The translations under genes were made by a program, and so were the position numbers. The notes below the pieces were generated by a model that saw only the letters and a program-made list of their open reading frames with translations, was not told the DNA's origin and ran no database searches. 42,814 bases of DNA from Bacteroidota bacterium (GTDB taxonomy: Bacteria > Bacteroidota > Ignavibacteria > UBA10030 > UBA8401), in contig JACFMZ010000001.1 of the NCBI GenBank assembly GCA_019455105.1, forward strand, positions 53,826 through 96,639, in the 5' to 3' direction. The stretch's first letter is position 1. Each line of letters starts with the position of its first letter. Below, piece by piece: positions 1 to 42,814 of the stretch.

Positions 1-80
1 CAACAAAAATTATTACCGAATCCGAAGCTTCCGAAAATGTTAAAAATCCCGCGCAAAAGCATATCGACCGAAGAATGTAA
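1..80 (+). CDS. 3' end of an unidentified gene (partial)
   Basis: The reading frame starting at base 3 is open from the window edge and ends with TAA at 78-80. Its last 25 residues are polar and charged, ending in HIDRRM, with amino acid and codon use like the neighbouring genes. A strong intrinsic terminator follows 75 bases later on the same strand, which supports a gene ending here. The frame starting at base 1 is also open, to a TAA at 94-96, but its lysine- and proline-rich translation looks less protein-like. No family can be recognised from so short a tail. Confidence 0.35.
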   Translation, partial: TKIITESEASENVKNPAQKHIDRRM

Positions 81-155
81 AATGAATAATTTTTAATCGA
101 AATTTCTTATCGTGGAATTTCGGTAGTTTTTTTTTATATTGTTCCTACTCAATTG

Positions 156-184
156 AACGTCCCGCACCGTTGGGACGTTTTTTT
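156..184 (+). terminator. Intrinsic terminator between the upstream gene and typA
   Basis: A perfect 8-bp stem AACGTCCC (156-163) pairs with GGGACGTT (172-179) around an 8-base loop and runs straight into a T tract to 184. It closes the transcription unit that enters from the left edge. Confidence 0.85.
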
Positions 185-272
185 ATTCTCTATTTGAATC
201 TCGCACAAAAAGCCGAAGCATAAAAATGTATGGCCTTCTTCTTTTGTGCAAGATGTTTTTCCAAAGGATTGT

Positions 273-2123
273 ATGATTCAGCAAAGCAACATTCGTAACA
301 TTGCCATTATTGCCCACGTTGACCACGGCAAGACAACGCTGGTTGATCAGTTATTGCGGCAAACCGGAACGTTCCGCGAAAACCAGCAGGTAGAAACCCG
401 CGTTATGGATTCCAACGCGCAAGAGCGGGAACGGGGCATTACCATTCTGGCAAAAAATACTTCCGTTTTTTATACCAATAAAAAGACAAAAGAAAAATTT
501 AAAATAAATATTATCGATACACCGGGACACTCCGATTTTGCCGGCGAAGTTGAGCGAACATTAAAAATGGTGGACGGCGTTCTGCTTCTGGTTGATGCAT
601 CGGAAGGTCCGCTGCCGGGAACAAAATTTGTTTTAAAAAAATCTCTCGATCTTCACCTGCAGCCGATTGTTGTTATTAACAAAATTGACCGGAAAGATGC
701 CCGTGCCCACGCCGTTTTAGATGAAGTGTTTGAACTATTCCTTTCGCTCGGCGCAAATGACGAGCAGCTGGACTTCCCGACGGTTTACGCAATAGCAAAA
801 CAAGGCATCGCCAAACGGGAATTAGAAGAGGAAAGCAATTCGCTTGAGCCGCTGTTCGAAGCAATTCTGTCGAACGTTCCGGCACCGAAAGGAAATTTAA
901 ACGAACCGTTTCAAATGCTCGTAACAACAATTGATTACAATGATTATCTCGGACGTCTCGGCATCGGAAAAGTTCATCGCGGCACCATCCGCATGGGTGG
1001 GCAGATGGAAGTGATTCACCGCGACGGCTCAAAGGAAGATGCGCGCGTAACAAAAATTTATACCTTTGAAGGTTTAAAACGCGTTGAAGTAGAAGAAGCA
1101 TCGGTCGGCGATGTGATTGCTCTCGCCGGAATGGAAGATGTTGATATCGGCGAAACAATTGTTGATGCCGCCGACCCGACTCCTCTTCCCTTTGTTGCCA
1201 TTGAAGAACCGACTCTTTCCATGAATTTTGTCGTCAACAATTCTCCCTTTGCCGGACAAGACGGAAAATATGTTACCACCAGAAATCTTCAGGAACGCTT
1301 AATGCGCGAACTCCGTTCAAATGTCAGTCTGCAGGTTGAATTGACCGACTCGCCGGATGTTTTTAAGGTAAGCGGCCGCGGCGAACTGCATCTCGGCGTG
1401 CTGATTGAAAACATGCGACGCGAAGGATACGAACTGCAGGTTTCGCGTCCGGAAGTTATATACAAACGCATTGATGATGTGCTGTGCGAACCGATTGAAC
1501 ATGTTATTATTGATGTGCCGGATGAATTTACCGGAACGGTCATCGAAAACATCGGCAAGCGCAAAGGCGAAATGAAAAATATGATTTCCGCCAACGGCAA
1601 TACCCGCTTGGAATTTTTTGTTCCCGCACGCGGGCTGATCGGCTTCCGGAATGAATTTATGACGCAGACAAAAGGAATGGGAATTATTCACCACAATTTT
1701 CACGGCTACGAGCCGTTTAAAGGAGAGCTTTCGCACCGCACGCGAGGCGCTTTAGTGGCACTGGAAGCCGGCGAAGCGGTTGCCTACGGCATGTGGAAAC
1801 TGCAGGAGCGGGCAGAATTTTTTATTGAACCGGGAATTAAGGTCTATGCAGGAATGATTGTCGGCGAAAATTCGCGCGAAGGCGATATGGTGGTGAATGT
1901 CTGCAAAACAAAACAACTGACGAATATGCGCGCTTCCGGCTCCGATGAAGCGGTGCGTTTGGAACCGCCGCGTAAAATGACGCTGGAACAAGCAATTGAA
2001 TGGATTGGCGACGATGAATATGTAGAGATAACGCCGAATACCATCCGCCTACGAAAAAAATATCTCGACCACAACGAACGAAATAGAATGTCGAAGAAAA
2101 AAGCAGAAACCGTGGAAGTATAA
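273..2123 (+). CDS. typA: Ribosome-associated GTPase TypA/BipA
   Basis: Translational GTPase of the EF-G/LepA superfamily that acts on the ribosome in assembly and stress responses. The P-loop AHVDHGKT is at residues 14-21, followed by the switch segment RERGITI, the DTPGH motif and NKID, then the elongation-factor domains and a C-terminal region typical of BipA ([32 protein letters not shown]). At 616 residues it has normal family length. An in-frame GTG lies at 246, but ATG at 273 is preferred because AAAGGA sits four bases before it and the protein then begins like other TypA proteins. The next gene starts 21 bases downstream on the same strand. Confidence 0.96.
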
Positions 2124-2144
2124 TTTTTCTGTTTTCATTAAACA

Positions 2145-3245
2145 ATGACAGACTCCTCTATGATCGAAAAATATTTGAGACATATTGGAGTTTTTCTTTT
2201 TCTTGCCCTCCCTCTCTTCGCGCAGGATTCTTTATTTTTCTATCACGGATATTCTTACGGCACGGAAGCGCAGTACAATCCGCTTTCCGTTATCATGAAC
2301 GGCTCGTTTGATATTCTTCAGGTGTCAAATCGTAATAACGCAGTGTTTAAACTTCGCATTGCCGCCGGCGCGGAAAATGTTTTTCGTAATATTACGCATC
2401 CTTCGGAAAGAATTTCGCAATACGGCACGCGAAGGTTTTGGACAACGGAAGTCTTTCCGACAAGTCTACAGTTAAAAAATACCCAGTACTGGCCCAATTA
2501 TAAACTGCATCTTATCGGCGGCGGAATGACGTATATCGGTATTGCGGAATGGTATCAACTGCACGGGTATGAATATCCGAAAACGCTTTCGCTGATAACA
2601 ATGGCGGCATATCATTACTTAAATGAAGCAGTGGAAAATAATGATTACGTCGGTCCGACTGTTGACCCGATAGCCGATCTGCTTATTTTTGATCCGGCAG
2701 GGATTCTTCTTTTCAGTATTGACGGCGCGGCAAAGTTTTTCAGCAAAACACTGAACGGCGCAGATTGGTCGAATCAGCCGCTCATTAATTTTCCCGAAAA
2801 AACACTTTTGAATAACGGACAAAATTTTTCCTTCAAAATTCCTCTTCCGTTCGTGAACAGCCGATGGAAAATTTTGTACATCACCGGTATTGAAGGCGTC
2901 GTCGGGCTTTCATATACAATTAATCAAACGGACTGCATTTCCGTCGGCGGCGGGCTTTCAACAAGAGAGCTTGTTGAAGTGGAAAACTCAACCGGCGTGC
3001 GAACATTAACCGCTTCGCTTATTTATACGGGAGGAATTTATTACGACAGAAATAATTCTCTGCTCGCTTCGCTGGTGCTGGGGGGCGCACGCGGATATAT
3101 TGCCAAAGCAAATATTTATCCCGGAATTTTTCATCTCGGTCCTATATCGCCGGGAATTGTTTTACTCTGGCAGAAAAATCATACTCTTTCTTTCGGAATT
3201 GCCGCAACATTTTCTCCCGTCGGACTGGCGTATTCACTGCATTAA
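2145..3245 (+). CDS. Exported protein of unknown function, probable envelope protein
   Basis: A 366-residue protein with an N-terminal hydrophobic signal sequence (GVFLFLALPLFAQ, cleavage probably near residue 27). The middle carries a segment with a histidine-glycine-rich helix, a conserved-looking NEAVEN stretch and DPIADLLIFDPAG. This pattern recalls the DUF2279/DUF3943 group of envelope proteins, but I cannot confirm it. The last third is rich in alternating hydrophobic strands with aromatic residues, compatible with an outer-membrane barrel. An alternative start is ATG at 2160; neither start has a clear Shine-Dalgarno sequence. It follows typA by 21 bases and may be cotranscribed, without an obvious functional link. 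Confidence 0.7.
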   Translation: MTDSSMIEKYLRHIGVFLFLALPLFAQDSLFFYHGYSYGTEAQYNPLSVIMNGSFDILQVSNRNNAVFKLRIAAGAENVFRNITHPSERISQYGTRRFWTTEVFPTSLQLKNTQYWPNYKLHLIGGGMTYIGIAEWYQLHGYEYPKTLSLITMAAYHYLNEAVENNDYVGPTVDPIADLLIFDPAGILLFSIDGAAKFFSKTLNGADWSNQPLINFPEKTLLNNGQNFSFKIPLPFVNSRWKILYITGIEGVVGLSYTINQTDCISVGGGLSTRELVEVENSTGVRTLTASLIYTGGIYYDRNNSLLASLVLGGARGYIAKANIYPGIFHLGPISPGIVLLWQKNHTLSFGIAATFSPVGLAYSLH

Positions 3246-3355
3246 TTTGCCATTTCTGTTCCTTGCGATTCTCATGGAAGTTTTTTACTTTTTAATAACC
3301 TCAAGAAAAAGTACCATATAACCTGCGGCGGGGAAAACGACGCGGTTTTACTCCA

Positions 3356-3364
3356 TTATCCACA
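3356..3364 (+). promoter_or_regulatory. Perfect DnaA-box 9-mer TTATCCACA
   Basis: An exact match to the consensus DnaA box in the 199-base gap before the T9SS peptidase-like gene. It is solitary, with no cluster or AT-rich unwinding region around it, so it may be chance or a DnaA regulatory or titration site. Confidence 0.3.
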
Positions 3365-3444
3365 CAAAAAGATAATATTGCAGAACAGCAGCCAACATTT
3401 TTCCTTACACTAACTATGTAATATTCAGAATAAAGAGTGTTGTT

Positions 3445-5838
3445 ATGAAAAAACTCATCAATATTATTATTCTTTTTTTTCTCTCCGTCTCTTTTCTTTC
3501 GGCTCAAATTGAAACACAGCCCGAATCTTCAACGGCTGCTCATATTTTCACGCCGCATGGAATAGTTTTTACCGACGACAATCATTACACGCTGTTTCTG
3601 GAACACAACGGCACCATAGAAGAACTTGTCTCCGCACCGGGCGCAGGATATTATTTTACCGTCTCTCCGGACAGAAACACCATCGGCTTCAAATATATTT
3701 TTGATGACAATCTGCAATCACCGGCACTACTTGACCTTACGACAAAGAATATCACCTATCTCCACTCGCCTTCGCCGAGAGCCGGGCAGGTTCGCTTCTC
3801 TAAAAACGGAACGATTGTCTATACCGTTGAAGAAGAAGCGTATATTCAAAAAGGAAAGACCACAAGAAAAGTTCATCTCGGAACCTATTCCAATATTGTT
3901 GACCTATCGCCGGATGATAACTTTCTCTCTTACAATAACGATGATGATCAGATTATTCTTCTGAACCTTTCTTCATTAGAGAAAAAACAAATCTCTGCAC
4001 AAAGCTCATTCTTTCCCCAATGGTCTCCGGCAGGAAATAAATTAGCGTATTCAAGTTTAGACGGAAAACTCTTTGTCTTCGATGCACAGTCCGAACAGAC
4101 AGCATCACTCGGTGAAGGATTAAATCCTGTTTGGATGAACGACGGCGGGTCATTGATTGCCGAGCGGAGAGAAACCGAGAAACATGAGCTGCTGAATTCG
4201 GATTTATATCAACTTTCTGTTGACGGGAAACAGACGAAACGGTTAACGAAGACAAAAAACTTATTTGAGACGGAGCCAAGTGTTACTTCTGCCGGTGAGA
4301 TTATTTTTCATGCACATAACGGTGAGGCAGTGTTGAAGTTAATGAAAGATGGCTCGGTAAAAACTGTATCCGTGCTTCAAACAGAAAAAGTAGCAGCGGC
4401 GAAGAAATCGAAAAAAACTTCCGGATTAAAGAAAACTGCTTCTCCTCAAGCGTATTTTGAAATGCCGTACACTAATCAAGTTTATGACACGCCGGATTGG
4501 TATAACGGAAGTGCGGCGTGCGGGCCAACAACAGCCATTATGGTGCTGGCATATTACGGCATATTACCGGAATGGAAAGTCTGGATTTCCGCCAATAAAC
4601 CTTCCCCCGGACATTATAGTGCGTATGGAAATTATATTTGTGAGAAATATCGTTTTCGAGGAATAAGCTATATTCAAATAGCTGAAGATCCAAACGGAAA
4701 ACAATCATGGGGAGGGTACGGTTTTATGTGGAGCACCGGAAGCCCGTTTACCCGCATGGGTTCGTATTATAAAAATCATGGTTTAACGGCGCTGCGGCAA
4801 GGAACTGATTCCGATGGCGGCGGAGCTCCATCCAATGATTTTATTGTAAACGAAGTGACAAACTTAAGACCTTACTCTCTCTGCAACGGATTAACAACGG
4901 CCGGACACATTATCGCAATAAACGGTATTGGTACTGAAAAACATACCTTAATTACAAATGACCCGTACGGAAATAAAAATATCAGCTATCCAAGTACAAA
5001 CGGAAGAGTCGCACAATATGATTGGCCCGGTTATAACAATGGATACAAAAATCTTAATAATATTTGGTGGGGTATTTCCGTCAGCGCTCCGCAAACAGCA
5101 ACGGCTGATACTCTTGTTGATGATCTTAATTTCTTAAAAGGTTTTTCAATGAGCAACACCGGCACGGCAACAATGTACAGCTGGAATGACATGAACAGCG
5201 GATATAACGGTCACTTATGGTATGTAAAAACAAAACAAAGTGATACCTGTTTTGCCGTTTGGAAGCCGTCGCTTCAGAAAGACGGAATGTATGAAGTTTC
5301 TGCGTTTATTCAAGCAAGTAATGCCAAAGCTGCGCGTTATACAATTAACCATAAAAACGGCACTTCGATTGTTGTTGTTGATCAAAGCCAGGTAAAAGCA
5401 GATTGGCTTTCATTAGGCGTATTTCCTTTTGAAAAGAATTCGAATTCGTACGTAAAACTCGGCGACGGCAGCGATTCCACCGGACAGGAAATTGTCTTCG
5501 ATGCAATTCGGTGGACTTATCAGGCTCCTCTTTCAGTCGAAAGAAACAATCATACCGCTATTCCGACAACAATGCAGTTAAAGCAGAATTATCCGAATCC
5601 GTTTAATCCGTCCACAACAATTATGTTTTCTGTTCCGGAAAATTTATCGGGAAAAACGGTTTCACTGCGGGTGTATAATATTCTTGGAGAAGAAATTTCT
5701 ACTTTAGTTAATCAGTTTCTTTCGGCAGGAGAATATTCCGTGGTCTTTAATGCCGAGGGTCTTGCTTCAGGTTTATATTTCTACCGGCTGCAGGCAGGAA
5801 ATACAATCTTAACACAACGAATGAATTTAATAAAATAA
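3445..5838 (+). CDS. T9SS-secreted multidomain protein: TolB-like propeller, C39-like cysteine peptidase, golvesin-like domain
   Basis: A 797-residue secreted protein. In order: signal peptide (1-20); about 300 residues of PD40/TolB-like propeller repeats (SPDDNFLSYNN, FPQWSPAGNKLAYSS); a C39_2-type papain-like domain around 340-550 with SAACGPTT, placing the nucleophile at C359, and AGHIIAING...LITNDPYG supplying H488 and D506; a golvesin/Xly-like beta domain at about 555-692; and a T9SS sorting domain from about 708 with NYPNPFNPSTT. The triad appears intact, so it may be an active extracellular peptidase or amidase, though some C39-like domains only bind. Its target is unknown. It stands alone between a 199-base gap and a shared terminator with the convergent GH94 gene. 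Confidence 0.85.
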   Translation: MKKLINIIILFFLSVSFLSAQIETQPESSTAAHIFTPHGIVFTDDNHYTLFLEHNGTIEELVSAPGAGYYFTVSPDRNTIGFKYIFDDNLQSPALLDLTTKNITYLHSPSPRAGQVRFSKNGTIVYTVEEEAYIQKGKTTRKVHLGTYSNIVDLSPDDNFLSYNNDDDQIILLNLSSLEKKQISAQSSFFPQWSPAGNKLAYSSLDGKLFVFDAQSEQTASLGEGLNPVWMNDGGSLIAERRETEKHELLNSDLYQLSVDGKQTKRLTKTKNLFETEPSVTSAGEIIFHAHNGEAVLKLMKDGSVKTVSVLQTEKVAAAKKSKKTSGLKKTASPQAYFEMPYTNQVYDTPDWYNGSAACGPTTAIMVLAYYGILPEWKVWISANKPSPGHYSAYGNYICEKYRFRGISYIQIAEDPNGKQSWGGYGFMWSTGSPFTRMGSYYKNHGLTALRQGTDSDGGGAPSNDFIVNEVTNLRPYSLCNGLTTAGHIIAINGIGTEKHTLITNDPYGNKNISYPSTNGRVAQYDWPGYNNGYKNLNNIWWGISVSAPQTATADTLVDDLNFLKGFSMSNTGTATMYSWNDMNSGYNGHLWYVKTKQSDTCFAVWKPSLQKDGMYEVSAFIQASNAKAARYTINHKNGTSIVVVDQSQVKADWLSLGVFPFEKNSNSYVKLGDGSDSTGQEIVFDAIRWTYQAPLSVERNNHTAIPTTMQLKQNYPNPFNPSTTIMFSVPENLSGKTVSLRVYNILGEEISTLVNQFLSAGEYSVVFNAEGLASGLYFYRLQAGNTILTQRMNLIK

Positions 5839-5839
5839 A

Positions 5840-5873
5840 AAATTGCTGCAGATATTTATTTCTGCAGCAATTT
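5840..5873. terminator. Bidirectional terminator between convergent genes
   Basis: A perfect 13-bp inverted repeat AAATTGCTGCAGA (5840-5852) and its complement (5861-5873) flank an 8-base AT loop. The outer A/T pairs give a T-rich tail on both strands. It lies two bases after the T9SS gene stop and 27 bases after the GH94 stop, so it probably terminates both. Confidence 0.85.
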
Positions 5874-5899
5874 CCTTTTCACAATAAGAAAAATTTTTC

Positions 5900-8299
5900 C
5901 TACGCTCCCATAACAACTTCTATTACATTCAACGAACCTTCTTTTTGCGGAAGAATCGGAAGCGTAGTTTCTTTTCCGTTAAGAGTAACAGAAGCTACTC
6001 CTTTTTCTGCGCCGTTTGGATTTTTTACGGTAATCCGGTAGGTTGCACCGCGCCATTTGCGCACCACTTCAAATCCTTTCCACTCTTTCGGAATGCAGGG
6101 ATCAATCATCAGTCCGTTATACTCGGGACGGATTCCCAAAATCCATTTTGTTGCTGCCGTGTAATTCCATCCTCCGCTTCCGGTCAGCCACGGATGGCGT
6201 GCCCGTCCGTACGCGGTGTGATCTTTTCCCATAATAAACTGACAATAAGAATACGGCTCCGCTTCTCTTTTTTCAATGAGAGTATTTTGATTGTACGGCA
6301 GAAGATCGTTATACAATTTCATGGCAAGCGTTCCGCGTCCTAATTTACATTCGGCAATAATTGCCCACGGATTAGGATGGCTGAAGATTGCGCCGTTTTC
6401 TTTTATTCCTTTATACACGCGCGTAATATATCCGATATCATCATTCGGCTGAGAATACGTGGGCCAGCAAAGGTGCAGACCGAACGGCGAACCGAGATGT
6501 TCGTGCACGGCATCCATTGCTTTTTTTCCGTGCTCTTCGGAAGCCGCTCCCGAAAGAACCGCCCAGCTGTTGCTTTCTAAAAATATTTTTCCTTCGTCAT
6601 TTTCTTTCGTGCCGATCTTCATTCCCTTTTTTGTTATGCCGCGAATGTACCAATAGCCGTCCCACAATTCCCGCTCACAGGCTTTTTGCACTCTTTCTGC
6701 CTGAATGGAATATTTCTGCACATCGGCATCCCGCTGAAGATATTCCGCCGCGGAAATAAATTCTTTCAGCGCCCAATATAGCATAAAAGAAACCATGGCG
6801 CTTTGCCCGCCGCCGAGATTTAAGCAGTCATTCCAGTCTGCCCGAAGACCAAGACAGATTCCGTTCGGCGCGGTTTGCTCTAAGCTAAAATCTAATGAAC
6901 GCTTTAAATGGTCGTACACCGTTGCTTCTCCTGTATCGGCAAACGGCACCATCACATCAAAAAATTTTGCGTCGCCTGTTTCACGAACAAAATCACAGAT
7001 TGAGCCGATAATCCACAGCGCATCATCAGAACAGACATCTTCCATGCCGTGAATAATATCCGAAGCGCTCGGTGCCGGCACAACCGTCGGCAGTTTAACA
7101 TTCGGCAGATCGTTTCGTTGTGGTTTAAATACTTCCGGATCAAAAAGATGAAGTCCGTACCCTTTGCTCACCTGGCCGTGAAGCAATTCAAAAATGCGCT
7201 CTTTTACTTTTTCCGGATTGGTATGAACCACCGACATAATATCCTGCGAGGTGTCGCGGTATCCTAATCCCGTGCGTCCGCCCACTTCTATGAACGAAGC
7301 AAAGCGCGACCACACAACGCACGTTTCCGCCTGATACAGCGTCCATGCATTAATCATGGTATTCAGCCCTTCGTTCGGCGTTGCACAGTGAAAGATGGAC
7401 TGCTTTCTTCTCCAATACGTGGCAAGTTCAAGAAACGCATTATCCACATTTTTGAAATCGGAATATTTTTTGCGAATCCGATTTCCTTCTTTTCTGCCGC
7501 CGACACCAAGCATAAAGATAAGCCGCTGTTCTTCCCCTGGATTTAAGGAAATTTTTTTATGCAGCGCGCCGCAATGGTTTCCGCCGAGTTCCGTGCTGTT
7601 GCTGCATCGGCCGTTTTCCACGGCAGCAGGATTCGTTTCCGTTTTATATGCTCCAATGAATTTATCACGCACGCAGTCGTAACTATCCGGCTCAACGTTT
7701 GAAGTAAAGTAATGAAACGTCCACGGCTCGTAGAAAAAATCATATTCGATAATACCTTCCGCGTAATGAGAACCGCTGGCGTAGAGCGACATTTGCAGAT
7801 TCTGATTATCAATTTCAATGTGATGGAAAGAAAATTCCACATACGAAAAAATGCTGAGTGTTCTCGGCGTGTCGGATGAATTTTTTATTTTTACATCCCA
7901 CAATTCCACATCATCTTCTATGGGAATAAATAAAATCTGCTCGGCATGTATTCCTTTATAATCGCTGATGAATTTTGAATACGACATACCGTGGCGGCAT
8001 TCGTATTTTGCCTTGGTAAAATCTTTTCCTGCGGGCTGCCAAGAGATGGACCAAAATTCTCCCGTTTGATCGTCGCGGATGTACACATAATGTCCGGGAC
8101 GGTCGAGCGGAATTCCGTTCTGCCGAAAGCGCGTAATGCGGTGATGTTCTGCTGTTTTATAAAAAGAATATCCGCCGGCGTTGTTTGAAATAACCGTGCA
8201 AAAATCTTTTACGCCGAGATAATTTGTCCACGAAGCCGGTGTATCGGGGCGTTCAATAACGTATTCATTGTTTTTATTGTCAAAGTAACCGTATTGCAT
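5900..8299 (-). CDS. chbP: GH94 N,N'-diacetylchitobiose phosphorylase
   Basis: Cytoplasmic GH94 enzyme (799 residues, no signal peptide) that splits N,N'-diacetylchitobiose with phosphate into GlcNAc-1-phosphate and GlcNAc. The whole protein follows the Vibrio chitobiose phosphorylase pattern as I remember it: an N-terminus of YGYFDN type, WTNYLG, FCTVISNNAGGYSFY, GHYVY, then AETCVVWSRFASFIEVGG and the catalytic segment GLRADWNDC, whose WND aspartate is D491. The C-terminus has PYSYCQFI, DPCIPKEW and WRGATYRI. Cellobiose phosphorylase is the main alternative; the chitinase immediately upstream favours chitobiose. The start has AAAGGA seven bases before the ATG, 11 bases after the chitinase stop, so the two are almost certainly cotranscribed. 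Confidence 0.92.
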   Translation of the reverse strand: MQYGYFDNKNNEYVIERPDTPASWTNYLGVKDFCTVISNNAGGYSFYKTAEHHRITRFRQNGIPLDRPGHYVYIRDDQTGEFWSISWQPAGKDFTKAKYECRHGMSYSKFISDYKGIHAEQILFIPIEDDVELWDVKIKNSSDTPRTLSIFSYVEFSFHHIEIDNQNLQMSLYASGSHYAEGIIEYDFFYEPWTFHYFTSNVEPDSYDCVRDKFIGAYKTETNPAAVENGRCSNSTELGGNHCGALHKKISLNPGEEQRLIFMLGVGGRKEGNRIRKKYSDFKNVDNAFLELATYWRRKQSIFHCATPNEGLNTMINAWTLYQAETCVVWSRFASFIEVGGRTGLGYRDTSQDIMSVVHTNPEKVKERIFELLHGQVSKGYGLHLFDPEVFKPQRNDLPNVKLPTVVPAPSASDIIHGMEDVCSDDALWIIGSICDFVRETGDAKFFDVMVPFADTGEATVYDHLKRSLDFSLEQTAPNGICLGLRADWNDCLNLGGGQSAMVSFMLYWALKEFISAAEYLQRDADVQKYSIQAERVQKACERELWDGYWYIRGITKKGMKIGTKENDEGKIFLESNSWAVLSGAASEEHGKKAMDAVHEHLGSPFGLHLCWPTYSQPNDDIGYITRVYKGIKENGAIFSHPNPWAIIAECKLGRGTLAMKLYNDLLPYNQNTLIEKREAEPYSYCQFIMGKDHTAYGRARHPWLTGSGGWNYTAATKWILGIRPEYNGLMIDPCIPKEWKGFEVVRKWRGATYRITVKNPNGAEKGVASVTLNGKETTLPILPQKEGSLNVIEVVMGA

Positions 8300-8310
8300 G
8301 AGCGTTCCTT

Positions 8311-9477
8311 TTAGTGAAGGGAGTTGTTCCGGGAAAGATTTCTATTCAGCGCATCGAGCAGAGGCGTTGAGCCGTCGGAAAGATAATCGCCGGTAATTTC
8401 CCAAATAATAACTCCGCGGAGATGATGATGAAGTACATACCGCGCTTTTTCCGCAACCGATTCCTGATCGTCGAAGGAAATCAGCGTGTTCTTTTCCGGC
8501 AAAATGATGTACGGAACTTTTGCGTTGCTGTCCCATCTTCTGTTCTGCTTTGTCAGAACGTGAACGATGTTGTAATAAAATGCGCCAGACGGGGAAAACA
8601 ACGCTGTATCCATACCGCTCTGAGCTTTGTAGAGCCCTGCGCATTGCGAAAAAGACTGTCCGTAAAATGGAACGCCGATGTTGATCTTTTGTGAAGGAAC
8701 ATGTAACGTTTCGCGATAGTAGCGAACGGTTGCGTCAATAGTGTTTACAGTATCCAGCGCCGAAGAAGCATACAGCGCGGAATTATGACCGCTGATTGGA
8801 GACCACGAACCGTAAAAATCGTAGGTCATAATATTTACCATATCAAGGAGCGGAAGAAGCGAATCGATTTCAAAATTATTCAAAAGTCCTGCGCCGGCAG
8901 GAAATGCCGCCGTGAGAAGAATTTTTTTCTGTACAGTTTGTTCAAGCGCGCGCAGTGTATCGCGCAGCGTTTGCAGAAGAAGCGTGTAATTTCTTTTGTC
9001 ATTTGCGGTTCCGTTGTGTTCAGCCATTCCCGGAAATTCCCAATCAATATCAATGCCGTCAAAACCGAGCGTGCGGATACAATCGGCGCACGACTGTGCA
9101 AATTTTTTGCGCGTGGAATCAGACGAAGAGACCGCCGGAAAATTTCCGGAATCTTCCCACCCGCCGAGCGAAAGCAGAACCCGTACTTTGTGCTGATGAG
9201 CCAATTCGATGATTGACGGTTTTCTGTTTTTATGAAATAGCGCAATCGAATCCCCTTGCGCATCTCTGCCGGTAATTTCACCGCTCGGAAGCGGATACCA
9301 GAAGGCGTAATTCAACATTGTTACTTTAGAAAAGGAAACTTTTTCATGGCTCATCAACGCATCGGAGTGTTTCCATTTCCACGAGGGAAAATAGCCGATA
9401 ATTTCTTTGCTCTGTCCGTAACCGTTCAGAAAAAATAGTGCCGTAATAATTGATAAAAAGAATATTCTGTTTTTCAT
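8311..9477 (-). CDS. GH18 chitinase, exported, probably periplasmic
   Basis: A 388-residue retaining chitinase of family GH18. A signal peptide covers about residues 1-21. The barrel carries SLGGW (103-107) and the catalytic motif DGIDIDWE (140-147) with acid/base E147. MTYDFYGSW and the late tryptophan segment VIIWEITGDY also fit. It has neither a T9SS sorting domain nor a visible chitin-binding module, so it is more likely a periplasmic enzyme trimming imported oligomers than a secreted depolymerase. It sits directly before the chitobiose phosphorylase, which would use its main product. The ATG at 9477 is the natural start because the signal sequence begins there. A 154-base leader containing two hairpins separates it from the permease gene. 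Confidence 0.92.
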   Translation of the reverse strand: MKNRIFFLSIITALFFLNGYGQSKEIIGYFPSWKWKHSDALMSHEKVSFSKVTMLNYAFWYPLPSGEITGRDAQGDSIALFHKNRKPSIIELAHQHKVRVLLSLGGWEDSGNFPAVSSSDSTRKKFAQSCADCIRTLGFDGIDIDWEFPGMAEHNGTANDKRNYTLLLQTLRDTLRALEQTVQKKILLTAAFPAGAGLLNNFEIDSLLPLLDMVNIMTYDFYGSWSPISGHNSALYASSALDTVNTIDATVRYYRETLHVPSQKINIGVPFYGQSFSQCAGLYKAQSGMDTALFSPSGAFYYNIVHVLTKQNRRWDSNAKVPYIILPEKNTLISFDDQESVAEKARYVLHHHLRGVIIWEITGDYLSDGSTPLLDALNRNLSRNNSLH

Positions 9478-9488
9478 TTCTTAAGAAA

Positions 9489-9509
9489 TTCCGTATTTTT
9501 AAAACGGAA
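9489..9509 (-). promoter_or_regulatory. Small hairpin just upstream of the chitinase start
   Basis: TTCCGT (9489-9494) and ACGGAA (9504-9509) can pair 11 bases before the chitinase ATG on the minus strand. The only purine-rich GGAA near the start lies inside this stem, so folding could reduce translation initiation. The stem is short and its function is conjecture. Confidence 0.3.
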
Positions 9510-9564
9510 ATGCCATTGTCTCTTTTCTTTATGCAAGGAATTGAACTCTGGTTTTTCTCTCCTT

Positions 9565-9595
9565 GGCGGCGGTGTTGCAGCACCCCGCCTTTTTT
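9565..9595. promoter_or_regulatory. GC-rich hairpin in the chitinase leader
   Basis: GGCGGCGGTG (9565-9574, one bulged C) pairs with CACCCCGCC (9581-9589) around a 6-base loop. On the plus strand it is followed by six T, the form of an intrinsic terminator, although no plus-strand gene precedes it. On the minus strand it lies in the leader between the permease and chitinase genes. It could act as an mRNA processing or stability element, or stop antisense transcription. Confidence 0.5.
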
Positions 9596-9631
9596 ATTGT
9601 TCATCGTTGCAGCGATGAAGAACACAATCCG

Positions 9632-10900
9632 CTATTGCGATACTGCTTCTGTTTCTCTAAACGGAACTAACCACGCTGCCACAAACGAAGGAATTGTGGC
9701 AATAATTACCCAAATAAAAAAAGTTTTATATCCCAGATAATCGCTCAAAAATCCGCTGAGCATAGAAGGAATATTAAATCCGAGCGCCATTAACGCCGTT
9801 GCAAATGCATAGTGAGCCATTTTATATTTCCCCGGCGCAATCTGCTGCATCATAAATAATGTTAAACCGATAAACCCGAAGCCGTAACCGAAATATTCAA
9901 AAACCACCAGCGATTCAATCACGTAAAAATTTTCCGGCTGCACAACAGCCAGTACGGCGTACACTGCAAACGGAATATTAAAGAAAGCGCATAAAATTAG
10001 TAGCGATTTTCGCAGACCGCGATGCGCCGTAAAATATCCCGATAAAATTGAGCCGAGAACAAAGGCAAGGGGAGGAAAGAATCCGTACAGAATTCCTAAC
10101 TCTTCTGTACTTAATCCTAAACCTCCCTGCTCGTGGGAAGCTCGCATAAACAACGGCACAATTTTTATTGCCTGTCCTTCGGCAAACCGATAGAGAATAA
10201 GAAACAGAATTGCCCAGCCGATATATTTTTTCTGAAAGAATGTTTTTACAACATCTCCAAATGTTGAAAAAGCCTCCTTTACAGAATTTACCGTTCCCGA
10301 GCTGCCGCCGGTAGGAAGAAATTTTATATGATACAAACTAAGGACAACCATAATAACGCCGAACATTCCCATCACAATCATCCATGCCGGTTCAACACCG
10401 ATTGATTTTTCTAATTTTCCGGCAATGATAACAAAGACTCCCTGTGAAAGAATTTTTCCCACATTATAAAACGCCCCCTGCCACCCGACATATTGAGCCT
10501 GCAGTGTGTTGGAAAGAACATTCACATACACGCCGTCCGCCGCAATATCATGCGTGGCAAAGTTGAAAGCAATAACGGCAAAGAGCGCCAAAGAGATTTG
10601 AAAATAATTCGGCAGTTGAAGCGAGAGCGCAACAAGACCAAACACAATACCGCCGAAAAACTGCGTTGCTACAACAAAATATTTTTTTGTTTTAAACATC
10701 TCCAGCAGCGGACCCCACAATGGTTTCAACATCCATGGCCAGGCAACAAGCGTAGTAAAGAAAGCAATTTCTCCGTCGGATTTTCCTAAACTTTTATACA
10801 TTAACACGGAGACAACATTAACAATAACAAAAGGAAGCCCTTCTGCTATATAAAGTGTCGGAACCCATAATTTTGGAGATGTTGATTCGGAAGATGTCAT
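9632..10900 (-). CDS. MFS permease of the AmpG/PAT type, probable chitobiose transporter
   Basis: A 422-residue inner-membrane protein with about 12 hydrophobic segments. It matches the AmpG-like branch of the major facilitator superfamily: an N-terminal LYIAEGLPF segment, WMLKPLWGPLLE after the second helix, and ATHDIAADG in the middle of the N-terminal half. AmpG imports GlcNAc-anhydromuramyl disaccharides during wall recycling. Placed between a TonB receptor module and chitinase/chitobiose phosphorylase, this copy most likely imports diacetylchitobiose or short chitin oligomers; that substrate is inferred from context. No Shine-Dalgarno sequence is visible at the ATG. A peptidoglycan-recycling role remains possible. 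Confidence 0.85.
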   Translation of the reverse strand: MTSSESTSPKLWVPTLYIAEGLPFVIVNVVSVLMYKSLGKSDGEIAFFTTLVAWPWMLKPLWGPLLEMFKTKKYFVVATQFFGGIVFGLVALSLQLPNYFQISLALFAVIAFNFATHDIAADGVYVNVLSNTLQAQYVGWQGAFYNVGKILSQGVFVIIAGKLEKSIGVEPAWMIVMGMFGVIMVVLSLYHIKFLPTGGSSGTVNSVKEAFSTFGDVVKTFFQKKYIGWAILFLILYRFAEGQAIKIVPLFMRASHEQGGLGLSTEELGILYGFFPPLAFVLGSILSGYFTAHRGLRKSLLILCAFFNIPFAVYAVLAVVQPENFYVIESLVVFEYFGYGFGFIGLTLFMMQQIAPGKYKMAHYAFATALMALGFNIPSMLSGFLSDYLGYKTFFIWVIIATIPSFVAAWLVPFRETEAVSQ

Positions 10901-10956
10901 TCAGAATAATTTTTTTAGGAAAAATGTATTGAAGGGAAAATAATTTTTGAATAATA

Positions 10957-10982
10957 CACGGGGCATCATTCGATGCCCCGTG
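10957..10982 (-). terminator. Perfect intercistronic hairpin between beta-helix and permease genes
   Basis: CACGGGGCATC (10957-10967) and GATGCCCCGTG (10972-10982) form an 11-bp GC-rich stem with a 4-base loop in the 111-base gap after the beta-helix gene. On the minus strand it is followed by TATTATTC rather than a clean U tract. It is better read as a 3' stabilising or attenuating hairpin, or a weak terminator, than as a full stop. Confidence 0.6.
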
Positions 10983-11011
10983 CCACCAATCCACCACCAT
11001 ATACCGCAATA

Positions 11012-12769
11012 TTATTTCATCAGAACCATTTTTTGAACCTGACGGCTTGTTCCTTGTTCAAGAACGCCGAAATAAATGCCTGATGTTTGATTCGACATAT
11101 CAACGCGAACTTCGTACGCGCCTGCCGATTGAATTTTATTCACAACAGTTTTCACCGCTTGTCCTAGAATGTTATACACCGTAAACTTCACAAGTCCTGT
11201 TGTCGTTAAGGTATATTGGAATGTCGTGCTCGGGTTAAACGGATTCGGATAGTTTTGCGATAACGCAAATTTTTCCGGAACTATTTGATTAGCTGCCTGA
11301 ACACCGGTCGGGCCGTAGCCGGCATTAAACCATCGCGGATCGCCGTACGGTTTGCCGTCCGGAGCAGTAAGATTATTGGAATACTTTAACGATGCAGCTT
11401 CAGAAACGGGCCATGCGGGAACCCAATTTGCCGCGCTTCCAACGGTTGTAAGAGCTGCACCCCAAACATCGTTCGCCAGCGAACCGGAACGCGCTTGAGC
11501 AAACCATTTTGCTAAACCGATGCCTGTTGTTGCAGATTGATTCATGACACCGGTAATTACTGAACCATAACCGGGATCTTGATTGGTAATATTACCGGAT
11601 TCCGACAGACCGGGCCAGTGAGCTTTATCCGCAAACATTGCTTTTGTCGGATCATTCATCCATGACGGCGTAAGAATTTTCATTCCTGCGGCAGACCACG
11701 TTGCCGTATCATTCCAATTCTGCCAGAGAGTTGTAACCGATTGAGACCAATAACAAATATTATTTTTTACTTCTACAGTTCTTCTCGCTTCTGCAATAGA
11801 ATCAATTTTTGCGTTTGTTGAGTCATTGGGCTGAAACATTTTAGCATTATCTAAACTAAGATTCTGCAATGCTAAAACACCATACGTTTCATCAGGGCTG
11901 AACAAATTATCCCACCACGGATTTTCTGTAAAGCTGACACCACCAACATAATTATTGTAGAAAATATTATTATTAATTTTTGCATTAGTCACATTAAAAA
12001 TAAAGAAAGGATTTTTGAATGTATAGGCAACCGTATTATGCGTAAACTCAAAATAGCGGGTATAATATTTGGTCACCGGCGCTGCGGCATAACCGTTTAT
12101 TGCTGTCATGGTATTATTTCTAAATACAATGGAGTCTGTATATACAGAGCCAACGGAATTGCGAAGTACTTCACCAACATACCATTGGTTCGGATGAACA
12201 AAATTTCTAAAGATACAATTTGTAATAAAAAAACTATCCCAATTGCCGTTATATCCAAAACCAAACGCTAACCAATAATCAAATACGAGATTATCTGCAT
12301 AGACTTTTATATTGTCTGCAGATGCTTGAATTGCAATACCCGCAGTATTCGCACTGCTGACTCCGCCTTCCGGAACAATTGATAAACCTAAGAGATACAA
12401 ATTTTTAAAAGTAACCTTTGTATCCTTTTTGCTTACAATAAATAAATTGGCAGGAATTGTTTGATCGCTGAGAACATCCGGTTGAATAGTCGGAAGTTTG
12501 CCGTTTGCACCCGGTACGCCGATAAATGTTACGCTGTTATTAATCGTTATCGGGCCATCATAAATGTATGTTGTATCGGTGCTTACCAGCTTATACACTT
12601 TATGCGCCAGAGTTCCGTCGGCGGCTGTATCTGCCATAACTATTTTATCCAATATTCCATCACCTTGTGTGGCGTATACAACAAGCGTATCGCCTGCTGC
12701 TAATGTTGTTCGCGGAACAAGCAGAACGCAGCTCATTACCGCTAACGCTATCATGGTAAATCGTTTCAT
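11012..12769 (-). CDS. T9SS-secreted parallel beta-helix protein, probable surface glycan-binding partner
   Basis: A 585-residue secreted protein: signal peptide (about 1-24, ending TTLAAG), then a long region of right-handed beta-helix character with asparagine-rich turns (ITNCIFRNF, IVFRNNTM, FEFTHNTV, INNNIFYNN), and a T9SS sorting domain over the last 85 residues (NYPNPFNPSTT, ending KMVLMK). The fold resembles DUF4957/DUF5123-like proteins found beside TonB receptors in polysaccharide loci. No catalytic motif is evident, so binding is more likely than lysis, although polysaccharide lyases share the fold. AAGGAG lies nine bases before the ATG. It is downstream of the TonB receptor, in the place a SusD gene would take. 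Confidence 0.8.
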   Translation of the reverse strand: MKRFTMIALAVMSCVLLVPRTTLAAGDTLVVYATQGDGILDKIVMADTAADGTLAHKVYKLVSTDTTYIYDGPITINNSVTFIGVPGANGKLPTIQPDVLSDQTIPANLFIVSKKDTKVTFKNLYLLGLSIVPEGGVSSANTAGIAIQASADNIKVYADNLVFDYWLAFGFGYNGNWDSFFITNCIFRNFVHPNQWYVGEVLRNSVGSVYTDSIVFRNNTMTAINGYAAAPVTKYYTRYFEFTHNTVAYTFKNPFFIFNVTNAKINNNIFYNNYVGGVSFTENPWWDNLFSPDETYGVLALQNLSLDNAKMFQPNDSTNAKIDSIAEARRTVEVKNNICYWSQSVTTLWQNWNDTATWSAAGMKILTPSWMNDPTKAMFADKAHWPGLSESGNITNQDPGYGSVITGVMNQSATTGIGLAKWFAQARSGSLANDVWGAALTTVGSAANWVPAWPVSEAASLKYSNNLTAPDGKPYGDPRWFNAGYGPTGVQAANQIVPEKFALSQNYPNPFNPSTTFQYTLTTTGLVKFTVYNILGQAVKTVVNKIQSAGAYEVRVDMSNQTSGIYFGVLEQGTSRQVQKMVLMK

Positions 12770-12835
12770 GGTTTTTCTCTCCTTTTTTAGTTAATAATAT
12801 CTGGTGTTTTCGGATACGGTTCCATCATTAAGATT

Positions 12836-12862
12836 GCAGTATGATAGACCAACCCGTACTGC
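12836..12862 (-). other. Inverted repeat between receptor and beta-helix genes
   Basis: GCAGTA (12836-12841) and TACTGC (12857-12862) form a 6-bp inverted repeat with a 15-base centre in the leader of the beta-helix gene. It could be a weak hairpin or a protein-binding site. No T tract follows on either strand. Confidence 0.25.
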
Positions 12863-12892
12863 TTAAAAGAATTTGTCGGAATTTATTGTTTG

Positions 12893-12903
12893 CACCTCCT
12901 TTT
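12893..12903 (-). promoter_or_regulatory. Orphan strong Shine-Dalgarno sequence
   Basis: On the minus strand these bases read AAAAGGAGGTG, a full match to the usual 16S rRNA 3' end. It lies 73 bases after the TonB receptor stop, and no ATG, GTG or TTG follows at normal spacing. An ATA codon five bases on opens only a seven-codon frame. The next gene, starting at 12769, has its own AAGGAG. Confidence 0.4.
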
Positions 12904-12976
12904 GCTGTCAGCGGATAACAAGATCGTTTAATGAATAGAAATTATTTATTATAGATGCTGCCGTGTAATGAAATTT

Positions 12977-15925
12977 TTAATTTAATGTCCAGCGCAGTCC
13001 TAATTCTCCCACAAAGCCATACTGCTGCATTGTTCTCGGAATCTGATTAGAAGCAGCAATTGTCGTTCTATCATACGCTCCGTTAAGATTTACCAGATTA
13101 GAATACAATTGTAATCCCGGCAGCGGTAAATCTTGTTTCAAGGAAATATCCCATCTTCGATACGGAGAGGTTGTGGCAACAAGCTGTGGCCATTGATTGG
13201 GACCACCGAAAATATCTGCCGTATATTGAAATGAAACGCGTATTGAAAATCCCATTAAATCATATCCCAGCGAAAGATTAAATAACTCATTCGGCTGTGC
13301 TATCAATCGGTAGGTGAGAGTCGTGTCGACAATCCGTTTATTTCTTCCTGAACCCAATATCCATGTAATCGGATAAACAGATGAAGATTTTGAGTGTGTG
13401 TAATTAACATTCAAAACAACATTATCAAACGGCGACGGCAGGTACCAAAATCTTGTCTGCCAGTCAAGTTCGTATCCGTACACTTCGCTTCTATTCGGAT
13501 TATTAATTTGAGTGGTTATTGCCGCCGTAAGCGTTGTAGAATTTCCCACATAGCGCTGAGGATAATAATCATAAACAGCTAAACCGCTTCGGTTAAATGT
13601 CCAAGAATAAATGATATCATCAATATATTTTACAAATCCGCCGACAGAGAATAATCCGATATAATTATCATGAAAAGAGAGATAGGCATCATAATTTTTT
13701 GCCCGAGACGGCTTCAAATTATCATTGTTATATAAAATAGCATTGCTTAACGTTACCTGAATCCGCGGATAAATTCCGCTATAATCTTGATAAGAAATGG
13801 TATTAGAATACGATACGCGTGCGTCTAACCAGTCAAACGGCTGCCAGCGAACGGAAATATCAGGCAGCCAATACGGATACACGTGTGTTACCGTGGTATC
13901 GTAAATTTTTGAGTAAGAATCATAAAAAATCTGCGGATCAATACCCTGGTAACCGGTATATTTCGAGCGAAGTTCTTGATAACGAATTCCGGGAATAATG
14001 GTAAGTGCCGAACCAATTTTCATAACATCCATAAGATAAAAGGCGTTTACCTGCTCTGTGCCGGAATAATATTGCATTTTTGATACCGACATATTATATC
14101 CGTATCCGATCTGTCCTCCGCTGTCGGAAATCATTTTTGCATTATCATGCAAATGATTGGCAACCATCTCCATCTTGCTTTGGTTCAGTGGATAATACAT
14201 TTCATAATCGCCGTTCAAAAATGTACCGTAGTGAAAATTCGGATCAACAAATAACGACATGGGAATTGCCGTGCCGTACAACGCCGCCTCTGGAATAATA
14301 TCGGCAATTGCTTTTGCAGCAAATTTTGCACTCGCCTTATCAAAACCCTGCCCGGTATATTGTTCGGCAGTATTAGAACGCGTTTGATACCGGATTTTAC
14401 CGCCGAATTTCAGCGTCGTCGTAATAAGATCAGAAACATTCAACGGCATATCTAAATCCACCGATCCGGTTAATGCACGTTCGCGTGAAAAATTACTGTT
14501 TGAATTAATCGTGGTTAAAATTGTATGGGAAATATCGTTCGGCGCGGCACCGGGAATAATTTTCGGATCAATATTTTTTTGATTGGCAAACTGCGCAAGA
14601 TTCGCCGAATTCTGAAGAAATGAAAATACCCAGTCGTGCGGATCTTTGGTTTCAGAATACGTATGCGACGCCTTAATGGAAGAATGAACAAGAGAAAACT
14701 TCTGATCATAATGGAGAGAATTGGTAATAATGTTTGTGGTACTCTTTGCATAATTGAAATTAAAATTCCGAGAATTTGCCGCCGCCGAAACATTATAGAC
14801 TTCAGATCCATTATTGGTCGTCGTAATTCCTTGGCTGAGAAAATTTGAGAAAACTATTTTCCCTTCATCGGAAAGTTTATAATCCAGCACCAAGGTACCG
14901 TTAGCGCGCCTTCTGTCTCTCGGCACAAAACTCAGTGTTACAGCGGAAATAACATAATCGCTTCCCGAAGGATCGTTGCCGAATTGTCCGTAGGAAGCAC
15001 TCAGCTCGTTGGACGTTAAATTGGTTCGCTCTAAACCGGCCTGTGCAAAAACTCCTAAGCTTCCTTCAAAAAACCTATCTTCAAGACTGCCGACAAGTTT
15101 ATAATTATTTAATTTATTGTAAGCATTCGTTAATCCGTTGCGTGCACCCTGCATCGTTAATCCAAATATCGGGTTGCCCTCTTCCGTTTCCTTTGCTTCG
15201 CGCATTCTAAAATTTACCGTTCCGCCGATTACATCTGCAACTTGGTCGGCGGTAACTGTTTTTGTTACTTCAATACCTTCTAACATTTCTGAAGAAATTA
15301 CGCTTAAATCAACGCTGCGGTCATCGGCATTGGTCGACGCCATTTTTATTCCGTCAATCGTAATATTATTATACTTCGGCTGAATGCCGCGCACAACAAC
15401 CTGCTGTCCTTCGCCGCCGCTGCGCAGCACCGACATTCCTGGTAATCTTCCTACGGATTCCGCGGCATTGGCATCGTGAAGTTCTTGAATGCGGTCTTTT
15501 GAAACGGCATCAACCACCACCAATGAAGAAAGTTTTCTGTTTACCGCCCCAAGCTGTCCTTCTGCCTGCGCCGTTATAACAACGTCTTTTCCTTCTAATG
15601 CTTCCGGCCTCAATTTAAAATTAATAATGCGTCCTTCTTCCCGATGAATCACCACATTCATTTCCTGTGTTTTATATCCGAGATAACTAATTCGAAGAAC
15701 GTACGCTCCTTCGGTAACATTGGAGAGAAAATATCTTCCTTCAATATCCGAAGACGCGCCGAACCCCGTCCCTTTCAAAAAAACATTTGCGCCGGGCAGC
15801 GGTTCGCCCGTTTCCGAGTCGGTAATTGTTCCTTTCAAATCCGGTTTCAATTGTGCTGAAGCGCTGCAAACCGCAATTACCGTCAGAACAATTCCAATCG
15901 TAAAAATCCGTAAAAGTTTAAACAT
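12977..15925 (-). CDS. TonB-dependent outer-membrane receptor, probable chitin-oligomer importer
   Basis: A 982-residue receptor. It begins with a signal peptide (FTIGIVLTVIAVCSASAQ), then a carboxypeptidase-regulatory-like domain (KGTITDSETGEPLPGANVFL to SYLGYKTQEM). The plug follows, with NAAESVGRLPGMSVLRSGGEG, VVVRGIQPKYNNITIDG and EMLEGIEVTKT, then a 22-strand-type barrel ending in a terminal LGLRWTLN strand. The plug phrasing resembles the Caulobacter/Xanthomonas-type receptors (TIGR01782), which work without SusD. The frame extends to a TTG at 15961, but ATG at 15925 is preferred because the signal peptide starts there and CAGGT precedes it. It begins 40 bases after the ROK gene stop, so the two probably share a transcript. 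Confidence 0.9.
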   Translation of the reverse strand: MFKLLRIFTIGIVLTVIAVCSASAQLKPDLKGTITDSETGEPLPGANVFLKGTGFGASSDIEGRYFLSNVTEGAYVLRISYLGYKTQEMNVVIHREEGRIINFKLRPEALEGKDVVITAQAEGQLGAVNRKLSSLVVVDAVSKDRIQELHDANAAESVGRLPGMSVLRSGGEGQQVVVRGIQPKYNNITIDGIKMASTNADDRSVDLSVISSEMLEGIEVTKTVTADQVADVIGGTVNFRMREAKETEEGNPIFGLTMQGARNGLTNAYNKLNNYKLVGSLEDRFFEGSLGVFAQAGLERTNLTSNELSASYGQFGNDPSGSDYVISAVTLSFVPRDRRRANGTLVLDYKLSDEGKIVFSNFLSQGITTTNNGSEVYNVSAAANSRNFNFNYAKSTTNIITNSLHYDQKFSLVHSSIKASHTYSETKDPHDWVFSFLQNSANLAQFANQKNIDPKIIPGAAPNDISHTILTTINSNSNFSRERALTGSVDLDMPLNVSDLITTTLKFGGKIRYQTRSNTAEQYTGQGFDKASAKFAAKAIADIIPEAALYGTAIPMSLFVDPNFHYGTFLNGDYEMYYPLNQSKMEMVANHLHDNAKMISDSGGQIGYGYNMSVSKMQYYSGTEQVNAFYLMDVMKIGSALTIIPGIRYQELRSKYTGYQGIDPQIFYDSYSKIYDTTVTHVYPYWLPDISVRWQPFDWLDARVSYSNTISYQDYSGIYPRIQVTLSNAILYNNDNLKPSRAKNYDAYLSFHDNYIGLFSVGGFVKYIDDIIYSWTFNRSGLAVYDYYPQRYVGNSTTLTAAITTQINNPNRSEVYGYELDWQTRFWYLPSPFDNVVLNVNYTHSKSSSVYPITWILGSGRNKRIVDTTLTYRLIAQPNELFNLSLGYDLMGFSIRVSFQYTADIFGGPNQWPQLVATTSPYRRWDISLKQDLPLPGLQLYSNLVNLNGAYDRTTIAASNQIPRTMQQYGFVGELGLRWTLN

Positions 15926-15965
15926 ATATTTACCTGTTCTATGCTTTGTGTGAAAGAACAACTGC

Positions 15966-17168
15966 TTACAAGGCTATTTTATAATCTTGAAAAATTTTTT
16001 GAATGGGTAATGCCGCCGCTCCAAGAAGCACAGAATCATCACCGCGTGAACTCGGAACTATTTTGGTTTTGTTTTCCATTTGAAAATACTCACGCGCCGT
16101 ACAGACAGTATTAATTACCGGTTGAATCAAACTCCACGCGCGTATAATTGTTCCGCCAAGAATAATATATTTCGGGTCAAATGTGTTGATAATATGAGAG
16201 ATTCCTAAGCCGAGATATTCTGCTGCACGGATTAACGATGCTGTCGCCGCCGAATCACCGGTTAAAGATTTTGTTATTATCTCATCAATCGTTGCGTTGT
16301 GAATTTTTGCTTTTTCAAGATACGTATCCACAATTGCTTTTTCGGATGCATACATTTCCCAGCACCCTCTGTTACCGCAGGCACATTGCTTTCCTCCTTC
16401 AATCAGCATCATGTGCCCGTATTCTCCTGCTGCATGTGAGTTGCCGCTCAGAATCTGATTATCAATAACAATTCCTGCTCCAATTCCGCTGCCGACTAAA
16501 AGAAAAATAAAATTCGTCTGATCTATTTCGTACCGCCCGAACATAACTTCCGCCAGCGCCGAGGCTTTTGCATTATTCTCAATGGTTATATAATCAGCCT
16601 GAAGGTCGTGGTGACGAATGATTTCGGCAAGATCAACATTTTTCCATCCTAAGTTTGATGCGTAAAGAACTTTTGATTGAACCGTATCAACAATACCGGG
16701 GGTTGTAATTCCTATGCCGCGCAGAGTGGAGAGTGTACTTTCAGGATGAAGTTTTTTCAGCTCCTGAAAACTTTCATCGATCCGTTTCTTCGGATTCTTG
16801 GATACTGCCGGAATTATTTTTTTTTCAACAATTGAACCGTCAACATCTACAACGGCGACACTGGTGTACATTAAGTCAATGACAATTGAACCGACATAGT
16901 TCGTATTTTTTTTAATGGTAAGGTTCAACGGGTTACGGCCAACAATTTGATTTTTTAGTACATCTTCTTCAACCAATCCTTCTTGAAGCAAAGAAGTAAC
17001 AATACCTGAAACCGTGCTCTTATTTAATCCGGTAAGACGAGAAATTGCGGAGCGTGATATGGGTTGTTTAGAACGAATAGTATTAAGAATAATCGATCGA
17101 TTGATATTTCGACCAATTTTGGGATTGATGCTTAAAATTTGAGATGTTTTCTTCTTTTTAATTTTCAT
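15966..17168 (-). CDS. ROK-family transcriptional repressor with zinc-type sugar site
   Basis: A 400-residue ROK (NagC/XylR/Mlc-type) regulator. A basic N-terminus leads into a winged helix-turn-helix at about 36-66 (SRSAISRLTGLNKSTVSGIV). The ROK domain has ExGH at E249-H252 and the zinc-binding C262-x-C264...C269, all intact, plus GSGIGAGIVI. It is the first gene upstream of the TonB receptor (40-base gap) and has a ROK-type operator 73-95 bases before its ATG, so it probably represses itself and the chitin genes until its sugar ligand appears. The ligand is presumably GlcNAc or a phosphate of it by comparison with NagC, but this is inference. Confidence 0.9.
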   Translation of the reverse strand: MKIKKKKTSQILSINPKIGRNINRSIILNTIRSKQPISRSAISRLTGLNKSTVSGIVTSLLQEGLVEEDVLKNQIVGRNPLNLTIKKNTNYVGSIVIDLMYTSVAVVDVDGSIVEKKIIPAVSKNPKKRIDESFQELKKLHPESTLSTLRGIGITTPGIVDTVQSKVLYASNLGWKNVDLAEIIRHHDLQADYITIENNAKASALAEVMFGRYEIDQTNFIFLLVGSGIGAGIVIDNQILSGNSHAAGEYGHMMLIEGGKQCACGNRGCWEMYASEKAIVDTYLEKAKIHNATIDEIITKSLTGDSAATASLIRAAEYLGLGISHIINTFDPKYIILGGTIIRAWSLIQPVINTVCTAREYFQMENKTKIVPSSRGDDSVLLGAAALPIQKIFQDYKIAL

Positions 17169-17240
17169 CTCATTAGTTGATTGTTTCTACAAATTAATTA
17201 TAGGATAAGTATCAAACAGCATCGAATTTCAACTAAAATA

Positions 17241-17263
17241 TAATTTGTTTGGTAAACAAACTA
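17241..17263. promoter_or_regulatory. ROK-type operator palindrome upstream of the regulator-receptor operon
   Basis: The core TTTGTTTGGTAAACAAA (17244-17260) is a perfect 7-bp inverted repeat with a 3-base centre, extended by TA/TA at 17241-17242 and 17262-17263. Read on the minus strand it starts TTAGTTTGTTT, very like the operator half-site of XylR, a ROK repressor, as I remember it. It lies upstream of the ROK gene start at 17168, inside AT-rich DNA where a promoter is expected. Confidence 0.75.
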
Positions 17264-17397
17264 ACCGATTTTAACATTCTTCTGTTTTAAAGTCAAGAAA
17301 AATTTTCTGAAAATTTAATTTCTAATGAAAATTTTTCATTGACACAAACTTCAGACCAAGAGATTTTTTGGTGATATGGCTGGATTTGCCTGGAAAA

Positions 17398-18648
17398 CTA
17401 AACTTCGCTGAAGAAATTTGTGCGTGGAGAGTAAACAGAAAAAGTATGAAGCGGTTCAAACATTTCAAACAAAACTACGCTCGCAGCTCCTTTTGCAACA
17501 CTGTCGTCTCCAAAGGAGGCGGATTTCACCTGCACCGCTTCTACCGGGATTGAAAGAAGATCTTTGTGAATTTTTTCACGGATAAGATTTGATATTTGCG
17601 GACAGCACTGCGAAAATTTTCCTCCTAAAATTATCATTTCAGGGTTGAGTGTGTTGATGAGATTTATGCTGAGAATACTCAACAGTGTGGCACACTCATC
17701 AATTATTTTTATTGCAATGCTGTTTCCTTTCTCGGCTTCGCCGGCAACTATTTGCGGCGTTACCACAACATCTTCGGAAAGCTTTGAATGACGTTTAAAA
17801 CTTTCAACTATATTTGCATCGGTTAATATTTGACCGAAAATTATCTGTCCGTTATATAACATCGGGCAAATTTCTTTGTAGTGCGATGCCGGCTCTAATT
17901 CTGTATATCCAATTTCTCCGGCAGAGGAGGTAAAACCGCGGTGCATGTGGCCGTTAATCATTATCCCTGCGCCGAGTCCGTCGCCGATATAAAGATAGAC
18001 AAAGTTTTTCACACCTTTTGCCACACCGAGAAGATATTCTCCCAGAGCCATTGTCTTAACGTCGTTCTCCACGTAGATGGGAACCTTAAATGTTTTCTCT
18101 AATTCCGCACTCATGGATTCCCCTTCCCACGATTTCTTGTTGTGGGAAACCGTTAAGGAGTTTGTAGCATAGTTAATTAACCCTTGAACGCCGATGCCGA
18201 TGCCGACCAGCTTTGACTGCGGGTGACCGGATAATTGAAGAATGTGTTGAATGGATTCTTGGACTTTTTTAAATACTTCTTGGGGTGTTGTTTCAAGCGC
18301 GTAGTGAAAGGTTGTGCTTTGAAGAAGCGCAGCATTAAGGTCACAGAGAATAATAGTTGCATGAGTCATTCCAACATCAACTCCGGCAACCAGACCGGCA
18401 AGCGGAAGAAAGCGAAGCAGCGTTCTCTTTCTGCCGACTTTGCCGTTAATTTCTACCTTTCCCGTTTCTTCCAGAAATCCTGTTTTGATAAGCTTGGCGA
18501 CAAGTTCTGTAACATAGGCTTTATTTAAATTACATTTTTTCGCAATTTCAACGCGGGAAATTTCTTTATGATCGCGTACGAGCCGCAGAATCCGGACTTC
18601 GTTCGGTTCGCGAATAAGCATTGAACGCTGGCTGATTACATTCCACAC
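17398..18648 (-). CDS. ROK-family regulator with degenerate zinc/sugar site
   Basis: A 416-residue ROK protein with an N-terminal helix-turn-helix (about 30-58, SRVEIAKKCNLNKAYVTELV) and a ROK fold (VAGVDVGMTHATI, PIYVENDVKTMALGEYLLG, IGDGLGAGIMING). The usual ExGH is E245-I-G-Y248, and the cysteine cluster is lost, with only C261 left, so zinc cannot be held in the normal way. It is probably a regulator with an altered or different ligand, not a sugar kinase. The GTG at 18648 has no clear ribosome site; ATG at 18621 is a possible start that would remove nine residues. It lies 229 bases upstream of the second ROK gene in the same direction. Confidence 0.85.
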   Translation of the reverse strand: MWNVISQRSMLIREPNEVRILRLVRDHKEISRVEIAKKCNLNKAYVTELVAKLIKTGFLEETGKVEINGKVGRKRTLLRFLPLAGLVAGVDVGMTHATIILCDLNAALLQSTTFHYALETTPQEVFKKVQESIQHILQLSGHPQSKLVGIGIGVQGLINYATNSLTVSHNKKSWEGESMSAELEKTFKVPIYVENDVKTMALGEYLLGVAKGVKNFVYLYIGDGLGAGIMINGHMHRGFTSSAGEIGYTELEPASHYKEICPMLYNGQIIFGQILTDANIVESFKRHSKLSEDVVVTPQIVAGEAEKGNSIAIKIIDECATLLSILSINLINTLNPEMIILGGKFSQCCPQISNLIREKIHKDLLSIPVEAVQVKSASFGDDSVAKGAASVVLFEMFEPLHTFSVYSPRTNFFSEV

Positions 18649-18737
18649 AACACGGTTCTTTCAAAATAATTATTTTTTCTATACATCAAGCTATTATAAA
18701 GACAGACAAAAATCAAGAATACTTTTCTCCATGAAAA

Positions 18738-20135
18738 CTACAAATCAAATTTTTCTAATCGCTGCGGAATATCGATCCGCTTAAATTTGTGTTCTTGTAA
18801 AGTATGTGAAAACTTTTCCGCTTGATCCAGATCTCCGTGAACAAGAAAAATATTCTTCAGCAGATTTTTATCGAACTGAGAGATATACTGGAACAACTCG
18901 TTCTTATCCGCATGCGCGCTGAATGAATTCAACACCGCCACCTCGCATTGCAATTGATACACATCTCCGAATATGGTTACTTCAGGATTCCGCTCTACGA
19001 GCTTTTTTCCAAGCGTGTGTTCCGCCTGATAACCGACAAACATAATGGTGTTTTTTGGATTTCCGATATTATTGGCAATATGATGCACAATTCTTCCTGC
19101 CTCGCACATTCCCGATGCCGCAATAATCATGCACGGTTCTTTTTTATCATTTAAAGCTTTCGATTCTTCTACATCGCGAATGTAGTGTAACCGGTCGAAT
19201 CCGAAAACATCATTCGTTGTTTTCATTAAGGCAAGTGTTTCTTCATCAAAACATTCCGCATGTTTGCGAAAGACTTCCGTTGCGTTGGTGGAGAGAGGAC
19301 TGTCAACATAGATCGGGATATCGGGAAGCAGTCCTTCGGTTTTAAGATTATTTAACTCATAGACAAGATCCTGCGTTCGTCCGACGCTGAAGGAAGGAAC
19401 AATTATTTTTCCGCCGCGGTCTATTGTCCGCTTGACGACTTCCAATAATTTTTTCGGCGATTGATCAACCGGTTCGTGTGTTCTTCCGCCGTACGTGCTT
19501 TCAGAAATTAACGCGGAAACATTTCCCATAAATTCCGGATCACGCAAAATCGGTAGGTTCGGCCTGCCGACATCGCCGGTAAATCCGAAATGATACGCTG
19601 GACGCTTTGCTTCTTCGATTGTTAAATGAATTGATGCTGACCCGAGAATATGTCCGGCGTCAAAATATTTTGCCTGCACGCCCGGCGCCGCCTCAAAACT
19701 TGTGCGGTATGGAATTTCTGTTAATAAGCCGAGCATTTGCTGAACATCATCGGACGTGTATAATGGTGCTACGGGCGGGAGTTTTTTCTTTGCATGTTTC
19801 TTGTTTATAAATTCGGAATCTTTTTCTTGAATGTGTGCGCTGTCCATCAGCATAATGCGGCACAAATCAGCCGTGGCGGGAGTGCAAAATATTTTTCCGC
19901 TGAATCCGTTCTTTACTAAGTTCGGCAGATTTCCTGCATGATCTATATGGGCATGCGAAAGCACTACGGCATCAATTGCCGCCGGTTCAAACGGAAAATT
20001 TTTATTGCGGTCGTAGGTTTCCGCTCGTCTGCCTTGAAACAATCCGCAGTCTAAAAGAATTTTACTGCCGTTCACGTGAAGCAAATGCATTGAACCGGTA
20101 ACAGTGCGGGCGGCGCCGAGGAATTGTATAATCAT
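18738..20135 (-). CDS. Beta-CASP metallo-beta-lactamase RNA nuclease
   Basis: A 465-residue cytoplasmic nuclease of the CPSF73/TTHA0252 type, with no RNA-binding KH extension. The metal motif HAHIDHAG starts at H61 (H61, H63, D65, H66). Further metal ligands are likely in DAGHILGSASI and FTGDVGRP. The beta-CASP insert follows (IVPSFSVGRTQDLVYEL, YVDSPLS, IIAASGMCEAGRIVHH), and the late histidine motifs are FSAHADKNEL and FLVHGDLDQAEKF. It would act in RNA processing or decay. It is 89 bases downstream of nothing on its strand except the aminotransferase 146 bases away, so it may be transcribed alone. Confidence 0.9.
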   Translation of the reverse strand: MIIQFLGAARTVTGSMHLLHVNGSKILLDCGLFQGRRAETYDRNKNFPFEPAAIDAVVLSHAHIDHAGNLPNLVKNGFSGKIFCTPATADLCRIMLMDSAHIQEKDSEFINKKHAKKKLPPVAPLYTSDDVQQMLGLLTEIPYRTSFEAAPGVQAKYFDAGHILGSASIHLTIEEAKRPAYHFGFTGDVGRPNLPILRDPEFMGNVSALISESTYGGRTHEPVDQSPKKLLEVVKRTIDRGGKIIVPSFSVGRTQDLVYELNNLKTEGLLPDIPIYVDSPLSTNATEVFRKHAECFDEETLALMKTTNDVFGFDRLHYIRDVEESKALNDKKEPCMIIAASGMCEAGRIVHHIANNIGNPKNTIMFVGYQAEHTLGKKLVERNPEVTIFGDVYQLQCEVAVLNSFSAHADKNELFQYISQFDKNLLKNIFLVHGDLDQAEKFSHTLQEHKFKRIDIPQRLEKFDL

Positions 20136-20281
20136 GTTCTTACAGAATTAGTAGATAATTTTTTTAAAGCAGGATTTTTCCCCTGCTTTGATTATACAAA
20201 AACATTGGTGTTGTGTCAATTAATGATTTTCTAGAGCCGATAAGAAAAGAATGAGAGATTTCGCGGCAGCGTTCTGCGTTT

Positions 20282-21748
20282 TTAAAAAGCAAACCATTGT
20301 TGTGCCATGGCGGAAAGAATTCCGTTTTCGTTTTTATGAAAATATTCGTTGGATTGATTGTTATACGCATAATCATTCTGCCAAACGAAAATGTTTTTTT
20401 CTATCTGCCTCAGCGCATCGGCGATATACATAATTTCTTCATTGGTTGTAGTCGGGTGAAAAGAAATGCGCACCCACCCCGGTTTTTCGGAAAGATCACC
20501 GGAATCAATTTTATCCGTAATCGACTGTGAATGTTTTTCATCGACATGAAGAAGATAGTGTCCGTAGGTTCCTGCACAGGAACATCCGCCGCGGGATTGA
20601 ATGCCGTATTTATCGTTTAATAATTTTACCACAAGATTATAGTGAATATGTTCAAAATAAAAAGAAAAAATGCTGAGACGATGTTTAATGTTGCCGGCAA
20701 GAATAGTTAATCTCGGAATAGATTGCAGCTGCTCAAAAAACGTTGTTGATATTTCATGCTCGCGTGCAAGAATTTTCTCAACCTGCATTTCTTCTTTTAA
20801 CTGAACGGCAAGTGAAGCTTTTATTGCCTGTAAAAATCCCGGCGTGCCGCCGTCTTCACGCACTTCAATATCGGGCGAGAAACGGTGTTTTCCCCACGGA
20901 TTTGTCCATAATACCGTTCCGCCTCCGGGCTGGTCCGGTGATTCGAGGTGATATAAATTTTTATTGAAAATTAACACGCCGGAGGTTCCCGGTCCGCCGA
21001 GAAATTTATGCGGAGAAAAAATAATTGCATCTAACTTTTGTTTTTCATCGGCGGGGTGCATATCAATTGAAACATACGGCGCGCTGGCGGCAAAGTCGAT
21101 GACGGCAATTCCGCCGTACTCGTGCATAATTTCGGCAAGCTGATGATACGGCGTTGTTATTCCTGTAACGTTCGAGCAGGCGGAGAATGATCCGATCTTT
21201 AATATTCTCTTTTCATATTTTTTTAAAGCCGCCGACAAATCATTAATATCAACATATCCGCTGCCGTCGGCGGCAATAATGTGCACGTCAACTTCGGTTT
21301 CATACCATGTTGTTTGGTTGGAGTGATGTTCCATGTGCGTAACAAAAACAACCGGCCGTTCATCTTCCGGAATGGAAAAAGAATTTTTATACCGGTCCGG
21401 TACTTTTACGCCGAGTATGCGCTGAAATTTATTAATCGCCGTCGTCATTCCCGATCCGACAAACAACAGCACATCATCATCGCCGGCGTGAACATGTTTT
21501 TTAATGATTTCGTGGGCATGATGATACGCGTGCGTCATCAGTCCGCCGGTAATTGTTGATTCGGAATGCGTATTGCCGACAAAAGGTCCGAACGATTCCA
21601 GCAGTCTTCGTTCAATCGGCTCATAGAGACGGCCGCTGGCAGTCCAATCGGCATACACCAGCTTTTGCGCGCCGAACGGCGAGGAAAAGGTTTGGTTAAT
21701 TCCGACAATGTTCTTTCGAAACTTCGAGAAGTATGATTCTAAATTCAT
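20282..21748 (-). CDS. Class V PLP aminotransferase, cysteine desulfurase-like
   Basis: A 488-residue fold-type I enzyme. The PLP lysine is K248 in SPHKFLGGPGTSG, and the cofactor aspartate is in VIDFAASAPYVSIDM. The late RGGCSCAGTYGH motif (C389, C391) is where cysteine desulfurases and selenocysteine lyases carry the catalytic cysteine, so sulfur or selenium transfer is possible. It is longer than IscS/SufS and not linked to iscU or suf genes, so the substrate is open. The ATG at 21748 begins directly with a helical segment. It stands alone on its strand, with 88 bases separating it from the histidine kinase upstream. Confidence 0.82.
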   Translation of the reverse strand: MNLESYFSKFRKNIVGINQTFSSPFGAQKLVYADWTASGRLYEPIERRLLESFGPFVGNTHSESTITGGLMTHAYHHAHEIIKKHVHAGDDDVLLFVGSGMTTAINKFQRILGVKVPDRYKNSFSIPEDERPVVFVTHMEHHSNQTTWYETEVDVHIIAADGSGYVDINDLSAALKKYEKRILKIGSFSACSNVTGITTPYHQLAEIMHEYGGIAVIDFAASAPYVSIDMHPADEKQKLDAIIFSPHKFLGGPGTSGVLIFNKNLYHLESPDQPGGGTVLWTNPWGKHRFSPDIEVREDGGTPGFLQAIKASLAVQLKEEMQVEKILAREHEISTTFFEQLQSIPRLTILAGNIKHRLSIFSFYFEHIHYNLVVKLLNDKYGIQSRGGCSCAGTYGHYLLHVDEKHSQSITDKIDSGDLSEKPGWVRISFHPTTTNEEIMYIADALRQIEKNIFVWQNDYAYNNQSNEYFHKNENGILSAMAQQWFAF

Positions 21749-21836
21749 ATGATAAAACTACGAAACCTTCTGCGCGTATGCAAGAAGGGAATTTATTGGA
21801 AGATTCGGCGGCACGAATAATTAAAAAAATATGCCG

Positions 21837-23909
21837 TTATGAAAGCATTGTTTGAATACGGGGGATAATCTGCCGGCTGGTTAACGGTTTTTGAATAAAT
21901 TCTATCGGCTGATATTTTGCCAGTTCAATATCCAGATTATCAAGCGGATAGCCGCTCATTAAAATAATCGGCATCGACGGATATTTTTCACGGATTTTTT
22001 CAATCACGCTGCGTCCGTCATTTTCAATTAAATAAAAATCAGTAATCAACAAATCAAACGGATTTTCTTTGCTGGAACGCCACTCTTCAAACGCCGATTC
22101 CGATTGAAATGCCGCGACCTTAAATCCGGATTTTTCAAGACTTTTTCTGATAATCGTCAGCGTATCCGGATTATCATCAATAAGCGCAATAGTTTTTAAT
22201 CGAACATTCATATCAGGCTTATTTTCCTGTGACAGGATCTTGAAATCGTTTCCCGTTGCCGGAAACGCAATGGAAAAATCTGTTCCTTCGCCCATTGTTG
22301 ATTCGAGATGAACGGTGGCGTTGTGGTGTTGAACAATATTTCGTATAGTTGAAAGTCCCAGTCCCGTGCCGCGTTCTTTTCCTTTGGTAGAAAAGAACGG
22401 CTGAAATATTTTTTGCTGCAATTCTTCCGGTATGCCGCATCCGTTATCCCGCACCGAAAGCACAACACACGGACCGTGATGTCCGTTTCTGAGCGGAGAG
22501 GCGCCTAACTCATCGTAATTTGAATTTTTTGTTTCAATAATAATTTTCTTCTGCTGATTTTTGAATCCTTTGTCGCGGATAGCATCGCGCGCATTAATAA
22601 CAAGATTCATTAAAATTTGTTCCAATTCGGTTGAGTGGCCGTTAATCAGCGCCAGAGATTCCGATAAGTGATATTCAATTTCAATATTTTTATCCACCGC
22701 TTTGCGAAGCAATTTTTCGACATCAGCAATAACATCATTAATATTAATTTGCGTGGAAGGCGTTTCGGTGCGGTTGCTGAACGTTAAAATTTTTTGTGTT
22801 AAGCCCGCCGCCTTTACAACGGTTTCGCGGATAAAACGAAAATCTTTTTCCGATTCTTTATCAATTTCTTTTCTTCGCAGTGCTCTGTCGGCATGGAGAC
22901 TGACAACATTAATGGTATTGTTGAAATCGTGAGCAATGCTGCCGGCAAGCGTTCCCAGTATTTCCATTTTTTGTATATGGAATAATTGATCTTGAAGCTG
23001 TTTGTTTTCCGTAATATCGGTAATTAAGGCAATATAATTTTGCTGAGCATCGTTTTTGATCTTGGCAATAATTGTCGAATAGGTATGATCTGCAAGCGAT
23101 GAAGAAAAATTCCAGAAAATTTCCTGCGTCTCTTCCGTCATGCCGTTCTGCACATGCCGAACAATCTGTTGAACGCTTTCTTTCTGATCGGGGAGAAGAA
23201 TTTCATAGAGAGAAATAATTTTTTTTGAATCAGGAAATTTTATATGAAGATTAGAATACAGTATCTCGCCGGCACCGTTAAAATACAATAGAATTGAAGG
23301 AGAATTTTCCACAATAGAACGAAACCGCGCTTCCGAATCCTGAAGCGTTGCATTCGCTTCCAGCAGACGCATGTTGGAATCGCTGATAGAATTAAATAAG
23401 TAGCGGACGAGAAATGAAAAGGCAAGGAGAATTAAATTGATATTTATTATTTCGTTAAACGTATGCCGGGAAATAAATTCAACCTGTAAATATCCAACCG
23501 TTCCTAACAGCGAGATTACATTTAAACAAAACAATGAGAAACCAATAAACTGCCAAAAAACTTTTTTACTCAGCACAACACAGGCAAAGACAATCGTTGT
23601 CGGATACAGCAAAATAGAAATATCATGAATTCCATTGCCGATAAACATTAAACTATTGGCGGAAATCATGCAGATAATTAATACCGTAACAGCGGAGGCA
23701 AAATAGAACGTGCGTTTATATAAAATAAGCGACAAAAGAAAACCGACAAAAATAATGCCGACAAAAAATGAAGAAAGATATTGACCGGAAACAACTTCAT
23801 TCACCAGCGCAATAAACGAACCGATACTGCCGACCATAAGAATTCGTTTCAACGGCCGGATGATTGTTGTTCCACTCAGGAGTTTTAATTTTTTCGATGA
23901 ATGTTTCAC
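21837..23909 (-). CDS. Membrane-bound hybrid sensor histidine kinase with receiver domain
   Basis: A 690-residue signalling protein. About six hydrophobic segments fill residues 20-175, followed by a PAS domain (roughly 185-310; ARFRSIVENSPSILLYF). HisKA has its phospho-acceptor at H327 in GSIAHDFNN. The ATPase domain carries NLVINARDAI, DNGCGIP and GTGLGLSTI, and a C-terminal receiver has its acceptor aspartate at D624 in LITDFYL. The AHDFNN form is typical of PAS-linked hybrid kinases. No DNA-binding regulator is next to it. The next gene upstream on the same strand is a SpoIIE-type phosphatase 205 bases away, which may share a signalling theme but probably has its own promoter. Confidence 0.92.
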   Translation of the reverse strand: MKHSSKKLKLLSGTTIIRPLKRILMVGSIGSFIALVNEVVSGQYLSSFFVGIIFVGFLLSLILYKRTFYFASAVTVLIICMISANSLMFIGNGIHDISILLYPTTIVFACVVLSKKVFWQFIGFSLFCLNVISLLGTVGYLQVEFISRHTFNEIININLILLAFSFLVRYLFNSISDSNMRLLEANATLQDSEARFRSIVENSPSILLYFNGAGEILYSNLHIKFPDSKKIISLYEILLPDQKESVQQIVRHVQNGMTEETQEIFWNFSSSLADHTYSTIIAKIKNDAQQNYIALITDITENKQLQDQLFHIQKMEILGTLAGSIAHDFNNTINVVSLHADRALRRKEIDKESEKDFRFIRETVVKAAGLTQKILTFSNRTETPSTQININDVIADVEKLLRKAVDKNIEIEYHLSESLALINGHSTELEQILMNLVINARDAIRDKGFKNQQKKIIIETKNSNYDELGASPLRNGHHGPCVVLSVRDNGCGIPEELQQKIFQPFFSTKGKERGTGLGLSTIRNIVQHHNATVHLESTMGEGTDFSIAFPATGNDFKILSQENKPDMNVRLKTIALIDDNPDTLTIIRKSLEKSGFKVAAFQSESAFEEWRSSKENPFDLLITDFYLIENDGRSVIEKIREKYPSMPIILMSGYPLDNLDIELAKYQPIEFIQKPLTSRQIIPRIQTMLS

Positions 23910-24114
23910 TCTGCAACTTCTTTTGGTTTATTACCCTTTTACGGCGCGGCTGTGGCTGCCGATATAAAGGTCGTAAAAAAAAGAGTTTCAGTCACGTTAG
24001 AATTTTTTAAGAAGAAAGGAACGCCGATGCACAAAATGCATTTTTTGAAGAATCTGAATGAATTTGGGTAAGTATTTTCCTTTAAAAAGTTATTATAGCT
24101 TTCTAATATATTAT

Positions 24115-25194
24115 TTACTGCCGCTGTATAATAATTAATGAAATATCATCCGTCTGGCGTTCGGTACTCATAAATCGATCCAGTTCGGTAATGAGCGCCA
24201 AGCCGATTTGCTCTGCTTCATCCCGTTTGTTTTTTGAGAGAAACTGCATCAGCCGTTCTTTGCCGAAAAATTCACCGCGAATATTTTTTGCATCAGTGAC
24301 GCCGTCAGAATAGGCGAAAAGAATATCGTGAGAATTTAATGTTACAGTTCGTTGAACGTAATCAATAGAACGGGCTAAGCCGATCGCCGGATCGCCTTTT
24401 GAAGATTCTTCCGGAATGCCGGCACGGACAACAACTGGCGGTAAATGTCCGGCGTTAACGAATTGGATGATGTTGGATGCGGAATGAATTTCAAAATACA
24501 ATAACGATGCAAAAAGATTCGCCGGGCTGTCGCGAAAGAAAATGGTATTGACGCGATGAATCAGCGAAGAGAGCGACGTTTCCTCATACGCCAGCGCGCG
24601 AATCGTTGCCTGTAATTTCGCTGTTAGAAGAGCGGCATGCAGACCTTTTCCGGCAACATCGGCAAGCACAAAACTTTTTCGCCGGCTGTCGAGAGAAAGC
24701 ACATCAATTAAATCGCCGCAGACTTCATTTGCCGAGCGGGTGTACAGCCAAAGAGAATATCCTTCCATGTGCGGATTGGCATCCGGCATCAGTGCCTGCT
24801 GAATTTTTCTTCCTTCGGCAAGTTCATCGTGGGCAAGCAGTTTATCTTTTAATTCAAGAAGAATAATTAAAATAAACGCCGTCATTCCAAGAAGCGCATT
24901 GCCGTGAATGTTTGTGTTGTCAAATTTTATATTCAGCATAAAAATAATGCCGGCGACAAAAAGCACTCTGCGCCACAGCGTAAGTTTATAAAAGAGCGCC
25001 CGCAAAATCCAAAAGAGAAGAACAAACATCCGTCTTACCGTATTCATTGCAGCAAGTTCGTGAAGCTGTGGTTCGGAAAGATAGAAGGATTGCAGTTCGG
25101 AAGAATGTCGTTTTACCCGTTCGGTAAAATCTCGGGAAAAGATTTCGTCAAAAAATCGTTTCAACGAAAATTGTTGTGAGGTGTTCTGTCTCAT
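24115..25194 (-). CDS. Membrane-anchored PP2C/SpoIIE-type serine phosphatase
   Basis: A 359-residue protein. An N-terminal cytoplasmic part is followed by two or three hydrophobic segments (about 55-115), a short linker helix with AEGRKIQQALMPD, and a SpoIIE/RsbU-type phosphatase domain. Metal-binding residues are visible in NEVCGDLID (D161), LADVAGKG (D179), YSDGVTDA and the terminal TDDISLI. Such proteins dephosphorylate anti-sigma antagonists in partner-switching systems, but no STAS-domain or RsbW-like gene is in the window. The stimulus is unknown because the N-terminus has no recognised sensor domain. A small membrane protein gene lies 48 bases upstream in the same direction. Confidence 0.9.
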   Translation of the reverse strand: MRQNTSQQFSLKRFFDEIFSRDFTERVKRHSSELQSFYLSEPQLHELAAMNTVRRMFVLLFWILRALFYKLTLWRRVLFVAGIIFMLNIKFDNTNIHGNALLGMTAFILIILLELKDKLLAHDELAEGRKIQQALMPDANPHMEGYSLWLYTRSANEVCGDLIDVLSLDSRRKSFVLADVAGKGLHAALLTAKLQATIRALAYEETSLSSLIHRVNTIFFRDSPANLFASLLYFEIHSASNIIQFVNAGHLPPVVVRAGIPEESSKGDPAIGLARSIDYVQRTVTLNSHDILFAYSDGVTDAKNIRGEFFGKERLMQFLSKNKRDEAEQIGLALITELDRFMSTERQTDDISLIIIQRQ

Positions 25195-25242
25195 AATATC
25201 AGAAGATACGATAGAAGGAGAAAAAAGTTAAGGAATTAAATC

Positions 25243-25644
25243 TTATTCAATTTTTTCATCGTCCGAAAACCGCTTTTCGCGTAACGCAACAAATGCCGCA
25301 AGAAAAAAGAAAAGTAATACCAAATCAATAGCGGCGAAAATAATTGTCATAAAAGAAACGCGGTGAACCGCATACAGCCAAAAAATAGCCGAAGCATAGA
25401 ATAACTTTTCCAGCATTGCCGGAATCATCAGCAGGCGGTATTTAAACGGATTGACGGCAATAAAGAGAAACAGAATCTGCCAGGCAAACGTTACGCTGAT
25501 AAATCCGTAAAAATATTCCGGATGAGTGATTGCGGGAGGATAGTCGGTATTAAAACTTGATTCTGAAAAATACATCGGAAGAGTAATAAGAATTCCATAA
25601 AAGCCGGCAACAGCAAAAATATTTCGGGCAAACTTCATAAACAC
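25243..25644 (-). CDS. Small four-helix membrane protein of unknown function
   Basis: A 133-residue protein with four hydrophobic segments (about 5-25, 45-63, 68-95, 98-122) and a charged cytoplasmic tail (REKRFSDDEKIE). It resembles uncharacterised small membrane proteins seen in Bacteroidota, but no family name can be given. Translation may start at the first ATG or at the third codon, also ATG. It is 48 bases upstream of the phosphatase gene and may be cotranscribed with it. Confidence 0.7.
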   Translation of the reverse strand: MFMKFARNIFAVAGFYGILITLPMYFSESSFNTDYPPAITHPEYFYGFISVTFAWQILFLFIAVNPFKYRLLMIPAMLEKLFYASAIFWLYAVHRVSFMTIIFAAIDLVLLFFFLAAFVALREKRFSDDEKIE

Positions 25645-25789
25645 CTATCAATAAGTAGTACGCATTAAAAAGAGAAAACGGACACCCGGAAGTAATTCAC
25701 ACTGTCATGAAACGCGGAGATTCTATGAGTGTAGAGCATTCCATTGTGAGCAATATTTTACGACAAGAACGATATGGAAATTTTTTTCT

Positions 25790-26698
25790 TTATAACTTTT
25801 CTCTGTTTTCTTTTGCCGGCTCGTTCACTCGCGCCACAATAATCCCTGTTTGCTTGGAATACTTTGCAAGATATTCATGCAGCGGAGCTTCGGTAACCTG
25901 CACTTTATATCCTACATTCGGTGCGTGCATAAAATGCAGTTCGCCGTTTTCCAATCGCACGGCAACGCCGGTATGAGAAATATCCATTCCTGTTATATTG
26001 GTTGTTATACCGATGAGGTCGCCGCTGTTTACTTTATCGGCAAACAGATGCAGATTTCCTTTGGGCAAAAAATAATCCGTTCGTTTGTTAATTTCGTCTT
26101 CCATCAATTTTATTTTTTTAAACATTGCATTATCGGAAGCAATTTGTCTGTACGTATCGCGGTGTGTCGTCATAAAATTAATGGGACGCTGAATCTGTAC
26201 GACATTTTTTTCACCAAAAATATCTTTGGTAACAACTTTAAGAATTCCCTTTTGTTCGGCATTGTGCCAATAATCGGTTGTATAGTGCAGCCGGCTGGCG
26301 TAATCCGTCATCTTTCCGTCGCGGTAACGAAGGAATTGAAGCTGTGTTTTGTAATCATCAAACGTTGTTGTGTTTAATTTTATACAGCGGGCAAGCGTAA
26401 CGCAGTTTTCATAAAATGTAACACAGTCCAGTGCATGAAGATTTATTACCAGCTGTTCCGGACCGTCGCTTTCCAATGAATGAGCGACGTAATCAGTTCC
26501 GATAAACGATTTACCTATTCCAACAATAACATCGGCAATGGGTTTGCTGCGAAGGTTTTCAGAAACCGCCAGATCAAATTTTAATTTGCACAATTGTTCA
26601 TCAGTTAAATCTTCCATAAGCGCTCCGAAAAGTTTTGCCGGAAACGACGAGGCAAGCGCGGCAAGTGTTGTTGAGGCAAGAAAATTTCTGCGGTTCAT
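25790..26698 (-). CDS. DUF1460 cell-wall amidase-like protein with Tat-type signal
   Basis: A 302-residue exported protein of the DUF1460 family, related to NlpC/P60 papain-like wall hydrolases and described as N-acetylmuramoyl-L-alanine amidase-like. The nucleophile is C92 in LHALDCVTFYEN, and the histidine is H242 in GMDISHTGVAVRL. The N-terminus MNRRNFLAST followed by a hydrophobic alanine-rich stretch looks like a twin-arginine signal. It lies 44 bases downstream of dnaB and probably rides on that transcript. It would act in the periplasm on muropeptides. Confidence 0.85.
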   Translation of the reverse strand: MNRRNFLASTTLAALASSFPAKLFGALMEDLTDEQLCKLKFDLAVSENLRSKPIADVIVGIGKSFIGTDYVAHSLESDGPEQLVINLHALDCVTFYENCVTLARCIKLNTTTFDDYKTQLQFLRYRDGKMTDYASRLHYTTDYWHNAEQKGILKVVTKDIFGEKNVVQIQRPINFMTTHRDTYRQIASDNAMFKKIKLMEDEINKRTDYFLPKGNLHLFADKVNSGDLIGITTNITGMDISHTGVAVRLENGELHFMHAPNVGYKVQVTEAPLHEYLAKYSKQTGIIVARVNEPAKENREKL

Positions 26699-26742
26699 AC
26701 CATCATTCCTTTACAAAGTGAAATTATATTTTTGTTAAAATA

Positions 26743-28149
26743 TTAAAACGGCGAATCTGTTTCCGGAATGGAAACCGGGGCGTAATCGTCAAAGGTCGGC
26801 GAAGTAAGATTTTCAAACCGTGCATACTCTTTAATAAATGACAGTTCCACTTCGTCTGTCGGTCCGTTACGCTGCTTACCGATAATAATTTCCGCTATAC
26901 CTTCCGCCGAAGATCCGTCGCTCTGCGGCAAACCGTATTTATCCGGGCGGTGGATAAACAACACAACGTCGGCATCTTGTTCAATAGCTCCGGACTCGCG
27001 CAGGTTTGCTAACGTTGGTTTTTTATCTTTTGATGTTTCAACGGCACGGTTCAGCTGAGAAAGCGCAATAACCGGAATATTAATTTCCTTTGCCAACGCT
27101 TTAAGCGATCGGGAAATCATAGAAATTTCCTGTTCACGGCTTTGAATATTTTTCGGTCCCTGCATCAACTGTAAATAATCAATAATAATCATGCTGATAT
27201 TATGTTCGGCTTTTAACCGGCGCGCTTTTGCGCGAAGTTCAAGAATGGAAAGAGCCGGAGTGTCGTCAATAAATATTTTTGCATTGTACAGTTTTCCAAT
27301 GCGCGTGCTGAGATGGCGCCACTGTTCATCGGGCAGCCGTCCGGTGCGCACGGAATGAGCATCGACGCGCGCTTCAGCGCAGATGAGCCGAAGCACTAAC
27401 TGCTGCGTTGACATTTCGAGCGAAAAAAATCCGATTGATTTATCATGCTGCACGGCGGCATTGCGCGCAACGGATAACACAAAAGCCGTTTTTCCCATTG
27501 AAGGACGCGCAGCAACAATAATTAAATCTGAATTTTGAAATCCTCCCGTTTTATTATCCAAAACGGTAAAACCGGAAGGGACGCCGGTAACGCCGCTGTG
27601 TTTTCCGTGAAGAGCTTCAAGCATTTCCATAGTAGAAAACATTGCGTCTTTTATCGGCACAAATGATTTCTTCATCCGTTTTTCGGAGATTTGGAAAATT
27701 TTATTTTCGGCTTCATCCAGAAGATCGAGCGCGTCGTCGGTTTCGCTGAATGCTTTTCCGGTAATTTCCGAGCTGGCGGAAATGAGATTGCGTAAGAGTG
27801 ATTTTTCCAGAACAATTTTTGCGTGATATTCGATATTTGCCGCTGAAGAAACACGCATAGTTAATTCGGAAATATAGATCGGTCCGCCGACTTCTTCTAA
27901 TTTTCCCATTCGTCGTAATTCTTCAACCACGGTAATGGAATCCGCCGCTTCGTTTTTTTCAAACAATGAAACGACAGCTTTAAAAATCAACTGATGCGCC
28001 GGTTTGTAAAATACCGTTTCGTCAAGAATTTCCAGCGCGCGGGCTATGGCTTCTTTTTCTAAAAGCATTGCGCCCAGCACGGACATTTCTACTTCTACTG
28101 CCTGCGGCGGCACGCGTCCGGAAGAATGTTCTAATCGTTGTTCTGTCAT
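26743..28149 (-). CDS. dnaB: Replicative DNA helicase DnaB
   Basis: A 468-residue hexameric helicase for replication forks. The N-terminal primase-interacting domain (AVEVEMSVLGAML, YKPAHQLIF) is followed by the RecA-like domain. The Walker A ARPSMGKT is at 214-221; Walker B is in MIIIDYLQLM; and the late motifs SQLNRAVE, LRESGAIEQDADVV and IIGKQRNGPT are present. Length is normal and no intein interrupts it. It starts nine bases after the stop of the uracil-DNA glycosylase gene, placing two replication/repair genes in one operon with nucleotide and coenzyme A genes upstream. Confidence 0.97.
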   Translation of the reverse strand: MTEQRLEHSSGRVPPQAVEVEMSVLGAMLLEKEAIARALEILDETVFYKPAHQLIFKAVVSLFEKNEAADSITVVEELRRMGKLEEVGGPIYISELTMRVSSAANIEYHAKIVLEKSLLRNLISASSEITGKAFSETDDALDLLDEAENKIFQISEKRMKKSFVPIKDAMFSTMEMLEALHGKHSGVTGVPSGFTVLDNKTGGFQNSDLIIVAARPSMGKTAFVLSVARNAAVQHDKSIGFFSLEMSTQQLVLRLICAEARVDAHSVRTGRLPDEQWRHLSTRIGKLYNAKIFIDDTPALSILELRAKARRLKAEHNISMIIIDYLQLMQGPKNIQSREQEISMISRSLKALAKEINIPVIALSQLNRAVETSKDKKPTLANLRESGAIEQDADVVLFIHRPDKYGLPQSDGSSAEGIAEIIIGKQRNGPTDEVELSFIKEYARFENLTSPTFDDYAPVSIPETDSPF

Positions 28150-28158
28150 ACCGATAAA

Positions 28159-28932
28159 TTATGAATTCCTTTTACTTTCATCAAACATTTTTCTCAATTT
28201 CTGCACATCTTCCCACGTCGGGCGTTTCCATTCCGGATTGCGTAACAGCGCTGCCGGATGATAAGTAACAAGTACCGGAATGCCGCGGTACAGATGCGTT
28301 GATTGCCGTAACTGACTCATTGATTCCTTTGAACGAAGAATTGTCTGCGCCGCCGTTACGCCGAGACAGAGAATAAATTTCGGCTGAATCAATTCAATCT
28401 GCTTCCATAAATACGGCTCGCACTGTTCAACTTCCGAAGGAAGCGGCTTGCGGTTATCCGGCGGGCGGCATTTTAAAATATTGGCAATATACACTTCTTC
28501 CCGTTTGAACTGCACGGCTTCGAGAATTTTATTTAATAACTGTCCTGCCCTGCCGACAAACGGCTCTCCCTGTTTATCTTCATCCGCGCCGGGCGCTTCA
28601 CCGATAACCAAAATATCGGCATTCGGATTTCCGACACCGAAGACAAATTTTGTCCGTGTTTTTCCGAGCGGACATTTTTGACACTCGCGGATCATTGCGT
28701 TTAAGATTGAAAGATCGCGCGCCGACGGCCATTGCTCTTGGTCTGTTCCCGCCGCTTCCGGCGTTTTTGTTTTCGCTTTTTGACTCAATGATTCGCTGCT
28801 TTCTGCGGACTGTTGTATTGAAAGATTATTTTTCGGTTCACGATAAAATGTATTTCCGTAAAGAAGCTGCTCCTGACGGAGAAAGTGTTTTGTCTGCTCA
28901 AGCACTTCTTGTATTTCTTCTGTTGAAGACAT
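28159..28932 (-). CDS. Family 4 uracil-DNA glycosylase (iron-sulfur)
   Basis: A 257-residue DNA repair enzyme that removes uracil from DNA. Four cysteines (C84, C87, C155, C171) match the [4Fe-4S] ligands of family 4/5 enzymes. The active-site motif GEAPGADED is at 111-119, and the HPAALLRNP motif contains H225. Residues 1-70 are a polar, low-complexity extension before the catalytic domain. It lies nine bases after coaBC and nine bases before dnaB, so it is tightly packed in the operon. Confidence 0.93.
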
Positions 28933-28941
28933 AACGAATTC

Positions 28942-30168
28942 TTATTTCTTTTTTTGCAACGCGAGCGCTGAATTTAAAATTTCTCCGGCAACATCAAATT
29001 TCGGCATGCGGGGAAGTTTTTTTACAACTCCGTGCTTATCAATCAGCGTAACAATATTTGTCTCTACGCCGAATGCCGCTCCTTTATCCCGCAGGGAATT
29101 CAGCACGATAAGATCAAGATTTTTATTCTGCAGTTTTTGTTTTGCATTCTTCAGTTCATCTGTTGTTTCCAGAGCAAACCCAATCAGTAGCTGATTTTTC
29201 TTCTTCTTTTCACCGAGTGATTTTAAAATATCTTTTGTCGGCTGTAATTCCACCAACAGCGGGCTTTCTTTTTTCTTCATTTTTTCTTTTGCCGAAGAGC
29301 GGGGCGAATAATCCGCAACGGCGGCGGACATAATAATAATATCCTGTTTCGACGCAGATTTTATAACAGCACGAAACATTTCTTCGGCAGTTTCAACATT
29401 TATCCGTTTTACATGTCTCGGCGTTTCCAACGAAACCGGTCCGCTGATTAAGGTTACTTCCGCTCCTCGAAGAGCGGCTGCCGCAGCAAGAGCATATCCC
29501 ATTTTTCCGGAAGAACGGTTACCGATAAATCGCACCGGATCAATTGCTTCATACGTCGGACCGGCAGTGATAAGAATTTTTTTTCTCTGCAGGTCGCGCG
29601 GAGTTTTTGCCAGCACGCGTTCTATTTCCGCCACGAGAGTCTGCGGTTCAGGGAGTCTTCCTTCACCGCTCAGCCCGCTGGCAAGTTCGCCTTTATTCGG
29701 CGGAAGAAGAAAATATCCGCGGCTTTTTAATACGGCGGCATTGTGCTGCGTAGCGTCGTTGTTCCACATATCCACATCCATAGCAGGCGCAATAATTACC
29801 GGTGCGCGAAGCGCCAGAACGGTTGATGAAACAATTTCTTCGGCAAGACCATACGTAAGGCGTGCAAGTGTGTTGGCGGTTGCCGGAGCGAGCAGCATAA
29901 CATCCGCCCACAAGCCGTAATCAATATGTTTTACGCCGAGATTCGTCGAAGAGTTTTTTTTATCGGGAAAAAGGGATGTGAGAACTTCGTTTTGTGAAAG
30001 CGTAGAAAAAGTCAGCGGAGTTACAAATTCTGCCGCTGACGGTGTCATAATAACGCGCACATCGGCGCCGGCTTTTTTAAGAAGCCGAACGACGGTGCAC
30101 ATTTTATAGACGGAAATACCACCGGTAATTCCGAGAAGTATTTTTTTTCCGGTTAGCATGAACGGCAC
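28942..30168 (-). CDS. coaBC: Bifunctional phosphopantothenoylcysteine decarboxylase/synthetase CoaBC
   Basis: A 408-residue coenzyme A enzyme. The N-terminal flavin decarboxylase half has GITGGISVYK, catalytic H81 in KHIDYGLWAD and APATANTLA. The C-terminal synthetase half begins near ITAGPTYEAIDPVRFIGNRSSGKMG. Two residues differ from the E. coli enzyme: PAMN reads PAMD (D131), and the ACG cysteine position reads ASG (S164). As I recall, this pair is usual in Bacteroidota, so it is lineage variation and not damage. Translation could start at residue 1 or at the ATG three codons later. It lies 40 bases downstream of rpoZ. Confidence 0.95.
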   Translation of the reverse strand: MPFMLTGKKILLGITGGISVYKMCTVVRLLKKAGADVRVIMTPSAAEFVTPLTFSTLSQNEVLTSLFPDKKNSSTNLGVKHIDYGLWADVMLLAPATANTLARLTYGLAEEIVSSTVLALRAPVIIAPAMDVDMWNNDATQHNAAVLKSRGYFLLPPNKGELASGLSGEGRLPEPQTLVAEIERVLAKTPRDLQRKKILITAGPTYEAIDPVRFIGNRSSGKMGYALAAAAALRGAEVTLISGPVSLETPRHVKRINVETAEEMFRAVIKSASKQDIIIMSAAVADYSPRSSAKEKMKKKESPLLVELQPTKDILKSLGEKKKKNQLLIGFALETTDELKNAKQKLQNKNLDLIVLNSLRDKGAAFGVETNIVTLIDKHGVVKKLPRMPKFDVAGEILNSALALQKKK

Positions 30169-30208
30169 TCACCGTTAAGAAAATTCGGTGAGCTCTTTAA
30201 TAAAAATA

Positions 30209-30520
30209 TTACTGCTTTTCTTCGGATTCTTTATAGCGATATTCCAGCTGATCGTTCATCAGTTCGTCAATCGCTTCTTCGGTCGGTTTGGGACGTGCTT
30301 CAAATTCCAGACTGACTTTCATTTGATCGGGATTCGAAACAAATTCATCTTCATCATCGCTGCCGCTTTCCGGAGAAATAAGGTTTTCCACCCTCTGATT
30401 GAATTCAATTTTTGTTTCCTCGTTAATCTGACGGGAACGCTTAGAAAGAATGACGATTGCTTCGTACACATTCGCTGCTTTCGCCTCGAGTTCTTTTATC
30501 TCGAATGTTTTAATTGCCAT
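30209..30520 (-). CDS. rpoZ: RNA polymerase omega subunit
   Basis: A 103-residue small subunit of RNA polymerase. The omega core is seen in NVYEAIVILSKRSRQIN followed by an acidic, variable middle and a PTEEAIDELMNDQLEYRY tail, which is the Bacteroidota form. Its position between gmk and coaBC is the classical gmk-rpoZ-coaBC order. It starts 15 bases after the gmk stop. Confidence 0.9.
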   Translation of the reverse strand: MAIKTFEIKELEAKAANVYEAIVILSKRSRQINEETKIEFNQRVENLISPESGSDDEDEFVSNPDQMKVSLEFEARPKPTEEAIDELMNDQLEYRYKESEEKQ

Positions 30521-30535
30521 TGTACCCTCTGTACA

Positions 30536-31099
30536 TTATGAAAGATATGATTGTATAATATTTTCTGTTTCGTTTATTGCGCGCGATAAATCATCGTTCA
30601 CAATAATATGCGGAAATGTTTTTCCGATTTCCAATTCCATTTTTGCGCGGCTCAGCCGGCGCTGAATTTTTTCTTCGTTCTCGGTTTTTCTGCTGCGCAG
30701 CCGCTGTTCCAAAATTTCCAAACTCGGCGGCATAATAAAAATCAGCACGGCTTCGTTCGGATATTTTTGCTGAATAGAGCGGGCGCCTTTCACATCAACA
30801 TCAAAAATCATGCAGCTGCCGGCTTGCAGTGCACGGTTCACTTCGCGCTGCAATGTGCCGTAATAATCCGTGTATAACTGCTCGTATTCAACCAGCTCGT
30901 CGTGTTCAATCAGCGTCTGAAATTCTTCCTGTGAAAGAAAAAAATATTCTCTGCCGTTCACTTCCCCGCTGCGCATCGGACGCGTGGTTGCCGAAATAGA
31001 AAATTTAATTTCCGGATGCCGTTCTAAGACCACTTTAATGATGGATGTTTTTCCGCCGCCGCTCGGCGATGTTATTGCAAACAATTTCGGATAATTCAT
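30536..31099 (-). CDS. gmk: Guanylate kinase
   Basis: A 187-residue enzyme that converts GMP to GDP with ATP. The P-loop SPSGGGKTS is at 11-19. GMP-binding motifs are seen in SATTRPMRSGEVNGREYFFLS, and the lid includes RLRSRKTENEEKIQRRL. Length is normal. It starts 36 bases after the yicC stop, and the start ATG directly precedes the first strand of the kinase fold. Confidence 0.96.
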   Translation of the reverse strand: MNYPKLFAITSPSGGGKTSIIKVVLERHPEIKFSISATTRPMRSGEVNGREYFFLSQEEFQTLIEHDELVEYEQLYTDYYGTLQREVNRALQAGSCMIFDVDVKGARSIQQKYPNEAVLIFIMPPSLEILEQRLRSRKTENEEKIQRRLSRAKMELEIGKTFPHIIVNDDLSRAINETENIIQSYLS

Positions 31100-31135
31100 G
31101 CTGCCGGTATGGTGCTAATGTTCCGTGAAAAATTT

Positions 31136-32017
31136 TTATTCTATATTCTGCAGCTGTTCGCGAATTTTTTCCAGTTCTTCTTTTATGCCGACAACGCGGT
31201 GCGCAATATTCACATCACTGCATTTTGAACCGATGGTATTTGCTTCGCGGTTCATTTCCTGTATGAGGAAATTTAATTTTCTTCCTTCGGATTCTTTTGC
31301 TTTCAACGATTCGAGAAAAAATTTATTATGACTGCGAAACCGAACACACTCTTCGGTAATATCCAGCCGGTCCGAGAGCAGCGCAATTTCTAATTCAAGA
31401 CGCTGATTATCAATAATATTTTTATCGCTCACTAATTCCGCAATTCGTTTTTGCAGATTCTCGCGCTCTACGGGAATTCGTTCTTTTGAAATTGTTTCAA
31501 TGCTTTCAAGTGCGGCATTGATGGATTCTACGCGCGCGCGCATATCTTTTGCCAGCTCCGCCCCTTCTTTTTGGCGCATAATTTTTATTGCATCAAGAGC
31601 ATTCCGAAGAGCTTGTTCAAACACGTTCCAATCTGCCTCATCATCTTCTTCAATTTCTTTTGTCTCAAAAATTTCGGAGAAGTGAAGAAGATGTTCCATT
31701 TTTATTGTCTCTTTAATTTTTGCCGACTTGCGCAGTTTATTCAGCAGCACTATAATTGATTTTGCCTTTGCCGTATCAACCGATAAATCGAGTTCATCGG
31801 TTTCTTCGTTGCTGCGAACAACGTTGATGGTAATTTTGCCGCGGACAATTTTTGATTTTATAATTTCCCGAATATCATTTTCGCGGTGAGAAAGTATGCG
31901 CGGCATGCGTGTGGTAATTTCTAAAAAGCGGTTATTAACGCTGCGAAGTTCTACGGAATAAGAAATACCGTTTTCTTCGGCATTCCCTTTTCCGAACCCT
32001 GTCATACTTTCTATCAT
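31136..32017 (-). CDS. yicC: YicC family endoribonuclease
   Basis: A 293-residue protein of the YicC family, whose members cleave RNA. The open frame runs upstream to 32146, but the start at 32017 is chosen because the protein then begins MIESMTGFGKG, the family hallmark, and the extra residues look like noise. Conserved features include VELRSVNNRFLE, REKRIPVERE-like central helices, DRLDITEECVRFRSH, GRKLNFLIQEMNREANTIGSK and the terminal VGIKEELEKIREQLQNIE. It is the first gene of the operon running to dnaB. No strong Shine-Dalgarno sequence is visible, only CAGGCAG. Confidence 0.92.
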   Translation of the reverse strand: MIESMTGFGKGNAEENGISYSVELRSVNNRFLEITTRMPRILSHRENDIREIIKSKIVRGKITINVVRSNEETDELDLSVDTAKAKSIIVLLNKLRKSAKIKETIKMEHLLHFSEIFETKEIEEDDEADWNVFEQALRNALDAIKIMRQKEGAELAKDMRARVESINAALESIETISKERIPVERENLQKRIAELVSDKNIIDNQRLELEIALLSDRLDITEECVRFRSHNKFFLESLKAKESEGRKLNFLIQEMNREANTIGSKCSDVNIAHRVVGIKEELEKIREQLQNIE

Positions 32018-32328
32018 AAACTGCCTGCTATTGAAGAAAAAACCTCTGAGGAATTTTCCCCAAAGGTTAAAATTTCTACAAAAAATACGAAAAATCAGCA
32101 GGCTATACAAGAAAAACCTTTGCACCGAATTCCACAAGTTATCCACATTTTTTAATGGGAATCTTCAATAAATAAGAGAAATTTGGCTTTTTTTAACATA
32201 ATGTGAATAGTGTTGATTTTCTTTCATTTATTATCGTTGAACTCTTCATAAGCATTTTTTGTAACCTTTTTATTTTGGCTTACTCTAATTATACAGAAAC
32301 CAAAAACATTAAATAAAAGGGGGAAGTT
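32018..32328. promoter_or_regulatory. Divergent intergenic region between yicC and the DoxX-sigma operon
   Basis: These 311 AT-rich bases hold no convincing gene and must contain promoters for both the leftward housekeeping operon and the rightward operon. A perfect DnaA box TTATCCACA is at 32139-32147. The right end has GGGGGAAG before the ATG at 32329. No clear -10/-35 or Bacteroidota -7/-33 pair could be fixed by eye. Confidence 0.6.
32139..32147 (+). promoter_or_regulatory. Perfect DnaA-box 9-mer TTATCCACA
   Basis: An exact consensus DnaA box in the divergent promoter region upstream of the operon that ends in dnaB. It is single, so an origin is unlikely; control by DnaA is possible but unproven. 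Confidence 0.4.
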
Positions 32329-32712
32329 ATGGGAAGCTCAAATCAATCACTAAAAAATACATACTACATTTTGAAATATCTTTTTGTTATTGTTCCAATT
32401 GTTGCCGGATTAGATAAATTTGCTAATATTCTTACTAACTGGGAACAATACATCAGTCCGACGGTGGCACGATTGCTGCCAATTTCCGCTGCGACATTTA
32501 TGATGATTATCGGCGTGGGGGAAATTATTGCCGGATTTATTGTGTTAAAGAAACCGGAAGTCGGCGGATATATTGTAGCAACATGGCTTTCCGTTATTGC
32601 CTTAACACTGCTGGCAGGCTTTACCTATATTGATGTTGCTGTCCGCGATTTCGTTATGGTTGTTTCCGCCGTTACAATGGCAAAACTTTCTAAAATTATT
32701 TCTTACGTATGA
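32329..32712 (+). CDS. DoxX-like small membrane protein
   Basis: A 127-residue protein with four hydrophobic segments, beginning YLFVIVPIVAGLDKFANILTNWEQYISP, a pattern I associate with DoxX-like proteins in Bacteroidota. Its biochemical role is unknown. GGGGGAAG precedes the ATG. The stop codon overlaps the start of the sigma factor gene as ATGA, so translation of the two is probably coupled. It may sense or respond to a membrane or redox state upstream of the sigma factor, but it does not look like a classical anti-sigma factor. Confidence 0.75.
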   Translation: MGSSNQSLKNTYYILKYLFVIVPIVAGLDKFANILTNWEQYISPTVARLLPISAATFMMIIGVGEIIAGFIVLKKPEVGGYIVATWLSVIALTLLAGFTYIDVAVRDFVMVVSAVTMAKLSKIISYV

Positions 32713-33353
32713 ACCAAACCGACAGATATTCCGAACCGGAAATTATTGAGCGCATTCTACATGGAGAAAAAGCTCTTTACGAAATTATTGTGAGACGATT
32801 TAATCCGTATCTCTACAAAATCGGCAGATCGTATAATTACACGCACGAAGATACGCAGGATTTAATGCAGGATACTTTTGTAGATGCCTATAAGAACTTA
32901 TCACAATTTGAACAGCGTTCGAGTTTTAAAACATGGATTATCCGAATTATGATGAATAATTGTTACAGAAAAAAAGAAAAACTCAGTTTTAAAAACGAGC
33001 AGATACAAGAACCGGATGATTCTTCTATGCCTATGTTCAGCGATAGAAATACCGAAACCGAAAGAGTTGTTCACAACCGCGAACTTGGAAATATTATCGA
33101 GCATGCGTTAAGCAAAATTCCGTTCGAGTACCGAATGGCATTTTCGCTGCGGGAAATAAACGGATTGAATGTTACAGAAGCGGCGGAGCTTCTGAACATC
33201 AGTGAAGCCAACGTAAAAGTACGATTAAACAGGGCGAAAGCAATGCTGCGCAACGAAATTGAAAAAGAATACACCGCCTCGGAGTTGTTTGAATTTAATT
33301 TAATCTACTGCAACGCTATTGTTGAATATGTGATGAAAAAAATTAATGAATGA
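32709..33353 (+). CDS. ECF RNA polymerase sigma factor
   Basis: A 214-residue extracytoplasmic-function sigma factor. Region 2 covers about residues 25-95 (DLMQDTFVDAYKNL, SSFKTWIIRIMMNNCYRKK), and region 4 about 130-185 with helix-turn-helix NGLNVTEAAELLNISEANVKVRLNRAKAMLR. A short C-terminal extension with a cysteine (LIYCNAIVEYVMKKI) follows. No anti-sigma gene is adjacent. Its start overlaps the DoxX-like stop and its stop overlaps the folE start, so all three are probably translated as a coupled unit. Confidence 0.93.
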   Translation: MNQTDRYSEPEIIERILHGEKALYEIIVRRFNPYLYKIGRSYNYTHEDTQDLMQDTFVDAYKNLSQFEQRSSFKTWIIRIMMNNCYRKKEKLSFKNEQIQEPDDSSMPMFSDRNTETERVVHNRELGNIIEHALSKIPFEYRMAFSLREINGLNVTEAAELLNISEANVKVRLNRAKAMLRNEIEKEYTASELFEFNLIYCNAIVEYVMKKINE

Positions 33354-34009
33354 TGATTGCTATGGAAGAGATTATACCTTTTAATACTTACAAGATAATG
33401 GCAGAGACGCATCTTCGGCGGAACGGCGAAAATTTATCCGACAGCGAAAAGATTAATACCATTGAATATCACTTTGCGCAGATTATGAGCGCGCTCGGCT
33501 TAAATCTGAACGACAGCAGCCTGCGCAATACGCCGAAACGGGTTGCCAAAATGTTTGTGAAAGAAACATTCAGCGGATTAAATCCGAAGAATAAGCCGGA
33601 GATAACGCTCTTTGAAAATTCGTACGGCTACAAAAAAATGCTCATTGAAAAAGATATTACCTTGTATTCGTACTGCGAGCATCACTTTGTTCCGATTATC
33701 GGCAAAGTTCATGTAGCATATATTCCGGGTGAGCATGTATTGGGATTATCAAAAATTAATCGGCTGGTGCAGTATTATGCCAAACGTCCGCAGGTACAGG
33801 AACGGCTGACAAAGCAGATTTCGGATGCGCTGCAGGAAATTTTACATCACAACAACGTTGCTGTTGTTATTGAAGCAGATCATTTGTGTGTCGCCTCGCG
33901 CGGAATTAAAGACACAAACAGCAAAACTGTAACGTCAATTTTTTCCGGCGAATTTGAAAAGGAAACCGTAAAACAAGAATTTTTATTGCAGCTTTACGAC
34001 AGAAAATAA
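33350..34009 (+). CDS. folE: GTP cyclohydrolase I
   Basis: A 219-residue enzyme that makes dihydroneopterin triphosphate for folate or pterins. Zinc ligands are C109 and H112 in YSYCEHHFVP and C180 in ADHLCVASRG. RNTPKRVAKMF, GEHVLGLSKINRLV and RPQVQERLT are family motifs. The first ATG overlaps the sigma factor stop (ATGATG); ATG at 33353 or 33362 could also serve. Its place in a sigma-factor operon is unusual and suggests controlled supply of pterins. Confidence 0.95.
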   Translation: MMIAMEEIIPFNTYKIMAETHLRRNGENLSDSEKINTIEYHFAQIMSALGLNLNDSSLRNTPKRVAKMFVKETFSGLNPKNKPEITLFENSYGYKKMLIEKDITLYSYCEHHFVPIIGKVHVAYIPGEHVLGLSKINRLVQYYAKRPQVQERLTKQISDALQEILHHNNVAVVIEADHLCVASRGIKDTNSKTVTSIFSGEFEKETVKQEFLLQLYDRK

Positions 34010-34136
34010 TTTCTCTTAACCATCTGAAAAATTTAATTGCAAGAAAGATATTTTGTCCGTTTATTCACTGAATAAACGGAATATTTTTCTTACAATCGTT
34101 TTACTTTTTTTCAGATACATCACAAAAGTGAACAGT

Positions 34137-34805
34137 ATGGACCAAAAAGTAAAAATAACATCGCTAAAACATCTTACGCATGATGTTCTTCGTATTACCG
34201 CTGAAAAACCTGCGCAATTATTGTATCATCCGGGACAAGCAGTGGATATTTCCGTGAACAAACCGGGATGGGAAAACGAACTGCGGGCTTTCACCTTTAC
34301 TTCACTTCCTGAAGATAATTTTATTCAATTTACCATTAAAACATACCCATCGCATAACGGCGTTACCAATCAGCTTCTCTCGCTTCATGAAGGAGATGAA
34401 TTAATTGTTCACGGCGTGTTCGGCGATATTCAATATAAGGGAGAAGGAATTTTTATTGCGGGCGGCGCCGGTATTACGCCGTTTATTGCCATCTTTAAGC
34501 AATTGGAAAAAACGCATTCTATCGGCAACAACAAAATAATTTTCGCCAACAAAGCAAAAGAAGATATTATTGACGAAGAACGTTTTCGCACGCTGCTGGG
34601 AAAAAATTTTATTAACATTCTCTCCAACGAAGAAGTTGCCGGCTACGAACATGGTTTTGTTTCAGCCGAATTGATTAAGAAATATATGTCTGAGAATGTT
34701 AAATACTTTTATCTCTGCGGACCCGACCCGATGATGGCAGCAGTAGAAAAACATTTAGCGTCACTCGGCATTTCAAAAGAATTTATTGTGCGGGAAGGGT
34801 TTTAA
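34137..34805 (+). CDS. Ferredoxin/flavodoxin-NADP reductase-like oxidoreductase
   Basis: A 222-residue two-domain reductase. The FAD domain has HPGQAVDIS and RAFTFTS (the RxYS-type flavin motif). The nucleotide domain has GGAGITPFIAI and LCGPDPMM, which bind NAD(P)H. No C-terminal 2Fe-2S domain is present. The frame runs back to 34053, but ATG at 34137 starts the flavin domain normally and removes an unlikely hydrophobic stretch. It follows folE by 127 bases and ends before an intrinsic terminator, so it may be the last gene of the DoxX-sigma-folE unit. Its electron partner is not evident. Confidence 0.88.
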   Translation: MDQKVKITSLKHLTHDVLRITAEKPAQLLYHPGQAVDISVNKPGWENELRAFTFTSLPEDNFIQFTIKTYPSHNGVTNQLLSLHEGDELIVHGVFGDIQYKGEGIFIAGGAGITPFIAIFKQLEKTHSIGNNKIIFANKAKEDIIDEERFRTLLGKNFINILSNEEVAGYEHGFVSAELIKKYMSENVKYFYLCGPDPMMAAVEKHLASLGISKEFIVREGF

Positions 34806-34828
34806 TTGTAGTGCCGGTTTAAAATGTT

Positions 34829-34858
34829 AATGCCCGCTCAGGCGGGCATTGTTTTTTT
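34829..34858 (+). terminator. Intrinsic terminator after the oxidoreductase
   Basis: A perfect 9-bp stem AATGCCCGC (34829-34837) and GCGGGCATT (34842-34850) with loop TCAG is followed by G and seven T. It ends the plus-strand operon ahead of the convergent yebC. Confidence 0.9.
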
Positions 34859-34888
34859 GTCGGATGCTCTAAGAAAAAAATATTCGTG

Positions 34889-35599
34889 TTACTGCATGGT
34901 GTGGTACACGCTTTGTACATCGTCATCCTCTTCTAACGCATTTACAAGTTCGTTTACTTCGTTTTGCTCCGCTTCGGAAAGTTCTTTTGTTGTCGTAGGA
35001 ATATATTGAAGCTCCGTGCTTGCCGGCTCAATTCCTTTTTCTTCCAGCGCTTTCTGCATTGCGCCGAAATCATGAAACGAAGTGTACACATAAATAAACT
35101 GTTCATCGCCGGTTAAATCATCCAAGCCGTGGTCAATCATCTCCAGTTCAAACTCATCAATGTCGGGAATTTTCTCAATCGGAATTTTGAATAATCCTTT
35201 TCGTTCAAACATAAAAGCGATGGAGCCGGTTTGTCCCATTGTTCCGCCGTTCTCTTTAAAAATATGCCGGACATTCGAAACGGTTCGTGTCGGATTATCC
35301 GTAGCGCATTCAACAATCATGGCAATGCCGTGCGGTCCGTATCCTTCATACACAATTTCGAAATAGCCGGAGGTATCTTTGTTTGAAGCGCGTTTAATTG
35401 CCGCTTCAACACGGTCTTTCGGCATGTTGACGCTTTTTGCATTTTGAATGGCAATGCGCAGCCGGGAATTTCCTTTTACATCCGGCCCGGCAGCTTTTAC
35501 CGCAATTTCAATTTCTTTCCCGATGCGGTTAAACGCTTTGGACATTTTCGCAAAGCGGGCAAACATTTTATATTTTCGTTTTTCAAAAATTCTTCCCAT
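34889..35599 (-). CDS. yebC: YebC/TACO1 family protein
   Basis: A 236-residue protein of the YebC/PmpR family, linked to transcriptional regulation and to translation of proline-rich or difficult stretches. The N-terminus MGRIFEKRKYKMFARFAKMS is the Bacteroidota form. FNRIGKEIEIAVKAAGPD, NMPKDRVEAAIKRA, YEGYGPHGIA and NRT-like TDNPTRTVSNVRHIF are family motifs. The C-terminal acidic tail has LVNALEEDDDVQSVYHTM. It converges on the terminator at 34829-34858 and is divergent from the methyltransferase gene. Confidence 0.95.
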   Translation of the reverse strand: MGRIFEKRKYKMFARFAKMSKAFNRIGKEIEIAVKAAGPDVKGNSRLRIAIQNAKSVNMPKDRVEAAIKRASNKDTSGYFEIVYEGYGPHGIAMIVECATDNPTRTVSNVRHIFKENGGTMGQTGSIAFMFERKGLFKIPIEKIPDIDEFELEMIDHGLDDLTGDEQFIYVYTSFHDFGAMQKALEEKGIEPASTELQYIPTTTKELSEAEQNEVNELVNALEEDDDVQSVYHTMQ

Positions 35600-35737
35600 A
35601 ACATTGACCTTCTTTCAAGACTTTCAACAATTAAATTTTGTGTTCAAAAATACGAAATTTGCTTTTTAATCGGAAGAAAATTGAATACAAAAACAGAGAT
35701 TCTTACTTTATACAGAATAACAACAAGGAAACCCGCA

Positions 35738-36490
35738 ATGAAATGGAATACTTCACTGTATGATTCAAAACATTCTTTTGTTTCTTCTTACGGAGAAGAA
35801 GTGGTGCAATTGCTCAATCCGGAAAAAGATGAAACTATTCTTGATCTCGGCTGCGGAACGGGTTATTTAACAAACGTAATTTTCGAACAGGGAGCCAAAG
35901 TAACGGGACTTGACGTTTCTCAGGAAATGATTTCTGCGGCACGCGAAAAATATCCGCACATTCTGTTTGTTGCTGCCGATGCACGAACATTTTCTTTTCC
36001 GCAGCCGTTCGATGCGGTTTTTTCCAACGCTGCCATTCATTGGATGCCGGAACCGGAAAAGGTGGCGCGTAATATTTACAACGCTCTTAAACCCAAAGGA
36101 AGATTTGTTGCAGAATTCGGCGGTAAAGATAATGTCGGCGGAATTTTTAAAGCAATGCGGAAAACGCTCGCAGATTTCGGTTATAAAAAAAATGCTGAAA
36201 TCAGTGTTTGGTTTTATCCTTCCGTCGGTGAATATGCCTCCATTCTTGAAGCATGCGGATTTGATGTCTGCTACGCCGCCCATTTTGAGCGCCAGACAAA
36301 GCTGGAAGGAGACGACGGAATGAAAAACTGGTTTGCCATGTTTGCGGATTTATTTTTTAAAGATATTCCGGAAGAAGAACGAAAAAAAATTATTGAAAAG
36401 ATTGAAACATTGTTACGCCCGACGCACTTTCGTAACGGTGAATGGTTTGCCGATTACCGCCGTCTGCGCGTTACAGCAATTAAGGAATAA
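35738..36490 (+). CDS. Class I SAM-dependent methyltransferase
   Basis: A 250-residue methyltransferase. The SAM motif I is LDLGCGTGYLT, followed by VTGLDVSQEMI, FVAADARTF and FDAVFSNAAIHWMPEP, a pattern like trans-aconitate methyltransferases (Tam) and UbiE relatives. The substrate cannot be assigned. The open frame begins at 35444, overlapping yebC on the other strand, but ATG at 35738 is preferred: AAGGAA precedes it and the protein begins normally for the family. It ends 26 bases before the convergent toxin gene. Confidence 0.88.
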   Translation: MKWNTSLYDSKHSFVSSYGEEVVQLLNPEKDETILDLGCGTGYLTNVIFEQGAKVTGLDVSQEMISAAREKYPHILFVAADARTFSFPQPFDAVFSNAAIHWMPEPEKVARNIYNALKPKGRFVAEFGGKDNVGGIFKAMRKTLADFGYKKNAEISVWFYPSVGEYASILEACGFDVCYAAHFERQTKLEGDDGMKNWFAMFADLFFKDIPEEERKKIIEKIETLLRPTHFRNGEWFADYRRLRVTAIKE

Positions 36491-36516
36491 ATGATTATAT
36501 CGTTTTTGCTTCGTGG

Positions 36517-36825
36517 TTAAAGCAGAGATTTGTAATTGCGAGCGCCGTGCAGAATTCTATAAACAAAAATTATTTTACCTTCAATCTTATAAAAAACTAA
36601 ATAATCTAAAACTACAAGGTAACGATAACCAAAGCGGCGAAGTTCTTCATCGTTGGGGATACATCCTAAGCGGGGATTTTTTTTAAGAAGCAGAAGTGTT
36701 GATTCTATTTTTTCTGCAATAGATAAAGCTGCGGATACATTTTCCGCAAGAACAAAATCGATAATTTCATTAAAATCTCGTTCTGCGGAAGATAAAAGGC
36801 GGATACGATATTCAGTGTTAGGCAC
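36517..36825 (-). CDS. ParE/RelE-family toxin
   Basis: A 102-residue protein with the ParE/RelE fold pattern: an N-terminal strand (YRIRLLSSAERDFNEIIDF), two helices, an arginine-rich middle (PRLGCIPNDEELRRFGYRYLVV) and the ending YRILHGARNYKSLL typical of ParE. It would poison gyrase (ParE) or cleave mRNA (RelE); ParE-like is favoured by the C-terminus. It overlaps the antitoxin gene by eight bases, the normal layout of a toxin-antitoxin operon. Confidence 0.88.
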   Translation of the reverse strand: MPNTEYRIRLLSSAERDFNEIIDFVLAENVSAALSIAEKIESTLLLLKKNPRLGCIPNDEELRRFGYRYLVVLDYLVFYKIEGKIIFVYRILHGARNYKSLL

Positions 36826-37084
36826 GAATCTTTCTTTTAATATCTTTCATAACACTATTCAGCGTGCGTCCTTTATTGCCGGAAGCGCGTTGTGTTTCGG
36901 CTGCGGCTAACTTTGAAAACAATTCAAGTCTTTTTTGCATTTGATTGTAATGTGTAATAGACATTACCACCATCTCTCCCTTGCCGTCTTTTGTAATAAA
37001 AACCGGTTCACTGGAGTTACGAACATACTTTGAAATTTCATTCGATTTGTTTTTAAGATCAGAAATCGGCCTAATTGTCGGCAT
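36818..37084 (-). CDS. Phd/YefM-family antitoxin
   Basis: An 88-residue antitoxin. The N-terminal Phd/YefM DNA-binding part is seen in IRPISDLKNKSNEISKYVRNSSEPVFITKDGKGEMVVMS, and the basic C-terminal tail should wrap the toxin. AAGGA lies nine bases before the ATG. It is the first gene of the pair and should repress its own promoter together with the toxin. The 145 bases upstream, to bacterioferritin, hold this divergent promoter. Confidence 0.88.
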   Translation of the reverse strand: MPTIRPISDLKNKSNEISKYVRNSSEPVFITKDGKGEMVVMSITHYNQMQKRLELFSKLAAAETQRASGNKGRTLNSVMKDIKRKIRA

Positions 37085-37229
37085 AGAGATTTTCCTTTTT
37101 CTTTTAATATACTAGTTTATGGATTATAATGAAATATTCCGGCGTGAATGACGCTTGCTTCTTTCTCAATCCTTCAGTAGTTTGAATTAACCAACGATAT
37201 TTATTGTACTGAAAAAAAGGAGTCGAATT

Positions 37230-37715
37230 ATGAAAGGAAACGAAAAACTTATCGCCGCGTTGAACGATTTACTTTCCGATGAACTCACCGCTATCAATCA
37301 ATATATTGTTCATTCTGAAATGTGCGACAATTGGGGGTATGAAAAACTTCACAACTCCATTGAGCGGCAGGCAATTGATGAAATGCATCATGCCGAATGG
37401 CTGATTCAGCGGATTTTATTTTTAGACGGCATGCCGATTGTAAGCAACTTAAAAGCCATAAAAATCGGAAAGAGCGTTCAAGAAATTGTTTCTAACGATC
37501 AGAATGCGGAAGCCGACGCCATTAAAGCATACAACAAAGCAATTGCTCTTGCCCGCGAAGTCAACGATCAATCAACCGCGGATTTGTTGACAAAAATTCT
37601 TAAAATGGAAGAAGCTCACGTGGATTGGGCAGAGGCGCAGCGCGATCAAATTGAACAGATGGGTATTGCGCAGTATCTTACCAATCAAACCGAAGGAGCG
37701 GAAACAAAAAAATAA
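37230..37715 (+). CDS. bfr: Bacterioferritin
   Basis: A 161-residue iron-storage ferritin with heme-site residue. The di-iron ligands fall at the usual positions E18, E51, H54, E94, E127 and H130, and the heme-binding methionine is M52, so the numbering matches E. coli Bfr exactly as I recall it. It oxidises and stores iron in a 24-mer shell in the cytoplasm. AAGGAG lies eight bases before the ATG. A helical-repeat protein gene starts 9 bases after its stop. Confidence 0.96.
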   Translation: MKGNEKLIAALNDLLSDELTAINQYIVHSEMCDNWGYEKLHNSIERQAIDEMHHAEWLIQRILFLDGMPIVSNLKAIKIGKSVQEIVSNDQNAEADAIKAYNKAIALAREVNDQSTADLLTKILKMEEAHVDWAEAQRDQIEQMGIAQYLTNQTEGAETKK

Positions 37716-37724
37716 CATTCTTCC

Positions 37725-38285
37725 GTGAATCTTGAACAGGAAATTTTAAAAGAGCATTCAAAACGAAAGACGCAGAAAATCGCCTGCTGGATCGGTGCAG
37801 ATCCCGGGCGATTTTCTCTTTTAATGAAACTGTTTCTTCACGGAGAACCGGTTGTTGTTCAGCGAGGCGCGTGGATTGTTTCGCAGTGCGCCGAGCGGTA
37901 TCCTTCGCTCATCCTTCCCTGGCTAAAAAAACTCATCGCACGGATTGAAGAAAAAAATCTCCATAACGCCGTACAGCGAAACGGCTTTCGGGCGCTGCAG
38001 TTTGTCGATATTCCCCGTTCGCTGCAGGGAAAAGTTTTCGATCTATGTCTGAATACTCTCCGTGCTGTTGAAAACCCCGTTGCCGTTAAAGTTTATGCAA
38101 TGTATATTTTGAAAGAACTTGTGCGCCAAGAGCCGGATTTAAAGCAGGAAGTGCTGCTGACCGTTCAGGAAATGCTTCCGTACAGCACGGGCGGAATTCT
38201 TGCCGCTGCAAAAAAAATAATTGTTGCGCTTTCCGAAAAACCAAAAGCTGTCGGAAAGAAGAGACACAACAACCGCCTGACCTGA
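37725..38285 (+). CDS. Helical-repeat (HEAT-like) protein of unknown function
   Basis: A 186-residue protein with repeated amphipathic helices (VVVQRGAWIVSQCAERYPSLILPWL, VAVKVYAMYILKELVRQEPDLKQEV) resembling HEAT repeats, and a basic tail. No catalytic motif is seen. The start is GTG at 37725, nine bases after the bacterioferritin stop; GGAGCG lies 25 bases ahead, inside bfr. Cotranscription with bacterioferritin is likely, but a shared function is not shown. Confidence 0.7.
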   Translation: MNLEQEILKEHSKRKTQKIACWIGADPGRFSLLMKLFLHGEPVVVQRGAWIVSQCAERYPSLILPWLKKLIARIEEKNLHNAVQRNGFRALQFVDIPRSLQGKVFDLCLNTLRAVENPVAVKVYAMYILKELVRQEPDLKQEVLLTVQEMLPYSTGGILAAAKKIIVALSEKPKAVGKKRHNNRLT

Positions 38286-38384
38286 ATTTTTTTGCTTCTA
38301 TAAAATTTTTACCGGTAATCATCATAAAAACAGAGAAGTTTTAAAACAACGCCATACATAATTTCTACTACAAAGGATTCCGTC

Positions 38385-40547
38385 ATGAATCGGTTTTTAC
38401 TTCTTCTATTTTTTACGACAATTTTTTCTTTCTCTTATTCACAGACTTTTTTTTCGCCCGATAAACGGCTTTCTCTTGTATTCAGCCTTACGAAACAGGG
38501 AGAGCCGGAGTATCAATTATTCTATGAAAATAAACCTGTTGTTGCACCGAGCCGGCTCGGAATACTTTTACTTCAACAAAAAAATTTTGCCGATGTATTT
38601 TCCATTGCGAACATCGAAACAACATCGGTGGATAATTCGTGGAATCCGGTCTGGGGCGAAGTAAAAACTATTCGAAATCATTACAACGAAATGAAAATAA
38701 CGCTGAAGCAGAACTATTCCGATGATAACGATATTCCGCACGAACGGAGAATGATTCTTGCGTTTCGATTGTTCAATGACGGTCTCGGCTTTCGATACGA
38801 ATTTCCGAAACAACCGGAGCTCGGATATTTTATTGTCACCGATGAGCTGACGCAGTTTGCTATGACAGGAGCTCATAAAACGTTTTGGATTCCCGGAGAT
38901 TATGATTCTAATGAATATCCGTATAACCACACAGCGTTAAGCGAAATCAACGGAACGGCGCTTCGCAACGCTTCGGAAATCAGCACTCGTTCAACCTTCG
39001 GCAGATTCGGCGTGCAGACACCGTTAATGATGAAGACAAACGAGAATCTTTATATAAATATTTTTGAAGCCGCGCTGGTTAATTATCCCGCCATGAATCT
39101 TGTTGTTGACACATCAACCTTTCTTTTGAGCGCGCATCTTGTTCCCGATATGTACGGCAATAAGGCGTATTTACAGACGCCGTTTACTACGCCGTGGAGA
39201 ACAATTCTGGTAAGCGATAAAGCAGAAGATATTCTCTCCTCAAAAATGATTTTAAACTTAAACGAACCGTGCACTCTTTCTGATGTTTCATGGATTACCC
39301 CGCAAAAATTTATCGGTGTGTGGTGGGAACTGCATGTGGGAAAAAGTACGTGGAATTATGCCGACACCGGAAATCTTATTCTCGCAAAAACCGATTGGAG
39401 CAAATTAACGCCGAACGGAAAACACGGCGCAACAACCGCGCGGGTGAAATATTATATCGATTTTGCATCAAAGCATAAGATTGATGCTGTGCTGGTAGAA
39501 GGTTGGAATATCGGCTGGGAAGACTGGTTCGGCGAATGGAAAGAAGAGGTATTCGATTTTGTTACGCCGTATCCGGATTTTAATGTTGTGGAATTACAAA
39601 AATATGCTGCCGAAAAAAATGTAAAATTAATTATGCATCATGAAACGTCCGCTTCGGTAACAAATTATGAGCGGCGAATGGACAGTGCATATCGGTTTAT
39701 GAAAGAATATGGATATGAAACAGTGAAAACCGGATACGTCGGAAGAATTATTCCGCGCGGCGAACACCACGACGGACAGTGGATGGTTAATCATTATCAG
39801 CGTGTTACGGAAAAAACTGCTTCGTATAAAATTATGGTGGACATGCACGAGCCGGTCCGCCCGACGGGATTACACCGTACTTATCCGAACTGGCTGGCGA
39901 ACGAAGCGGCGCGCGGGAACGAATTTAATGCCTGGAGTATCGGCAATGCGCCGGACCATGAAACAATTCTTCCGTTTACCCGTCTGCTCGGCGGACCGAT
40001 GGATTACACGCCGGGAATTTTTCAAACAGAAATGAGTTATTATAAGAAGGACAAAAAAGAGCGCGTTCATACAACGCTGGTAAAACAGCTGGCATTGTAT
40101 GTAACAATGTACAGCCCGCTGCAAATGGCGGCAGATCTTCCGGAAAATTACGAGCGATTTTCCGATGCGTTTACTTTTATTGAAGATGTTCCCGTTGATT
40201 GGGATGATACAAAAATTCTCGATGCTGAACCCGGGGAATATATTTCCATTGCACGGAAAGCTAAAAATAAAAATGAATGGTATCTCGGCGCCGTTACGGA
40301 TGAACACCGCCGAACCATGAGAGCATCACTTTCGTTTCTTTCACCAAAACAAAAATATACGGCAACGCTGTATCTCGATGCGCCGAATGCACACTGGGAA
40401 AAAAATCCGATGGCGTACACTATTAAAAAATATCTTGTTACCGGCAAAACAACACTAAAACTTCTTCTTGCGCCGGGCGGAGGAGCCGCGGTGAGCATAA
40501 AACCGGCAACGAAAGAAGAAGAAAAACTTTTGAAGAATTATCAATGA
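38385..40547 (+). CDS. GH97 glycoside hydrolase, inverting alpha-glucosidase type
   Basis: A 720-residue exported glycosidase of family GH97 (SusB-like). A signal peptide covers about 1-20 (FSFSYSQ). The N-terminal beta-sandwich is followed by a TIM barrel and a C-terminal beta domain. The glutamates E420 (HHET), E489 (DMHEP), E507 and E513 (GNEF) lie at a constant offset of 19 from SusB E439, E508, E526 and E532 as I recall them, so the inverting, calcium-dependent mechanism is retained. The likely substrates are alpha-glucosides. It has no T9SS tail, so it is probably periplasmic. The stop overlaps the start of the DUF1684 gene. Confidence 0.92.
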   Translation: MNRFLLLLFFTTIFSFSYSQTFFSPDKRLSLVFSLTKQGEPEYQLFYENKPVVAPSRLGILLLQQKNFADVFSIANIETTSVDNSWNPVWGEVKTIRNHYNEMKITLKQNYSDDNDIPHERRMILAFRLFNDGLGFRYEFPKQPELGYFIVTDELTQFAMTGAHKTFWIPGDYDSNEYPYNHTALSEINGTALRNASEISTRSTFGRFGVQTPLMMKTNENLYINIFEAALVNYPAMNLVVDTSTFLLSAHLVPDMYGNKAYLQTPFTTPWRTILVSDKAEDILSSKMILNLNEPCTLSDVSWITPQKFIGVWWELHVGKSTWNYADTGNLILAKTDWSKLTPNGKHGATTARVKYYIDFASKHKIDAVLVEGWNIGWEDWFGEWKEEVFDFVTPYPDFNVVELQKYAAEKNVKLIMHHETSASVTNYERRMDSAYRFMKEYGYETVKTGYVGRIIPRGEHHDGQWMVNHYQRVTEKTASYKIMVDMHEPVRPTGLHRTYPNWLANEAARGNEFNAWSIGNAPDHETILPFTRLLGGPMDYTPGIFQTEMSYYKKDKKERVHTTLVKQLALYVTMYSPLQMAADLPENYERFSDAFTFIEDVPVDWDDTKILDAEPGEYISIARKAKNKNEWYLGAVTDEHRRTMRASLSFLSPKQKYTATLYLDAPNAHWEKNPMAYTIKKYLVTGKTTLKLLLAPGGGAAVSIKPATKEEEKLLKNYQ

Positions 40548-41149
40548 AAAGATTTCTCTTTCTGTTTCTTACATTCATCGTTGTTTCGTGCGGAAAAAAT
40601 TATTCCGACGCCGATAAAGCATATATCGCAACGGTTGAAAAATCTCGCAGAGAAAAAGATGAGTGGATGAAAAACGATCCCTCCTCTCCTTTTCATTACG
40701 ATTCAACCATTCAATTTTCTCCGCTGAAATATTTTCCCGTTGATCCGGAATATGTCTTTAGAAGCAGGTTGACGGAATATCCGGAAAAAGATACGGTTAT
40801 CATTTTCGGAACAAAGGGAGAAGAACGCAAAGTTGTAAAATTTGGATATGTCGTCTGGAACCATAACGGAAAACCAATTACGATAAATGTGTATAAGGGA
40901 GTGAGCCGGCAAGGCGAAGACTATTTCAGTATTTGGTTTACCGATAAAACAACGGGAAAAGAAACATATAATGTCGGCAGGTATTTAGATTTTGAATTTA
41001 ACTCCGATTCGAATTATGTGTACACTATTGATTTTAATCTTGCCTACAGTCCGTACTGCTCATACAGTCCGAAATATTCATGCGCAATTCCGACGAAAGA
41101 AGATTACCTTAATGTTGCCATAGAAGCGGGAGAAAAAAGTTTTCATTAA
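40544..41149 (+). CDS. DUF1684 lipoprotein
   Basis: A 201-residue lipoprotein. The signal ends at the lipobox VVSCGK (C16-C17 region), and the body has the DUF1684 pattern: EKDEWMKNDPSSPF near the start and the closing block with DFNLAYSPYCSYSPKYSCAIP and AIEAGEKSFH. The function is not known; two late cysteines may form a disulfide or bind metal. ATGA overlap with the GH97 stop indicates coupled translation, so the two probably work in the same envelope compartment. Confidence 0.87.
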   Translation: MKRFLFLFLTFIVVSCGKNYSDADKAYIATVEKSRREKDEWMKNDPSSPFHYDSTIQFSPLKYFPVDPEYVFRSRLTEYPEKDTVIIFGTKGEERKVVKFGYVVWNHNGKPITINVYKGVSRQGEDYFSIWFTDKTTGKETYNVGRYLDFEFNSDSNYVYTIDFNLAYSPYCSYSPKYSCAIPTKEDYLNVAIEAGEKSFH

Positions 41150-41200
41150 CAAAATAAACGGTGTCATGTTCATTCATTAACTTTTCATAGCGGAGGGCTT

Positions 41201-41614
41201 ATGAAATACGTTGTTCTGTTCTGTTGTACTCTTCTTTTTTCTACACTACTCTTTTCTCAAGATTCACTAAAGCAAAAAATGCATCATCCGGATATTAACG
41301 ATTTGATAAAAGGAAAAGAAAACCTTCCGGCAGATTCCGTTTTTACCAACGTAAAAATTCTTCAGCGCATGACGGCGGAGCGGTTTATCGGCACAATGAA
41401 AATATTTACTAAAGCGCTCGGCGTGCGGTGCACCTTCTGCCATAATACCGAAAAATGGGCGTCCGACGAGAAGCCGAATAAGGAAATTGCACGCGGAATG
41501 ATGAAAATGACGGAGACAATCAACAAAGATTTGCTGACATCCATTGAAGGGTTAAAAGGCGAACACGCCTTTGTCGGATGCGAAACGTGCCATCGCGGAA
41601 AAGAAAAACCGTAA
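41201..41614 (+). CDS. Diheme cytochrome c related to the reaction-centre cytochrome subunit
   Basis: A 137-residue exported c-type cytochrome. A signal peptide covers about 1-20. Two heme motifs are present: CTFCH at 77-81 and CETCH at 127-131. ALGVRCTFCHNTEKWASDEKPNKEIARGMMKMTETIN follows the phrasing of the small cytochromes related to the photosynthetic reaction-centre cytochrome subunit, common in Bacteroidota and Acidobacteria. It would carry electrons in the periplasm. GGAGG precedes the ATG. No oxidase or reductase gene is adjacent. Confidence 0.88.
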   Translation: MKYVVLFCCTLLFSTLLFSQDSLKQKMHHPDINDLIKGKENLPADSVFTNVKILQRMTAERFIGTMKIFTKALGVRCTFCHNTEKWASDEKPNKEIARGMMKMTETINKDLLTSIEGLKGEHAFVGCETCHRGKEKP

Positions 41615-41738
41615 ACATCTTTCACAATAACATCCCGATGTTCGAGTTACGCGGCGGAATGATTTCACATAATGCTATGAAATAACGTGTGAATAACGTA
41701 TTTTGAAAGGGAAAATTTTTATCTATTATGGAGAAAGA

Positions 41739-42224
41739 ATGAATATCGAAAAAGAAAAAGTTGTCAGTATTAATTATACATTGCGAAATGATGAAGGTGA
41801 AATTCTCGATTCATCCGAAGGGCGGGAGCCGTTACTGTATATTCAGGGAATCGGAAATTTAATTCCGGGACTTGAAGCAGTCTTAGAAGGAAAAACAACC
41901 GGTGATACGATTAAAGCAACCATAGCGCCGGCAGATGCGTACGGCGAATTTAATAAAGCGTTAATTTCACAGGTGCCCCGCTCGCAGTTTCAAGGAGTGG
42001 ACAATGTAGAAGTCGACATGCAGTTTCAGGCGCACAGTGAACAGGGCGATCAGGTGGTAACCATTACCAACATTGAAAACGACATTGTTACGGTGGATGG
42101 AAATCATCCTCTCGCCGGCGTTACGCTTCATTTTGATGTGAATGTTGTTGCTGTCCGCGAGGCAACAAAAGAAGAACTCGAACACGGCCATGTTCACGGA
42201 TCAGACGGACACCACCATCATTAA
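41739..42224 (+). CDS. slyD: SlyD-like FKBP peptidyl-prolyl isomerase
   Basis: A 161-residue FKBP-type isomerase and metallochaperone. The FKBP core (VSINYTLRNDEGEILDSSEG, PLLYIQGIGNLIPGLEAVLEGK) is interrupted by the insert-in-flap domain (YGEFNKALISQVPRSQF to VTVDGNHPLAG). The C-terminus is histidine-rich (HGHVHGSDGHHHH), fitting nickel binding. The frame extends to a TTG at 41703, but ATG at 41739 is chosen for GGAGAAAG just ahead of it and the normal family N-terminus. It ends before a hairpin and a terminator. Confidence 0.93.
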   Translation: MNIEKEKVVSINYTLRNDEGEILDSSEGREPLLYIQGIGNLIPGLEAVLEGKTTGDTIKATIAPADAYGEFNKALISQVPRSQFQGVDNVEVDMQFQAHSEQGDQVVTITNIENDIVTVDGNHPLAGVTLHFDVNVVAVREATKEELEHGHVHGSDGHHHH

Positions 42225-42235
42225 AAGTTGTTGCA

Positions 42236-42257
42236 GGACAAGCTTTCTTGCTTGTCC
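42236..42257 (+). other. Hairpin after the SlyD gene
   Basis: GGACAAGC (42236-42243) and GCTTGTCC (42250-42257) form an 8-bp stem with a 6-base loop TTTCTT, 11 bases after the stop. It lacks a T tract and probably protects the 3' end; a terminator follows downstream. Confidence 0.5.
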
Positions 42258-42280
42258 GATATTTCAAATGATTTTTTAAG

Positions 42281-42310
42281 AAAGCATCTCAATTCGGGGA
42301 TGCTTTTTTA
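42281..42310 (+). terminator. Intrinsic terminator downstream of slyD
   Basis: AAAGCATC (42281-42288) pairs with GATGCTTT (42299-42306) and is followed by a run of T to about 42310. It ends the last plus-strand unit in the window. Confidence 0.8.
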
Positions 42311-42814
42311 TTTTCCATATCTTTATTTAAAAATTTTTTCATAAAAACTATTTAGAAACAGCCAAATTCGCCGTATTAAAATAAAGTAAAAATATTTTTC
42401 AAAACAGTCTCCTAAACAGCCTTTAAAAAGGATATAAATATATAAAAGGGATAACGGAGTGAGACAAACAGTGCGGCGAGAGAAATAAATACGTGCGAAA
42501 CTGAGCTTTAAAAACTTGCATTCTCATATGAGAATTTGGGAACGAGAAGAAAAATTGCTTGGACACAGCGAAAGATTTAAAGAAGGTCAAAAGTCCGTTA
42601 GATACTATTTGAAAAAGTGCGCATTTTAAATATTTTTAACGACAGTTTGGATGTGTGCATTTTTGATATTTTCAATACGCGTATACAAAGCTTGTTGATA
42701 ATAAATAACTTAACGGTTGCAATAAAAATTAAAAAAACGTATACTTGCGCATATTTACGAGTTATGCGGCAGCTTAAAAGACGACACCAAACCAAAAAAA
42801 ATCACCTTGACAAC
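42311..42814. other. Gene-poor AT-rich stretch to the window edge
   Basis: These 504 bases hold no convincing protein or structural RNA gene. A perfect 16-bp palindrome ATTCTCATATGAGAAT lies at 42520-42535, and an unsupported 33-codon frame runs 42528-42629. TTGACA at 42807-42812 resembles a -35 element at the edge of the window, so a promoter may start here and read to the right. Confidence 0.5.

Follow-up and report, generated by a model that had tools for sequence, protein, structure and literature searches.

A predicted XylR-type operator at the head of a regulator-led chitin operon in a little-studied Bacteroidota lineage

Results

The window, by which we mean the whole 42,814-nucleotide stretch of DNA analysed here, carries on its minus strand an operon that begins with the gene for a ROK-family repressor, ROK1 (15966-17168). 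This gene is followed by those for a TonB-dependent receptor recognised with Pfam and NCBIfam (12977-15961, the true start likely being an ATG near 15925), a secreted protein with a T9SS C-terminal sorting signal that has orthologs in most related operons (11012-12769), an AmpG-like MFS transporter (9632-10900), a GH18 chitinase-family enzyme (8311-9477) and a GH94 phosphorylase (5900-8299), the transporter and the GH18 enzyme being identified by domain searches. An intrinsic terminator with a 16-bp stem and a T run (5837-5876, minus strand) closes the operon, and no terminator-like sites were found in the minus-strand gaps within it. Neither Rfam nor tRNA scanning gave a match in the window. 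By sequence, the GH94 enzyme is clearly of the N,N'-diacetylchitobiose phosphorylase type, matching chitobiose phosphorylase (PDB 1v7v) with 1172 bits versus 542 for the next entry, which supports the description of this region as a chitin locus in an earlier note on the same DNA. Relatives keep most of this gene order, and several of them have an added second GH18 gene and a ROK sugar kinase gene directly after the regulator. This kinase gene is seen at loci L111, L130, L142, L143 and L144 and is absent from the operon in the window; the only kinase-like ROK protein of the genome is that of contig C196, which has no operator.

ROK1 is one of three ROK proteins in the genome, together with a second regulator, ROK2, and a kinase-like protein of 319 residues. 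It combines an N-terminal winged helix-turn-helix, matched by HTH models, with a ROK domain (Pfam PF00480, 5e-58), in which the zinc motif CxCGxxGCxE is present as CACGNRGCWE and the sugar-site motif ExGH as GEYGH; in the orthologs the cysteines, E and H of these motifs are invariant. Alignments place its recognition helix at TGLNKSTVS, and ROK1 and its orthologs share the form TxLNKS[TS]VS. The ATP motif of the kinases, DxGxT, is missing (VIDLMYT in ROK1 versus IDIGGT in the in-operon kinase of a relative). Around residue 199 ROK1 reads IENNAKA where relatives read VENDAKA, with loss of the Asp that serves ROK kinases as catalytic base. The best NCBIfam model for ROK1 is NagC, far below its cutoff.

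The intergenic region ahead of ROK1 contains the 17-mer TTTGTTTGGTAAACAAA (17244-17260), which the earlier note had described as a perfect 7+3+7 inverted repeat with further matching flanks. The perfect repeat is confirmed; of the three flanking pairs that follow, two match as well and one does not. Five perfect 7-N3-7 repeats were observed in the window against 4.6 expected, and at least one would arise by chance in a 229-nt stretch of such composition with p of about 0.08. The exact pattern TTTGTTT-N3-AAACAAA occurs once in the 3.03-Mb genome, as does the reversed control pattern, and with 3 mismatches allowed the genome matches of the 17-mer are not above those of the reversed control. Rarity of the palindrome was therefore dropped as evidence. 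Since such repeats occur at chance frequency, the repeat alone is weak evidence and comparison must decide.

Compared with known and orthologous sites, the element is best read as a 10-N5-10 rather than a 7-3-7 structure. On the minus strand this main predicted operator, O1 (17240-17264, TTAGTTTGTTTACCAAACAAATTAT), has the full form TTAGTTTGTT-N5-AACAAATTAT and lies over the predicted transcription start of a sigma-70-type promoter, TTGACT-17-TAAAAT (17268-17296, minus strand). This promoter was found by a consensus scan and occupies the same place in 14 orthologs as TTGACA-17-TAnnnT. The minus-strand leader reads TTGACT-17-TAAAAT-CGG-TTAGTTTGTTTACCAAACAAATTAT, so that O1 starts 3 nt past the -10 box and 96 nt ahead of the ROK1 ATG. 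With a scoring matrix built solely from genomes other than this one, O1 scores 25.5, the best in the window, and nothing in 3.0 Mb of simulated sequence equals it.

The earlier note had seen no second copy in the other intergenic regions of the stretch, and in this it overlooked a weaker putative operator, O2 (17173-17197, minus strand, TTAATTTGTAGAAACAATCAACTAA), situated in the same intergenic region as O1, 67 bp downstream of it and 5 bp ahead of the ROK1 start codon. O2 departs from the consensus arms at four positions, O1 at two, and its score of 18.4 with the other-genome matrix, second best in the window, was reached at one place in 3.0 Mb of simulated sequence. The remaining gaps between genes of the locus contain no operator site. 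Weaker sites corresponding to O2 are found 63-96 bp beyond O1 in most orthologs. No preference for a helical phase was found in this spacing, so that looping is not supported; the spacing is variable and unphased, and helical phasing of the two operators was rejected.

Orthologs of ROK1 occur in 17 of the 98 genomes of the order, this genome included. In 14 orthologs whose upstream DNA could be read, representing four families, a TTGACA-17-TAnnnT promoter is followed within about 0-12 nt by a site resembling TTAGTTTGTT-N5-AACAAACTAA. The order of promoter, operator and regulator is kept in these 14 orthologs while the letters of the spacer diverge, the mean majority fraction being 0.99 in the -35 box versus 0.53 in the 17-nt spacer. 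Strong sites in the orthologous loci, each read over up to 20 kb, occur only ahead of the regulator. One ortholog locus (L127) shows a good site but no clear promoter beside it, and another has a lower operator score (L124). This comparison of sequences supports the autoregulation that the earlier note had predicted, and on the same footing O1 is almost certainly a real repressor-binding switch under selection.

Some features of the relatives stand apart. At one locus (L121, genome G045), O1 (TTAGTTTGTCAAACAAACTAA) and an apparent O2 (TTAGTTGTTTTACAAGATTAA) both have a 21-bp layout instead of the 25-bp one, and the recognition helix of the ROK1 ortholog is TGLNKSSVS; a matched change of operator spacing and protein is possible. 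A ROK regulator from Calditrichia (L076, 42% identical) has XylR-like sites at 5189-5213 and 6456-6480, one near the start of the regulator and the other ahead of the following ROK kinase. The promoters of the ROK1 orthologs (14-15 of them, L127 having no clear one) are all of the classical TTGACA-17-TAnnnT kind. Bacteroidia promoters, in contrast, are of the -33/-7 type, and the order therefore seems to retain the ordinary sigma-70 promoter code.

Genome-wide specificity was assessed by pattern searches. When AGTTTGTT-N5-AACAAACT was sought genome-wide with up to 2 mismatches, the matches other than the operator all lay inside genes, and the degenerate motif with up to 1 mismatch was found at three places in this genome, namely O1, O2 and one before an acetyl-CoA synthetase gene. 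Across 15 genomes, 19 places match TNGTTNGTT-N5-AACNAACNA with at most 1 mismatch, and 13 of them are the ROK1 promoter; the reversed control has a similar total count without such a shared address. Frequent occurrence at random sites, which the earlier note had named as the finding that would speak against an operator, was not seen for the extended motif. Under looser matching, however, the motif does not outnumber its reversed control, so that only position and conservation carry the case.

The site before the acetyl-CoA synthetase gene (G000:C109:4050-4074, L147) is operator-like with one mismatch and lies about 110-135 nt ahead of the gene. The use of GlcNAc releases acetate, which made this site attractive. 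A wider regulon reached through this site was rejected, the site not being conserved in 11 relatives. No site was found upstream of the glucosamine-6-P deaminase gene or of the C196 ROK kinase gene. As far as can be seen, the regulon is one operon; the operator heads a regulator-led operon and is hardly if at all repeated elsewhere in the genome, as in a local autoregulated catabolic repressor. The only other strong site seen in relatives (G006:C128:6236-6258, L175 and L191) is XylR-like, scores 24.5 and lies in the promoter of a ROK2-like paralog with the helix CNLSKASVSEI.

The xyl operator consists of ten palindromic bp flanking five central bp, TTAGTTTGTTTGGGCAACAAACTAA (PMC12034463). O1 has this 10-N5-10 layout in common with the operator of Bacillus XylR, as well as the arm letters: compared with the palindrome TTAGTTTGTT/AACAAACTAA, 18 of 20 arm positions agree in O1, 16 of 20 in O2 and all 20 in the operators of two relatives. 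We further used two annotated records, from Bacillus velezensis and Priestia megaterium, in which xylR adjoins xylA and xylB. When the Bacteroidota matrix was run on their xylA-xylR intergenic regions, it found sites scoring 31.7 and 27.3. The recognition helices of these XylR proteins are TGLNKSTVS/TIS, and the TGLNKSTVS helix of ROK1 is identical to that of XylR. The earlier designation of the site as an XylR-like ROK operator is thus borne out by the published B. subtilis xyl operator, by both xylA-xylR regions and by the helix. XylR and ROK1 both have a ROK repressor domain with the zinc motif, at an overall identity of 31-32%, and many Firmicutes xylR genes, like that of ROK1, have sites in front of themselves (PMC2873477). 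Unlike Bacillus XylR, ROK1 neither adjoins nor controls xylA/xylB; it heads a chitin operon, has a second operator near the start codon and belongs to a different phylum.

Discussion

We propose that O1 is the operator through which ROK1 controls the chitin operon, a reading to which we assign a probability of roughly 0.87. The predicted pairing of ROK1 with O1 is drawn from the conserved promoter-operator architecture, the XylR-type code with its matching helix, the content of the operon and the near confinement of the motif to this promoter. ROK1 itself is best read as an autoregulating, chitin-sugar-responsive ROK repressor with an XylR-type operator code.

The site could also belong to ROK2 (17398-18648), the second ROK regulator encoded just upstream, or be common to both regulators. 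ROK2 adjoins the site, the ROK2-ROK1 order is also found in the relative G004, and in G006 the ROK2-like paralog is itself preceded by an XylR-like site. However, a ROK2 ortholog (E 1e-50) is absent from 11 genomes that keep ROK1, 10 of which have a readable O1, and the closest ROK2 orthologs lack a site of this kind. The recognition helix of ROK2, CNLNKAYVTEL, differs as well. On account of the phyletic mismatch we reject ROK2 as the binder, and from the sequences its action at O1 appears unlikely. In a relative without a close ROK1 (G013; L058 and L169), the ROK2 ortholog stands directly after the GH94 gene; ROK2 may therefore regulate another form of the chitin locus.

Even less probable is that ROK1 is a true XylR, a xylose repressor standing by chance beside chitin genes. 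Its operator and recognition helix do match those of XylR, but the proteins share just the overall identity given above, and the gene for the regulator accompanies those for chitobiose phosphorylase and GH18. A search of this genome and 14 relatives for xylose isomerase found none here and none in 7 of the relatives, and the three xylA loci of relatives that we read have no site. We give equally little credence to the idea that O1 works not as DNA bound by a protein but as a hairpin of the 5' leader RNA, through stability or attenuation. In the folded leader O1 does form a hairpin (z -1.75), and AT-rich DNA such as this has many perfect 7-N3-7 repeats, yet the letters of O1 are conserved across families beyond what pairing would need and match a known protein operator. 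Moreover, several of the orthologous sites have mismatched arms, the O2 copies are half-degenerate, and the window has no Rfam match.

In the mechanism that we infer, as regards binding, repression, the inducer and the role of O2 alike, ROK1, encoded by the operon's first gene, would bind both O1 and O2. In the absence of chitin breakdown products, a ROK1 dimer would occupy O1, across the transcription start and beside the -10 box, and block initiation. Such a position, on the transcription start, is characteristic of repression by ROK repressors. Repression was likewise argued from operator position in the study of Bifidobacterium longum subsp. infantis NagR (PMC9599254). A second ROK1 dimer on O2 would add to the block, either through cooperative binding or as a roadblock just ahead of the start codon, and O2 thus probably strengthens repression. 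When a chitin-derived sugar in the cytoplasm binds the ROK domain, the DNA would be released, and the regulator itself would be switched on together with the receptor, transporter and enzymes encoded behind it. That the inducer is a chitin sugar is quite probable, by analogy with ChiR and NagR; chitobiose or free GlcNAc are the most likely candidates, at somewhat better than even odds, and their phosphates are possible.

ChiR of Thermotoga maritima (PMC3750489) is a ROK regulator of a chitobiose operon with a single local regulon, and chitobiose, but not GlcNAc, releases its binding; the genes under its control are those for an ABC transporter, a hydrolase and nagAB, where the ROK1 operon has instead a TonB receptor and a phosphorylase. 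NagR of B. infantis is a ROK repressor of GlcNAc-related genes whose palindromic operators overlap promoter elements, and it is released by GlcNAc, GlcNAc-6-P and GlcNAc-1-P; it differs from ROK1 in its global regulon, with 11 sites, and in its connection with human-milk sugars (PMC9599254). NagC and Mlc of E. coli and Lmo0178 of Listeria have the same ROK fold as ROK1 but control different genes. Among proteins of solved structure, Lmo0178 is closest to ROK1 in sequence, and its recognition helix differs.

The system is of an ordinary kind in a new lineage. One may speculate, at about even odds, that in this uncultivated Bacteroidota order a ROK repressor responding to chitin sugars has kept or re-evolved the operator code of Bacillus XylR, so that DNA code and sugar specificity come apart, and that it works through two operators, one at the transcription start and one at the start codon, whose unphased spacing argues against simple looping. 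The XylR operator code would then be readable in different phyla even though the sugar pathway under control is not the same. The proposal assigns a specific regulator, operator and operon to chitin use in this little-studied branch of the Bacteroidota, and the natural series of 15 promoters offers a ready-made set for examining how ROK regulators read their sites and what role a second operator at the start codon may have.
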